Under the pieces are notes generated by a model. The model was given only the letters and a program-made list of their open reading frames with translations, did not search any database and had not been told where the DNA came from. DNA of 64,000 nt, taken from positions 2,252,001 through 2,316,000 of the forward strand of contig CP114561.1 in the NCBI GenBank assembly GCA_028865235.1, in the 5' to 3' direction. The stretch is from Candidatus Manganitrophus sp. (GTDB lineage: Bacteria > Nitrospirota > Nitrospiria > SBBL01 > Manganitrophaceae). The first letter of the stretch is position 1. Each line of letters starts with the position of its first letter. Both the position numbers and the translations under genes were made by a program. Of the stretch, positions 1-64,000 are shown in pieces.

Positions 1-1405
1 AGATCGCGGGCTCGATGATGTACCGCCCCTCCGCGAAGCTCCGTTCGAAATAATTCTCATCAAACGTAAAGGTGTGGGTCGCTTCGTCGAAATCTTTGAT
101 CTTCGGCAGGGGGAGATGGCGATCCTTCAGACAGCCGTACTCCAGGTGCTCGACGACATCGTCCGGGAAATTGTAGAAGATGCTGCTGATGTCGATCCCC
201 GTTTCGGTCACCAGATAGCAGCGGCCGGAGCCTTTGGTGTGAAGGCAGTCTTCCAAAATCGCGAAGACATCCTGCTCCGTCCCTTTTCCCTCCTCGATCA
301 GCCCGAGCCGGTGGGCGATCCGGCCCGTTCCGGTTTTGCAGGAGGCGCACTGTCCGCACGATTCGATCGCCAGGAAGCGGGCGAAGTTCAGGCCGGCTTT
401 CAGGATACAGGCGGTGTCGTCGTAGACGATGAAGCCGCCGGAGCCGATCCCGGAAGGGATCTTTCGCATCGATGCGAAATCGAGCGGGGTGTCCAGTTTG
501 TCGGCGGGAATGACGGCATTGGTCGGGCCGGAGAAGACCGCCCGGATATGGCGATCGAGCTTCGCGCCGCCGCCGTAGACCTCGATTAAAGTCCGAAGCG
601 AGGTTCCCATCGGCAACTCATACATCCCAGGGCGATTGACGTCCCCGGTGAGGGTGAAGATCATCGTCCCGGCGGTATCGGCCGTCCCGATCGATTTGAA
701 CCAGTCGGCCCCCCGCAGAATAATATAGGGGACGGTCGAGAGGGTTTCGACATTATTGACGGCGGTCGGCTGGCCGAAGAGGCCGTACTCCACCGGGATC
801 ATCCCCTTGGCGCGGGGCCAGGCCGGTTTTCCTTCAAGCACTTCCAACTGGGCCCGGTCTTCTCCCAGAAGATAAGAGTCGGGACCGAAGCCGAGTTCAA
901 GGGGGAGGTTCCGCCCCGTCCCCATGACGTTGTCGTTGATGTAGCCGGCGTCGGCGCATTCCTTCAGCGCCCGCTGGAGAATGGCGATCTCTTTTTTGAA
1001 AATTTCTTTGATACAGATAATCGCCTTGTAGGTACCGATGGCATACGACGCGATCATCATTCCTTCGATCAGCGAGTAAGGATTCTTTTGAATGAGGTAG
1101 CGATCTTTGTAGGTGCCCGGCTCTCCTTCCGAGCCGTTGCAGACGAGGTATTTCGTAGGGATCATGCCGAGGATATCGGCTTGTTTCTTGTAAACCCCTT
1201 CCCATTTGATCCCGGTCGGGAAGCCGGCGCCACCGCGGCCCCGAAGGCTCGACCGCTTGATCTCGTCGATCACCTGCATCTGCGTCATCCCCAGCGCCTT
1301 TTTAAGGGCCTGAAAGCCGCCGCGGGCGAGATAATCGTCGAGCGTTTTGAGCGGTTCATCGTGTTGAAGAAGGATCCTCTGCTCCATCGTTTTCTGATCG
1401 GACAT
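1..1405 (-). CDS. nuoF: NuoF-like NADH dehydrogenase FMN/Fe-S subunit, 3' end outside window
   Basis: This is a subunit of the NuoF/HoxF family, which binds NADH and FMN and passes electrons into complex I or a related soluble enzyme. It starts at ATG 1405 and runs off the left edge. Visible motifs are the FMN-site glycine loop GRGGAGFPTG, CNGSEGEPGT, the FGQPTAVNNVETLS stretch, and the C-terminal cluster motif CGQCASCKTGTGR for [4Fe-4S]. The usual GEETAL motif reads GEDRAQL, so the second Glu and the Thr are changed. After the Fe-S motif the protein continues for roughly 80 residues to the window edge. No partner subunits are visible, so complex I versus another NAD-linked oxidoreductase cannot be decided here. 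Confidence 0.85.
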   Translation of the reverse strand, partial: MSDQKTMEQRILLQHDEPLKTLDDYLARGGFQALKKALGMTQMQVIDEIKRSSLRGRGGAGFPTGIKWEGVYKKQADILGMIPTKYLVCNGSEGEPGTYKDRYLIQKNPYSLIEGMMIASYAIGTYKAIICIKEIFKKEIAILQRALKECADAGYINDNVMGTGRNLPLELGFGPDSYLLGEDRAQLEVLEGKPAWPRAKGMIPVEYGLFGQPTAVNNVETLSTVPYIILRGADWFKSIGTADTAGTMIFTLTGDVNRPGMYELPMGTSLRTLIEVYGGGAKLDRHIRAVFSGPTNAVIPADKLDTPLDFASMRKIPSGIGSGGFIVYDDTACILKAGLNFARFLAIESCGQCASCKTGTGRIAHRLGLIEEGKGTEQDVFAILEDCLHTKGSGRCYLVTETGIDISSIFYNFPDDVVEHLEYGCLKDRHLPLPKIKDFDEATHTFTFDENYFERSFAEGRYIIEPAI

Positions 1406-1837
1406 GATTCAATTCCCCCAACGAGTTCACCGAATTATAGCCAAACGAAATCGGAAAGGCAATGGTTAGATTTGGTTTCTGTGTACGCTTCATTTGGATG
1501 AAAAGGGAACGATCCAAACGGAAATGTCATTTCGAAAATTCTGATCGTAAAATTTCACTTCGAAAAGGTTTTTTCGACAGCTTGCTATGTCAAAAAAGGT
1601 TGACTCCCGATAGAAAAATATAGTATATACGAAAATTGTTTATACCCCCTCTCTTCATTGCTCTCGACTCCGTCGGCAAATCAAAGGGGGACCGTTGGTC
1701 TCATTAACTATGTATAGGCCATCGCGATGCCTACGGAAGTCGTCTGGGGATATTTCCGGATTATACCTTGGACGATTGTCGGTAAGCGCTGCGGCGTTCG
1801 CAGATCTGTTTAACCTTAGATTAAGGGGAAAAATCTC
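1406..1837. other. 432-bp intergenic region between divergent genes
   Basis: No gene is supported here. The stretch separates the divergently oriented NuoF-like and carbonic anhydrase genes, and the part at about 1500-1660 is clearly more AT-rich than the surroundings. It contains one promoter-like sequence, listed separately. A ribosome binding site (AAGGGG) lies just before the carbonic anhydrase start. Confidence 0.6.
1600..1629 (+). promoter_or_regulatory. Possible sigma70-type promoter upstream of carbonic anhydrase
   Basis: TTGACT (1600-1605) is followed after 18 bases by TATATA (1624-1629) in an AT-rich stretch. This would give a leader of about 200 bases before the carbonic anhydrase start at 1838. 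It is supported by sequence similarity to the consensus only. Confidence 0.35.
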
Positions 1838-2554
1838 ATGAAACCACCTATGTCACGTCGCGCCTTCGTTCGAAATACCTTCTTGAGCACGCTGGCCTTG
1901 GCGAGCGGCTTTGGGATCCCCAAGGCTTTCGGAGCGACAGGGAAAAAAACCGAACTCACCGCCGACAAGGCGCTCGAGATGCTGAAAAAAGGGAATGAAG
2001 AATATCTCTCTGACAACGCCGCGCAGCGGAAGAGCCGCGAACGGCGGCAGGAAATCGCCCGCGGCCAAGCCCCTTTTGCCGTAATTCTCTCTTGCTCGGA
2101 CAGCCGTGTACCGCCGGAGATCCTCTTCAATAGGGGTCTCGGTGAGTTGTTCATCATCCGCAATGCGGGTAATACCGTCGATACGGCCGCGCTCGGCAGC
2201 ATCGAATATGGCGTCGCCATGCTTGGGGCGCCGCTGCTGGTCGTCCTTGGCCATGAACGCTGTGGTGCGGTCGATGCGGCGATCTCGGTCGCGGAGAAGA
2301 ACACCTCTCTTCCTGGAAGTTTGGGGCCGATGATTGAGCCGATCATCCCGGCGGTGCTCGTTGCCAAGGGGTCCGGCAATCTGAAGGGAGAGGAGCTCCT
2401 CGATGCCGCGGTGCGCGAAAACATCCGTCGGGTGGTCAACCGGCTGAAGACCTCTCCGGCGATCCTCCAGGAGCATGTCAAGGGCGGACAGGTCAAGGTC
2501 GTCGGAGCCCGCTATGATCTCGACGAAGGTAAGGTCGATTTCTTCGCCGAGTAG
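1838..2554 (+). CDS. Tat-exported beta-class carbonic anhydrase
   Basis: A 238-residue zinc enzyme that interconverts CO2 and bicarbonate. The catalytic motifs of the beta class are present: CSDSRVPPE (Zn Cys plus the Asp/Arg pair) and GHERCGAV (Zn His and Cys). The N-terminus has a twin-arginine signal, SRRAFVRN, followed by a hydrophobic stretch ending near KAFGA, so the folded enzyme is predicted to be exported to the periplasm. The start at ATG 1838 is preceded by AAGGGGA; the internal ATG at 1850 would still keep the Tat motif. The gene stands alone, with an upstream promoter-like sequence and a run of eleven Gs just after its stop. Periplasmic CO2 hydration would support bicarbonate supply or pH balance. 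Confidence 0.93.
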   Translation: MKPPMSRRAFVRNTFLSTLALASGFGIPKAFGATGKKTELTADKALEMLKKGNEEYLSDNAAQRKSRERRQEIARGQAPFAVILSCSDSRVPPEILFNRGLGELFIIRNAGNTVDTAALGSIEYGVAMLGAPLLVVLGHERCGAVDAAISVAEKNTSLPGSLGPMIEPIIPAVLVAKGSGNLKGEELLDAAVRENIRRVVNRLKTSPAILQEHVKGGQVKVVGARYDLDEGKVDFFAE

Positions 2555-2643
2555 CAAGCGCCGGGGGGGGGGGAAAGCGACTTGCTTAAACGCCCCCGTT
2601 CAGAGTGAGAAGCTCGGTGGCCGATTCTTGGCTGCTTTAAGTT

Positions 2644-3264
2644 TTATGATTGCGTCGCAAGCAGCGAGAGGGCGTTAATGATGGCGGCGGCCACCGTGCT
2701 TCCACCCTTTCTTCCCCGACAGGTGATGAAGGGGGTTTTGCTGGCCAGTAGTGTTTCTTTTGCTTCGGCAGCCCCGACGAAGCCGACCGGAATTCCGATA
2801 ATCAACGAGGGCTTTGCTTTCCCCTCCTTCACGAGACGGATCAGCTCCAGAAGCGCGGCAGGCGCGTTTCCAATCACATAGATCGATCCGTCACTTGTTT
2901 CGGCCGCCTTTCGCATCGCAACCGCGGTACGGGGGAGATTTTCTTCTCTTGCCTTTAGGATCACATCATCATCAGAAATAAAGCACCAAACCGTCCCGCC
3001 ATATTTTCTTAAGCGATCCTTCGTGATTCCGACATCGACCGTCTGTGTGTCAGCGACGATATCGGCGCCGAAACGGATCGCCGCCACCCCCGCTTCGACC
3101 GCCGCGGGGTGGAAGACCATCTCGCGGGCAAAATCAAAATCGGCCGTGGCATGGATGACCTGCCGGACCACCGACCACTGGCCGGGATGGAAGGAATGCG
3201 AGCCGACCTCCTGATCAATTATTTTCAAGCCGGCCTCTTCAACCGCCTGTGGATCTTGCAGCAT
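2644..3264 (-). CDS. cbiC: Precorrin-8X / cobalt-precorrin-8 methylmutase
   Basis: A 206-residue protein of the CbiC/CobH family, which moves a methyl group from C-11 to C-12 of the corrin ring during cobalamin synthesis. Family features visible are the early IDQEVGSHSF segment, with the family's histidine, the RQVIHATADFDF motif, and the C-terminal glycine-rich GIPVGFVGAAEAKE and CRGRKGGSTVAAA stretches. The ATG at 3264 fits the family N-terminus. No other cobalamin genes and no B12 riboswitch are seen nearby, so it is an isolated pathway gene here. It is followed upstream by a cupin gene on the same strand with a 52-base gap. Confidence 0.92.
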   Translation of the reverse strand: MLQDPQAVEEAGLKIIDQEVGSHSFHPGQWSVVRQVIHATADFDFAREMVFHPAAVEAGVAAIRFGADIVADTQTVDVGITKDRLRKYGGTVWCFISDDDVILKAREENLPRTAVAMRKAAETSDGSIYVIGNAPAALLELIRLVKEGKAKPSLIIGIPVGFVGAAEAKETLLASKTPFITCRGRKGGSTVAAAIINALSLLATQS

Positions 3265-3316
3265 GGTCTGCTCCCCATTTTGGTTTGAAATCAGCTTTTG
3301 CTTCCATTTATTATTT

Positions 3317-3643
3317 CTAATGATGATGCGGCTTCGGCGCCATGAAGACCAAGACCACCAGCCGCTGAGAAGAGCGGTTGGTGACGCCGTGATCGACCCC
3401 GGCCGGTGCCAGGACCGCCGAGTGGGCCTTCACCGTCTGCTCCTCCGTTCCGACGCGGAACAACCCTTCCCCCTCCAACACATAGTAGACCTTGTCCTCT
3501 CCTTCGTGGGCATGCGGCTTCTGCGCCTGACCCGGCTCAAAACAATAGAGATCGCAGAAGAGGTTCTTCGTGTCAAAGAGGTTGATCTTCTTCATCTTCT
3601 CCGGGGAGAAGCTCTTCATCTTTTCAATGGTCGTGATCTGCAT
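3317..3643 (-). CDS. Small cupin-domain protein
   Basis: A 108-residue single-domain cupin. The metal-binding motif 1 reads PHAHEGEDKVYYVLEGEG, with two His and a Glu, and motif 2 reads PAGVDHGVTN with one His. The C-terminus carries a short His tract (PKPHHH), which may bind metal or be incidental. Proteins this short usually act as small metal-binding or sugar/ligand-binding proteins; no substrate can be assigned. It lies 52 bases upstream of cbiC on the same strand and could share its transcript. Confidence 0.85.
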   Translation of the reverse strand: MQITTIEKMKSFSPEKMKKINLFDTKNLFCDLYCFEPGQAQKPHAHEGEDKVYYVLEGEGLFRVGTEEQTVKAHSAVLAPAGVDHGVTNRSSQRLVVLVFMAPKPHHH

Positions 3644-3707
3644 TCACTTCCTCCGCTCCGTCGAATTCTGTTCTTTCCTTCTTTATCCAGCCCCCCGGCA
3701 TCCTCCT

Positions 3708-4512
3708 TTAGAGAAATCCGACATCGACGAGAAGGAAAAAACGGGAGAAGATCTCGCCGATAATCACCATCATCATCGCGATGTAAAGAAGACCGGTCGC
3801 CGACATCGTAGCGCGCTCTTTCACCGTTTGCAAGATCATTGGGGCAATAATCATCGGGCCTCCGATGCCGATCAGCAAACGGATCCAGAGGTAGAGCCCC
3901 TCAAACGTATTCAAGAGAAGCGCGTTCCAAAGCCGCTCCGACTCGGAGGTCAGCAGCAGATTCAACAGCGCCAGCCCCCCTCCACAAAGACGAACCACAT
4001 GAAGAGCTTCGCCAGGTTTCGAAGGGGAACGATCGAAAGCGACGGGCGCGTCAGATAGCTGTGGCCCAACAACATCGCCAAAACCCCCGCCCCTAGAAGA
4101 AGACTGGAGACCAGAAAATAGAGAGAAAGGGAGAGGGCGCGAATCGGTCCCGCCGACGCGGGGAGATAGTAGCCGACGCTCGCGAGGATGGCGACCACCC
4201 CCACGCCGGTCGCCCCCCAGAGAAGGGGCCGGCTGTGGTGCGGATGGCGAAACCAGAGACGAAGGTTGTAGATGAAAAGAAGAAGGGCAAAGAGGGAGTA
4301 ACATAAAAGGATCACGCCGCTCCATCCCAATTCCGCGGAAAATGAAATCGGGAAGAGAAAAAGTCCCAGGAGAAGGGTGAGAAGAAAAACCAGTCCGTTC
4401 GTCCTGAAGAACCCAAGCCCAACGGTTTCAAGAGAGGGAAGCGAGAGGAGAAAAGCCCCCCCACCGCCATCTGTCCGAAGACCAAAAATGCGATTTCCTG
4501 AATTCTTCCCAT
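3708..4512 (-). CDS. Polytopic membrane protein, two frame breaks
   Basis: Three overlapping minus-strand reading frames join into one protein of about 268 residues with seven or eight hydrophobic helices. The first frame starts at ATG 4512 (MGRIQEIAFLVFGQMAVGG). It passes to the second frame near 4410 and to the third near 3980, inside a run of six Cs, and ends with a hydrophobic helix and a short tail at 3708. The general look resembles membrane anchor subunits of oxidoreductases, but no cofactor ligands are obvious and the family is not recognised. The breaks are at homopolymers and look like sequence errors rather than decay, since hydrophobic helices continue smoothly across them. Confidence 0.7.
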
Positions 4513-4578
4513 GGTTCCAATAAAAATGCGAAGCGGACTGCTTGATGGCCGCTTTATATTTCTAGGCCATCGGCCTGT

Positions 4579-5055
4579 TTAAGGGGTCTCTTCGGGCGGG
4601 GTTTCTTCGTCGATCATCGGCAGCTCTTCTTCCCCCTCCCCCTCTTCCTCCTCGTGTTCTTCCTCCAGAGAGAGAAGGGGAGAGCCATGATGATGAATCA
4701 ACAGCCATCGCCCGTCGCGCCGCTCGAAGAGATTGGTGGAGAGGACCCTCCCCTCGACCCATCTTCCCTGATCCTGCGTGGAGATCATCTCAAGACAGAC
4801 GACCCAGGCCCAATCCGATTTGACGACAATGTCGATCAGGTTGACGGAAAATTTAATCTGATAGGTATGGTTGAAGATCAGCACCCAGCTGTCGCGAACT
4901 TCCGCCCAACCGCTGCGCACTTCCCACCCGGGATGAATGCATTTGACGTAATCTTCCTTGATCCAGAGGGCGTCCATCTCCTGGATATCGAGTTTTTCAA
5001 AGGCCTGATAAAAGGTCTCATTCGCTTTTCGGACCGCCTCGATGTCGCTCTCCAC
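4579..5055 (-). CDS. SnoaL/NTF2-like fold protein with acidic tail
   Basis: A 158-residue protein. The first 120 residues have the pattern of the SnoaL-like (DUF4440-type) cone fold, with an ETFYQAFEKLD opening helix and a C-terminal strand ending in WLLIHHHGS. The last 35 residues are a strongly acidic Glu-rich tail. It starts with GTG at 5055, which directly abuts the TGA of glpD, and the end of glpD supplies a GGGAGGTGGAG ribosome binding site, so the two genes are translationally coupled. Function is unknown; such folds are used by small hydrolases, isomerases and binding proteins. Confidence 0.8.
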   Translation of the reverse strand: MESDIEAVRKANETFYQAFEKLDIQEMDALWIKEDYVKCIHPGWEVRSGWAEVRDSWVLIFNHTYQIKFSVNLIDIVVKSDWAWVVCLEMISTQDQGRWVEGRVLSTNLFERRDGRWLLIHHHGSPLLSLEEEHEEEEGEGEEELPMIDEETPPEETP

Positions 5056-6651
5056 TCACTCCACCTCCCGCTGGTAGTCGTCGATCTCGCTTTGTATTTG
5101 CTCCCGGTTCCAACCGAGTATTTGTCCCATCTGTTCCGCGATCTGAATAATCATGTTTGAATCCCGCTTGTAGGGGCCGAGCGCCAGCGCCGTCCGCCGC
5201 CGCATGAAATCGGAGAGATGCTTCGCCATCTCCACCCGGACCGCATAGACCGCCTCCGCCAGGAAGGGATATCCTAGCGGGGTGAGCGGTTTGAGCAATC
5301 CTTTCTCTTGTTTTCCCAAAGCAAGGACCGCATGGAACTTCGTTCCATAGGCCCCGATGAGATACCGGATTCCCTCGCTGCTGAGGTGATACTGCTCCCG
5401 GGCGGGCGGCGCTTCTTCCTTTAGATACTCGACCAGGGAGGGCATCTCCCCGCCATAGAGTGAAGGATCGCTAGGAGGCCGTGGATGGGCCTTCAGATCG
5501 GGCGCCTTCTTTACGACGGCATCAACGGCCTTTTCAGCGGTCGATCGAAAGAGGGTGAACTTTCCGCCGGCCAGGATCAGCATCCCGCCAGGCGTCCATT
5601 CGATCCTTCCTTCACGGGAGACATCGGAGGCGCTCCCCGCCGGATCATAAATCAACGGCCGGACCCCCGCGTACCGTCCAATGACCGCTTCCGTCCCCAA
5701 CCTCTCCTTGGGAAAGAGCCGCGCGGTTTCCCGAAGGAGCCAGGCGACCTCTTCCTCTTCGGCCCGAATGTGATCGAGGTCTCCGGCAAAATCAGTGTCG
5801 GTGGTGCCGATGAGACTTTTTCCCTTCCAAGGAATGACGAAGAAGATCCGCCGGTCCTTCTCGCTCGATCCCACGACGGCGTGACTTCGCGTCAGGCTCG
5901 GGAAAACCAGGTGGATCCCCTTGGTCTGCCGAATCCGGCGGGGTGCTTCCCCCTCCATCCGACAAATCGCATCGACCCAGGGACCGGCCGCGTTCACGAC
6001 GATGCGGGCGTAAATATCATAATTCGCGCCGGTCAGGACCTCCTGCACCCGAACGCCGCAGACGCGCTCTTTCTCCCGGATGAGACCGGTGACGGCGACA
6101 TAATTAAAAATCGACGCCCCCCACTCCCGCGCAGAGAGCAGGACGGTCAGGCAGAGCCGGGCGTCATCCATTCGGCAGTCGTAAAAACGGGCGGCGCCGA
6201 CCAGCCCTTCCGATTGCAGGCCGGGCTCCTCCGCCAGCGCTTCCGCTGGAGTGAACATCCGGTGCGGTCCGATTCTCTTCGATCCGGCGAGGAGGTCATA
6301 CAGGATCATCCCGGCCCGGATCTTCCACTTTCCCCTCGCGTCTCCGCGATAAACGGGGAAGAGAAAGGGGAGGGGCCGGACAAGGTGCGGGGCAAGCCGG
6401 GAGAGAACATAGCGTTCATGCACCGCCTCGTGAACGAGGCGAAGCGCTCCCTGTTCAAGATACCGGATGCCGCCATGGATCAGGTGAGAAGTTCGGCTGG
6501 AGGTTCCCCCCGCGAAGTCCCCCTTTTCAAAAAGGGCGACCGACAACCCGCGTAAGGCCGCCTCCCGGGCCATCCCCGCCCCCTGGATTCCGCCTCCGAT
6601 AACAACCAGATCAACGGGGGCCGTCTGTAGCCGGTCCAAACCCGATGCCAT
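5056..6651 (-). CDS. glpD: FAD-dependent glycerol-3-phosphate dehydrogenase
   Basis: A 531-residue flavoprotein of the GlpD/GlpA family. It oxidises sn-glycerol-3-phosphate to dihydroxyacetone phosphate and delivers electrons to quinone at the inner membrane face. The N-terminal dinucleotide fold reads VVIGGGIQGAGMAREAALRG, followed by GGTSSRTSHLIHGGIRYLEQ, which is typical of the family. The C-terminal DAO_C domain is present. The ATG at 6651 fits the family length (about 500-550). The stop touches the GTG start of the SnoaL-like gene. No glycerol kinase or uptake gene is seen here, so its role may be in phospholipid or glycerol-phosphate recycling. Confidence 0.95.
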   Translation of the reverse strand: MASGLDRLQTAPVDLVVIGGGIQGAGMAREAALRGLSVALFEKGDFAGGTSSRTSHLIHGGIRYLEQGALRLVHEAVHERYVLSRLAPHLVRPLPFLFPVYRGDARGKWKIRAGMILYDLLAGSKRIGPHRMFTPAEALAEEPGLQSEGLVGAARFYDCRMDDARLCLTVLLSAREWGASIFNYVAVTGLIREKERVCGVRVQEVLTGANYDIYARIVVNAAGPWVDAICRMEGEAPRRIRQTKGIHLVFPSLTRSHAVVGSSEKDRRIFFVIPWKGKSLIGTTDTDFAGDLDHIRAEEEEVAWLLRETARLFPKERLGTEAVIGRYAGVRPLIYDPAGSASDVSREGRIEWTPGGMLILAGGKFTLFRSTAEKAVDAVVKKAPDLKAHPRPPSDPSLYGGEMPSLVEYLKEEAPPAREQYHLSSEGIRYLIGAYGTKFHAVLALGKQEKGLLKPLTPLGYPFLAEAVYAVRVEMAKHLSDFMRRRTALALGPYKRDSNMIIQIAEQMGQILGWNREQIQSEIDDYQREVE

Positions 6652-6770
6652 CGCCTATTTATATCCTACTTTCCGTGAGAGGTCAAATTGCGGTTGACGA
6701 TCAAAACAAAGTGAGTTTATGATGAAGATTCCAAAGGAACCGTGTCATTTCGAAAGAAAAGGAGCCGGTC

Positions 6771-7094
6771 GTGACCTATCAGATTTCACCCCAGGAACTC
6801 AAAAAAAAGAAGGACCGGGGAGAGCCGTTTCTCCTGTTGGATGTACGGGAGCAGGTCGAGTTTGACTTCGCGCGGATCCCCGATTCGGTGTTGATCCCAC
6901 TCAGCCAGCTTCCGTCGCGAATCGGCGAGCTCGACCCCGAGCAGGAGATCGTCACCGTCTGCCACCATGGCGTCCGCAGCCTCACCGCGCTCGGAATTTT
7001 GGTTAAAAACGGCTTCACGAATGTGAAGAATTTGACCGGCGGGATCGACGCTTACTCCGTGACGGCCGACCCGAGTATTCCGCGGTACCGCTAG
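6771..7094 (+). CDS. Single-domain rhodanese-like protein
   Basis: A 107-residue rhodanese module with a LLLDVREQVEFDFARIP motif and the active-site loop CHHGVRS, whose Cys would carry persulfide sulfur. It ends with the usual GGIDAY segment. It starts at GTG 6771, preceded by AAAGGAG. Single-domain rhodaneses move sulfane sulfur to thiols, tRNA-modifying enzymes or cofactors; the partner here is unknown. It is transcribed divergently from glpD. Confidence 0.92.
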   Translation: MTYQISPQELKKKKDRGEPFLLLDVREQVEFDFARIPDSVLIPLSQLPSRIGELDPEQEIVTVCHHGVRSLTALGILVKNGFTNVKNLTGGIDAYSVTADPSIPRYR

Positions 7095-7220
7095 GGCTCC
7101 ATTTTCATTCAACTCCAACCGGGCCTCCTCTACCACCACCCCCATACCCCTTGACAGATAAATCTCCTTTTCTCGATGATGAAATGAAGGATGCATTCAT
7201 TCATCCTGCAAGGAGGTCCC

Positions 7221-7598
7221 ATGGCACAGAAGACAAAAACCAAAAAGACAGCGGCCCCAAAAAAGGCGACCGCAACACAGACACGGAAAAAAACCGAGGG
7301 GAAGCCGGAGGAGATGATTCGCCTCTTGAAAGAGGTCGATGATCATCTCTCTTCCTTAGGAGAATTATACAACGAATATAAAAAAGCGTTCGAACAGGTG
7401 ACGCACAGGCTGGATCAGTGGGAAGAGCGGTTCGGCCGATTCAACACCCTCGCCTCCCGGCTGGCGGAGCTGGAATCGGAAATCCGCGATCTGACACGCG
7501 GCTATTTAGAGCGGATCGAGGCGCTGGAGAGAAGACAGGCAAATATCGAAGCACTGGAAAGGAGACTCGCGCGAACGACAGAGCAAGAGGCGGCCTAG
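7221..7598 (+). CDS. Small coiled-coil protein with basic N-terminus
   Basis: I chose ATG 7221 because AAGGAGG lies seven bases upstream; a start 30 bases earlier would lack this site. The product is 125 residues. The first 30 are rich in Lys, Thr and Ala, resembling histone-like tails. The rest has heptad-like Leu/Glu spacing over about 80 residues, indicating a coiled coil. No family is recognised. Binding to nucleic acid or to a phasin-type partner is possible, but this is a guess from composition. Confidence 0.7.
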   Translation: MAQKTKTKKTAAPKKATATQTRKKTEGKPEEMIRLLKEVDDHLSSLGELYNEYKKAFEQVTHRLDQWEERFGRFNTLASRLAELESEIRDLTRGYLERIEALERRQANIEALERRLARTTEQEAA

Positions 7599-7737
7599 CG
7601 GGAATCCCCATCTCCGCTGAAGTCCTTCTTCTCCGCATTTTGTTCGTTGACATTTTCTTCATTTTTTCATTACAATTCGGCATCTAACGCCCTTGGTTTC
7701 GCGAACACCCATCAACGATTTAGGCGGGGAGGAAGGG

Positions 7738-9693
<1,956 letters not shown>

Positions 9694-9799
9694 AGAGGGT
9701 CTTCCTGATCCGCCGGGAAATACGGAAGAAAAAACGGCAATCACGCGACATTAATTTCTTGACTTTTATATCAACCTTGGTAAAATCTTCGATACCTTT

Positions 9800-10294
9800 A
9801 TGGACTATCCCATGAAACAGAAGTGGCCGATCTTTTTAGCCCTCCTCCTCTTTATGTCGACCTCGGCCTGCAACGCCGTCCTCTCCGAGCAGGTTCGGTC
9901 GACGGCCAACGAGGAAACCCTCTTCGAAGAGATTTTTGAAGATCCGAAGCAACACGTCGGGAAGATTATTATCCTCGGCGGGGAGGTTCTTCGTCTTCAA
10001 TATAAAGGGCAGCAAACGGAGGTGGAGTTCGCAGAGATTCCCCTCTACCGGACCGGCAAGCCGGCTTTGGGCTTCGATCCGGGAGAGCACTTTTTCGTGA
10101 TCTTTCCGTACCGGGTCGATGAGACCCTTCTTAAAAAGGGAAAGGTCATCACGGTTGCAGGCCGGGTCATCGGGACCCACAACGTCCGCGGCTTCGACTA
10201 TCCCCTCTTCGCATACGAAGAAGCCTACGTCTGGGACAAGCTCCGGCAAGATCGTTTCCCTTCGTACGGCGCTTTCATCGGACAATCGTCCTAA
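9800..10294 (+). CDS. Slp-family outer membrane lipoprotein
   Basis: A 164-residue protein whose N-terminal signal ends in a lipobox, MSTSAC, giving a lipidated Cys near residue 24. The following region matches the Slp (starvation lipoprotein) family pattern: FEDPKQHVGKIIILGGEVL, a central strand, and GRVIGTHNVRGFDYPLFA near the end. Either ATG 9800 or ATG 9812 could start it; neither has a strong ribosome binding site. Slp proteins are anchored in the outer membrane and induced by starvation or acid stress in known cases; the role here is not shown. Confidence 0.82.
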   Translation: MDYPMKQKWPIFLALLLFMSTSACNAVLSEQVRSTANEETLFEEIFEDPKQHVGKIIILGGEVLRLQYKGQQTEVEFAEIPLYRTGKPALGFDPGEHFFVIFPYRVDETLLKKGKVITVAGRVIGTHNVRGFDYPLFAYEEAYVWDKLRQDRFPSYGAFIGQSS

Positions 10295-10312
10295 CCCTCG
10301 CTTTTATCCTCA

Positions 10313-10747
10313 TCAGATATCGAGAACGACCGTCGCCTTCCATCCGTTCGCATCGGAGGCCACTTCGAACTTGTGCATCGTGACCGCTTTGACATCGACC
10401 CGGAGTTGATGCCGAGAGACGTCGATCGGCTCCCCCTGACCGGTTCCGGTCAAATGATAGTTCCCATCCGCTTTCTGACGAATCGAAAGGTCAAACGATT
10501 TAAAGAGGAGCAGATCGACATCCTTCCAGTAGATCAATTCCTGAAGGAAATTAAAAAGAAGCATGTCGATTGCTTTGTTCGTCAGATCAAATGTACGGGA
10601 TTCCTTCTTTCGAATCGTCCGAAGATCATGCAATTGAGCGGCGGTCACCGCCTGACCCGCCGAGGAGAAAAGCGCCTCCAGCGTCTTACCGCGCGCCTCA
10701 AAGGCGATGTCGGCCACGGTCAACCCCTCAATGAAACGATACGCCAT
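10313..10747 (-). CDS. Archease, protein 1
   Basis: A 144-residue archease-family protein (IPR023572 type). Archeases speed up and broaden the RtcB RNA ligase by helping it form its GMP intermediate, using a metal site. Visible family features are the opening YRFIEGLTVADIAFEARG, the NKAIDMLLFNFLQELIY helix, and the DVKAVTMHKFEV segment. It is the last gene of a minus-strand group: archease 2, RtcB, COG0523 GTPase, archease 1. A gap of seven bases separates it from the GTPase. The first acidic residue of the canonical DHTADxG motif region is altered (LTVADIA), so the metal ligands may differ from those of archease 2. Confidence 0.85.
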   Translation of the reverse strand: MAYRFIEGLTVADIAFEARGKTLEALFSSAGQAVTAAQLHDLRTIRKKESRTFDLTNKAIDMLLFNFLQELIYWKDVDLLLFKSFDLSIRQKADGNYHLTGTGQGEPIDVSRHQLRVDVKAVTMHKFEVASDANGWKATVVLDI

Positions 10748-10754
10748 CTGATTC

Positions 10755-11684
10755 TCAGGATCGGTCTGATGAATGATCAGGGGGAATTGCGCAAGCGGCG
10801 ATCTGCGCTTCGATTACCGGTTGAAGGGAGAGAACCTTTTCTCCAATGAAGATGATGCCGAGCACATCCTCCTCCGGAAAAGGGGTCAGCTCCGATCGGC
10901 CCGCGACGAAGTTAAAAAGAAAGACCCCCTCGGGAAATCGGACAAATCCTTTCGCGCGATAAATCTGCGGCGGAAATTGACCCATCCTCTTCTCGAAGCA
11001 ATCCCGCTCAAGGGTTTGATCCGTGCGGAGTTGAAAGGACTCCATGGACGGATGATGCCCCTCCTTCTCTCTCTCGTGCTCCTCTTTCCGGTTGTCTCTC
11101 CGGAGCGGCTTTCCAAAGATGAGGGCCGGATCGATCTCACAGCGTGTCGTCTCCAAAATGAGCGCGGCGGGGTTGATCGCCCCGATCATCTCGCGCGCCT
11201 TGCGGCGCTGTTCGTCGGTGACCAGATCGATTTTGTTGAAAAGGAGAAAATCGGCCATTTCGATCTGAATCCGGCCGGTGTGGCCGATGGAAGGAAATCG
11301 GACCGTCGCATCGGCATCAACCACGGTGACGACGGCATCGATCGGGAAATCGGGGAGGTTTTCTTGGATATCGCCGATCAGGGCATCGGGCTCCGCCAAT
11401 CCGGTCGTCTCGACGATAATCTCATCCGGCCCGACCGTCTCGACGATCTCTTTCACCGCCGCCTCGAAATCGCCCAGCAGGGAACAGCAGACGCATCCCC
11501 CTTCCAGCTCGGCAATCTTGATATTTTTTCCGGCCACCACGCGGGCATCGACCGCCAGCGCGCCGAACTCGTTCATGATAATCGCAAGGCGCTGGTCCGA
11601 CAGCGCGACCAACCGTCGCAGCAATGTCGTTTTGCCGCTCCCGAGATAACCGGTAAGGATGACGATGGGTGTTTTAGTCGCCAC
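10755..11684 (-). CDS. COG0523/CobW-family GTPase (candidate metallochaperone)
   Basis: A G3E-family GTPase of about 309 residues. The Walker A loop reads GYLGSGKTTLL, the metal-binding CxCC motif GGCVCCSL sits near residue 65, and the base-recognition motif is NKID. A CobW C-terminal domain begins near YRAKGFVRFP. I chose GTG 11684 because AAAGGG precedes it and the reading frame upstream overlaps rtcB's end without a better start. The group delivers Zn, Co, Fe or Mn-type metals to target enzymes. It lies between rtcB (stop two bases upstream) and archease 1 (seven bases downstream), so a role in loading the metal of RtcB or archease is plausible but unproven. Confidence 0.88.
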   Translation of the reverse strand: MATKTPIVILTGYLGSGKTTLLRRLVALSDQRLAIIMNEFGALAVDARVVAGKNIKIAELEGGCVCCSLLGDFEAAVKEIVETVGPDEIIVETTGLAEPDALIGDIQENLPDFPIDAVVTVVDADATVRFPSIGHTGRIQIEMADFLLFNKIDLVTDEQRRKAREMIGAINPAALILETTRCEIDPALIFGKPLRRDNRKEEHEREKEGHHPSMESFQLRTDQTLERDCFEKRMGQFPPQIYRAKGFVRFPEGVFLFNFVAGRSELTPFPEEDVLGIIFIGEKVLSLQPVIEAQIAACAIPPDHSSDRS

Positions 11685-11686
11685 AG

Positions 11687-13144
11687 CTACCCTTTGACAT
11701 TTCCGATCGGGGCGAACTTCACCACCCGTCTTGAGATTCCGGCCCGCTCGCACGCGTCGACCACTTCGTCGATATCTTTGTAGGTAGGCCCGGCTTCTTC
11801 GGCCAGACCGGCGAAGGAAGCGGAACGGACATAGATTCCCCGGGCGCGAAGCTCCTTCTGCAGCCGGTCGCCGCGAAACTGCTTGCGCGCCTGCGTCCGG
11901 CTCATCGTCCGTCCGGAGCCGTGGGCGGTGCTTCCGAAGGTCTCCTTCATCGCCCCCTCGGTTCCGACCAAGAGATAACTGCCGGTCTCCATGCTCCCGC
12001 CGATGATCACCGGCTGGCCGTATGGTTGATACCGCTCCGGCAGCGCCTCGTGTCCCGGGCCGAAGGCGCGGGTCGCCCCTTTCCGATGAACCAGAAGCTC
12101 GCGCGATTTCCCGTCGATCCGGTGGCGCTCCAGCTTGGCGGTATTGTGGGCCACATCATAGATCATCCGCATCCCGAGCGCTTCGGCGCTTTTCCCGAAG
12201 ATCCGCGCGAAACACTCCCGAATCCGATGGAGAATCGTCTGCCGGTTGGCGAACGACATGTTGAGACCGCACTTCATCGCCGAGAAATAATCCCGGCCCT
12301 CCGGAGAGCGGAACGGCGCGCAAGCAAGCTCCCGGTCGAGGATCTTGATTCCATACTTCGACGCCATCACCTCCAAGAAAACCTGAAGATAATCGGTCGC
12401 CACCTGGTGGCCGAAGCCGCGCGACCCGCAGTGGAACATCACCACCACCTGATTCGGGAAGAGTCCCATCGCCTCGGCAATCTTCCGATCGAGAATGTTT
12501 TCCTCCCGAACCACCTGGACCTCCAGATAGTGGTTCCCGGAGCCGAGCGTTCCGATCTGGCTCAGGCCGCGGTCGATCGCCTTCTGGCTGACCTTCTCCG
12601 GATTCGCCCCCGCGATGCACCCGCTCTCCTCGGTGAGCGCGAGATCCTCCGGCCACGCATAACCGTTCTTCAGACACCACTGAGACCCTTCGGCAATGAC
12701 CTCTTTAAACTCGTTCGTCGTCAGCTTCACGAAACCTTTACTTCCGACCCCCGCCGGAACGCGGGTGTAGAGAAGATCGACCAGCTCCGTCAGCTTCGGC
12801 GCCACCTCCGCCTCGGTCAAGTCGGTCCGGACCAGACGCATCCCGCAATTGATGTCGAACCCGATCCCCCCCGGGCTGATCACCCCCTTCTCGGCATCCA
12901 TCGCCGCGACACCGCCGATCGGAAAGCCGTAGCCGGAGTGGCCGTCGGGCATGCAGTAGGCGGCGCGGAGAAGGCCGGGGAGGGTTGCCACATTAGTGAT
13001 CTGCTCGATCACCGCATCATCCATCTCCCGGATCAGCTTCTCCGTTCCGACGATCCGGGCCGGTACCCGCATCCCTTCTTTATAGGAGGGATCGATCTCC
13101 CAGATCGTCTCGCTGACCTGTTTGACTTTATCTCCGAAAACCAT
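11687..13144 (-). CDS. rtcB: RNA-splicing ligase RtcB
   Basis: A 485-residue RtcB. It joins RNA 2',3'-cyclic phosphate or 3'-phosphate ends to 5'-OH ends using GTP and Mn. Family signatures are seen in order: MPDGHSGYGFPIGGVAA, GGIGFDINCGMRL with the metal Cys, GTLGSGNHYLEV, FHCGSRGFGHQV, and the guanylylation His region AHGSGRTMSR near the C-terminus. It starts at ATG 13144. The group archease 2 - rtcB - GTPase - archease 1 on one strand is compact. Bacterial RtcB acts in RNA repair and stress recovery, often under RtcR control; no RtcR is present in this window. Confidence 0.97.
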   Translation of the reverse strand: MVFGDKVKQVSETIWEIDPSYKEGMRVPARIVGTEKLIREMDDAVIEQITNVATLPGLLRAAYCMPDGHSGYGFPIGGVAAMDAEKGVISPGGIGFDINCGMRLVRTDLTEAEVAPKLTELVDLLYTRVPAGVGSKGFVKLTTNEFKEVIAEGSQWCLKNGYAWPEDLALTEESGCIAGANPEKVSQKAIDRGLSQIGTLGSGNHYLEVQVVREENILDRKIAEAMGLFPNQVVVMFHCGSRGFGHQVATDYLQVFLEVMASKYGIKILDRELACAPFRSPEGRDYFSAMKCGLNMSFANRQTILHRIRECFARIFGKSAEALGMRMIYDVAHNTAKLERHRIDGKSRELLVHRKGATRAFGPGHEALPERYQPYGQPVIIGGSMETGSYLLVGTEGAMKETFGSTAHGSGRTMSRTQARKQFRGDRLQKELRARGIYVRSASFAGLAEEAGPTYKDIDEVVDACERAGISRRVVKFAPIGNVKG

Positions 13145-13267
13145 CGCTTTGCTCCCGTCCGAACGGCATCCACTCTTTAAAAAACTTCTCTTTATATTTT
13201 AGTCAAAGGAGGCGATGAATTGAAGGGGATTGATGCGGTCGATCGTTGAGCCGTCCAAGGAGAGGCC

Positions 13268-13696
13268 TCAACGGTCGAATAGGATATTTACCTGCCAGGC
13301 CTCGCCCTGGCGGACGATCTGAAATGGATTCGATCGGATCGCCGCCACCTCGTTCCGGACCGGGTGGCGGGTCGGATCGATCAGCTCTCCCATGGCGACC
13401 CCTTGTATTCGATGCCGGGGACCGCGCTCGACTTTTACCTCGAAGAAGCTGAAGTAAAGATTCTCCCGATCTCTGAGCTGAATCAATTCCGAGAGCCAAT
13501 GGAAGAGAAGCCGGTCGATGCTGTCGGCCGAGAGGAGCAGTTCTTTCCCGATCTCCGGGCGGACCTCCTCGGTATCGACCATTGTCTCGAAGAGTCCCTT
13601 CGCCGTCGCCCGGAAGAGCCCTTCGAGTGAGTCGCCCCGCGCCGCCAGCGACATCTCTCCGGTGGCGATCTCCTCCGATACTTGAAACTCTTCCAA
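13268..13696 (-). CDS. Archease, protein 2
   Basis: A second archease-family protein of 142 residues, clearly diverged from archease 1 at 10313. It has the family layout: ATGEMSLAARGDSLEGLF, then SIDRLLFHWLSELIQL, and HPVRNEVAAIRSNPF at the end. The start appears to be TTG 13696, since no ATG or GTG occurs at the family N-terminus; GAGG lies about eight bases upstream. It precedes rtcB by 123 bases on the same strand. Two archeases flanking one RtcB suggest a heteromer or alternative activators. Confidence 0.82.
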   Translation of the reverse strand: MEEFQVSEEIATGEMSLAARGDSLEGLFRATAKGLFETMVDTEEVRPEIGKELLLSADSIDRLLFHWLSELIQLRDRENLYFSFFEVKVERGPRHRIQGVAMGELIDPTRHPVRNEVAAIRSNPFQIVRQGEAWQVNILFDR

Positions 13697-13734
13697 AGAG
13701 ATGCCTCGCTTCTACCGACGCCGAACGGATGCCG

Positions 13735-14259
13735 TTAACCCGGCCGTTCGGCGATCAGTTGGACCATCCAGCGATCCCCTTTGAATCCCTCGAAATAGAA
13801 GAGAATCCGAAAATCGAGAAAGAGCCGGAGCAGCTCATTGTGCCCCCAGCAAAACTCCTTCCGCCCCGGCTTGCCGAACCGCTCGTGCTGATCGATCAAG
13901 AAAGTCTCATAGACGAGATGCCCCCCTGGGCGAACCGCCCGCTTCATCTCGGGAAGGAGGTTCCGGTCGAGATAGTAGAAGCAGGCCACCAGAGCGTATC
14001 CCTCGCCGGGAATCGGGGTCGGCTGCTCCAGATCGACGGCGCGCGCGGTGAGCGAGAGGCCGCGACGGGCTGCTTCGGCGTTGCAGAAGGCCACCGCCTC
14101 CGGGTCGCGATCGAGCCCCATGACCTCGAACCCCTGCGAGGCGAGATAAAAGGCGTTTCGGCCGAAGCCGCACGCCACCTCCAATGCTTTCCCTTTTTGG
14201 AAGCGTGCAAGGTGTTCGGTCAACAACGCGGACGGTTCTTGGGAGTGATGTTTTTCCAT
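13735..14259 (-). CDS. SAM-dependent methyltransferase (class I)
   Basis: A 174-residue class I methyltransferase resembling the TehB group. Motif I reads ALEVACGFGRNAFYLA, motif II ends in GLDRDPEAV, and the late motif is RAVRPGGHLVYETF. It starts at ATG 14259, and its stop lies 38 bases before archease 2, so it may head the RNA-repair transcript. The substrate is unknown. Confidence 0.88.
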   Translation of the reverse strand: MEKHHSQEPSALLTEHLARFQKGKALEVACGFGRNAFYLASQGFEVMGLDRDPEAVAFCNAEAARRGLSLTARAVDLEQPTPIPGEGYALVACFYYLDRNLLPEMKRAVRPGGHLVYETFLIDQHERFGKPGRKEFCWGHNELLRLFLDFRILFYFEGFKGDRWMVQLIAERPG

Positions 14260-14293
14260 CGATCGATTCGATTTCGTAGGATGTGCGGAACAG

Positions 14294-15621
14294 TCAGGGG
14301 TGCCGGGACGGCTTCATTTCGGCCTCGGTCTCGATTACCTTCCCGTCGCGGAGGAGCTTCATCTTGACGCGATCGCCGGGCGACTTCTGGCCGACGGCGT
14401 AGGTGAGATCAAACGGCTCACGCATCTCTTCCCCGTCGAAGGAGACGACGATGTCGCCCTGTTGGATCCCGGCCGCCTCCGCGGTGGAGTTCGGGGAAAC
14501 ATCGGTAATGCGGACCCCGGCTTGAAACGGCTCGATCATGACCCCCAGCCGAACCTTCTTGGCTTCAACCTCGCTGTAGCCGACCCCCCAGATGAAATCG
14601 GCCAGATGCAACGGGAAATCGGGGAGCTTGAGCTCCACCTGGAAGCGCTTCGCCTCCGGGACCTCTTGCGCGTTCGGGATGACGATCTGGTACGGCTCCG
14701 GCAGGCGCCGGAAGGCCCGCCGCGGGATGCCGAACCCGTAGCCGACGTGGAAGCCCCCCGCAAAAACGACCATCTTTTTATCGCCCCCTTCAGGCGAGGT
14801 GAGATAACGGGCGACGCTCTCCGCCATCGTCTCATCCCAGAGGAGCATCGTGTCGTAGAAAGAGGAGAATCCTTCGCCGTCCTGCCGGCCCATCGGGCCA
14901 TGTCCTTTGAAAATCGCCTGCAACGCCTGCTGGTGATACCGATCTGTCCGATCGATCTGGGGAAGCGCTTTTTTGTCTTCGGGAGAGAGGGCATCGATCC
15001 CCTTCATTCCGACTTTCGCCTCCCAATCCTGGGGAGCGTTCAAGGCAACAAGCGGGATTTTATTCTCTTTGATGAAGTTGAGCAACTCCTGATAATAGCC
15101 CATCTCCATCCCCCAATTCTCGATCCAGAGCTTGCGGAAGTCTTTGTCGCTGAGGTTTCCCTCCAGCCACTGGTTGAGCTGGGGCTGAGCGGGCCGCCGG
15201 AACATTTCCATCCCGACCGCCACCTTCCCGGGGAATCGCTCGTTCATCGCCTGGAGGATTTCGAGCTGCACCCGATGGTCTTCGAGGTTGTCGTGGACCT
15301 CCCCGACGTAAATGATCCGCGCCGGCGTCAGAAAATCGATCAGCCGCTCCTTCGAGACGGCGACGCCGGTGGGAACATGGACGATCTTTCCCTCCTCGAT
15401 CTCGTCGAGGTGGATATAAGGCGACTCTGCGGCAAGAGACTCCTCTGCGGGGGGATTGTCGGGGCGTCGGCGACGAGGGTTGAAGCGGGTCGCGTCGAAT
15501 GGGGATTTGAAGCGGCCTTCGATTGTTCTTTGGAACGGCCCGGCCCGGCGCAGCCGAGCGCGAGAAACAGGAATACTACAATCAGTGATGAGAAGAGATG
15601 AAGATGTCGAGTGGATGGCAT
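14294..15621 (-). CDS. ChaN-family lipoprotein with C-terminal PDZ domain, one frame break
   Basis: The N-terminus (start 15621) is a lipoprotein signal with lipobox LALGC. After a frame break in the six-base run near 15450 comes a haem-binding-uptake (ChaN/Tiki-like) domain. It is recognised from IIYVGEVHDNLEDH with Glu and His, GKVAVGMEMFRR, and VVFAGGFHVGYGFGIPRR. The last 90 residues form a PDZ domain (VRITDVSPNSTAEAAGIQQG). The full protein is about 440 residues, likely anchored in an outer or inner membrane leaflet facing the periplasm. ChaN binds haem dimers in Campylobacter; related proteins may be proteases. The substrate here is unknown. Confidence 0.85.
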
Positions 15622-15755
15622 GGATTCATTCTACCGGGAAGGGGAGGAAGGTGTCAAACGGAGAAATCATCTTGAATTGGGAAAGCTCCAAGACGGTTTT
15701 GACACGATTCTTCAGAATCGTTATAGTATTTCTTTCTTGAACCGATGAGGTCGTT

Positions 15756-16100
15756 ATGTCTGATCATCCTTCCTATCACGAAGCGCTTCCCCAAGGCATC
15801 GAGGTCCTCCGCTGGCCGCACAAGCACCCGCTGCCAGAGCCGGAGGTGATCGCCTTTTTCGAAAGCCGTAACCTCTCCCCCAGCCGGTGGTCAAACGGGC
15901 CGGGGGAGGTCTACTCCGTCCACACACACCACTATCAGAAGACCCTCTTCTGCGTAAGGGGGAGCATCATTTTCTCCCTTCCCGATCTTAAAAAAGAGGT
16001 CGCGCTCCGCCCCGGCGACCGTCTGACCCTTCCCCCCGGAACCCGTCACGGAGCGATCGTCGGACCGGAAGGGGTCACTTGTATTGAGGCAGGGGATTGA
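15756..16100 (+). CDS. Cupin-domain protein
   Basis: A 114-residue cupin with metal motif 1 HTHHYQKTLFCVRGSI and motif 2 PGDRLTLPPGTRHGAIV. It is preceded by GAGGTCGTT before ATG 15756. Its TGA lies one base before the ATG of ogt, so the two are probably co-translated. Small cupins next to ogt have no agreed function. Confidence 0.82.
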   Translation: MSDHPSYHEALPQGIEVLRWPHKHPLPEPEVIAFFESRNLSPSRWSNGPGEVYSVHTHHYQKTLFCVRGSIIFSLPDLKKEVALRPGDRLTLPPGTRHGAIVGPEGVTCIEAGD

Positions 16101-16101
16101 G

Positions 16102-16686
16102 ATGAATCTCTATAGCGATATTGATTCGCCGCTGGGTCCGATCCTGTTGGTCTCGGATGGCGCTGCGCTCACCGGCTTCTATTTCATCGGCCAGAAGTAT
16201 GCCCCGGATGAGACCCCTTGGAAACGGGATCCGAAACTTCAGCTGTTTCGCGACGCCGAGGCCCAGATCGCCGCCTACACCTCGGGAAGACTGCAAACGT
16301 TTGATCTGCCGATTCGATTCAAAGGAACCCCCTTTCAACTCCAGGTCTGGCAGGCAATCGCGGCGATTCCGTTCGGCGCGACGCTCAGCTACTCGGCGCT
16401 GGCAGCGCGGATCGGCGCGCCATCGAGCATGCGGGCCGTCGGGGCGGCGACAGGACGCAATCCGATTTCGCTGATCGTCCCCTGTCATCGGGTCGTCGGC
16501 CGCGACGGGGCCCTCACCGGATACGCCGGCGGCCTCGATCGGAAACGGGCATTGCTGAACTTTGAATCCAAAAACAAAAAAAGGGAGAAGATCCAATTGA
16601 ATCTTCTCCCCCTTGAAAATTGGTGGAGGCGGCGGGAATTGAACCCGCGTCCGAAGATATTCAGAAAAAGAACACTACATGCTTAG
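16102..16686 (+). CDS. ogt: Methylated-DNA--protein-cysteine methyltransferase
   Basis: A suicide repair enzyme that moves alkyl groups from O6-alkylguanine to its own Cys. The active site VPCHRVVG is seen near residue 133, and the helix-turn-helix DNA recognition segment ISYSALA-type (LSYSALAARIGAP) before it. I prefer ATG 16102, one base after the cupin stop, over an upstream start. The family C-terminus should end near LLNFE. Instead the frame stays open for about 35 more residues, through the ssrA terminator and 66 bases antisense to tmRNA. The tail RRRELNPRP is what tRNA-like 3' ends give when translated and is not a protein domain. Confidence 0.92.
   Translation: MNLYSDIDSPLGPILLVSDGAALTGFYFIGQKYAPDETPWKRDPKLQLFRDAEAQIAAYTSGRLQTFDLPIRFKGTPFQLQVWQAIAAIPFGATLSYSALAARIGAPSSMRAVGAATGRNPISLIVPCHRVVGRDGALTGYAGGLDRKRALLNFESKNKKREKIQLNLLPLENWWRRRELNPRPKIFRKRTLHA
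16569..16610 (-). terminator. Rho-independent terminator of ssrA
   Basis: Read on the minus strand, a 10-base stem GGGAGAAGAT/ATCTTCTCCC (16583-16592 with 16601-16610) with an 8-base loop is followed by TTTTTTTGTTTTT. It lies ten bases after the tmRNA 3' end, as expected for its terminator. Confidence 0.9.
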
Positions 16687-16967
16687 TCTCTATTTTGGAA
16701 TTCGCGTCCAAGGTCGCCCAGAGACAGGCTCCCTCTTCTGCTAGCCTCGAAAGATCTCACCCAGCTCCCCAAGGCGAAGAGTCAGGCCAGCCTGCTATCT
16801 GGCATCTTCCCCCCGCACAGGCGACGGAAAGTCGATGTCACTGCGTTTAGGCAGCGAGAGCTAATTGTTCATTAGCAATTATGTTTTTCCCATTTGTTTA
16901 ACGAGCCCAATGGGACCTCGGCATGCGTTCCTTAACCTCTTTATCCCCGTCGAATCCGATCGCCCCC
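16621..16967 (-). ncRNA. ssrA: tmRNA (trans-translation RNA)
   Basis: The RNA rescues stalled ribosomes with SmpB. The 5' end GGGGGCGATCGGATTCGAC pairs with the 3' end CGCCTCC followed by encoded ACCA, giving a seven-base acceptor stem with one G-U. The T-arm sequence GGGTTCAATTCCC-type is present in reverse at the 3' end. The tag frame ends GCT CTC GCT GCC TAA, and I read the tag as GKNIIANEQLALAA, with a glycine resume codon GGG. The ending LALAA is the usual protease-recognition tail. smpB lies 203 bases upstream on the same strand. Confidence 0.96.
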
Positions 16968-17169
16968 TGTCTATTTTTATGTGGGGCCCGTCCGGCGAAC
17001 CCTAAAAAGAGGGTCCTCCGATGCCCCACACCCGTGGCTCGGACAGGCAAAGCCTGATCCTCGCCTTATTTTTTCCGGCTCGGAGATCTATAATCCCCTC
17101 GCGCTGGCAAAGCCAGTCGCTCGCTTGATTCAGATATAGTCTTTTCACGGGCCATAAGCCCAAGACTAA
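16968..17169 (-). promoter_or_regulatory. smpB-ssrA intergenic region with nested inverted repeats
   Basis: About 200 bases with no gene. GTGGGGC (about 16981) and GCCCCAC (about 17025) can pair, and inside them ACCCT/AGGGT form a small hairpin. It should hold the smpB terminator and the ssrA promoter; an AT-rich CATAAAAATAG lies just upstream of the tmRNA 5' end and could be the -10 region. No clear -35 is seen. Confidence 0.4.
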
Positions 17170-17649
17170 TCAAAACTTATCTTGTCTCTTTCCCCGGACG
17201 GCTTTCTCGATTTCGCGCTGGGCTGACTTTTTTGATTCGGTTTCGCGCTTGTCGTACAGCTTCTTTCCGACCGCCAACCCGATCTCTACCTTGGCCCAAC
17301 CCCGTTTAAAATAAATTTTCAGCGGCACCAGCGTGTATCCCTTCTGCTGGGCCTTCCCGAGGAGCCGTTCGATTTCTCGCCTTTGAAGGAGGAGTTTTCG
17401 CGTCCGCGTCGGGTCGTGGTTGGAAATGTTGCCGTGGCTGTAGGGGCTGATGTGGCAATTATATAGCAAGACCTCTCCATTTTCAACCCGGGCGAAGCTG
17501 TCTTTCAAGTTAATCCGTCCCTCGCGAAGCGACTTGACCTCGGTCCCGGCGAGGACAATTCCCGCCTCCAGCGTCTCCTCGATAAAATAATCGTGGAAGG
17601 CCTTCCGGTTGCTGACCACCAATGAATCGTTCTCTTTTTCGACCGCCAT
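17170..17649 (-). CDS. smpB: SsrA-binding protein SmpB
   Basis: A 159-residue SmpB. It binds the tRNA-like part of tmRNA and places it in the empty A site. Visible motifs are the opening [46 protein letters not shown], and the basic C-terminal tail ([18 protein letters not shown]), which mimics mRNA in the channel. The start at ATG 17649 fits the family. It is directly upstream of ssrA, a common pairing. Confidence 0.97.
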
Positions 17650-17725
17650 GATCTATTCCGCTCGAACCGGCTCCGGGATTCCTTTCACGTTGACTTCACC
17701 TGGGCGCTATTATAACATCGATCCC

Positions 17726-18240
17726 ATGTCGAAGGGATTCTCTCCAACATCGATTTCGCCGATCCTCAAGGGAATCATCAAAGATTTCGGCTTGGAGAAG
17801 GGGATTTCCGGCGCATTGTTGCAGATCCGCTGGAAAGAGATCGTCGGCCCCCAAATCGCCTCCCATACCTATCCCGCCGAGATCCGCTTCGACACCCTTC
17901 ATCTCACGGTCGACAGCGCCGTCTGGATGCATCAGCTCTCTTTTTTAAGGAAAGAGATCATCGAGAAATGCAACCGGCTCTTGGGGAAAGAGTCCATCCG
18001 GAAGATTCAGCTTCGGACCGGCCCGCTTCCGCCCCCCTCGAATCACCCCAAGAGGCCCCTGCTCTGGAAGGAGAGTGCACGGCCGAAGAGGCGGCCTTCA
18101 TCGAGCAGCAGATCGTATCGATTCCGGATATGGAATTGAAAGAGGCGGTCCGCCGCGCGCTTCGGCGGCATCTTCTCCATCGGCAGGGCGAAATTAAGGG
18201 GTCGGCGCCGGGGAGCTCGCCGGATCGGGCGCAGCGCTGA
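17726..18240 (+). CDS. DUF721 / DciA-like protein, one frame break
   Basis: The N-terminal 90 residues carry the DUF721 pattern: ISPILKGIIKDFGLEKGI, WKEIVGPQIASHTYPAEI, and LHLTVDSAVWMHQLSFLRKEI. DciA proteins load the replicative helicase in bacteria that lack DnaC/DnaI. The frame breaks in the CCCCCC run near 18035. The continuing frame gives a conserved-looking tail (AFIEQQIVSIPDMELKEA) ending at 18240. ATG 17726 is chosen at the family N-terminus. It is divergent from smpB and overlaps the TPR gene's end. Confidence 0.75.
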
Positions 18241-19081
18241 CCGGCTCCGCCGCGGTCGTTCCGGCGTCTTTCGGCAACCCCTTCTCGAGCTGCCGGATTT
18301 TCGCTTCGAGAAGCTCCTTGTTCGGATAGCGCCCTTCCAACTGGCGATAAAGCTGAAGGGCCTCTTCGGCCCGGTTTCCCTCTTCCAAACAGTTCGCCGT
18401 CCGAAACTTCGCGAACGGGCTCATGTCGCTATCGGAATAATCGGCGATAAGACGCCGATAAAATCCGATCGCCTCTTTGCATCTCCCCTCGATAAAGTAG
18501 CTGCTTCCCTGGCGATAGAGCGCCGCCGGCGCCCAACGGCTTTTCGGATCGCGCTTGATCAGAAGGTCCCATTCGGTCCGGGCCTGCTCGACATTTCCCT
18601 GCGCGAAATAAAGCTCGCCGATCTTGTACTGGCTCTCCAAAACCTGATCGGAGTCGTCGCTGAGCTCCATCACCTTCTCGTGTTCGGAGATCGCCTCACG
18701 GAGTTTGCCATATTTCTTTTCATAGACTTCGGCGAGGTAGCGGCGGGCGGAGAGGGCATGTGTATTTTTCGGGGTGGAGGCGGTGAGGCGGATCGTCTTT
18801 TGGAATGCATCGACCGCCTTCTGAGAATCGTTTAGATAGAGATGGTAGAGGACGCCGCTCCAGAAGACCGCCTCCGGAATGAATTTGCTTCGGGGGGTAT
18901 TCCTCTGAAATCTTTTCATACTCCCGGACCGCGCCGAGGTAATCATCGGCCCGCCATTTCTGCTCGGCCGATTCAAGATACCGCTTGGGAACCCGCTCGG
19001 CGCTCGACCAGACACTCCAGACGGTCAGGAAGAGGGCAGCGAGAGCGACCGCCCCCCATAAAACGGCTTTGACTTTCCATC

Positions 19082-19085
<4 letters not shown>
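18194..19085 (-). CDS. TPR-repeat protein with N-terminal membrane anchor, one frame break
   Basis: About 296 residues. A hydrophobic N-terminal helix (VLWGAVALAALFLTVWSVW) is followed by at least five tetratricopeptide-like repeats, as in BamD/YbgF-type periplasmic scaffold proteins. The frame breaks near 18893 in a run of Gs/Cs; both sides read smoothly. It starts at GTG 19085, overlapping the gyrA stop by the four bases GTGA, so it is translationally coupled to gyrA. The C-terminus is Pro/Ala-rich. The function is not known. Confidence 0.78.
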
Positions 19086-21712
<2,627 letters not shown>

Positions 21713-21715
21713 TAC

Positions 21716-24142
<2,427 letters not shown>

Positions 24143-24189
24143 CTATTCCTCAGAAACCTGTTTTATCTCAATCCGTCCGGAGTGGACGA

Positions 24190-25314
24190 TTACACGCGCA
24201 TCGGCATCACCACCGCCAGGAACCCTTTCCCTTCTTCTTTGATCAGGCAGGGGGGAGAGAGAATCTTTGAATTCCAGCGTCGCCTCTTCCCCCTCCAACA
24301 CCGACAAAGCATCGAGGAGATAACGCGCATTAAATCCGGTGCTGAAACCCTCGCCCGCAAAGGAGGCGGCGACCTCTTCGTTCGCCTCTCCCATCTCCGG
24401 GTTGTTGGAGTTGAGGAGAATCCGGCCGCTCTCGAGGGTAAACTTCACCGCATTGGTCTTCTCCCTGGCAAGAAGAGAGACCCGGCGAAGCCCCCCTTCG
24501 AGCCCCCCCGGCTGACCGAGACCTTCTTGTCATTTCCGGTCGGAATGACCTGCCGGTAATTCGGGTAGTTCCCTTCCATCAGACGGGAGGTCAAGACAAA
24601 TGCGCCGCGTCGAAAGACCAACTGGTTCTTCCCGATCGCCAACTCCGGCGCTCCATCGTCTCCCCCTTCATCGAGTGCTTTCTTGATCTCCAAGATCGCC
24701 TTTTTCGGGACGATAATGTTCTGTTCGGGGAGAGAACCGGCGTCGATGGTGATCGGCGCCTCCGCCAAAGAGAGCCGGTGCCCGTCGGTGGCGACGAAGC
24801 GGATCAACTTTTTCTTCCCACCCGCCTCCTGCAGCTGAACCAAGACGCCGTTGAGGATATACCGGGCGTCGTTTTCTCCGGAGGCATACAAGGTCCGTCG
24901 AATCAGGTCGGACAAGGCAGCCGCATCGATCGGGAGCTTGCTCTCCGCGTCCGAAGCCGGCGGGGTCGGAAATTCCTCCGGCGGGAGTCCCACGATCCGG
25001 AAGTGGCTCTTCCCCGATTGAATGGTGACCCAGTTGTTCGCCTCACCGGTAATTTCCACCTTTCCCTCCGGAAATTCGCGGATGATCTCGAAGAGCTTCC
25101 GCGCCGAAAAGGTGAGACGGCCCGGCTCCAGAATTTCTGCAGGGTAAGCTCCCTGAATTCCGATCTCCAGATCGGTCGCGAAGAGAGCGATCTTCTCACG
25201 TTGTGCTTCCATGAGGATATGAGAGAGGATCGGCATCGTATTGCGTTTTTCGACCACCCCTTGCACGCGTTGGATCCCGGTGAGCAGCTCTTTCCGCTCG
25301 ATCTTGATCTTCAT
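24190..25314 (-). CDS. dnaN: DNA polymerase III beta sliding clamp, two frame breaks
   Basis: The ring clamp that tethers DNA polymerase III to DNA. The start ATG 25314 is preceded by AAGGAGG; an overlapping GTG at 25320 would be too close to it. Family features: LLTGIQRVQGVVEKRNTMPIL at the start, FVATDGHRLSLAE in the middle, and the C-terminal LAVVMPMRV in the continuing frame, ending at TAA 24190. Frames break near 24495, in C/G runs, and near 24250, in a run of Gs. Joining them gives about 375 residues, the usual length. The gene follows dnaA by two bases. Confidence 0.92.
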
Positions 25315-25316
25315 TC

Positions 25317-26624
25317 TCACTCCTCCTTCAAATTTTGGGTCAAGCTGTCGAGTGTGGTTTTCAAATTGAAGTCTTCTCCCATCCCTTTTTCAATCTGCTT
25401 GCAGGCATGAATCACGGTGGAGTGGTCCTTCCCCCCAAAGTGCTTGCCGATCTCTGGGAAAGAGAGGCTGGTCAGCTCCCGGCAGAGGAACATGCAGATC
25501 TGCCGCGGAATCACCAGGTTTTTGGTCCGCTTCTTCGATTTGAGCTCGACCAGTTTGATCTGGAACCGCTCCGCCACAGCCCGCTGAATATCCTCGATGG
25601 TGACGACCCTTTTCTTTTCCTGGATGGTGTCGCGCAAGACGCGCTTGGCCATTTCAACGGTGATCTCCTGCCCCGTCAGCGAGCTGAACGCGCCGAGCCG
25701 AATTAGCGCCCCCTCCAATTCTCGAATGTTTGTTTTGATATGGGTCGCAAGGAGGAGCGCGACATCATTCGGCAGGGGGATTCCCTCCACCTCCGCCTTC
25801 CGTCGGAGAATCACGATCTTCGTCTCCAGATCGGGGGGCTGGATGTCGGCGATCAATCCCATTTCAAACCGAGAACGGAGACGCTCTTCGATGTCGGACA
25901 TCTCTTTTGCCGAGCGATCGCTCGAGATAACCACCTGCTTATTTGCCTCATAAAGTGTATTGAATGTGTGGAAAAACTCTTCCTGGGTCCGCTCCTTCCC
26001 GGAGATAAACTGGATGTCGTCGATCAGGAGGGCGTCGACATTCCGGTACTTGTTTCGAAACTCAATCATCTTGTCATATCGGATCGAGTTGATCACATCG
26101 TTTGTAAACTGCTCTGAGGAAAGATAGGCGATACGGAGGTGAGGGTCGCGCGTGGAGATGAAATTACCGATGGCGCTCAGAAGATGGGTCTTGCCAAGTC
26201 CGACCCCGCCGTAGAGAAAGAGCGGATTGTATGAGGTGCCAGGCCGTTCCGCGACCTTTCGGGAAGCGGCATGGGCGAACTGATTACTCGATCCGACGAC
26301 GAACGAATCAAAAGTGTAACGCGGGTTGAGGTTTCCTTTTCGTCTCTCGCGTTCAGGAGATCCGGCGGCCTCTCCCTTTTCATCGACCACGAAATGAATA
26401 CGTAGCCCCTCCTCCGCTAATTCCTTTTCGAGTGCCTCCTGCATCTGGGGGTAGTAATGTTCCTTAATCCACTCCCCGAAGAAACGATTCGGCACAGCAA
26501 CATGGACATCCTTTCCGGAAATTGAAACCAAGGAGGTCGGTTTCAGCCATGTCTCAAAGCTTTGCCTGTTAATGTGAGGCTCCAGCTGAACAAGGAGTTG
26601 CTTCCAGATCTGGTCCAACTGCAT
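25317..26624 (-). CDS. dnaA: Chromosomal replication initiator DnaA
   Basis: A 435-residue DnaA. Domain I opens with WKQLLVQLEPHINRQSFETWL. The AAA+ domain shows Walker A LYGGVGLGKTHLL, Walker B LLIDDIQFI and the RSRFEMG arginine-finger region. Domain IV has the DnaA-box reading motif GGKDHSTVIHACKQIEK. The ATG at 26624 has an AGGAAAG site upstream. It reads away from the candidate origin and heads dnaA-dnaN-gyrB-gyrA. Confidence 0.98.
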   Translation of the reverse strand: MQLDQIWKQLLVQLEPHINRQSFETWLKPTSLVSISGKDVHVAVPNRFFGEWIKEHYYPQMQEALEKELAEEGLRIHFVVDEKGEAAGSPERERRKGNLNPRYTFDSFVVGSSNQFAHAASRKVAERPGTSYNPLFLYGGVGLGKTHLLSAIGNFISTRDPHLRIAYLSSEQFTNDVINSIRYDKMIEFRNKYRNVDALLIDDIQFISGKERTQEEFFHTFNTLYEANKQVVISSDRSAKEMSDIEERLRSRFEMGLIADIQPPDLETKIVILRRKAEVEGIPLPNDVALLLATHIKTNIRELEGALIRLGAFSSLTGQEITVEMAKRVLRDTIQEKKRVVTIEDIQRAVAERFQIKLVELKSKKRTKNLVIPRQICMFLCRELTSLSFPEIGKHFGGKDHSTVIHACKQIEKGMGEDFNLKTTLDSLTQNLKEE

Positions 26625-27006
26625 TCGACTTTCCTGGAGTTACACACAATCTTATCAACAGTTGTTAATAGTTTGTTTACGAGGTAAATCAGTATCTTGG
26701 AAATTACCCTGTGAAGAACCTAACTTCCGAGGAACAGATTCCGACAAAAATGCTGTTCTAATATATCAAATCGCCTAAAATGAATCAAGTGATTAATCGG
26801 ATGAACTACCCTGTCCACAACGGTATCCCCGGCATTTCTTCTATTAAAAAAAGGACCTTGTCCTCTTATCAAGGATTTCTTTCCACTTACTACTACTTCT
26901 CTCTTTATTTTTCGGGTTCCAAAACTTAAAACGAGTTTAGTCTTGACAATAACACCGAAATTTAGGAAGATATACATTTTCGTATTCACAACGTGAAGGA
27001 GAATTT
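26625..27006. other. oriC: Candidate chromosome origin (oriC) between dnaA and rpmH
   Basis: A 382-base AT-rich gap between divergent dnaA and rpmH, the classic origin site. DnaA-box-like nonamers are TTACACACA (26640-26648), TTATCAACA (26652-26660), CTGTCCACA (26811-26819) and GTATTCACA (26982-26990); each deviates from TTATCCACA in one to three places. The AT-rich stretch 26660-26700 could be the unwinding element. Genes on both sides point away from it. Confidence 0.7.
26943..26976 (+). promoter_or_regulatory. Possible rpmH promoter
   Basis: A perfect TTGACA (26943-26948) is followed by TATACA at 26971-26976, but the 22-base spacing is longer than usual. It is well placed for rpmH, whose start at 27007 has GAAGGAG upstream. 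The -10 assignment is uncertain. Confidence 0.4.
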
Positions 27007-27147
27007 ATGTCGGTCACCTACCGCCAGCCGAGCAAACTGAGAAGAAGTCGCACACACGGTTTTTTGAAGAGGATGTCGACTGCCAATGGTAGAAGAGTTA
27101 TTAAAAATCGGCGTGCTAAAGGACGGAAGCGCCTTACAAACGCCTAG
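27007..27147 (+). CDS. rpmH: 50S ribosomal protein L34
   Basis: A 46-residue, very basic ribosomal protein of the large subunit. The family sequence [20 protein letters not shown] and [16 protein letters not shown] is complete. It starts at ATG 27007 with AAGGAGAA eight bases upstream. It is followed by rnpA, whose reading frame overlaps it. Confidence 0.97.
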
Positions 27148-27472
27148 CGTCAGGCTGAGGCGCCTGACCCGGAAAGAAGAGGTTCAAAGAGTCTTTACAG
27201 AAGGGAGAAAGTTTATCTCTCCCTCCTTTGTTATTTTTTCTTTGGAAGATCCGTTTCCGGATCTGCTCTATGCTATCCATGTTCGTAAGAAGCTCGGATC
27301 GGCGGTAGAGCGCAATCGTATCAAACGAGTCTATCGTGAGGCCCTCCGGCGCCAAAAAGTTTCACTCCGCGGTCACAAATTAGTTGTCATTCCCAGGGTC
27401 GGATCGAAACTCCTTAATTTAAATCAGGTGGCCGACCAAATCAACGCTTTTTTTCTGAAACCCCCAGAATAA
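27086..27472 (+). CDS. rnpA: Ribonuclease P protein component
   Basis: The protein part of RNase P, which trims tRNA 5' ends. The conserved core is present: [20 protein letters not shown], the [20 protein letters not shown]-binding motif, and a basic helix after it. The only standard start codon in frame is ATG 27086, inside rpmH, so the two genes overlap by 62 bases and RnpA gets a roughly 24-residue extra N-terminus. A non-standard start nearer the core cannot be excluded. Confidence 0.93.
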
Positions 27473-27682
27473 ATGGCCTTATTCTATATTTTTATTGTTC
27501 GTTTCTATCAAAGCATTATATCCCCTTTGCTTCCGCCTGCATGTCGGTTTTATCCGACCTGTTCGTCCTATTCCATTGAGGCGGTCAAGCGTCATGGGTT
27601 TTTCCGTGGGATCATCCTGACCATTAAACGCCTTATTCGGTGCCACCCCTTCTGCTCGGGCGGTTACGATCCGGTAAAATAA
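27473..27682 (+). CDS. yidD: Membrane protein insertion efficiency factor YidD
   Basis: A 69-residue YidD. It supports membrane protein insertion next to YidC. The family motif [16 protein letters not shown] and the C-terminal [14 protein letters not shown] are present, with four conserved Cys. ATG 27473 follows the rnpA stop with no gap. Confidence 0.95.
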
Positions 27683-27710
27683 ATTTTTTAATTTAGAGGA
27701 ATTCAGATAA

Positions 27711-29333
27711 GTGATGGAAAAACGTCTTATTGTTTTTTTAATTTTATCTCTCGCGATCATTTTTGCTTATCCATTCTTCATGGAACGGATGGTCGGCCCT
27801 GCTCCGGAGACGCCTGAGGTAACGCAAGCACCGACGGAAGCAACACCTAAGAGCGCCCCTTCTTCCCCACCGCAAGAAAGTGTTTCGGCCGGAGAATCTG
27901 TCGTGGTGGAAAAGAACGCGAAGGAAAAGGTGATCGAGAGCGATCTCTACCGTATCGTCCTGTCGAACATCGGGGGGACGATTAAAGAATGGCAGCTTAA
28001 AAAGTACACCAAGAAAACGGAGACGGGAGAGAACGCTCCGATCGAGCTCATTCAAGAGGGTGTGAAGACCCTTCCCTTGACCATCTTCACCGCGGACGAG
28101 CCAAATGGATCGAAGCAGCTATATAACCTTGATGAGAAGCCGATCCGGCTCAGCACGGAGAGGCCGATAGAAGTGGTAACGCTTACTTCGACCGGTCCGG
28201 ATGGACGAAAGCTGACCAAAGAGCTGACCTTCCACAACGATCATTATCTGGTCGAAACCCAGATTGCTACGGAGGGCTACACCGAGGGTTACGAGGTTTC
28301 GCTCGGCACGAATTTCGGCATTGAGAATTGGGGGGTCGAATTCGGCGGGAGCATTGGTGCGGCCACATTCGTAAATGGAGAACTGCTCAAAGACGTAGAG
28401 TCCAAAATCGAAGGAACGGTGACACACGAAGGGACGATTTTGTGGACGGCGCTGCAAGACAAGTACTTTATCAGTGCTCTGATCCCGAAAGAAGCGGGTC
28501 AGGTCGGCCCGGTTTCCGTGGAAAAAGAAGGAGCGCAACAGATTCGAGTCGATCTGAAAGTTCCGCCAGATCAGGCAGGCCTAAAGACGCTTGCACTCTA
28601 CGCTGGTCCGAAGGAATACGATCGACTCGCACAGATCGGTGCCGGCTTGCAACAAAGCATCGATTTTGGCTGGTTTATCATGGGGAGCTGGCTTCCGGTC
28701 CGGTTGGTGGCAAAGCCGATCTATTTTATCCTTCGATTCTTCTACCAATTCACCCACAATTACGGGGTGGCCATTATTCTCGTTACAGTCCTCGTGAAGG
28801 TCCTCTTCTTCCCCATCACCCGAAAGAGTCTTGCGTCGATGAAAGATATGGCTGCGATCCAGCCAAAAGTGGCGGCCCTTCGGAAGAAGTATGCGGGCGA
28901 TCGTGAAAAGATGAATCGGGAGCTGATGAACCTTTACAAAGAGCACCAGATCAACCCCTTCGGTGGTTGTCTGCCGATGTTGGCACAAATACCTGTTTTT
29001 ATTGCTTTATTTAATGTGCTCTATACAACGATAGACCTGCGGCAAGCCCCGTTCATGTTCTGGATTCAAGACCTTTCCGATAAAGACCCCTTTTACGTAT
29101 TGCCTGTGATTATGGGGATCAGCATGTTTTTCCAGCAATGGACGCAGCCGACAACGATGGACCCGATGCAGGCAAAGATCATGCTCTTCCTCCCTGTGAT
29201 TTACACCTTCTTCTTCCTCAAGTTCCCGTCGGGCTTGGTCCTCTATTGGCTCGTCAACAACATCCTGACGATCGGACAGCAATACCTCATGAACCGGGAA
29301 GGGCTGGCGATTCCCAAAGCGGGAACGACGTAA
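27711..29333 (+). CDS. yidC: Membrane protein insertase YidC
   Basis: A 540-residue insertase of the inner membrane, the long gram-negative type. It has an N-terminal anchor (LIVFLILSLAIIFAYPFF), a large periplasmic domain (about residues 40-315) and a C-terminal core with five helices. The core contains the KPIYFILRFFYQF start, the KVLFFPITRKS loop and GLVLYWLVNNIL. GTG 27711 has GAGGA at a better distance than ATG 27714; both give nearly the same protein. No jag/khpB gene follows, although it often does in this order. Confidence 0.96.
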   Translation: MMEKRLIVFLILSLAIIFAYPFFMERMVGPAPETPEVTQAPTEATPKSAPSSPPQESVSAGESVVVEKNAKEKVIESDLYRIVLSNIGGTIKEWQLKKYTKKTETGENAPIELIQEGVKTLPLTIFTADEPNGSKQLYNLDEKPIRLSTERPIEVVTLTSTGPDGRKLTKELTFHNDHYLVETQIATEGYTEGYEVSLGTNFGIENWGVEFGGSIGAATFVNGELLKDVESKIEGTVTHEGTILWTALQDKYFISALIPKEAGQVGPVSVEKEGAQQIRVDLKVPPDQAGLKTLALYAGPKEYDRLAQIGAGLQQSIDFGWFIMGSWLPVRLVAKPIYFILRFFYQFTHNYGVAIILVTVLVKVLFFPITRKSLASMKDMAAIQPKVAALRKKYAGDREKMNRELMNLYKEHQINPFGGCLPMLAQIPVFIALFNVLYTTIDLRQAPFMFWIQDLSDKDPFYVLPVIMGISMFFQQWTQPTTMDPMQAKIMLFLPVIYTFFFLKFPSGLVLYWLVNNILTIGQQYLMNREGLAIPKAGTT

Positions 29334-29345
29334 CAGGAAGACGAA

Positions 29346-30731
29346 ATGCGACGGCAAGCGGGGCAGGACGATACCATCTGCGCTATTTCTACCGCGATTG
29401 GATTGGCAGGCATCGGTGTCGTGCGGGTGAGCGGCGCCAAAGCATTCCAAGTCGTCCAGTCTCTTTTCAAGGGTTCCGGCGAGCTCGCGAAACTTCAAAG
29501 CCACACCGCGCACTATGGTCACGTCATCGATCCAAACAGTCTGGAAATTGTCGACGAAGCGCTCTTCTTGGTCATGAGAGCGCCGCGGACCTATACCGGC
29601 GAAGATGTTGTCGAAATCCAGACCCACGGCAGTCCGCTCATCCTTGAAAAAATACTCTCCCTTCTTGTGATGCAGGGTGCAAGGCTGGCGGCCCCTGGAG
29701 AATTTACACGCAGGGCATTTTTATTAGGCAGAATTGACCTTGTCCAAGCGGAAGCGGTGATGGAGGTGATCACTGCGGAGAATTGGGACCATCACGGATG
29801 GGCGCTCAACCAGTTAAAGGGGAGTTTATCCCGTCAAGTTGAGCTCTTACGAGAACATTTGCTCCAGATTCTCGCTCATATTGAGGCATCGATTGATTTT
29901 TCGGAAGAGGGAATCCGCTTCTGGACTGATTCGGAGATGGGCAAGCAGATCAGGTCAGTTTCTGAAGAGGTGGATCGCCTCCTGGCGGGGTATGGCGAGG
30001 GTCGGAAAATCCGGGAAGGATTTACCGCCGTCATCATTGGGCGGCCCAACGTCGGAAAATCAAGCTTGATGAATCTTCTCCTGGAAGAAGACCGGGCGAT
30101 TGTGACCCCCCTTCCCGGCACGACAAGGGATATTCTTCAGGAGACCGTTCACATCGAAGGCCTTCCTCTTCGAATCACTGATACCGCCGGCTACCGAGCG
30201 ACAGAGGATCCGATCGAAGCAGAGGGGGTGCGTCGCGGAGAAGAAGCAGTGGAGAAGGCCGATCTAATTCTCTGGATGCTCGATTCGAGCGAACCGCTCC
30301 AAATAGAAGACGATGTCTTAGCGCAACGTTTGACAGGGAAGCGAAAAATCATTCTCCTGAACAAATCCGATTTACCTGCGGGTCTCGATCACTCTCGGAT
30401 AAGAACGGAGCATCCGCAGGAGGTGATCCTTCCATTTTCGACGGTGACGGGTTCCGGGCTCGGCGATTTAAAAAGAGAGATCAAGCAGCTTCTTCGGAAA
30501 CAACCTGAGAAAGAGCAACCGCTGGTCGCCCTCCTTCGGCATCGCACCGCCCTAGAGGCGGCGTCCAAGAGTCTTCATCGTGCCGTAAAAGCGGTCGAAG
30601 AGAACGCTTCATGGGAATTTCTCGCTGCCGACCTGAGGGAAGGAGCCGATTCCTTGGGAGAAATTATCGGTGAAACGACAACCGATGAAATTCTCGATCA
30701 GATTTTCAACAACTTTTGTATCGGCAAGTAA
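29346..30731 (+). CDS. mnmE: tRNA modification GTPase MnmE
   Basis: A 461-residue GTPase that, with MnmG, puts the carboxymethylaminomethyl group on U34 of tRNAs. The N-terminal folate-binding domain begins with DTICAISTAIGLAGIGVVR. The G domain has GRPNVGKSSLMN, the LPGTTRD switch and NKSD, and the invariant C-terminal CIGK ends the protein. The start is ATG 29346, 12 bases after yidC. The gene is followed by a parS site and mnmG. Confidence 0.97.
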   Translation: MRRQAGQDDTICAISTAIGLAGIGVVRVSGAKAFQVVQSLFKGSGELAKLQSHTAHYGHVIDPNSLEIVDEALFLVMRAPRTYTGEDVVEIQTHGSPLILEKILSLLVMQGARLAAPGEFTRRAFLLGRIDLVQAEAVMEVITAENWDHHGWALNQLKGSLSRQVELLREHLLQILAHIEASIDFSEEGIRFWTDSEMGKQIRSVSEEVDRLLAGYGEGRKIREGFTAVIIGRPNVGKSSLMNLLLEEDRAIVTPLPGTTRDILQETVHIEGLPLRITDTAGYRATEDPIEAEGVRRGEEAVEKADLILWMLDSSEPLQIEDDVLAQRLTGKRKIILLNKSDLPAGLDHSRIRTEHPQEVILPFSTVTGSGLGDLKREIKQLLRKQPEKEQPLVALLRHRTALEAASKSLHRAVKAVEENASWEFLAADLREGADSLGEIIGETTTDEILDQIFNNFCIGK

Positions 30732-30737
30732 AAAAAG

Positions 30738-30753
30738 TGTTCCACGTGGAACA
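30738..30753. promoter_or_regulatory. parS: parS centromere site (ParB binding)
   Basis: TGTTCCACGTGGAACA is a perfect 16-base palindrome and fits the bacterial parS consensus TGTTNCACGTGNAACA exactly. It lies between mnmE and mnmG, about 3.4 kb before parB and 4 kb from the candidate origin, where parS sites are expected. Confidence 0.95.
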
Positions 30754-30768
30754 TGAATCGGAGAGGGG

Positions 30769-32698
30769 ATGAACAAAGCGGCGTGTGATGTGATTGTTGT
30801 CGGCGCAGGCCATGCCGGCTGTGAAGCGGCGCTTGCTGCTGCTCGAATGGGGGCAAAGACCGTTCTCTTTACGCTGAAGCTCGACAATATCGGCCAAATG
30901 TCGTGTAATCCAGCGATTGGCGGTATTGCAAAAGGTCATTTGGTTCGCGAGATTGATGCTTTGGGGGAGAGATGGGCCGGGTGATCGATCAAGCCGGCAT
31001 CCAATTTAGAATGCTCAATATGCGAAAGGGGCCTGCGGTCCGCGCCCTTCGGGCGCAAGCGGATCGGGACGTCTACCGGTTCGTGATGACGGATGTTCTC
31101 CTCAAACAGCCCAATCTGACAGTAATTGAAGGGATGGTCGACGAGGTTCTGGTAGAAAACGGCCGTGCAGTGGGGGTTGCGCTTCAAGACGGGACCCGAT
31201 TTCATAGCGGTGCGGTTATCTTAACAACAGGGACCTTTCTTCGAGGATTGATCCACATCGGCCTGCGTCGATTTTCAGCGGGACGGATTGGTGAAGCACC
31301 GGCCGAAAAAGCCTCGCAGAGCCTGATCAATCTCGGCTTCACCTTAGGAAGGCTGAAGACCGGAACCCCTCCCAGGCTCGATGGAAACACCATTGATTAT
31401 GCTCAGCTTCAGCCGCAATGTGGAGATCAGCCCCCCTTCCGTTTTCATATGCCACCGACCGGCTGGAGGTCGACCAGCTTCCCTGCCATCTCACCTATAC
31501 AGGGGAGAAGACGCACGACGTGATCCGGGCCCATCTGACAGAATCGCCTCTTTACTCCGGGGTGATTACCGGGATCGGGCCCCGTTACTGTCCCTCCATC
31601 GAAGATAAGATCGTGAAGTTCTCCGACCATCCGCGCCACCAAGTATTTCTGGAGCCGGAAGGGAGAAATACAAATGTTATCTACCCTAACGGCGTTTCAA
31701 CCAGCCTCCCGGAAGAGGTTCAACTGGAATTTATTAGAACCATTCCCGGTCTTGAAAAGGTAAAAATGCTCCGACCCGGTTATGCGATCGAGTATGATTA
31801 TGTTCCGCCGATTCAACTTCATCCAACTTTGGAGACGAAGCCTGTCGCCGGGCTCTATCACGCCGGGCAGATCAACGGGACCTCCGGATATGAAGAAGCA
31901 GCCGCACAAGGAATCATGGCGGGGATCAATGCCGTTCTGAAACTGCGGGATCAGCCCCCGCTGATCCTCGACCGATCCGACGCGTATATAGGTGTTTTAA
32001 TTGATGATTTGGTCACTCTGGGGACCGAGGAACCGTACCGGATGTTCACCTCCCGTGCAGAATATCGCCTTTTGCTTCGGCACGATAATGCAGATTTACG
32101 CTTAATGGAAAAAGGCTATCAGATTGGCCTTCTTCCCGAGCGGCAATATCAGGCCTACCTTTTGAAGCGGGAGCGAATCGGACGGGAAAGGGCCTGGCTT
32201 GAATCGACATCGATCCGGACGATCCCCCGTTCCGCCGAGATCTTGGCGAATGCCGGCATTCAGGGGATTCTTCCCTCAATGAACCTCGCGCAACTGATGA
32301 AGCGGCCGGAGATCGACTACAACAGCCTCGTCACCTGGTTCAACCTAGAGAATCAAACCGATCCCTCGATCGCAGACGAGATCGAGATCCAGATCAAATA
32401 TGACGGGTATATTCAACGGGAACTCGCCCACGTCGCCCGGTTCAAGCAGATGGAGGGAAAGCGAATCCCGGAGACATTTAGTTATGATGCGGTCATCGGC
32501 CTCTCAAGAGAAGTCCTTGAGAAGTTGAAAAAGATCCAGCCCCGCTCTCTCGGCCAAGCCTCTCGAATCTCCGGCGTCACGCCGGCCGCAATCTCGATTC
32601 TGATGCTGGCGCTCGAACGTAGAAGGCGAAAAGAGCTCTCCGATCGGCACGATGGGGACGAACCGATTACCCCGAATGTGATGGAGAGCGGACACTGA
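30769..32698 (+). CDS. mnmG: tRNA U34 carboxymethylaminomethyl synthase MnmG, two frame breaks
   Basis: The FAD-dependent partner of MnmE. The nucleotide fold opens with [20 protein letters not shown], followed by [20 protein letters not shown]. Later come GRCYCPS-type motif [11 protein letters not shown] and [17 protein letters not shown]. Frames break near 30968, in a run of Gs, and near 31432, in a run of Cs; the joined product is about 640 residues, the family length. It starts at ATG 30769 after GAGAGGGG. The C-terminal tRNA-binding helical domain is complete. Confidence 0.95.
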
Positions 32699-33348
32699 AT
32701 GAAGAACAGAGAAACCTTCTCGTCCGCGGCGCCGGGGAGCTTGGAATCGTACTTTCGTCGGAACAGGTCGACCGTCTCCTCCTTTACCTCTCTGAGCTGA
32801 TACGCTGGAACCGTTCGATCAATCTTACCGGCCTTCGAAGCGATCGAGAGATCCTCATCAAACACTTTTTGGATTCGCTCACCCCGCTGACCCTGCTGCA
32901 GCCGATGAAGGGGGAGCGTTGGATCGATGTGGGGACCGGCGCCGGTTTTCCGGGTCTGGTCCTGAAGATTGCGTGCCCCGAGCTGGAGATGACCCTCCTG
33001 GAAGCGACCGGAAAGAAGGCCGCCTTCCTCCACCATTTCATCGGCCTGCTCCGGTTGGAAGGGGTTTCCGTCCTTCAGGATCGTCTGGAGCATCTGCGCG
33101 GGCCGATGTGGGAGGAGCGGTATGATCTCCTGCTGACGCGCGCGGTTTCTCCCGCCGTCATCCTCCAAAACGGGGTCGGATTGGTCCGGAGTGAAGGAAG
33201 AATCCTTTTCTTCCAGGGACCGCCCGATGCGTCGCGGTGGGAGAAAGAATTGAAGGGAAATCGGCGGCTGGTTTTGGAGGGGATCCACCCGGTTGCCCTC
33301 CCTTTTACGGACGAACCCCGGTCGCTGGTTCTCCTCAAAGTGGTCTGA
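32695..33348 (+). CDS. rsmG: 16S rRNA G527 N7-methyltransferase RsmG
   Basis: An SAM-dependent enzyme methylating 16S rRNA G527; its loss is a known route to low-level streptomycin resistance. The motif [20 protein letters not shown] and the preceding [15 protein letters not shown] and [10 protein letters not shown] are typical. No ATG, GTG or TTG lies at the family N-terminus. The nearest plausible start is CTG 32695, which overlaps the mnmG stop; a missing base could also hide the true ATG, since ATGAAT-like sequence lies there. Confidence 0.9.
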
Positions 33349-33428
33349 TGGTTTATCGACTAATGCTTTTTTTCCAAAACGGAATATGCTAGGATAACGC
33401 ATTTCAGCAAGCGCCAGGTCATGAATTG

Positions 33429-34209
33429 ATGGGAAAAGTCATCGCAATCGCCAATCAGAAGGGCGGGGTCGGTAAGACCACCACGTCGATCAATCTTGCC
33501 GCGTCACTGGCGGTCGCCGAAAAGCAGGTGTTGCTGATCGACCTCGATCCCCAGGGCAACGCCACCAGCGGCATCGGGATCTCCCGGGAGGGACTCTCCG
33601 TGAAGCGTCTACGATCTTCTGATCGGATGGAAGAGAGCTCTCGCGAGTTGGTGGTGCCGACTGGACAAGTTCCTTGGTTCGAGCGTCCTTCCGGCGCATA
33701 TCGATCTGGTCGGCGCCGAGATCGAACTCGTCGGCATGGACGGCGCGGGAGCAGGTCCTGAAAGAGCGGCTTGAAGGGGTCCATCGCCCACTACGACTAT
33801 ATCGTCATCGACTGCCCCCCCTCGCTTGGACTGCTGACGCTCAACGCCCTGACCGCCGCCGACTCTCTCCTCATCCCGATGCAGTGCGAATATTACGCCA
33901 TGGAGGGATTGGCGCAGCTGATGAACACCTTCGAGCTGGTCCGCCGATCGCTCAACCCGTCCCTCCAAGTGGAAGGGGTTTTGCTGACGATGTTCGACGG
34001 CCGGAACAATCTCAACAACCAGGTTCAGGCGGAGATCCGATCGCATTTCGGAGACCGGGTGTTCCAGAGCACGGTCATCCCGCGCAACATCACCCTCGCC
34101 GAGGCGCCGAGCCATGGCAAGCCGGCGGTTTTTTACGATAGCCGTCTCGAAGGGGGCGCAGGCCTACCTCGCCCTCGCCAAGGAGGTCTTGGAGCATGCA
34201 GCAGCGTAA
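33429..34209 (+). CDS. parA: Chromosome partitioning ATPase ParA, frame breaks
   Basis: A ParA/Soj ATPase that moves origin regions with ParB-parS. The deviant Walker [31 protein letters not shown], and the Walker [18 protein letters not shown] are present, then [16 protein letters not shown]. Frames change near 33605 and again at 33660-33770, and near 34150 in a run of Gs. The continuing frame ends at TAA 34209, overlapping parB by 14 bases. ATG 33429 is the family start. The breaks in such a conserved gene point to consensus error. Confidence 0.93.
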
Positions 34210-35056
34210 GGCGTTAGGAAAAGGTCTCGGACTGACCGCCCTGGTCCCGCCGGCGGAGCCGCCGAAGGGAGATATTCGGGAGATCGAGATCGGGAAGATC
34301 ATTCCGAACCGATATCAGCCGCGGCAGTATTTCGATCCGGAAGCGCTCGCCTCGCTCGCCGCCTCGCTCAAGAGCCATGGGCTGATTCAGCCGATCACCG
34401 TCCGGAAGGAAGAAAACGGGCGGTTCGAGCTGATCGCGGGGGAGCGCCGATGGCGCGCGGCGCAACTCGCCGGCTTGGCGGCCATCCCGGCGATCGTGAA
34501 GCCGGTCCAGGATCAGGAGCTGATGGAGTGGGCGCTCCTCGAGAATGTCCAGCGGGAAGATCTCAACCCGATCGAGAAGGCGCAAGCCTATCAACGGCTG
34601 ATCTCCGAATTCTCCCTGACACAGGAGGCGATCGCCGCCCGGATGGGGATCGACCGGTCGAGCGTGTCGAATTTCCTCCGCCTGCTCCTTCTCCCGGAGT
34701 CGTTGTGGGGATCGATTGCCGACGGCGTCTTGACGATGGGACATGCCAAGGCGCTTCTCTCTTTGGAGCGGAAAGAAGACCAGCTTCGCATCGCCGAGGA
34801 GATCAAGGCGAAGGGTTGGTCGGTCCGTCAGGTCGAAGCGCTGGTTCAAAAGATGAAACGAGAGGCCCGCCCGGAGCCGTCGAAGGCCCCGCGGGCCGCC
34901 GCGCCGGAAGCTGCGGAATTGGAGAGCCGTCTCCGCCTCGCGCTGGGGACAAAGGTTCGTCTGGTGCAGCAGGGAAAAGGGGGAGAGATCCGGATCGAGT
35001 ATTATTCCTTTGAAGATCTCGACCGGATACTCGAGAAGCTGACCGGCACGAACTAA
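34196..35056 (+). CDS. parB: Chromosome partitioning protein ParB
   Basis: A 286-residue ParB/Spo0J. It binds parS and spreads as a CTP-dependent clamp. The N-terminal peptide [13 protein letters not shown] stimulates ParA. The CTP-binding domain shows [13 protein letters not shown] and [14 protein letters not shown]. The helix-turn-helix is [23 protein letters not shown]. It starts at ATG 34196 inside the end of parA. A matching parS site lies at 30738. Confidence 0.97.
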
Positions 35057-35116
35057 GATGAACAACCGTGAGGAGATCCCGATTCGGATCTCCTCCAGGC
35101 CATGTAAGGGGGGATC

Positions 35117-35536
35117 ATGTTGCGAAGGGACGAAAAGGAGAAGGGTACCCAGTCGGATGAGATCATTGCGTTCCTGGGAAAGGGGACTGAATTTAAGGGA
35201 ATCATCACCTATAGCGGCACCGTCCGGATCGACGGCAAGGTCGAGGGGGAAATCGTCACCCAAGGCAAGCTGGTCGTCGGCGAGACGGCGGTGATCAACG
35301 CGGAGATCTCCGCCGGCACGGTGATCTGCGGCGGAAAAATCTCCGGAAATATCCGGGCCTCGGAACGGATCCACCTCCTCTCCAAGGCGGTGATGACCGG
35401 CTCCGTGAACACCCCCAATTTGATCATCGAAGAGGGGGTCAGCTTCAACGGCAAGTGCCAGATGGGGCAGGAAGAGGCCGCACAGGCTGAGATCCGGCCG
35501 CTGCAGGCGGTCGGCCACGATTCGAACGGGAGTTAG
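35117..35536 (+). CDS. Bactofilin, copy 1
   Basis: A 139-residue bactofilin (DUF583), a polymerising beta-helix cytoskeletal protein. The core shows the repeated short strands GTEFKGIITYSGTVRIDGKVEGEI and ISGNIRASERIHLLSKAVMTGS. The N- and C-terminal tails are charged and disordered-looking. It starts at ATG 35117 after AAGGGGGG. It lies 60 bases after parB on the same strand, so co-transcription with parAB is likely. Confidence 0.93.
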   Translation: MLRRDEKEKGTQSDEIIAFLGKGTEFKGIITYSGTVRIDGKVEGEIVTQGKLVVGETAVINAEISAGTVICGGKISGNIRASERIHLLSKAVMTGSVNTPNLIIEEGVSFNGKCQMGQEEAAQAEIRPLQAVGHDSNGS

Positions 35537-35537
35537 G

Positions 35538-36641
35538 TTGAACGGTACGCCAAAGGGAAGACGGGTGGTGGTCGGGATGAGCGGCGGGATCGATTCCGCC
35601 GTCACCGCCGCCCTGCTGAAAGAGGCCGGGTATGAGGTCATCGGCGTTACCCTGACCCTCTGGAAGGATGAGGGGGAAGACGAAAAGCGCTGGCAGGACC
35701 GCTCCTGCTGTAAAGTGGGGCTGGCCCGCCATGTGGCGAAGCTTCTCTCGATCCCGCATCACGTTCTTGATATCCAGGAAGAATTCCGCTCTGAAATCAT
35801 CGACGACTTCTGCGACGCCTATCTTGTCGGCCAGACGCCGAACCCGTGTGTCCGCTGTAACGAACGGATGAAGTTCGGCCGTCTTCTTACCGTGGCGCGC
35901 GACCTGGGGGCCGACCTTCTTGCCACCGGCCATTACGCCCGGATTCGCTATCGTCCGGAGCAGAATCGGTATTCCCTCTTGAAGGGAGCGGATCTTCAGA
36001 AGGATCAGAGCTACTTCCTCTATCGTCTCAATCAGGAACAACTTGCTGCAACCCTTTTCCCCCTCGGAGAAATGCACAAGGAAGCGGTCTGCAAAAAGGC
36101 GGCGGCGTTGGGCCTTCCGTATGAAGAGGTCTTGGAGAGCCAAGAAGTCTGCTTCGTCACGCAAAAAGACTATCGGGCGTTTCTCTCGGAATATCGCCCC
36201 GAATCGCAGGCCCCCGGGAAGATCGTCACCGAGTCGGGAGAGGTGGTCGGAGAACATGCCGGTGTCGCCTTCTACACGATCGGCCAGCGCCGGGGTCTCG
36301 GCGTCGCAGCGGGGGAGCGGATCTATGTGACCCGCCTTGATCCCGATCGGCGCGAGGTGGTGGTGGGATCGGAAGAATCGCTTCTCAAGAAAGAGGTGAT
36401 CGCCGACCATCTGGTCTGGGGAGGAGAGGGTTGTCCGGAAGCCCCCCTTCGGGTTCAGGCGAAGATCCGCTATCGGTCTCCGGCCGGGGAGGCGACGCTG
36501 GTTCCGTTTTCAGAGGGCCGGGTCCGGATCCGGTTCGATGCGCCGCAGCGCGGGGTCACCCCGGGGCAATCGGTCGTCTTCTATCGGGGGGAGGAAGTGA
36601 TCGGCGGCGGGATGATCCTGGAGGCCGGGCCGGAATCGTGA
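35538..36641 (+). CDS. mnmA: tRNA-specific 2-thiouridylase MnmA
   Basis: A 367-residue enzyme that thiolates U34 of Lys, Glu and Gln tRNAs. The PP-loop is VVVGMSGGIDSAVTAALL. The catalytic Cys pair is in TPNPCVRCNE and SQEVCFV, and GHYARI and QRRGLGVAAGE are also seen. The start seems to be TTG 35538, one base after the bactofilin stop. The Cys-rich loop RSCCK early in the protein is typical of one MnmA subgroup. Confidence 0.96.
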   Translation: MNGTPKGRRVVVGMSGGIDSAVTAALLKEAGYEVIGVTLTLWKDEGEDEKRWQDRSCCKVGLARHVAKLLSIPHHVLDIQEEFRSEIIDDFCDAYLVGQTPNPCVRCNERMKFGRLLTVARDLGADLLATGHYARIRYRPEQNRYSLLKGADLQKDQSYFLYRLNQEQLAATLFPLGEMHKEAVCKKAAALGLPYEEVLESQEVCFVTQKDYRAFLSEYRPESQAPGKIVTESGEVVGEHAGVAFYTIGQRRGLGVAAGERIYVTRLDPDRREVVVGSEESLLKKEVIADHLVWGGEGCPEAPLRVQAKIRYRSPAGEATLVPFSEGRVRIRFDAPQRGVTPGQSVVFYRGEEVIGGGMILEAGPES

Positions 36642-36698
36642 TGGTCGGGTCGCATCATCGATCTCGGCGGCGAGATAAAAGAGGAAGATAAAACCATT

Positions 36699-36732
36699 GC
36701 GGCCCTGCTCACTTTCTGATGAGCAGGGCCGC
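36699..36732. terminator. Strong hairpin between convergent mnmA and bactofilin 2
   Basis: GCGGCCCTGCTCA (36699-36711) and TGAGCAGGGCCGC (36720-36732) form a perfect 13-base stem with an 8-base loop. On the minus strand it is followed by a short TTTT. It lies between two convergent genes, as expected for a shared terminator. Confidence 0.8.
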
Positions 36733-36746
36733 AGTGCATTCGATGA

Positions 36747-37175
36747 TTAGCGAACCGCCATCGCCTCCGATTTCATCAGCTCCGCCTCGTAATGTTCCTG
36801 AGAGCTATGGCTGGTCATTTTGCAGCTTCCATTGAATTGGGCGCCGTCCTCGATGAGGAGCGACGGCGTGATCAGGTCTCCGGTGAAGACCGATGTCCGG
36901 AGCAGCTGGATCTTCTGGTGCGCGACGATCCTTCCGGTCACCTTTCCCCCGACCACCACGGTATCTCCCTCCACGTCGGAGGTGATCACAGCGCCGTCTC
37001 CAAAAATAATACTCCCCTTTACCGTAATTTTCCCTTCAACTTTTCCGTCGATCCGTCCCGAGCCTTCAAAGTTGACGTTCCCCTTGATCTCGACGTTCTT
37101 CCCCATATAGATGATGATATCTTCAACCCCTCGCTTGCCGTTCTCTTCTTTTCCATTTCCGAACACCGATCCCAT
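36747..37175 (-). CDS. Bactofilin, copy 2
   Basis: A 142-residue bactofilin with the DUF583 beta-helix repeats NVEIKGNVNFEGSGRIDGKV and GRIVAHQKIQLLRTSVFTGD. It diverges from copy 1 in both tails. The start is ATG 37175, and an AGGAGGGG site lies upstream. Two bactofilins with mnmA between them suggest a duplication or assembly of a mixed polymer. Confidence 0.92.
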   Translation of the reverse strand: MGSVFGNGKEENGKRGVEDIIIYMGKNVEIKGNVNFEGSGRIDGKVEGKITVKGSIIFGDGAVITSDVEGDTVVVGGKVTGRIVAHQKIQLLRTSVFTGDLITPSLLIEDGAQFNGSCKMTSHSSQEHYEAELMKSEAMAVR

Positions 37176-37290
37176 ATCGATCCCCTCCTGCGCTGATGAT
37201 GAACCGTACTTCGGAAAGTATAACCGATGATCGGGATTTGTCTAGGGCGACGAGAGATATTTCGCGGCGCCGGTATTCGGGATGTTGAGA

Positions 37291-40200
37291 TCAGGGCTCG
37301 GAGAGGGTGATCTCCCAGCGGACGATTCCGGTATTCCCCGCGGTATCGGTCGCGGAGAGAACCAGGGTGTTCGCACCGGGAGAGAGAACGACCGGAAATT
37401 TAAATGCGCCCTCTTTCACCGGAACGGGATTTCCGTTGAGGGCGACGGAGCGAAGCGGAGCGGCATCGGTGACGGTTCCCGAGAGGATAATCACCGAAGT
37501 GGAAATCCGCGCGCCCGCCGGGGGAGCGTCGATCGTGATTTTCGGGGGACGGGTATCGAGGATCACTTTTCGTGAAAGCGTTTTGGCGTTGCCGGCCGCA
37601 TCGGTCGCGGTGACCTGAAGGGCATTCTCCCCTTCTTTCAGCGCGACGACCGTTTTGAACCGGCCCTCCTTCAGCGGAACGGAGACATGATCGACTGTGA
37701 CCGAAACGGCCGAGCCCCCCCGGTCCGACGCGGTCCCCGTCAAGGGAAGGGTCGGCTCGTCGGTATAACGTCCTTCGGCAGGCTGCACGAGCTGAAGATC
37801 GGGCGGCACCGTATCCCGGATGACCGTCAGGCTTGCCGAAGCGTGATTGCCGGCCCGATCAGTGGCGATAAAATCAAACCGGTTTTCCCCTTCCATGTTT
37901 AAAGGAAAAGGGGTGGCGAAGTCCCCTGTCTCGCTCGGCACAATTCGGGTTCCGTTAATTATGACCCAAGAGATCGAAGAGGTCGGATCGACCACCCGGC
38001 CGACGAGATCGACCGTTTTGGATGCGATCCGCTGGCCCGGTCTGGGAGAGGTAATCTTCAATTCAGGCGACGTCGGGTCTAGCAAGATCGTCCGCTGCGC
38101 CTCGACCTGGTTTCCCGCCGCATCGGTCGCCGAGAAGCGAAGGGTGTTCTCGCCGTCCTGAAGCGGTATCTCGGTGGAGAACCGGTTCTCCTGAAGGGGG
38201 ATGGGCCGGCCGTTGAGGGAGAAGGTCGTGATCGGCCCCGCATCGACGATCTGCCCGGTGACAGTCGCCGGGGTGGTCGGAACATTCGATCCGGGAAGGG
38301 GCTGGATGACCTCGATGACCGGCGGCGCCGTGTCCCTGACCACGGAAAAACGGGGGTAGACAGTCCGATGGCCCGCCTCGTCGACGGCCGTGATTTCAAT
38401 CGGGTTCTCCCCCTCTGTCGGCAGGGGAACCTCCACGGAAAAACGACCTTCCTTTTCGGAGGCCAACGGAATGGCCGCTCCATTGATTTGGAGCGAGACG
38501 ACCCCGGTCGCAAGATCCCGCACCCTCCCGGAGAGGGTGACCGTCGGCTGCCGGCTGAACGACCCCGGCGCGGGGGCCATCTCGCTGAATTCGGGACCGA
38601 CGGTATCCCGAACCAGGTTGATCTCTTTGATCGCGACATTTCCCGCCTCATCGGCCGCTTCGATCTTTAAGGGATTTACCCCTTCGTTGAGGAGCGGGAA
38701 AGGAACCGTAAATTCCCCCCCGGTCAAGAGGGGGATTTCGATTTCATTCACCCGGAGGGAGCGGACCGACGTTGTTGCATCGATCACCTTGCCGGCTAAG
38801 CGGGCCGCCGTCGCTTTGATCGGCCGGTCCCCCTCGGCGGCGGCGACGGTCAGTTCGGGTGGGGTTGTGTCAATGGTAAACTGGCGCGTCAGCTCGGTCT
38901 TGTTCCCGGCCCGGTCTTCGATCGAGGCGGTCAGAAGATATTTTCGATCGGCCATCGCAAAGGTCTTCGTCGCCTGGCCCTCCTGCGGTCTGAAGACCGC
39001 CGAGAGATCGACCCGGTTTAGGACGACCGTCAGGCGGTCGAGCCGAACCTGCGAGAGGGAATCGCTGAAGGAAAAGGTCAGGGGGACCGCTTTCACGGCG
39101 AGCGCGGCTCCCTCCGGAACGGAATCCAAAGAAAGGGTCGGCGGGGTTTTGTCGATCCAGATCGAGGCCGCGATTTTCGTCTCGTTCCCGGCGCGATCGA
39201 CGGCGGTTCCTTGCGCCGCCTGATTCTCCCCCTCCGTGGTGATCCGCATCGGGGGGGTTGTCGAGGCAAGGCCGGAAAGGGGATCGGCGGCCTCGAAACT
39301 GACGGTCACGTCGGTTCGATGCCAGCCGAATTCGTTCGGCGGCGGAGAGAGATGCGCCTTGATCTGCGGCGGTGTCCCGTCGATCTGAACGGTCCGCTGC
39401 TGCACCGCCCCCTGATTCCCGGCGCGGTCGATTGCATAATAGAGGAGATCGAACTTTCCCTCCTGCGGAAGCGGGGCCGAGAGGGTGCGCCGCTCGGAGA
39501 AAAGAAGGTCGGCATCGGGTCGGATGACGACCTCCGGATGGGAATCGATCCGATAACGAAGCTCGGTCAGCCCCGAGCCGCCGTCCGGGTCGGATGCTTC
39601 GAGGCGGGAAGCCGGATACCAGCCTGCGCCGCCGGGCGGGTCCGACGGGAGCAGACGGGTTTCGGGAGGGGTTGCATCGAGATGGAAGGTCACCCTCGCC
39701 TCGGCGCGATTTTCCGCAAAATCGGCGATCGATGCCACAAAAGTATACGCATCGTCCGGAAGACGATCGGGGGTATAGGTCCCCTCCGTCTCCCCCAGCT
39801 CAAACAGAGACGCAATATCTTTTCCATTCAGAACGGCCCGAAGGCTCTTGCGATCGACGCCGGCGGTAGTGTCTTCATATTTGAGGATAAACGTCGGCCG
39901 GGGATCGTTGATGAGAAGCCGCGGCTTCGGCGCGATGATCGATAGCTGGGGCGTGATTCGATCGGTTCCTTCGATGCGCAGCGTCATCTCCCCCCCGGTT
40001 TCCCTTTTAGCTTCACCTGGAGGGTGTTCTTTTCTTTGAGCGTGACCGGTTTTTTAAAGGAGGTTTCTCTTTGGCTAAACTGAGAGGCGCCGACGATCTG
40101 GACCCCGTTCAGCAAAATCTCGGAGGCGCCGACCTTTTCATTCGGGGCATCTTTCAGTCCATTGCTTGAGATCTTCAGCAGGTAGGACGCTTCCGGATCG

Positions 40201-40433
40201 ATCACGGTAAATTCGCTCTCAACCAGGATCGGCTCCCCTTCCTCGCGAGAAAAGGTTTTTTCGAACGCGGTAAACGTCCCTGCCCCTTCCGAGGGGGCCG
40301 GCCGGAAAAGAAGCCAGAAAAGAAGAACAGGGAACAAAAGAGAGATCGGTGCGGGAAAGGAAGCGATGAGGAATCGGCGTTTCGAAGCGGGAAAGCCTCT
40401 CTCCCTGGTATCGGGGGATTCGGCCTCTGTCAT
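37291..40433 (-). CDS. Large exported protein with about ten Ig-like repeats, one frame break
   Basis: About 1,047 residues. It starts at ATG 40433 with a basic N-terminus and one hydrophobic helix (LIASFPAPISLLFPVLLFWLLF), giving export or a membrane anchor. After a beta-rich N-terminal region and a frame break in the run of Cs near 39990, there are about ten repeats of 85-95 residues. Each opens with DTxPP-type linkers and contains GENxL and TDxAGN motifs, typical of bacterial Ig-like (Big/HYR-type) modules. No enzyme domain is seen. It may act in adhesion, in a surface layer or as a scaffold. The modules are similar but not identical, so recent duplication is not evident. Confidence 0.85.
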
Positions 40434-40571
40434 TCCAGAAGCCCTTTCACCTTATAAAACATAGGGATATCCTTCAATTACAGAAACGAGCTAAAAGGCT
40501 ATCATAGCCTTTCTCTAAGGTCAATTGAAAAGGCCGCCGTAGAGAATTCGATAGGTTGACCATCACATCGA

Positions 40572-42254
40572 TCAGCGGGGTTTCTTCTGAAAGGCGGGCC
40601 ACTCTGACGGCGTTCCGAAGAGGAGACGAAAAAGGGTGTGGACCCGGCCGGTGTGGGCGCGATAATCGCGCATCAATTGATCTTGCGCAAACGTGGTCGC
40701 GTCATCCCGATAGCCGAGCCGAAGGGCGCAGGCCCGGACCCCCCTCGGATCGATCGGCAGAAGGTGGGTTTGCGAATCGTTCACGACCTGAAGCTTGTTC
40801 TCCGCATCCCTTAAGAAGAGATAAGCCTCCTTCAGGTGACGGGCGTTCTCCTGGGAGAGAAATTCGGATCGGGATAACTTCTCGATCGCCTTCAGGGTGT
40901 TTCGCTCCCGGATCACGGGGTGTTTTGCACCGAAGTAAATCTGCAATGCCTGTACGATAAATTCGATCTCGCGAATCCCTCCCCGGCCGAGCTTGACATG
41001 GTTTTCGGTCTGTTTCGAGAGGTCGATCTTTTCATCGATCCGCGCTTTCAACGCGCCGACCTCTTGCAAGCCGGGGAGACCGAACGGTTTGCCGTAAAGA
41101 AAGGGGGTCACCCTTTTCAGAAATTCCCGGCCCAGGGAACGATCCCCCCCTGCCGGCCAGGCTTTCAGGAGGGAGAGCCGCTCCCAGGTCTCCCCGCGGG
41201 TGGCGTAGTAGCGGCGGTAGCCCTGGAGCGGCTGAACGATCAGCCCCTTTTCCCCTTCGGGGCGAAGCCGTAGATCGACGCGATAGACGTAACCCTGGCC
41301 GGTCGCCGTGTTCAACGCCGCCGTGACCTGCTGGGCGAGCCGCCGGAAATAGTCGGCGTTCGCGATCCGGCTTGCCGCCTCTCCTCGAACGCCGGAGGTC
41401 CGGCCGGCGCGGGTCGCGTAAAGATAGAGAAGATCGACGTCGGAGCTGAAGTTGAGCTCGCCGCCGCCCAATTTTCCCATGGCGATGATGGTGAACCCGA
41501 TCCGGACCTGCCTCCCCGAGCGGTCCCGGTAGGAAGGAATCCCGTACCGCTCGCGCAAGCCCCGGTCGCAAATCTCATACGCCTTCTGGATCAGAACCTC
41601 TGCCAGCTCGGAGAGCTCTGTCAGAGTCTCCTCTACGGAAGCCTCCCGCAAGAGGTCGCGTACGCCGATCCGGAGGATCTCCTTTCGTTTGAAGGCGCGA
41701 AGGAGATCGAGCCGATCTTCCTTTGTTTTAAGGAGCCGCAGCGCCTGTGAGAAGTCCCGCGCGATTTCCCGCCGGCTCCGCCGCCCCTTCAGCACCGCCG
41801 GATCGAAGACCCAATAGAAATATTCCGGATTCCGAATCAGAATTTCGGCCAGAAACGAACTTCCGCCGAAAATCGTGGCGGCTCTCGATACGGTGGCGGG
41901 ATCGTCCCGGAGATACGAAAAGAGTTGGGTCTTGCTGATGGCGGCCCGGGTGAACCGCTCGAAGTCATTGAGTCCCCGATCGGGTTCGGGTGTTTGACCC
42001 AAAGGGTTTAAGAAATCCTCCAAAAACGCGGCGAAGAACTGCCGGACCCGCGGCTCCTCGGCGATCAATTGAAGGTTCGTATCGGCCCGCTTGATCTCTT
42101 CGAAGCCATAAGGGCTGAGCAGAGCAGCGACCTCCTCGCCGCTCAGCTGGGGGGCGAGGAGGAGGTCCTTCAACTGCAACGGCGGTTTCGTGGAGGGGGA
42201 AGGTTCCTTCCGACGCGGATCTTTTGACTCATTTTTTGGTTCGAGAGGCGACAC
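40572..42254 (-). CDS. glnE: GlnE N-terminal-type half (adenylyl-removase-like), stand-alone
   Basis: A 560-residue protein matching only one half of GlnE, the two-headed enzyme that adenylylates and deadenylylates glutamine synthetase. The nucleotidyltransferase motif is AMGKLGGGELNFSSDVDLLY, with DxD, near residue 265. LRLRPEGEKGL and LGRGGIREIEFIVQALQ follow, and the helical C-terminal part ends at GLGY-type sequence and HTLFRLLFG. This pattern fits the adenylyl-removase (N-terminal) half. The start appears to be GTG 42254. The adenylyltransferase-like half lies divergently at 42402. Full-length GlnE is about 940 residues, so this is a true split rather than truncation. Confidence 0.88.
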   Translation of the reverse strand: MSPLEPKNESKDPRRKEPSPSTKPPLQLKDLLLAPQLSGEEVAALLSPYGFEEIKRADTNLQLIAEEPRVRQFFAAFLEDFLNPLGQTPEPDRGLNDFERFTRAAISKTQLFSYLRDDPATVSRAATIFGGSSFLAEILIRNPEYFYWVFDPAVLKGRRSRREIARDFSQALRLLKTKEDRLDLLRAFKRKEILRIGVRDLLREASVEETLTELSELAEVLIQKAYEICDRGLRERYGIPSYRDRSGRQVRIGFTIIAMGKLGGGELNFSSDVDLLYLYATRAGRTSGVRGEAASRIANADYFRRLAQQVTAALNTATGQGYVYRVDLRLRPEGEKGLIVQPLQGYRRYYATRGETWERLSLLKAWPAGGDRSLGREFLKRVTPFLYGKPFGLPGLQEVGALKARIDEKIDLSKQTENHVKLGRGGIREIEFIVQALQIYFGAKHPVIRERNTLKAIEKLSRSEFLSQENARHLKEAYLFLRDAENKLQVVNDSQTHLLPIDPRGVRACALRLGYRDDATTFAQDQLMRDYRAHTGRVHTLFRLLFGTPSEWPAFQKKPR

Positions 42255-42341
42255 CGTATCTCATTGCCCAAAGAAAAAAGAGTGCATGAGCCGAATTATA
42301 CATCCCCTTCCCCTCCGCTGCAATTTGTTTTGCAGGCCGAT

Positions 42342-42370
42342 TTGATGGGGTCTGTCCGATCCTGTATAAT
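42342..42370 (+). promoter_or_regulatory. Probable promoter for ACT-GlnE gene
   Basis: TTGATG (42342-42347), 17 bases, TATAAT (42365-42370) is a close match to the housekeeping consensus. It points into the ACT-GlnE gene and lies 88 bases from the other glnE half's start. It implies translation starts downstream of about 42377. Confidence 0.65.
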
Positions 42371-42401
42371 GAGCCCGGTCGGCGCTGCGCGTGAGGATCG
42401 A

Positions 42402-44620
42402 TTGGGCTTCAAAGAATTAGAAAAAAAACTACAGGCGCTTTCCGCGCCGAGAGAGACGGTTCAAGACTTTCTTTCCCGGATGGATCGGGATTATTTCTCC
42501 CTCTACTCCCCCGCTGAGATTGCCGATCATATCGGGATGGCCTCCCGTCTTGACCGCGATCGTCCCGCCGCCTTGAAAATCGTCTCCAAAGGGGAGCGTG
42601 CCTTCGAGATCACTGTGGTCGCCTTCGACTACTTCTCGGAGTTCTCGATCCTCTGCGGCCTCTTGGCTTCGTTCGGCTTCGATATTCAGGCGGGGAACGT
42701 CCACACCTCTTCGGATGAAGAGCCCGCGCCGGGGCGGGGCCCGCTTGCGCGTCCGAAGCGGCCGACCTCCCGAACGATCGTCGATGTCTTTCAGGCCTCC
42801 CTGGTTCCGGGGGAGGAATTCGATGCCGGCCGGCGGCAGCGGCTCGAAGAGGCGCTCGTCGCGCTCGTCCGTCTTCTCGACCAAGACAAGTTCAACGAGG
42901 CGAGGGATCAGGTCAATCGCCATCTGATCGCTTATCTCTCCAAGGCGAAGGTTCCGGAGGGGGGCTTCTTTCGCCGCTGAAGGTCCGGTTCGACAACCGG
43001 AGTTCGGCACGGTGGACGATTCTCGATATTCAGGGCAAGGATACCCCCGGCTTTCTCTACGCCTTCTCCAACGCCCTCTCGCTGCGCGGCATCTATATTC
43101 ACAAGGTCCAGATCAAAAATGCCGGGGCCGAGATCCAAGACCGGTTCTACATCTCAGACCGGCGGGGACGAAAGATCGCCGGGGAGCGGGAGAAAAAAGC
43201 GCTTCGGATCTCGGCCGCCCTCATCAAGCAGTTCACTCATTTCCTGGTCCGCTCTCCCGATCCGACGAAGGCGATCGCCCACTTCGATCAATTGCTCGAC
43301 AAGATCATCGAAGAAGAAAAGTCGAGCTCCATGATCTCCTTTCTGAAGAAGCGGGAAACGCTTCATCTCCTCGCCCGCCTCTTCGGCACCTCCGATTTCT
43401 TGTGGGAAGATTTTCTCCGGATCCAGTTCGAGAACCTCCTCCCCCTCCTCGATCAATACAAGGGAAAGAAGCTTCGAATCGGGAAAGAGGCGCTTCGCCG
43501 GGGTCTGCGCCGGGAGCTTCGGGAAGGAACCGGACTGGAAGAGCAAAAACGGATCTTGAATGAATACAAAGACCGGGAGCTCTTCCGGATCGACATCAAA
43601 CATCTTCTCGAGCCTTCCCTGACGTTGACCGATTTCTCTCAGGCGCTGACCGATCTCGCGGAGGTGGTCATTGAAGAGACCTATCTTCTCTGCCGGGCCG
43701 ATCTGGTGAAGCGATACGGCGCGCCCCGCCTTGAAAACCGACGCCCCGCTTCCTTCGCCATCTGCGGACTGGGAAAACTCGGCGGGGCCGAGCTGGGGTA
43801 TGCCTCCGATATCGAGCTCCTCTTTGTCTACGAAGGACCGGGCCAGACCGACGGTCGGGAGCCGATCGACAACCGATTCTTCTTTGAGAAGCTGGCGCAG
43901 CAGATGACCCATTTCATCACGGCGAAGCAGGAGGGGATCTTTCATATCGATACGCGGTTGCGGCCCCATGGAAACGCCGGCGTTTTGGCGAATCCGCTCG
44001 CCCAGCTGACCGCCTATTATGCGCCGACCGGCGAGGCCGCCCCCTTCGAGCGCCAGGCGTTGATCAAATTAAGGTCGGTCGCCGGCGACGAGGCATTGGG
44101 CAGGAAGGTAGAGGCCCATCGCGACCGGTTCGTCTACGGAGGGGCGCCGTGGGATTTAAAGACCGCGCTGGCGTTGAGGGAGCGTCAGCGGAACGAACTG
44201 GTTCCGAAGGGAAAGGTCAACGTGAAGTACAGCGCCGGGGGGCTCCTCGACATCGAGTATGCCGTCCAATATCTCCAGATCGTGCACGGCCATCGGCATC
44301 CGGCCCTGCGGACCCCGCATACCCTTGCGGCGCTCGAAGCGCTCCGCCGGCTGAAGATCCTTCCGAAAGAGATCTGGATCGATTTTCAGGCCGGATATCT
44401 TTTTCTGAGGAGCCTGATCGACGCGCTCCGGATCGTCCGGGGTCACGCGAAGGACCTGATTCTTCCCGACGTTCGGACCGAGGAGTTCACCTTCCTGGCG
44501 AGGAGAATGGGGTATGGACAGCGGGATTGGGAGCGGGGGAGAAAAGAGCTTGAAGAAGAGATCCAACATCACATGCGCCGGGTCCAGGTCGATTTTGTCC
44601 GGCTGTTCGAGGGGGAGTAG
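42402..44620 (+). CDS. GlnE adenylyltransferase-like half fused to two N-terminal ACT domains, one frame break
   Basis: About 740 residues. ACT domain 1 lies near residues 66-150 (FEITVVAFDYFSEFSILCGL, with a following TIVDVFQ). ACT domain 2 lies near 200-265 (WTILDIQGKDTPGFLYAFSN, IYIHKVQI). Both resemble the glutamine-sensing ACT pair of GlnD. From about residue 300 the protein is GlnE-like, with GLGKLGGAELGYASDIELLFVY, DTRLRPHGNAGVL and GLLDIEYAVQYLQ, fitting the adenylyltransferase half. The usual DxD is DxE here. A frame break in GGGGGG near 42960 separates the ACT domains. I chose TTG 42402 because GAGGA precedes it and it lies downstream of the promoter; upstream starts are possible. 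Confidence 0.82.
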
Positions 44621-44716
44621 AAGCCGTTCCGATTCGGGTTGGCTTCGTCGCGCTCTATTGACAACGCCCCCTCCCCTCCCCTACGCTGGAGGTCACACAC
44701 CGGGAGGGTCTTGCTC

Positions 44717-45907
44717 ATGATCTCTTTAGGAAGGGGCTTCTCTTTTTTGATCTTCGGTCTTTGGCTCGTCTTCCCCGCCTCCTGTAATTCGTCTTCTTCT
44801 AAAAGTGCCTCGTCTACGATCGGAGGAGGGACCTCCGGCGCGCCGGCGATTCGGCTCGAATCGGTCGCCACCGGGCTCAGCGAGCCGATCGGGCTCTTTC
44901 ACGCCGGGGACGGGAGCGGGCGGCTCTTTATTATCGAGCAGGCGGGGACGATTCGAATCTTGCAAAACGGAACGGTCGGCCAGACCCCCTTTCTCGATAT
45001 TCGAGATCGCGTCAGCGCGGGGGGAAAGAGGGCTGCTCGGGTTGGCCTTTCACCCCAAGTTTGAAGAGAACGGCCGCCTCTTCGTCAATTACACCTCCCC
45101 CACGGGGGGACTGCATACGGTGATCTCCGAGTTCAAGGCCGGGGGAGGGGCGGCTGATCCGGGGAGCGAGCGAATTCTCCTGACGATTCCCCAGCCCTTC
45201 TCCAACCACAATGGAGGGAATATCGTCTTCGGCCCCGACGGGTTTCTTTATATCGGGATGGGGGACGGCGGATCGGGGAACGATCCGCAGGGAAACGGCC
45301 AGAATCTCGGCACCCTCCTCGGAAAGATGCTCCGGATCGATGTCGACCAAAAGGCGAGTGGAAAGGAGTATGCCGTTCCGCCCGACAATCCTTTTCTCGG
45401 AACCTCGGGCGCCGCGCCGGAGAACTGGGCCTACGGCCTTCGAAATCCATGGCGCTTTTCGTTCGATTCTCAGACCGGCCTCCTCTACGCCGGCGACGTC
45501 GGCCAGAGCGCGCGCGAGGAGATACATGTCATCCGAAAGGGGGAAACAACGGCTGGAATCCGATGGAGGGGACGATCTGCACGCCGGGGGTGAATCCCGA
45601 CTGCGATAAAAGCGGCTACGATCTCCCGATCATCGATTATCCCCGCTCGGAAGGGACGACGGTCGTCGGCGGATATGTCTATCGCGGAAGCGCGATCTCC
45701 AACCTGCCGGGGGCCTACCTCTACGGCGATTTCGGAAGCGGCCGGCTCTGGATGCTCCGATACGACGGGAGCGCGGTCTCCGACCAGCGCCTTCTCCTGG
45801 AGACCGGAAAGAGCATTAGCTCCTTCGGTGAGGATGAGCAGCAGGAACTTTATCTCACCGACTATGGCGGGGAAATTTTCAAGATCGTTTCCGGGCAGGC
45901 GACTTAG
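44717..45907 (+). CDS. PQQ-dependent sugar dehydrogenase, lipoprotein, two frame breaks
   Basis: A soluble-type glucose/sorbosone dehydrogenase (YliI/Asd family), which oxidises sugar aldehydes with PQQ. The N-terminal signal ends in the lipobox FPASC, so it is a lipoprotein. The beta-propeller motifs are [41 protein letters not shown] and [14 protein letters not shown]. Frames break near 45028 (run of Gs) and 45545 (run of Gs). The joined length of about 396 residues fits. PQQ synthesis genes are not in view. Confidence 0.87.
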
Positions 45908-45915
45908 GGGTTGGG

Positions 45916-46224
45916 TCAGATCGGCGGATGAACCGATCGGGCCTCGGCCAGGGTGGAGACAAAGACCTTCCCGTCCCCCGGGTTGCCGGTGCGCGCGGAG
46001 ATTTTAATCGTATCGACGACCCGATCGACCTCCCCCTCTTCCACCACCAGCATGAGCCAGACCTTGGGAAGCTCCTCGTAGCGAACGGGACCGACCTGAA
46101 TCCCGCGCTGCCTTCCCCGGCCGAAAACCGCCTGCCGCGTCAGAGAGTAGAAGCCGGCCTTCTCCAGCCCGGCGATCACCTCCCCCTCTTTCTCCGGACG
46201 GATCATCGCTTGGACCATCTTCAT
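45916..46224 (-). CDS. P-II family nitrogen regulator (NifI1-like), downstream of NirBA
   Basis: A 102-residue P-II protein. The fold is visible in MVQAMIRPEKEGEVIAGLEKAGF and the nucleotide loop RTGNPGDGKVFVSTL. The T-loop is the short NifI type, GRGRQRGIQVG, and not the GHTELYRG uridylylation loop of GlnB/GlnK. P-II proteins sense ATP/ADP and 2-oxoglutarate and block or activate partners by contact. It is the last gene of the minus-strand nitrite operon, 19 bases after nirBA. Control of NirBA or the molybdoenzyme by contact is likely but unproven. Confidence 0.9.
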   Translation of the reverse strand: MKMVQAMIRPEKEGEVIAGLEKAGFYSLTRQAVFGRGRQRGIQVGPVRYEELPKVWLMLVVEEGEVDRVVDTIKISARTGNPGDGKVFVSTLAEARSVHPPI

Positions 46225-46243
46225 CGAAAGACCCCTTCTTTTT

Positions 46244-49200
46244 TCATCGTGCTTCGATTAAATCGGGAATCATCGTGATCGCATCCGACAATTCGGGCGC
46301 CAGGGGGCCGATCTCTTTTTCGAGAAGTGATGCGACCTGGTCGGCGCCGAGCCGCAGGACGGTCTCCTGAAAAGATTCGCCCGCAAGACGATCGGTCGCG
46401 ACGATTCCGAGCAGCGCGTCGACGGTCGGCACGACCATCTCTTCGGTAATCCCTTTTCGGACCATCGCCCCCAAGCGAATCCCCCCCTCGACCTGGCCGC
46501 CGAGGAAGAGTTGATAAGAAAACCGTCGCAGCTCGCCGACCGGCGTCATCGTTCCGGCGAGGCCGATGTCGGCGACCTGATGTTTGGCGCAGCTGTTGGG
46601 GCAGCCGGAGAGATGAATCGAGATCGACTGGAAAAGCGCCGCCTTCTCCGGCGCTTCCGGACGGAAGCGCAATAGATCGCGCGCCGCCCCCTGCGAATTG
46701 GTCACGGCGAGGGTGCAGAATTCGGTGCCGGGACAGGCGAGCAGCGCAGGGCCGCTCTCTTTTCCTTTGAGCGACAAGCCGGCCGCTTTCAAGGCCTGAA
46801 CGGCCCGGCCGATCTTCCGGATCGGAATCCAGTGGAGGGCGAGATTTTGGTCTTTCGTAAAGTGGACGATCCCGTTTCCATGCCGCCGCGCGACCCGGCT
46901 GACGGCCCGGAGCTGCTCCGCGCGCAGCTCGCCGAGCGGAACGGCCACGGTCAGCCGGACATACCCCGGCTGCCGCTGCGGAAGAATGCCGGGGGTGTTC
47001 GGGATCGAAACGGGATTGAGGCGGTTTCCGATTCGCTTCCAGAGAGGGGGCCGCCGCCCCGGGTCGGCCAAAGAAGGGAGGGGGACCTCCCGGTTCTCGG
47101 GGAGATTCTGTTTTTCCAGGAAGACCTTCTCGAACATCTCGATAAATTCCTCCCGGCCCCACTGCTCGATCAGATATTTCAGCCGCGACTTCGCCTTGTT
47201 CCGGTTGCCGAACTTGGTGTGAATGGCGAAGATCGCCTGACAGGCCGCCAGCGCATCGGGGGGGGAGAGAAACTCCTTCAGCTTGAATCCGAGCATCGGA
47301 TGGGCCCCCAAGCTTCCTCCGACCCAGAGCTCGAAACCGAGATGCCGTCGCCCGTCCTCTGTCTTGCGCTCGACGGCAACGAATCCGATGTCATTGATGA
47401 TGGCATCGGAGGCGCACGCCCGGCATCCGGCAAAATAGACATTCAGGCGGTTCGGCATCGTCGGGTTGATCAGGTCCGACCGCTTCACGAAATAATCGGT
47501 GATCCGCTGCGCCCAGGGCTGAACATCGAAGAGGCCGTCGGACGCCACCCCCCGTGCGGGCAGGCCATGACGTTCCGCAAGGTGTGACCGCAAGCCGACC
47601 GGGTCGAAAGACCGATCGTCTCCAGTTTCTCGAAAATCTCCAACGAATCTTCCACGCGGATCCAATGCAGCTCCATGCTCTGGCGGACGGTGAGGTGGCC
47701 CCATCCCCGGCCGTGGGTCTCTGCGAGGTCGGCCAGCCCCATCAGCTGCCTGTGGGTGACCGCCCCTCCCGGGATGCGAATCCGGAGCATGAAGTAGCCG
47801 GGATGTTTCTGGCTGCAAATGCCGTAGGTCTTCAGACGATAGTAGTCTTCAGGCGCCAGGGCCCGGGTCCCCTCCTCCCGCAGCCGGTCAAAATCGATCC
47901 CCAACCCTTCCTGTTTGACCTTCTCCAGGTCGAGCGTCTTGAGCGCCCCCGGTCCTGTTTTTGTGGGGGACTTCTCCGCAACGATCGCCGTTGCAGGCCC
48001 CTTGGCCGGCGTCTTTGTCGCCTCGCCGAGAAGATCTTCCACCAATTGACTGCAACTTCCGCAGCCGGTCGTCGCCTGTGTGCAGGCGGCCACCTCGTCG
48101 CGGCTCTTGAGTCCCTTCTCCCGGATCGCGGCGAGGATCATCCCTTTCGTGACGCTGTTGCAGTTGCAGACCAGGTCGGTTTCCCGCAGCGCGGCCACGC
48201 CGCTTGCGGCCCCCGCTCCCCCTTCGACCGAGACATTTCCGAGGAGCGACGATTTAATCTCGCCGATCTCCTCCCCCTTCTGGATCAGGTTAAAGAGCCG
48301 GGGACCGTCTTTGTTGTCGCCGAGGAGGATCATCCCCGCCAATCGGTTCTGGCGGATCACACATTTTTTGTAGATCGCCTTTTCGGTGTCGACGAAGATC
48401 AGCTCCTCCGCCCCCCGTCCTCCCAGAAAATCGCCGGCGGAGGTGAGATGAATCCCGGCGACCTTCAGTGTCGTCGCGCAGAGGGTTCCGGGGTAGCGAC
48501 GTTGATTCTTCCCGACCAGGACATCGGCCAACACCTCCGCTTGCTCCTTCAGCGGCGCGATCAGCCCATAGGTTTTCTCCCGATGCTCGATGACATCCCC
48601 GACGGCGTAGATCCCGGGGAGGCTCGTCGCCATTCGATCGTCGACGAGAATGCCCCGGTTCGTCCTCAATCCGATCTGTCGGGCGAGGGTCAGGTTCGGC
48701 CGGATGCCGGTGCAGATCAGCGCCATCCCGGCGGGAAGATCCTCTCCGGTGGTGAGGCGAACGCCGGCGACCTGCTCTTCTCCGAGGATCGCCTCCGCGG
48801 TGGTTTTGAGCAGGACCCGGATCCCCATCCGTTCGAGCTCCCGTTTCAAGAGAGAGGCCCCGGCCGGATCGAGCTGCTGCTCCATCAGCCGGTCGCCGAG
48901 ATGGGCGACGGTGACCGACACCCCGTAGTTGATCAGCCCTCGCGCCGCCTCCAAGCCGAGCAGCCCCCCGCCGATCACGACGGCGCGCCGGCTCGACCGG
49001 GCCGCGGCGACGATCCGCTCCGTCTCTTCCAACGTTCGAAAAAGAAAGACCCCCTTCTTCTCCCGGCCCGGAATCGGCGGGACGAAAGGGACCCCGCCGA
49101 CGGCGAGGACAAGGGCATCGTAAGGGGCGGCGCCGCCGTCGGCATTCGTCACATACTTGGAAACCGGATCGATCCCGGTGATCGCCAAACCGAGCTTTGC

Positions 49201-49431
49201 GTCGATCCCCCGCTCGGCATACCAGGTCCGCGGCCGGGTGAAGATCCGCTCGGCCTCGGTTTTTCCGGCGAGCAGATCGGAGAGGAGAATCCGATTGTAG
49301 TGGGTCTGCGGCTCATCGCCGAAGAGGGTGATCGAAAGGGGGGCGCCGGTTTTCAATAGGGCCTCCACCACGGCGATCCCCGCCATCCCGTTTCCGATCA
49401 CCACCACCCGCAGTTTAGATTGATTCGTCAT
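46244..49431 (-). CDS. NirB-type FAD/[2Fe-2S] domain fused to sirohaem nitrite reductase, one frame break
   Basis: About 1,062 residues, ATG 49431. N-terminal FAD/NAD(P)-binding domains open with VVVIGNGMAGIAVVEAL and contain VVIGGGLLGLEAARGL. A BFD-like [2Fe-2S] domain shows VCNCNSVTKG and TGCGSCSQLV near residues 430-470. A long linker with AEKSPTKT leads to the sirohaem reductase: HLTVRQSMELHW, then after a frame break in the CCCCCC run near 47547 the ligands ACPGTEFC and SGCPNSC (CX5C, CX3C). It should reduce nitrite to ammonium with six electrons from NAD(P)H. It is longer than NirB (about 840) because it holds both reductase halves. The operon has P-II genes on both sides. Confidence 0.88.
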
Positions 49432-49438
49432 CGATCCT

Positions 49439-49771
49439 TCACTCCGACACCGACTCCGTCTCTTTTGTCCCTGTCCGGATGGTGTAGCTCTCCGAGACCT
49501 CCTGGACGAAGATCTTCCCGTCGCCCGGGTGGCCCGTCTCGGCCCCCTGCTCGATGGCGGCGATCGCCCGGGGATACTCTTCCTCGCTGACGATGAGCAG
49601 GAGCATCGACTTGGAGAGGATGTCGTAATGAACCGGCCCCACCTGGATCCCGCGTTGCTTCCCGCGCCCGAGCACCGGCATCTTCGTGACGGCAAAAAGT
49701 CCGGCCGCTTCCAGACGGCCCAGGACCGCCTCTTCCCGCTCGGGGCGGATGATCGCGCGAATCAGCTTCAT
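49439..49771 (-). CDS. P-II family nitrogen regulator (NifI1-like), upstream of NirBA
   Basis: A 110-residue P-II protein, similar to the one at 45916. The core MKLIRAIIRPEREEAVLGRL, the short T-loop GRGKQRGIQVGPVHYD, and the nucleotide loop TGHPGDGKIFVQEVSE are present. The C-terminus is an acidic, Thr-rich tail. It lies six bases after the molybdoenzyme-P-II gene and seven bases before nirBA, so it is in the same operon. Confidence 0.9.
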   Translation of the reverse strand: MKLIRAIIRPEREEAVLGRLEAAGLFAVTKMPVLGRGKQRGIQVGPVHYDILSKSMLLLIVSEEEYPRAIAAIEQGAETGHPGDGKIFVQEVSESYTIRTGTKETESVSE

Positions 49772-49777
49772 TTTCTT

Positions 49778-50893
49778 TCACCCTCCATCAGATCGCCTCT
49801 CCCCCCGCTCGTCGGTGCTGATCCGGACGGCGTCGTCGATGTCAACGACGAAGATCTTGCCGTCGCCGTAGGCCCCCTTTCCGGTCCGGTTCGCTTTCAT
49901 TAAGGCGGCGATCACCGCCGGAACGCGGACGGCGTCGATCATGATCGAGAAATATTGTTTCGGCATAAACTTGATTGCGACCGGCTCCCCTTTTTCCGAC
50001 TGAAATCGAAGCCCCCGCTGGCGGCTCCGGCCGAGGACCGTCGTGGTCGTATACGAATAGATGCCGGCCGCTTCCAGCGCCTGGCGGGTCGCCAGCTGCT
50101 TGCCGGGGCGAACCAGGGTGATGACCTCTTTTAATGTCGCCTGCCGCGGCGGCTGTTTCTTTTTGGGGACCGAATCGACCTGGCCGTGCACCGGGGGTTC
50201 CGGAGTCGAGATCGCGGCCGGGGGGGGGGGTGGAGATTGGCGCGATCTCGCTCCGTACCGGAGGGGGATCTCCGGATTTTCCCGCCGGGGGGACAATCTG
50301 AAATTGTCCCCGCCATTTGTCGTTCAATTGGCCGGTCGGGCTCTGGGCAAGCAGCCGCTTGATTCCGACCGGATCGTGCCGGAAGGCATGGATCGTATGG
50401 ACCCATTTGACGCTTTTATACCCTTGAAGAAAGGGAACGACCAATCGAAGCGGGCCGCCGTGGACTTCGGGGAGGGGCGATCCGTTTAATCCATATGCCA
50501 GCAGAACGCGTGGATCGCGGGCCTCGTCGCGCGAGAGCCCTTCGAAGAAGACCCGATCGCGGGAGTAAAAAGCGAAGTAGCCGTCGGGGTGGGTGTCGAT
50601 CTTGAAGGAATCGAGCAGATCGACGAGGCGGATTCCCTCCCACTCGACCTCCTCGACCCAGTTGAAGATCTGGCAGATGAACGGCACCTTCAGCTTCACG
50701 CGGGGGAGCTCGTGCAGCATCGGCCAGGAAATCAAACGCGGATGTTGTTCCAGGCCGGCGAGGTCGAGCGTCACCTCCTCCAGCGCGAGGGAGGGGGGAT
50801 CGGATAGAGGGAGAGGATCGGAAGCGGCATTGCATCAAAATCGATCCGGAAAAACTTGTCGGCAAATTTCGGTGGAAGGATTCCTTCCCGCAT
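49778..50893 (-). CDS. Sulfite-oxidase-family molybdopterin domain fused to a P-II domain, frame breaks
   Basis: Read from ATG 50893 (AAAGGGG upstream) to 49778, about 370 residues. Residues 1-220 match the SuoxMopt oxidoreductase fold: LPRVKLKVPFICQIFNW carries the likely Mo-ligand Cys, and VEWEGIRLVDLLDSF, HGGPLRLVVPFLQGYKSVKW follow. A Pro-rich linker of about 45 residues leads to a P-II domain resembling NifI2: TLKEVITLVRPGK, TVLGRSRQRGL, NRTGKGAYGDGKIFVVDIDDA. Frame changes lie in a run of Gs at about 50795 and in eleven Gs at 50220-50230. A free P-II starting at an internal GTG would lack a ribosome binding site, so fusion is the better reading. The eleven-G tract could also allow slippage. 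Confidence 0.75.
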
Positions 50894-50900
50894 GAAAACC

Positions 50901-50944
50901 CCTTTAAAAACGGAAAGGCGCCTGGAGAGATTCATCCAGGCGCC
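50901..50944 (-). terminator. Terminator-like hairpin in the leader of the molybdoenzyme/nitrite operon
   Basis: On the minus strand GGCGCCTGGA and TCCAGGCGCC (50944-50935 with 50926-50917) form a 10-base stem with an 8-base loop, followed by TTTCCGTTTTT. It ends only about 10-25 bases before the first gene's start codon. It could end the upstream SmbP-like transcript or act as an attenuator in the operon leader. Confidence 0.75.
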
Positions 50945-51125
50945 CTTGCCCGCAGACGTCGTTATCGTTGACCGAATATAGAGCAACAACCATGCCGGGG
51001 AGAGGGACCGGTCGGATCGGTTGATTTTTCGTGTGATTTAGGTCGGCTTGGGAATCGACTGGAAAGAAGCAGCGGTCGGCCGGCCGACATTTTTGTATCG
51101 CTTCCGACGAGAAGGGCCGGTCGGT

Positions 51126-51538
51126 CTACTTCAATGATTGGATCTGCTGGCGCAACTGCTTGGCGTGGAAGGAGGCCTTGCGGGAGGCATCGAGGGCGGG
51201 ATCGGTTTTTTCCGCCTCCCCCAGCCGGACCGCTTCTTTCGCCTTATTCAGAGTTGCCTTGATCGAGGTGAGGAGCGTTTCTTTTTTTCTTTGATCTTCG
51301 GAGAGGGGCTTGATTCCACCTCCTGGATCAACGCTTCGCTCCGCCGGATCATCTCCTGGCCATAACTGACGATCTCATGGTGATGCCCTTCGCTGCCGTG
51401 GGTGATCATATCGAGAGAGAGGCGATAAATCTCGTTGGAGAGCTGGCGGACCGACCGAAGCGATTCCCCCTCGGCCCGCGCTGGAACGTGGATCAAAAGC
51501 AAGATCAATAGAATGGGGATGAAAAGGCGGCTTTGCAT
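51126..51538 (-). CDS. Small exported metal-binding-like protein (SmbP-like), one frame break
   Basis: About 137 residues. The signal peptide MQSRLFIPILLILLLIHVPARA is followed by a helical region with His-rich turns: ITHGSEGHHHEIVSYGQEM. A frame break near 51318 leads to a second helical part (EAVRLGEAEKTDPALDASRK, SFHAKQLRQQ) ending at 51126. The pattern of HGxEAxxH helices resembles the periplasmic Cu-binding SmbP proteins of nitrifiers; this is a resemblance rather than a firm match. The start is ATG 51538. Confidence 0.65.
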
Positions 51539-51629
51539 TTCTCTCCCGAATGTTGTAAATAAATAACACGAAAAAAGAGGGAGGGTCAAGATTCTGTATC
51601 GGTTAATCAGGAAAAGTCTATTCTTGTAC

Positions 51630-53499
51630 ATGGTTTTGGCCGGCTTTCTCCTCCCGCTTTTCGCCGGGGCGGTCGGGGCGGCGGAGGGGGGTGGTCGGTT
51701 CAGCAGGGGGAGGTGACGTCGAACGGGCTCTGGGCGGTCCATTTCGTCTCGGCGAGCGAGGGATGGGCCGGGGGGGGCGATGGAACGATCCTCCACACCG
51801 CCGACGGCGGCGCGAGCTGGCGGGCGCAATACAAAGAGAAAGGGGAGCGGTTCTTCTCGCTTCATTTTTCCGATCGGCTCCACGGCTGGGCGATCAGCTG
51901 GACCGGCAAGATCCTCCATACGATCGATGGCGGCGGAAGCTGGCAGGAGCAGCCGAATCCGGAGCGGGTCTGGCTCTGGGATGTTTACTTTACCGATCGA
52001 TTAAACGGCTGGATCGTCGGCGACAAAGGGGTGATTCTCCATACCGCGGACGGCGGCCGGCGTTGGGAGGTTCAAAAAAGCGGGCAGACCGATCCGATTC
52101 TGGAGGTCTTCTTCATCGATCCGCAACGGGGATGGGCCGCCGGGTGGAACGGGATGATCCTCCAGACGCAGGACGGGGGCGAAAAGTGGACGGCGCAGAA
52201 GAGCGGGACGACCGCCGCGCTGGAGGCGATCTTCTTCATCGATCCGCTCCGGGGCTGGGCGGTCGGCCGGCAGGGGACGATCCTCCGGACGACCGACGGC
52301 GGCAAACGGTGGCAGCCGCAGCAAAGCGGCACGGAACATCTTCTCATCGGCGTGCAATTCGCCTCTCCGCAAATCGGCTGGGCCGCCGGCGGATCGGGAA
52401 CGATGCTGAAAACGGAAAACGGCGGGGCGACCTGGGAGAAGGTCGACGCCGCGGTGAACAAAACGTTCGAAGGGCTCTCGTTCGGCGACGACCGCCACGG
52501 GTGGGCGGTCGGATGGGGGGGGTGATCGTCCACACGCGGGACGGCGGCAAACGCTGGGAGACGCAGAACAACGGCTTCACCGACCGTTTCTTTCGGGTCC
52601 ACTTCGTCGATGAGCGGCACGGTTGGATTACCGGGGAGACCGGCACCATCCTCCACAGCAACGACGGCGGACGGAGCTGGACGCCTCAAGAGAGCGGAAC
52701 GGAGGAGTGGGTTTTGTCGGTCCATTTTACCTCGCCGCAGGAGGGATGGGCGGTCGGCGGCAAGGGGCTGCTCCTCCACACGGTCGATGGGGGGAAGCGC
52801 TGGGAGCGCCGGCAGAAGTTGACCGAGGCAAGCCTGGAAGGGATTTTTTTTCTGACCCCCAAGATCGGATGGGTCGTCGGCGAGACGGGGTTGATCTTCC
52901 GGACGGATGACGGCGGAAAGCGGTGGGACTTTCAACTCAGCGATACTCCCGCCAGTCTCACTGATGTCGTTTTTACCAGCGAGCGGAAGGGATGGGTCGT
53001 CGGCAGCGGGGGGACCCTGCTTCAGACGGAAGACGGCGGCAAGACATGGATCCCCTTTCGGCTTCCGACGAAGGGAACGCTCACCCGAATCCTTTTTCGT
53101 CCGCCGAACCGAGGATGGGTGGTCGGGGAAGAGGGGACCCTCCTGATGACCGAAGACGCCGGAAAAAGCTGGACGCCGATCGACACCGGAACGAAGGTGC
53201 CGCTTTGGGATCTCTCGATGCAGGGGCAGGAGGGATGGATGGTCGGCGATCTCGGAACGATCCTCTATACGAAAGATGGCGGAAAGTCGTGGGCGGAGCG
53301 TGACAGCGGGGTGACGCAGCGGCTGAACAGCATCTACTTTACCTCTCCCGCCCGGGGGTGGGCCGTCGGCAAGGGGGGGCTGATTCTCCAATACGGCGGT
53401 CCGGCGACCCCGCCGATGCAACAGGCGCCGGCCCAAGCGCCCTCCCGGACGAGCGATCGAACTTCCGAACCGTCGATACCGAGTAAGCGACCCCACTAA
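51630..53499 (+). CDS. Exported Ycf48-like beta-propeller protein with 13 repeats, two frame breaks
   Basis: About 620 residues. The signal peptide MVLAGFLLPLFAGAVGAA begins at ATG 51630 (a TTG six bases earlier is possible). There follow 13 repeats of about 43-46 residues ending in ILHTxDGGxxW and containing GWAVG, the pattern of Ycf48/photosystem II assembly factor propellers. Frames break in runs of Gs near 51690 and 52518; both sides continue the repeat phase. Thirteen units exceed the seven of Ycf48, so two propellers are expected. The tail is Pro/Gln-rich. In non-phototrophs such proteins bind exported enzymes or cofactors; the partner is unknown. Confidence 0.88.
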
Positions 53500-53510
53500 C
53501 CGAGGATGGC

Positions 53511-54224
53511 ATGGATCCGGCTCCCGATCGGCGATCTGAGTGGTTTGTTCCGCAATTCGGTCCCTTGAAGTTCCGGCTCTGGATCGGCCTGCTTTTTCTC
53601 CCCTATACCGGAATGGTCCTCGCCTTCACCGTCATCGGCGGGATGCTGGCCGAGATGGTCTTTTGGGACCGGGTGGGAGCAATCGTCCTTGTCTACTTCC
53701 TCGGCCTCGGGATCGCGGCGCATGCGGTCGATGCGATCGGGAGCAAAGGGCTGAAGCCGTGGGGGGAGCATTTCTCCAAGCGCCAGCTCTGGACGCTGGC
53801 CGTCGGCTCGCTCATTCTCGCCTATGGCATCGCCATCTACTACGCTGTTCTCGAGACGCCCCAGTTGTTGGTGATCGCCGTCATCGAAGGCTTCTTTCTC
53901 TTCGCGTACAACCTGGAGCTCTTCGAGGGCCGCTTCCACACCGACGGCTGGTTCGCCTTCTCCTGGGGGGTGCTCCCGGTCCTCGCCGGCTATGTTATCC
54001 AGACCAACCGGATCTCCCCGCCCGCCTTGATCGTGGCCGGCGCGATGGGGCTCTTCAGCCTGGTGGAGATCAACGCCTCCCGCCCTTACAAAGAGCTCAA
54101 GCGATCGGGCCGCCTCGATCCGCACCTCCATCAGGTCCGCTACGAAGCGATCCTCAAATGTGTAAGCTTGGGGGTGATGCTGCTGGCCGCCGGGATGGTG
54201 ACCTGGCGGCTGGGCGGCGGATAA
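53511..54224 (+). CDS. Polytopic membrane protein, family not recognised
   Basis: A 237-residue inner-membrane protein with about seven hydrophobic helices. A helix with LPYTGMVLAFTVIGGMLAEM opens the membrane part, and AAHAVDAIGSKGLKPWG follows in a loop. The layout hints at the UbiA prenyltransferase superfamily, but the two Asp-rich motifs are not clear, so I do not assign it. It starts 11 bases after the Ycf48-like gene, on the same strand. Confidence 0.75.
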   Translation: MDPAPDRRSEWFVPQFGPLKFRLWIGLLFLPYTGMVLAFTVIGGMLAEMVFWDRVGAIVLVYFLGLGIAAHAVDAIGSKGLKPWGEHFSKRQLWTLAVGSLILAYGIAIYYAVLETPQLLVIAVIEGFFLFAYNLELFEGRFHTDGWFAFSWGVLPVLAGYVIQTNRISPPALIVAGAMGLFSLVEINASRPYKELKRSGRLDPHLHQVRYEAILKCVSLGVMLLAAGMVTWRLGGG

Positions 54225-54313
54225 ATAAAACGAGTGATTCAGAAGGAAGAAGGAGAGAATTCCAAATCGGTCCCTACGTTGGGGAGCGCGTTTCGGCGGA
54301 GTGGTTGAAATCT

Positions 54314-55075
54314 TTAAGGGGCGGTCATTTCTTTTCGCGCGACGGCGATCTCTTCGGCGATCTTCTCGGCCCTGCTCGCTGCTTCGGCGGGGTCTTTTGC
54401 GGCGGAAATCGGTCTGCCGACCACAATATAATCCGCTCCATTTCTAATTGCATCTCCCGGAGTCATGATTCTTTTTTGATCGTCTTTCTTGATCTCGGCC
54501 CATACAGGGCGGATGCCCGGCGTGACAACAATAAAATCCCGGCCCATTTTTTCTTTGACCGCTCCGGCTTCATGTCCGGAGCAAACGACCCCGTCGCAAC
54601 CGGCCGCTTTCGCGATTTGAGCCAACTCCAATACCCTTTGGAGCGGTGTGATCTTCGAATTTTCCTGGTTGACGCTCGTCAACACCGTCACGCCGAGGAT
54701 CTTCGTTCCTTTTGTCTTGAATTTTTTGACCGCCTCTCCCACAAGGGCTTCCCCTTCGTATGTGTGGACCGTGATAAACTCAACCCCCCTCGTTTTGGAC
54801 GCGATGACGGAAGCCATGCCGCCGACCTGTTGCGGGATATCTTCGACCGACCGGCTCGAATATTTAATATCCAAAAAAAACTTAGCGGAGACCCCTTCGA
54901 TCCCTTCTATTTTGGCCAAGACATTCAGGCCCTCGCTTAAAAGCAGCGTCCATCCTATCTTAAATAAGCCGATCTTATCTTTTAAGGCTTCTATGAAGGG
55001 ACGCGCTTCTTCGAAGGATGGGTAGTCCAACGCGAAAATAATTCTTTGGTGGGGCAGGAGGGTGCTCTCTTTCAA
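54314..55075 (-). CDS. pyrF: Orotidine 5'-phosphate decarboxylase
   Basis: A 253-residue enzyme for the last step of UMP synthesis. The family motifs are FALDYPSFEEARPFI, FKIGWTLLLSEG, HTYEGEALVGEA and VTPGIRPVW, with GADYIVVGRPIS near the end. The active-site motif, usually DLKFHDIP, reads DIKYSSRSVEDIP, with extra residues between Lys and the second Asp. The sequence around it is unbroken. The start seems to be TTG 55075, since the first ATG lies too far inside. pyrE lies 5 kb away on the same strand. Confidence 0.9.
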   Translation of the reverse strand: MKESTLLPHQRIIFALDYPSFEEARPFIEALKDKIGLFKIGWTLLLSEGLNVLAKIEGIEGVSAKFFLDIKYSSRSVEDIPQQVGGMASVIASKTRGVEFITVHTYEGEALVGEAVKKFKTKGTKILGVTVLTSVNQENSKITPLQRVLELAQIAKAAGCDGVVCSGHEAGAVKEKMGRDFIVVTPGIRPVWAEIKKDDQKRIMTPGDAIRNGADYIVVGRPISAAKDPAEAASRAEKIAEEIAVARKEMTAP

Positions 55076-55244
55076 CCTAAACTCGCATAAGCCGGATTCA
55101 GTTTTAGGGCCATATTATATAGACGCGTTCGATCAAGTCAATATGTATTTAGAGGATGCGCAGAGGGATCGCTCGAGTTTTTATAGAGGCTCTGGCGGCG
55201 AGAAAGAGATTGCAACAATTCTATTTTCTTTTACGCGTGATCCT

Positions 55245-55970
55245 CTATCGTTCTTCTACAATATTGAGGCTCGGAACCGGTGAGGGGTCCGCTTTTTCGG
55301 AGTTTCGCCAAAGCCACCCGCAGGCGGTGACCACCATTAGGTCGAGGACGATGTAGAGAACGGTGACCCCCGCGGGCGGGTTTGCCGAGCTGATGGAAAG
55401 ATAGGGCACCTCCGGCAACCAATACCAGTTGCCGATGGCGGTGCCGACCCACTCCAACAGGATGGTGTAGACGGCGCAGGAGGAGAGAAGCAGCGGGTTC
55501 TCCGATTTCAGGAAGAGGACGAACGCCACCCCCCACCAGAGCATCCCCCATGTGTCGTTGAAGAAGAGGAAGCTGGCGGCGGCGTAAACCGTTCCCAAAA
55601 TGAGGACGGTCCGGGTGATGGCGGCGGCGTGTTTTTGGAGACTTTGCTCGCGGGCGGTCACGACCGCCAACGCGTAGAAGACGGCATGGCCCGGCGGGAC
55701 GTAGAGCGGGATGAGGGTGTGTTTGTAATCGTAGAGGCCCCACCCGATCGAAAGGACCACCTCGCCGGTCGTGGCGATGGCAATGGTTGTGAGGATCTGG
55801 CGCGGATCGAGTTCGGCCTTTCGGACGAAGAACCAAAGGAAGGTTGCCGTCGCCAGGCCCAGGCCGACCTGCGCGATCACGCCGGGACGTTCGAGCAGGA
55901 GGACTGCCGTCATGAAGGCGAGGGCGGTTGAGACGAGTAGTAGCCAGCGTGATTTCATGGGTGGGTTCAT
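55245..55970 (-). CDS. Polytopic membrane protein, unknown
   Basis: A 241-residue protein with seven or eight hydrophobic helices, ATG 55970. Notable loops are VRKAELDPRQ, SIGWGLYDYKHTLIPLYVPPGH and EWVGTAIGNWYWLPEVPYLSI. The conserved-looking Trp/Tyr/His loops resemble bacterial carotenoid-type or UbiA-like membrane enzymes, but I cannot name a family. It is a single-gene unit on the minus strand. Confidence 0.75.
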   Translation of the reverse strand: MNPPMKSRWLLLVSTALAFMTAVLLLERPGVIAQVGLGLATATFLWFFVRKAELDPRQILTTIAIATTGEVVLSIGWGLYDYKHTLIPLYVPPGHAVFYALAVVTAREQSLQKHAAAITRTVLILGTVYAAASFLFFNDTWGMLWWGVAFVLFLKSENPLLLSSCAVYTILLEWVGTAIGNWYWLPEVPYLSISSANPPAGVTVLYIVLDLMVVTACGWLWRNSEKADPSPVPSLNIVEER

Positions 55971-56001
55971 GACCTCCAGTAGTCAGGTTGGTATGAAAAG
56001 A

Positions 56002-56012
56002 ACAGATTTATT
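56002..56012. repeat. Flanking copy of ACAGATTTATT repeat
   Basis: ACAGATTTATT here is the exact inverse of AATAAATCTGT at 56613-56623. The two copies bracket the PIN-like gene. The sequence resembles motifs seen around REP-associated elements. Confidence 0.5.
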
Positions 56013-56024
56013 CTGGCCGTGTTA

Positions 56025-56519
56025 TTACTTTTTTCTATCGTATTCAAACAGATAGTCCAAAAACTCATAGGCCTTCATGATCTTTGTATGATATTTCTGT
56101 TCTAGGTAAGACCGCCGCCCCTCATTGATGAAGCCTTTTGCATCATCAGTAACAAATATATCTCTTCTGTCTCGAACATGAGAGGTAAATGCCATGGCAT
56201 CTCTGAGTTGGCGTTGCTGTCCCCGAGATAAGTTTTCTCGTTTACCTACAGGCGGGAATGAGTTATTTGAGATTACGCGCAGTATATCCTCAAACCGTTC
56301 ACAATCTTCATCGGACGCTAGGGCTCCAACATCCAAGCGGCTTTGGTCGAGAACAAAGATCTCTGGTGTCCGTCCTATAGAACCGTCGATAACAATACTA
56401 GAATTCTGGAGTTCCATTTCTGTGACCGTAACCACTACCAGATCCAACCCTATGTGTGTAGCTTTCTGGATAAGATCAGATTTGTCGACGGCATTGGTAT
56501 CTAATGTTATTCTCATCAT
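56025..56519 (-). CDS. PIN-like domain protein
   Basis: About 165 residues when started at ATG 56519 or 56516. The start of the fold, RITLDTNAVDKSDL, with Asp, and the later LRDAMAFTSHVRDRRDIFVTDDAKGF, with two Asp, give a PIN-nuclease-like acidic set. The remaining residues are unlike known toxins. The gene is much less GC-rich than its neighbours and is flanked by REP-like sequences, so it may have been acquired. The longer upstream reading frame is translated from the repeat itself and is not part of the protein. No antitoxin is visible. Confidence 0.6.
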   Translation of the reverse strand: MMRITLDTNAVDKSDLIQKATHIGLDLVVVTVTEMELQNSSIVIDGSIGRTPEIFVLDQSRLDVGALASDEDCERFEDILRVISNNSFPPVGKRENLSRGQQRQLRDAMAFTSHVRDRRDIFVTDDAKGFINEGRRSYLEQKYHTKIMKAYEFLDYLFEYDRKK

Positions 56520-56542
56520 TTCCGCATTATAGTGAACTAGGA

Positions 56543-56623
56543 GGGACACACCCAAAACCGCACACTTTCTACTAAAAAGGACGTGTCCCGGATTTCCCAT
56601 GTCAGTCAACAAAATAAATCTGT
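56543..56623. repeat. REP-like palindromic repeat upstream of the PIN-like gene
   Basis: GGGACAC (56543-56549) pairs with GTGTCCC (56583-56589), and AATAAATCTGT follows at 56613-56623. Such GGACACGTCC/AAATCTGTCCCC sequences are common in REP-type repeats tied to Y1 transposases. No transposase gene is in view. Confidence 0.45.
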
Positions 56624-56655
56624 CCCCTTTTTATATACTTTTTATATATCTATCA

Positions 56656-56713
56656 GGCAGTCCCTCGGCACAGCGTTGATCTTCTTCCGACACGCCGTAG
56701 CCGAGGGATTGCC
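56656..56713. terminator. Long hairpin after the subtilase gene
   Basis: GGCAGTCCCTCGGC (56656-56669) and GCCGAGGGATTGCC (56700-56713) can pair over 14 bases with one G-U, with a 30-base loop. It sits just after the subtilase stop on the minus strand. There is no T-run after it, so it may be a repeat or stabilising hairpin rather than a true terminator. Confidence 0.45.
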
Positions 56714-56727
56714 CCCCTCAGCTTAAA

Positions 56728-58716
56728 TCAAAGCGTCATTTCAAGCGTAAAGCTCCGGATCTTCCCGGTGTCGACGCGGGCTTTGTCTTCCACAATGAGG
56801 GTCCAGGTTCCCTTCGGGCTTTTTCCCTTCAGGGCAACGAGGCCGGGCGCATTGATCTCGTCATACGTCTTCTTGAGGTTGTCGGTTGCGCCCCCCTCCC
56901 GGTTGTGAAGGCGGATGGCGGAGACGCCGGTCGCCGTCGGCGGTTTGATGCTGACGATCAGATCGCCGATGTAGGTGTGCTCGATGTCGACCGTCACCTT
57001 GATCTTTTTCAGCGATCCGGTGTCGGCGACCGGCAGGTCGAGGCGGGCGGTCTGCAGATCCCGGATCGGGACGTCGCGCACCACCGTCCGGATGGCGACG
57101 GTGTCGGGCTGCGCCGGCATCGCCAGCTCCACCGCCTTTTTGGCGTTGACCCGGCCGTAGCCGTAGAGGTGGCTGTGGCCGTTGGCGTCGTATTTCCCGC
57201 CGGAAGTGTCGATCCGGTCGCACGAGCGCTTGATCACATCCTTCACCTCATCCCAACGGAGGTTCGGATTGCGCGCGAGGATCAGCGCCGCCACGCCGGC
57301 CACCCCCGGACAAGAGCTGGAAGTTCCGCCGAAGTCGTCGGTATAGTGGCCCGCGGCGTCGCCGAGGCTGGTGCTGCCATGATTGTAGCCGAGGGGGCCG
57401 GAGCGGTCGGTCGTCCAGATGCCGGGGGTGAGAGACGGGAAGACATTGCTGCTCGGAAAGGCGCACCAGACGGCGGGACCGAAATCGCTATACGGCGCTT
57501 TCTTCCCCTTGTCGTTGCAGGCGGCGACGGCGATCACCTTCTCATAGCTGGCATAGCCGTCGTTGTTGACGCTCTCGTTGCCGTTGCCGGCGGCGAAGCA
57601 GATCACGCACCCCTTTCCGTTCCGGCCGTTCTTGATTGCAAACTCCATCGCCAGGCGGGTGCTGTCGGGGAGCGGCACGACCTGATGGTGGTCCGGATCG
57701 TTCGGATTGGTGAAATCGCCGTCGGGCGGCCCCCAGCTGCACGAGATCACGTCGGCCCCGTTTTGCGCCGCCCAGACGAAGGCGTCGGCCTCCGCCTGCG
57801 AGCCGAGATTGGAGGCGAAGCGGATCGGCATCAGCCGCGCCCTTGGCGCGACCCCCGAGGCGCCGAAATTTCCGTCGGCGCAGGCCACCCCGGCGCAGGC
57901 GGTCCCGTGATTGTCGCCGTTGCCCGGCCGCGGGTCGTTCGTCCGCCGGGTCACGTCGCGGGGGGCGACGATCTTGGCCGAGGAGCGGAACTCCTGATGA
58001 TCGAGATCGACGCCGTCATCGATCACCGCGATGATCGCTCCGGTCCCGTCGCTCAACGGCCAGGCCGCTTCGACATTGGCGTGCTGATCGATGGTTTGGC
58101 CGCCGACGCTCGTCTTCTTCAAATGCCACTGCTGCGGGAAGGCGGCGCGCTGGCGTGCCTCGCGGATCAACTCGGGATGGCAGAATTGGACGGTCGGCTC
58201 TTGTAACAGCGCTTCGGCGATGTCGAAGATCTTCAGCCCGGTCCCTTCGGGGGCGGCGACGAAATAGGCGTTGCGGGCATATTCGAGGACCCGCTTGATC
58301 TCCAAGCGGTGTTTTTTAATGATCTTCCGGCAGGCGGTGGCGCTTTCGTCGCCGTCGAACTTGACGAAGAAGTTTTCGGTATAGATGACCGGCCGGCCCG
58401 CCTTCGGATCGACGAGGACCCGCCCGGCGAATTCGATTTGCGGCTCGCGCTTCAGGACTTGGCGGGCGCGGTCGCGCAGACTCTTGGCGCGGCGCGTCGG
58501 CTTCGCCCGCAGGACGTCGACCCCCGCCTCGCGAAAGCGGGCCGCCAGGTCGAAGTTGCCGAGCAAGGCGCGGGCCTCCGGTGAAACAGGGGCCACCTCG
58601 AAAGGTCTTGCGGCGAGCACCGGGGCGCGGTTGGTCGTGCGGACCACGAGATGCTCGTTGCTGGTTGTGAGGGAGTAGCGCTTTCCGGTCTTGCCACCAT
58701 ATCGGAACGAGTACAT
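56728..58716 (-). CDS. Subtilisin-like serine protease with C-terminal P domain
   Basis: A 662-residue S8-family protease. After a 190-residue N-terminal prodomain-like part come the catalytic Asp (AIIAVIDDGVDLDHQEF), His (DNHGTACAGVACADGN) and Ser (GGTSSSCPGVAGVAALIL) regions in order. A proprotein-convertase P domain (IRDLQTARLDLPVADTG, THIGD-type IEHTYIGDLIVSIKPP) forms the C-terminal 120 residues. No signal peptide is visible, so export may be by another route or it acts inside. The prodomain-like part resembles the separate protein at 58944. GC is very high compared with the PIN-like gene next to it. Confidence 0.93.
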   Translation of the reverse strand: MYSFRYGGKTGKRYSLTTSNEHLVVRTTNRAPVLAARPFEVAPVSPEARALLGNFDLAARFREAGVDVLRAKPTRRAKSLRDRARQVLKREPQIEFAGRVLVDPKAGRPVIYTENFFVKFDGDESATACRKIIKKHRLEIKRVLEYARNAYFVAAPEGTGLKIFDIAEALLQEPTVQFCHPELIREARQRAAFPQQWHLKKTSVGGQTIDQHANVEAAWPLSDGTGAIIAVIDDGVDLDHQEFRSSAKIVAPRDVTRRTNDPRPGNGDNHGTACAGVACADGNFGASGVAPRARLMPIRFASNLGSQAEADAFVWAAQNGADVISCSWGPPDGDFTNPNDPDHHQVVPLPDSTRLAMEFAIKNGRNGKGCVICFAAGNGNESVNNDGYASYEKVIAVAACNDKGKKAPYSDFGPAVWCAFPSSNVFPSLTPGIWTTDRSGPLGYNHGSTSLGDAAGHYTDDFGGTSSSCPGVAGVAALILARNPNLRWDEVKDVIKRSCDRIDTSGGKYDANGHSHLYGYGRVNAKKAVELAMPAQPDTVAIRTVVRDVPIRDLQTARLDLPVADTGSLKKIKVTVDIEHTYIGDLIVSIKPPTATGVSAIRLHNREGGATDNLKKTYDEINAPGLVALKGKSPKGTWTLIVEDKARVDTGKIRSFTLEMTL

Positions 58717-58842
58717 AGATGACCTCCTTGTCGTCTGAGTTGTCTTTTGATTGCGCGGCGCGTATCCTCTATACTAAACCGATCAGAGCTCCAAATTCAA
58801 AAAGTAGGCGTTGGTAGTGACTCAATTCGATTCCTTTTAGGT

Positions 58843-58908
58843 GTCATTCCCGCGGAGGCGGGAATCCAGTGACCTAAATCTCTGGATCCCCGCTTTCGCG
58901 GGGATGAC
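58843..58908. repeat. REP-type palindrome doublet
   Basis: Two hairpins, CCCGCGGAGGCGGG and CCCCGCTTTCGCGGGG, lie inside a larger inverted repeat (GTCATTCCC...GGGATGAC, with GGAATCCAG opposite CTGGATCCC). This is the GTCATTCCCGC-type REP doublet common in many bacterial genomes. It separates the divergent subtilase and prodomain-like genes. Confidence 0.85.
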
Positions 58909-58943
58909 GTACTGTCGTATTCCTCTCCGTTGCAGGTGTCGAG

Positions 58944-59444
58944 ATGGCGTCCGGGAAAAATCCCCTTTCCAAATTCCCCCAAGAGGTTCGAAGCGGCATA
59001 CAACCGTCCTCTCCGGTCTATACCCGCTTGCCCGACCGCTACGCCGTCCACGGCCCCCGGCCGCCTTCCAAAGACGCCCTCCTCTCGATGGGGGAAGGAG
59101 AAGACCGGATCGAGATATTCCGCGGGGAAGCGGAGCAGCAGAAAAACGCCCCCGGCCAGGTCGGGCCGGTCTACACGCTGCAGCCGGGCGGCGCGCCCGC
59201 CGTCCCGACGGGGCGCGTCTTCATCCGATTCAAAGAAGGGGTTCCGGTCGAAAGGCACCTCCGGGAAATCGAGCAGGCCGGTTACGAGATCGTGCAGCGC
59301 CTCGACTATGCGCCGCACGCGGCCTGGCTGCGGGCGCATTCGGGAGAGATCGCCGATGCCCTGACCCGCATCCCCGCCCTGGAACAGATCGCCGATGTTG
59401 AAAATGTCGAGCCGCAAATGTTGATGCAGCGGGTCAACCGCTAG
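58944..59444 (+). CDS. Stand-alone subtilase-prodomain-like protein
   Basis: A 166-residue protein from ATG 58944. The first 80 residues are Pro/Gly-rich and probably flexible. Residues 85-166 (GRVFIRFKEGVPVERHLREI, EQAGYEIVQRLDYAPHAAWL, LTRIPALEQIADVENVEPQM) follow the same strand-helix pattern and spacing as the prodomain of the neighbouring subtilase (FFVKFDGDESATACRKII, VLEYARNAYFVAAP, LLQEPTVQFCHPELI). This suggests an inhibitor or folding helper acting in trans on the protease. No signal peptide is seen. The likeness is by eye, without an alignment program. Confidence 0.72.
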   Translation: MASGKNPLSKFPQEVRSGIQPSSPVYTRLPDRYAVHGPRPPSKDALLSMGEGEDRIEIFRGEAEQQKNAPGQVGPVYTLQPGGAPAVPTGRVFIRFKEGVPVERHLREIEQAGYEIVQRLDYAPHAAWLRAHSGEIADALTRIPALEQIADVENVEPQMLMQRVNR

Positions 59445-59505
59445 ATATTATCGAAATACATTAGGTGGGGTCAATTAGAAAAGGATGTCCGCATGGAATG
59501 AAGGC

Positions 59506-60210
59506 TTATTGTTGCTTCTTTGCGGTGACGAGTGCCGACCCCTGCATCGTCAGCGACTCGACTTGAATGTCCGAGAACCCTTCCCGGCGCATCGCGGCGG
59601 TCAGCTCCTCGATCCATCGGGTCTTTCGGATGACGACCGGCAGCTCATACAACGTCTCTTTCCACTCCGGCCAGCGCCATCCGCCGATCGGGGGGAGGAG
59701 TTTGAAATAGGCTTCAAAGGTCCATCGCAGGAGGGGATTCGTCGGGTAGGTGAAGTCGTGGAAGACGAGAACGCCGCCGGGGGCGATCATTCGGGAGAGA
59801 TTCGAAATCAGAAGATCGAGGTTGGCGTATTTGGGAAGGTACGACGTCACGCAAGCGTCGAATTGGTCGTCGGAGACGAACGCTTCGGCGGGGCTGTGGA
59901 CGAAGGTGACATCGGCGCGGTTCGCTTCGGCTTTTTTCCGTGCGATGTCGAGATAACCCTTCGTCAGATCGACCCCGACGATCTGCGCATTTGGGAATTT
60001 TTGGGCGATGGCGAAGCTGAGAATGCCGGTGCCGCAGGCGAGATCGAGAATCTTTCGGGAGGAGGGAGGGATTTTGGAGAGGATCTTTTTCTTCCAGAGC
60101 CGATCGATCCAGAAGGTCGAGTGATTGACCACCTGATCGTAACTCGCCCCGGTCTTTTCGAAGAACTGTTCCGCCCAGGCGCGTTTTTCTTCCAGGCTCG
60201 GCGTGGCCAA
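59506..60210 (-). CDS. SAM-dependent methyltransferase (UbiE-like)
   Basis: A 234-residue class I methyltransferase. Motif I reads ILDLACGTGILSFAIA, then VGVDLTKGYLDIA, and APGGVLVFHDFTYP. The start is ATG 60210, three bases after the pyrE stop, so it is translationally close to pyrE. The look is that of quinone- or lipid-type methyltransferases, but the substrate is not shown. Confidence 0.87.
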   Translation of the reverse strand: MATPSLEEKRAWAEQFFEKTGASYDQVVNHSTFWIDRLWKKKILSKIPPSSRKILDLACGTGILSFAIAQKFPNAQIVGVDLTKGYLDIARKKAEANRADVTFVHSPAEAFVSDDQFDACVTSYLPKYANLDLLISNLSRMIAPGGVLVFHDFTYPTNPLLRWTFEAYFKLLPPIGGWRWPEWKETLYELPVVIRKTRWIEELTAAMRREGFSDIQVESLTMQGSALVTAKKQQ

Positions 60211-60213
60211 CGG

Positions 60214-60780
60214 TTAGCCCTTTAAGAGATCTTCCACGGTATAGAGCGCTTCCACCTCAAAACCGAGACGCTCCAGATGCTCGCGTCCCCCCTCTTTCCG
60301 ATCGACCAGCGCGATCACCTTCACCACGTCGCAGCCGGCCTCTTGAAGAATCCGGATCGTCCGCTCGGTCGCCCGCCCGCTGGTGAGGACGTCGTCGACC
60401 ACGACCACTTTGGTCTCCCGCCCGACCCGTCCCTCGATGAAGCCCTGGTTTCCGTACCCTTTCGACTCTTTCCGGATGATGAAGGCCGAGATGGGGGCGC
60501 CGCTTTCGTAGCTGAGGACCGCGACGGCGGTGGCGATCGGATCGGCGCCGAGGGTCATCCCGCCGATGGCGTCGATCTCCAGATCGGCGATCCGGTCGAG
60601 AATCATCAGTCCGACCCAGGTCGCCCCTTCGGCGTCGAGCGTCACCTTCTTGCAATCGATATAGAAGTGACTTTTCCTTCCGGAGGAGAGGACAAAAACC
60701 GGCTCGGCGCTGTAGACGAAAGAGTCCCGAAGTTTTTTAAGAAGTTGCTGCCGTAAGGCGGCCCGTTCACGGTCATTCAT
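60214..60780 (-). CDS. pyrE: Orotate phosphoribosyltransferase
   Basis: A 188-residue enzyme that joins orotate and PRPP to orotidine monophosphate. The PRPP motif VVVVDDVLTSGRATERTI is present, with the hood region SSGRKSHFYIDCKKVTLD at the start and RKESKGYGNQG in the flexible loop. ATG 60780 is chosen at the family N-terminus. It is followed after three bases by the methyltransferase gene. Confidence 0.95.
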   Translation of the reverse strand: MNDRERAALRQQLLKKLRDSFVYSAEPVFVLSSGRKSHFYIDCKKVTLDAEGATWVGLMILDRIADLEIDAIGGMTLGADPIATAVAVLSYESGAPISAFIIRKESKGYGNQGFIEGRVGRETKVVVVDDVLTSGRATERTIRILQEAGCDVVKVIALVDRKEGGREHLERLGFEVEALYTVEDLLKG

Positions 60781-60897
60781 TGTTTTCCATCATACAGACA
60801 AGCCGGTCTGAAAGCAACTTGCTTTTGGGATCGGGAGGGGATCTAAAAGGAGGGAGGCCGCGATTTTCACAGAGGGGACAAAGAGCCGTCCGAAAGC

Positions 60898-60935
60898 AAC
60901 CGGCCGGAGAAGAACCGCTCCTTCTCCGGCCGGTT
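60898..60935 (-). terminator. Perfect 15-base hairpin after the DUF2231 gene
   Basis: AACCGGCCGGAGAAG (60898-60912) and CTTCTCCGGCCGGTT (60921-60935) are exact complements with an 8-base loop. It starts five bases after the DUF2231 stop on the minus strand. The T-run after it is weak, so stopping may be partial. Confidence 0.75.
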
Positions 60936-60939
60936 GACC

Positions 60940-61425
60940 TCACGCCACCCTTCGGAATCGCTCTTCGCCGGTGCGTCCCTTTTCTTCCACGCCGACGCCA
61001 TGTTTGTAGACCAGCTCTCCTCCCAGCCATCCCTGCAGGCCGATCAAGAGAACGCCGACCAGGTTCAAGATCACCACCCCCCAGGGCTGCTGATTCGTCG
61101 CGATGACTCCCCAATCGCGAAGGAGAAGGTTGGCGAAATAAAGGATCGCCAGGGTGACCCCGATTCCCATATGGTAGGTGGCGATCTGGCGGGCCTCGGT
61201 CTTGGGCGGCAGGGTGAGGTAGTCGAGAAAACCGGGGATGGCGGCGGCGACATTCCCGACCAATCCCCCCAGCATCGTCCAGTAGGCCATTCGAAACCAA
61301 AAGGGATCGCCGGCCGACAAATAAACCAGATCGAAGACAAATGAAATGATATAAAGGCCGATCGGAAAGACGACCAGCATCGGGTGGATCGGATGCCCCA
61401 TGATTTTTGCGCGAGCCGGCTGCAT
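60940..61425 (-). CDS. DUF2231 membrane protein
   Basis: A 161-residue protein with four hydrophobic helices. The family opening MGHPIHPMLVVFPIGLYIISF has the conserved HPIHP, and a GFLDYLTLPP loop follows. DUF2231 proteins are predicted inner-membrane proteins that may bind haem through the His pair; no function is proven. The start is ATG 61425. A separate hairpin lies just after it. Confidence 0.88.
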   Translation of the reverse strand: MQPARAKIMGHPIHPMLVVFPIGLYIISFVFDLVYLSAGDPFWFRMAYWTMLGGLVGNVAAAIPGFLDYLTLPPKTEARQIATYHMGIGVTLAILYFANLLLRDWGVIATNQQPWGVVILNLVGVLLIGLQGWLGGELVYKHGVGVEEKGRTGEERFRRVA

Positions 61426-61571
61426 AAGCGCCTCCTGAACAAAAGGTTACTCTTTATAACGTAGCATCCGCGGCGGCGAAGCTTCAATGACCCGAAGAGG
61501 GGATGCGGCTACTCCTTTGGGAGGATTCGCCCGATTTGACATCGTTCCGCCGCGGTGACAGAATAGCCGAA

Positions 61572-63799
61572 ATGATTTCCTCTAAAAATGTCCTCTCCAA
61601 TCGAAACCGCCGACTTCTCCTCCTGACCCCCCCTTTACCCAGTTGAACACCCCCTACCCGGCGACCGCCTATTTAACCGGTTTTCTCCGGTCGCGGGGTT
61701 ATCCTGTCTTTCAGGCCGACCTCGGCATCGAGACGATCCTCGCCCTCTTTTCCCGGGAGGGGCTGACCCGCCTCTTCGAGGAGGTTCGAGCGGTGGAAGA
61801 TCCTCACCCCGCCGTCGTCCGGAGCCTCCTTTTGAAAGAGCGTTATCTCGATACGATCGAGCCGGTCATTCAATTCCTTCAGGGAAATCAGCCCTCGATG
61901 GCGACGCAGATTTGCAAGCGGCGGTTTCTCCCGGAGGGGCCCCGGTTCGCCGCGTTGGAGGAAGATCAATGGGCCTTCGGAAGCCTCGGAATCACCGACC
62001 GGGCGAAGCACCTCGCAAGCCTCTACCTCGACGATTTGGCGGATCTGATCCAGGGAACGGTAGCGCCCCACTTCGGCCTCAGCCGGTATGCAGAGCGGAT
62101 CGCCACCTCGGCCGCCTCGTACGACCCGATCCACCAAGCGCTCAACGCGCCGCCGGGGCTGATCGATCAGATGCTGGAAGAGGTCCTACGACCCCATCTG
62201 GAAACGCATCGGCCCGCGCTGGTCGGGATCACAATCCCCTTTCCCGGAAATCTCTACGGCGCGCTTCGGGCGGCGGCCGCCGTCCGGAAATGGAATCCGC
62301 GGGTGAAGATCGCGCTCGGCGGCGGCTTCGTCAACACCGAGCTGCGCGAGCTGGCCGAGCCGCGCCTGTTCGACTTCGTCGACGTGGTCACGCTGGACGG
62401 CGGCGAGCGTCCGCTGCTGGCGCTGATCGAGCACCTCGAGGGCCGGCGTTCGCGGGAACGACTGGTGCCGCAGTTTCTTCGTGAGCGAGGGGACGGTACG
62501 CTACGTCCACGTTCCCCGGAACCCGACATCCCGTTCGAGCAGACCGGCACGCCGACCTGGGACGGGCTGCCGCTGCGCCGCTACCTCTCGCTGCTGGACA
62601 TGCTCAACCCCATGCATCGCCTCTGGAGCGACGGGCGCTGGAACAAGCTCACCGTCGCCCACGGCTGCTACTGGAAGAAGTGCAGCTTCTGCGACGTCGG
62701 CCTCGACTACATCTCGCGCTACGAGGCGGCGAGCGCCGCGACGCTGGTCGACCGCATCGAGGCCATCGTCGCGGAGACCGGCCAGACCGGCTTCCACTTC
62801 GTCGACGAGGCCGCGCCGCCCAAGGCGCGCCTCGCCGATCTGGCGCTGGCACTGCTCGAGCGGGGGCGGTCGATCTCGTGGTGGGGCAACATCCGCTTCG
62901 AGAAGAGCTTTCAACCCCGGGCTCGCCGAGGAACTCGCCGAGAGCGGCTGCATCGCCGTGACCGGCGGGCTGGAGGTCGCCTCCGACCGCCTGCTGGCGC
63001 TGATGAAGAAGGGCGTCTCGGTCGAGCAGGTGGCGCGCGTGACGCGCGGCTTCTCCGAGGCCGGCATCCTGGTACACGCCTACCTGATGTACGGCTTTCC
63101 GACCGAGACCGCCAAAGAGACGGTCGAGAGCCTGGAACGGGTGCGGCAGCTTTTTTCGGCGGGGGTCATTCAATCGGCCTTCTGGCATCGGTTTACCGCC
63201 ACCCGCCACAGCCCGGTGGGACTGAATCCGGACGCGTACGGCATCACGATCGCCGGACCGGCGCCCGGGCCTTTCGCCAACAATGATTTGATCCATCTCG
63301 ATCCGGCCGGGTGCGACCCCGCCCCCTTCGGTCCGGGGCTGGCGAAGGCGATCTACAATTATATGCACGGCGTCGGATTGGAGACCGGTGTCCGGCGCTG
63401 GTTCGACTTTCCCACACCGAAGCCGAACGTTCCCGCCGATCTGATCGCGCAGGCGCTCGCCTCCCTCCGTCCACCCGAGAAGATCTGGAGCGGCGGCTGG
63501 TTTGGCTCGGGGGGACACCGCTCCTCCGGCCGCTCCGGACCCAGAAAAGGGCCGGGCAGGTTTCCCTGATCTTTCCCGGATGGGAAGAAGACGGGGAGAT
63601 TCGGCTTGATCCGCCGGTCGCCGGATGGTGCCGCGATCTCCTCGATCAATCCCGGCCCCGCGGAAGAAAGGGAGCCCCCTTCATCCGGCTTTCGGAGGCG
63701 GCGGAGCGGTATCCCGCTTCAGCAGGCCAATCCTTCTCAAAATTTCTGCAAAGTCGTCCCTGGCGGACCCTCCGCGCCGCCGGGCTCCTTCTCATTTAA
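61572..63799 (+). CDS. B12-binding-type radical SAM protein, frame breaks
   Basis: About 740 residues, ATG 61572. The N-terminus (RRLLLLTPPFTQLNTPYPATAYL) and the later VGITIPFPGNLYGAL and GGGFVNTELRE belong to the cobalamin-binding-like fold. The radical SAM core has HGCYWKKCSFCDVGLDY. Its Cys spacing is CX4CX2C rather than CX3CX2C. Frames break near 61613 (seven Cs), about 62480-62520, about 62915 and near 63500. The last frame gives a C-terminal piece (GQVSLIFPGWEEDGEIRL) ending at 63799. Bases 62290-63110 use CGC/CTG codons unlike both ends. The substrate is unknown. Confidence 0.82.
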
Positions 63800-63910
63800 G
63801 ATCAGCTCTCCTTCTTCCGGATCAGTAGACCCACCTCTTTAGGGTGATTGTTCCGGCCGGTTTCTTTCCATACGATGAAGGGATGATCCGGAATTGCATG
63901 AGGAGAAGAG

Positions 63911-64000
63911 ATGATGAAGGCGACGGAACTGCTTCAGGAAGATCACGAGAAGATGCGAAACCTGCTTGAGAGGCTCCGATCGGCGCGGGACAAAGAAGAG
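63911..64000 (+). CDS. Hemerythrin-like HHE protein, 5' end only
   Basis: The reading frame begins at ATG 63911 after AGGAGAAG and leaves the window. The first 30 residues (ATELLQEDHEKMRNLLERL) match the first helix of hemerythrin HHE domains, with the His at DHEKM in place. Such proteins bind O2, NO or iron. Confidence 0.75.
   Translation, partial: MMKATELLQEDHEKMRNLLERLRSARDKEE

Follow-up and report, generated by a model that had tools for sequence, protein, structure and literature searches.

A sulfite-oxidase-fold molybdenum domain fused to a NifI2-like P-II domain in a probable nitrate-assimilation operon of Candidatus Manganitrophus and relatives

Results

The window (the whole 64,000-nucleotide stretch analysed, from Candidatus Manganitrophus sp., assembly GCA_028865235.1, contig CP114561.1) carries on its minus strand the fusion gene moPII, a P-II gene (PIIB), the nitrite reductase fusion nirBA, and a further P-II gene (PIIC; Table 1). 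Both in the window and at L031:8728-11853, nirBA is a single chain (about 1040 to 1080 amino acids [aa]) in which a NirB-type FAD/[2Fe-2S] part is followed by a double sirohaem module of NirA type; in congener G001, Pfam found Pyr_redox_2, Rubredoxin_C, Fer2_BFD, two NIR_SIR_ferr, and two NIR_SIR domains. No NarK, NasA, or cofactor genes were found within the window; NarK lies within the operon of congeners G004 and G005, and moaA is present in congener G001. Divergent from and upstream of moPII is a BNR/YCF48-like protein (51691-53499) with many GWAVG..GTIL.T.DGG..W repeats, frame-split in the window and adjoining moPII in congeners too. Next to the operon of G006, on the opposite strand, lies another NirB-like protein (L083:795-3815), which is similar to NIR_SIR.

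Table 1. Features of the moPII locus (positions in the window)
Feature	Position	Strand	Evidence or remark
moPII fusion gene	49788..50893	-	Split by three homopolymer differences here; ~367 aa in relatives
Mo domain (Oxidored_molyb, sulfite-oxidase fold)	50373..50771	-	PF00174, 91 bits (cutoff, 24), 8e-26
Presumed Mo-ligand Cys codon (FICQIFNW)	50673..50675	-	Invariant in 29/29; aligned to 1ogp Cys
G6/C6 run, first frame break	50793..50798	G6 on plus strand	One base shorter than intact gene of G001/G002
G11/C11 run in Pro-rich linker, second frame break	50220..50230		G001 and G002 have C7
C6/G6 run, third difference, C-terminal residues altered	49801..49806	C6 on plus strand	One base shorter than in G001/G002
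End of Mo module and Pro-rich, predicted disordered linker	50132..50372	-	pLDDT below 50, residues 206-249 of L134 model
P-II domain, NifI2-like	49808..50131	-	PF00543, 59 bits (cutoff, 25), 5e-16; best PDB match 9p1x_G (G001 chain)
P-II gene B (PIIB), NifI1-like	49439..49771	-	PF00543, 77.8 bits; best PDB match 9p1x_H, 2e-28
nirBA, FAD/NAD(P)H - [2Fe-2S] BFD - sirohaem nitrite reductase fusion	46244..49431	-	Intact G001 copy (Pfam)
P-II gene C (PIIC), NifI1-like	45916..46224	-	PF00543, 69.7 bits; best PDB match 9p1x_H, 9e-26

As the original prediction had it, the Mo domain, Pro-rich linker, and P-II domain follow one another on the minus strand, and the frame is broken at two homopolymers, one of eleven Gs. 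Pfam found PF00174 and PF00543 in the two pieces. A third run (49801-49806) differs as well and shifts the last few residues; the ortholog stop lies at 49788-49790, not at 49778. The corresponding DNA of G001 and G002 is a single open reading frame (ORF) with run lengths off by one, four, and one bases from those of the window, and amino acid identity outside the homopolymer runs was 91 to 100%. Each of five same-genus relatives (G001 to G005, Ca. Manganitrophaceae) has a single open frame (367 to 399 aa by first start codon), and in intact relatives PF00174 and PF00543 lie on one chain (Pfam). A chance ORF or frame artifact was ruled out, the gene being uninterrupted in relatives.

The Mo/P-II fusion is real. 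Since moPII is uninterrupted in G001 to G005, the joining belongs to the lineage, and the breaks in the window are most likely assembly errors: nirBA of the same operon is likewise frameshifted (near 47.55-47.6 kb) and the assembly, in three contigs, has a completeness score of 86.7%, which together make indel error the likely cause. A moPII truly broken in this genome (a pseudogene or separate frames) and intact in relatives would fit the three homopolymer differences but is highly improbable, given the frameshifted nirBA, the identity outside the runs, and a completeness that is low for three contigs.

Among 29 aligned members of the Mo family, 43 columns were invariant, including the Cys of CQ(I/L)FNW and the block PFLQGYKSVKW. 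The Cys of FICQIFNW, proposed beforehand as the likely ligand, was kept in 29/29 and in a profile alignment fell on residue 98 of plant sulfite oxidase 1ogp, the Cys of 'TLQC'. An AlphaFold model of the L134 homolog (mean pLDDT, 72.7; Mo part mostly 80 to 95; linker residues 206-249 below 50) matched sulfite oxidases, MsrP/YedY, a Pichia nitrate reductase fragment, and PruR and, separately, P-II proteins. The CAGNRR motif of sulfite oxidase and eukaryotic nitrate reductase holds the substrate-binding Arg; in the Mo family its place is taken by CQIFNW (29-sequence alignment), and the flank of the Cys is closer to that of MsrP (RCVEAWS). Pfam found only PF00174 and PF00543 in the chain, with no Mo-co dimerization, cytochrome b5, FAD/NADH, or DMSO-reductase Mo (PF00384) domain.

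The claim that the domain shares its Mo family with eukaryotic assimilatory nitrate reductases held for the fold (Pichia angusta 2bii/2bih; profile, 2e-7), and a role in assimilatory nitrate reduction is presumed for moPII as well. It did not extend to the enzyme type: a eukaryotic-type nitrate reductase, with its Mo-co dimer, cytochrome b5 (haem), and FAD domains and CAGNRR, was ruled out because these are missing, and moPII has a P-II domain instead. The eukaryotic enzyme arose by fusion within eukaryotes (PMC6400420). Like MsrP/YedY and uncharacterised single-subunit cytoplasmic members of the sulfite-oxidase family, moPII has a short Mo domain without a dimer domain, and the aromatic-rich stretch after the Cys is common to MsrP/YedY and the moPII family. 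MsrP is periplasmic, with MsrQ as its partner, whereas the moPII family is associated with nitrate operons and carries a signature of its own, PFLQGYKSVKW. It may be among the uncharacterised cytoplasmic enzymes listed in a review of the family (PMC7759655).

The P-II part had been called NifI2-like, and its best PDB match in the G001 chain was 9p1x chain G (2e-18); for the neighbor PIIB, as for PIIC, chain H of the same entry was far ahead of all other PDB matches. From its chains, which are labelled 'P-II family nitrogen regulatory protein', we take 9p1x to be a NifI1/NifI2 structure. In 17 aligned fused P-II domains, Q39, GDG, and R101 were each kept in 17/17 and K58 and K90 each in 14/17; R103 was replaced by Ser or Asn, and Tyr51, the site of uridylylation, was lost (V, A, or P there). 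An ordinary GlnB or GlnK was ruled out by the missing Tyr51 and the better NifI match. At the sequence level, a NifI2-like identity of the fused domain, with a putative NifI1-like gene adjacent, is supported. The likeness to the NifI1/NifI2 pair of nitrogenase lies in the adjacency of the two genes and in their closest PDB chains (9p1x G and H); the differences are nitrate genes alongside, a third P-II gene, and a NifI2-like part covalently on the enzyme. Nitrogenase genes were not among the neighbors of moPII, whose locus has nirBA and NarK instead. NifI1,2 controls its enzyme directly, blocking the NifH site on NifDK, with release by 2-oxoglutarate and ATP (PMC9765008).

An order-level survey found the fusion in the window's own genome and in G001 to G006, G012, G014, and G017, the P-II part without a Mo domain in G013, G015, and G016, and no cluster in G007 to G011. 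The fusion gene of G014 (L136:7983-9134) has a single internal TGA in its P-II part. A phylum search gave further fusions in G036, G083, G099, G144, G173, and G293, plus an unfused Mo domain in six genomes. A named search yielded 38 loci, nearly all from metagenome-assembled genomes (MAGs) and with taxon labels as deposited, including Leptospirillum, Lindowbacteria, Acidobacteria, SAR202, Dehalococcoidia, Elusimicrobia, and a Thaumarchaeota bin. One chain with both domains, sought among relatives, was found in the five congeners and in other Troglogloeales, Leptospirillum-like genomes, other Nitrospiria, Lindowbacteria, and Acidobacteria; in Chloroflexota, Elusimicrobia, and other Nitrospirota, the Mo domain has a gene to itself, frequently with P-II genes next to it. 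Separate Mo and P-II genes in all relatives, the pattern named in advance, together with frames kept apart, as telling against a fusion, were ruled out: the fused chain is intact in relatives and separate genes occur only in some lineages.

The spread and ARRANGEMENTS of the Mo domain revealed three gene arrangements: (i) fused Mo-PII followed by PIIB, a transporter, nirBA or NIR, and PIIC; (ii) Mo alone followed by nirBA, PIIA, PIIB, and NarK; and (iii) PIIA and Mo as separate neighbors followed by NarK, NIR, and PIIB. In a Mo-domain tree, a single branch (94/88) set all fused rows apart from the rest. The stand-alone P-II-A genes of G013, G015, and G016 nest within the fused P-II clade, which suggests that the Mo domain was probably lost there; these three genomes have NasA.

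NasA, NarB, and NasC belong to the DMSO-reductase family, are 700+ aa long, and contain bis-MGD and an iron-sulfur cluster. In the operon they act after the nitrate transporter and before the nitrite reductase, a role that moPII would share, and within the order the two tend to substitute for each other. NasA (75 to 100% identity; called from full-length matches to NasC/NasA/Fdh models, all below cutoff, with periplasmic nitrate reductase as best PDB match) was present in G006 to G011, G013, and G015 to G017 and absent from G000 to G005, G012, and G014, of which G005 and G014 are incomplete genomes (72% and 82% complete). All 8 genomes of the order without the Mo domain had NasA, and 8 of the 10 with it did not (one-sided Fisher P = 0.001 by genome); collapsed by genus, P rose to 0.12, so we read the pattern as suggestive and not as an independent proof. 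Genus g4 is split, with the fusion and no NasA in G012 and NasA and no Mo domain in G013. Both proteins occur in G006 and G017 within the order, plus G379. The four PF00384 proteins of G001 were formate-dehydrogenase-, NuoG-, and QrcB-like. A Nas/Nap-like protein of about 950 aa with a C-terminal extension (L036:1228-4095), 32 to 37% identical to NasA, was also seen in the Mo carriers G144, G293, G408, G409, G419, and G422.

A sirohaem reductase was found at 30/37 named loci, P-II at 28/37, and a NarK-type transporter at 26/37, counts in which several contigs are short and neighbors may fall off the ends. The MFS proteins of the loci matched the NarK nitrate/nitrite family TIGR00886 slightly below cutoff. 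L154, which has no NarK, has a nitrate ABC transporter ATPase directly upstream (TIGR01184, 308 bits; cutoff, 291.8), preceded by an NMT1-type binding protein, and L151 combines a transporter of this kind with NIR. Many loci carry only a ferredoxin-type NIR and no nirBA, so nirBA cannot be the general electron donor; the moPII chain has no dedicated electron carrier fused to it. In a Polyangium bin (L168:3-1118), a Rieske [2Fe-2S] domain precedes a related Mo domain within one polypeptide, which suggests a possible electron input for such Mo domains. Enrichments of Ca. Manganitrophus, which are not axenic, grow with 1 mM nitrate as the nitrogen source (PMC9040806).

NuoG-type proteins aside, the Mo protein was the only molybdoenzyme detected in two Elusimicrobia and in a Leptospirillum-like genome of one contig. 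G036, G083, G414, and G417 (the last two MAGs of unstated completeness) each had one PF00174 match, the Mo protein, and no xanthine-oxidase-family domain (PF02738); PF00384 matched a NuoG-type protein in G036 and one similar protein in G083 and was absent from G414 and G417. All four, as well as G406 and G416, carry moaA on the contig of the Mo gene, at a distance of 4 to 7 kb. A NarG-like protein of the DMSO-reductase family, about 1150 aa long and far below the narG cutoff, is encoded both in G406, a bin labelled Thaumarchaeota (L172:133-3621), and in G416, an Elusimicrobia genome (L173:715-4146); for that reason these two fall outside the sole-molybdoenzyme set. The cluster of G036 reads moPII, PIIB, NarK, nirBA, PIIC, moaA, moaD, moaE, moeA, moaC, mogA, and that of L157 reads PIIA, Mo, NarK, NIR, PIIB, moaA, moaE, moaC/B, moeA. 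Sulfite-oxidase-family enzymes do not need MobA. The linked moa/moe/mog genes support the prediction that the Mo domain binds MPT-Moco.

Discussion

The locus is probably a nitrate-assimilation operon, in which a nitrate reductase of sulfite-oxidase fold is fused to a NifI2-like P-II domain and accompanied by a NifI1-like partner. From genome context, nitrate is likely the substrate of the Mo domain; the neighboring operon genes, the complementarity with NasA, and the linkage to cofactor genes give this reading strong indirect support. Evidence on the other side is the replacement of the Arg of CAGNRR (CQIFNW), the co-occurrence of NasA in G006, G017, and G379, the NarG-like proteins of G406 and G416, the missing fused electron carrier, the lack of NarK, NasA, and cofactor genes in the window, and the non-axenic state of the cultures grown on nitrate. 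Control of the Mo enzyme by P-II is plausible by analogy with nitrogenase and slightly favored on balance; the loss of R103 from the fused domains speaks against such switching.

Starting from the observed single chain, its domains and Cys, the genes sharing the operon, the complementarity with NasA, and the linked cofactor genes of relatives, a mechanism can be proposed whose substrate, electron donor, ring assembly, and direction of control are inferred. MoPII would be the first enzyme of the operon, a cytoplasmic Mo domain with its MPT cofactor on the invariant Cys reducing nitrate to nitrite, which the nirBA sirohaem enzyme would then reduce to ammonium. On its flexible linker, the fused P-II domain would form a P-II ring with the product of the NifI1-like neighbor. 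With nitrogen plentiful (low 2-oxoglutarate), the ring would keep electrons from reaching the Mo site or nirBA; ATP and 2-oxoglutarate would release the block, as modelled on NifI1,2 and nitrogenase.

The P-II domain might instead be a tether, docking the Mo nitrate reductase to the transporter or nitrite reductase with no allostery on the Mo site, such that nitrite is channelled or the complex forms only when nitrogen is scarce. P-II proteins do bind transporters, e.g., AmtB, the linker of the L134 model is long and disordered, and the existence of stand-alone Mo proteins means that catalysis can do without the P-II part. Many lineages with the unfused arrangement still keep NifI-like genes beside Mo, however, which fits regulation and docking alike, and we regard docking without allostery as unlikely.

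Doubtful to a greater degree is a Mo domain that performs some other nitrate-linked step (e.g., removing NO, chlorate, or methionine sulfoxide), with nitrate reduced elsewhere or nitrite alone assimilated. The MsrP-like surroundings of the Cys and the NasA of G006, G017, and G379 would agree with this, but in most genomes of the order the Mo domain stands in the place of NasA, and it is the lone molybdoenzyme candidate next to nitrate transporters in G036, G414, and G417. A noncatalytic, PruR-like pterin or nitrate sensor with P-II relaying its signal, suggested by the pterin-binding PruR structures among the fold matches, is very improbable beside a Cys invariant in 29/29, linked Moco synthesis genes, and carriers in which the protein is the sole molybdoenzyme.

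A nitrate reductase remains our preferred reading of the Mo domain. No bacterial sulfite-oxidase-family nitrate reductase and no P-II domain fused to a molybdoenzyme were found in the literature searched (mostly without subscription papers), in agreement with the original statement that no described enzyme of this form was known to its author. It is reasonably likely that these proteins are prokaryotic assimilatory nitrate reductases of a class of their own, with a sulfite-oxidase fold and the MPT cofactor, missed by annotation across Nitrospirota, Chloroflexota, Elusimicrobia, Acidobacteria, and others, and that one clade has been made self-sensing by fusion to a NifI2-type P-II domain.

To our knowledge, prokaryotic assimilatory nitrate reductases have all been taken to be DMSO-reductase-family enzymes, and genomes without NasA or NarB are usually read as those of non-users of nitrate. 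If our reading is true, nitrate assimilation would depend on a different enzyme in manganese-oxidising Nitrospirota, Leptospirillum-like iron oxidisers, SAR202, and groundwater Elusimicrobia, and surveys based on marker genes would count too few nitrate users. An enzyme and a carbon/nitrogen sensor would stand on a single chain, and NifI-type control would extend beyond nitrogenase.
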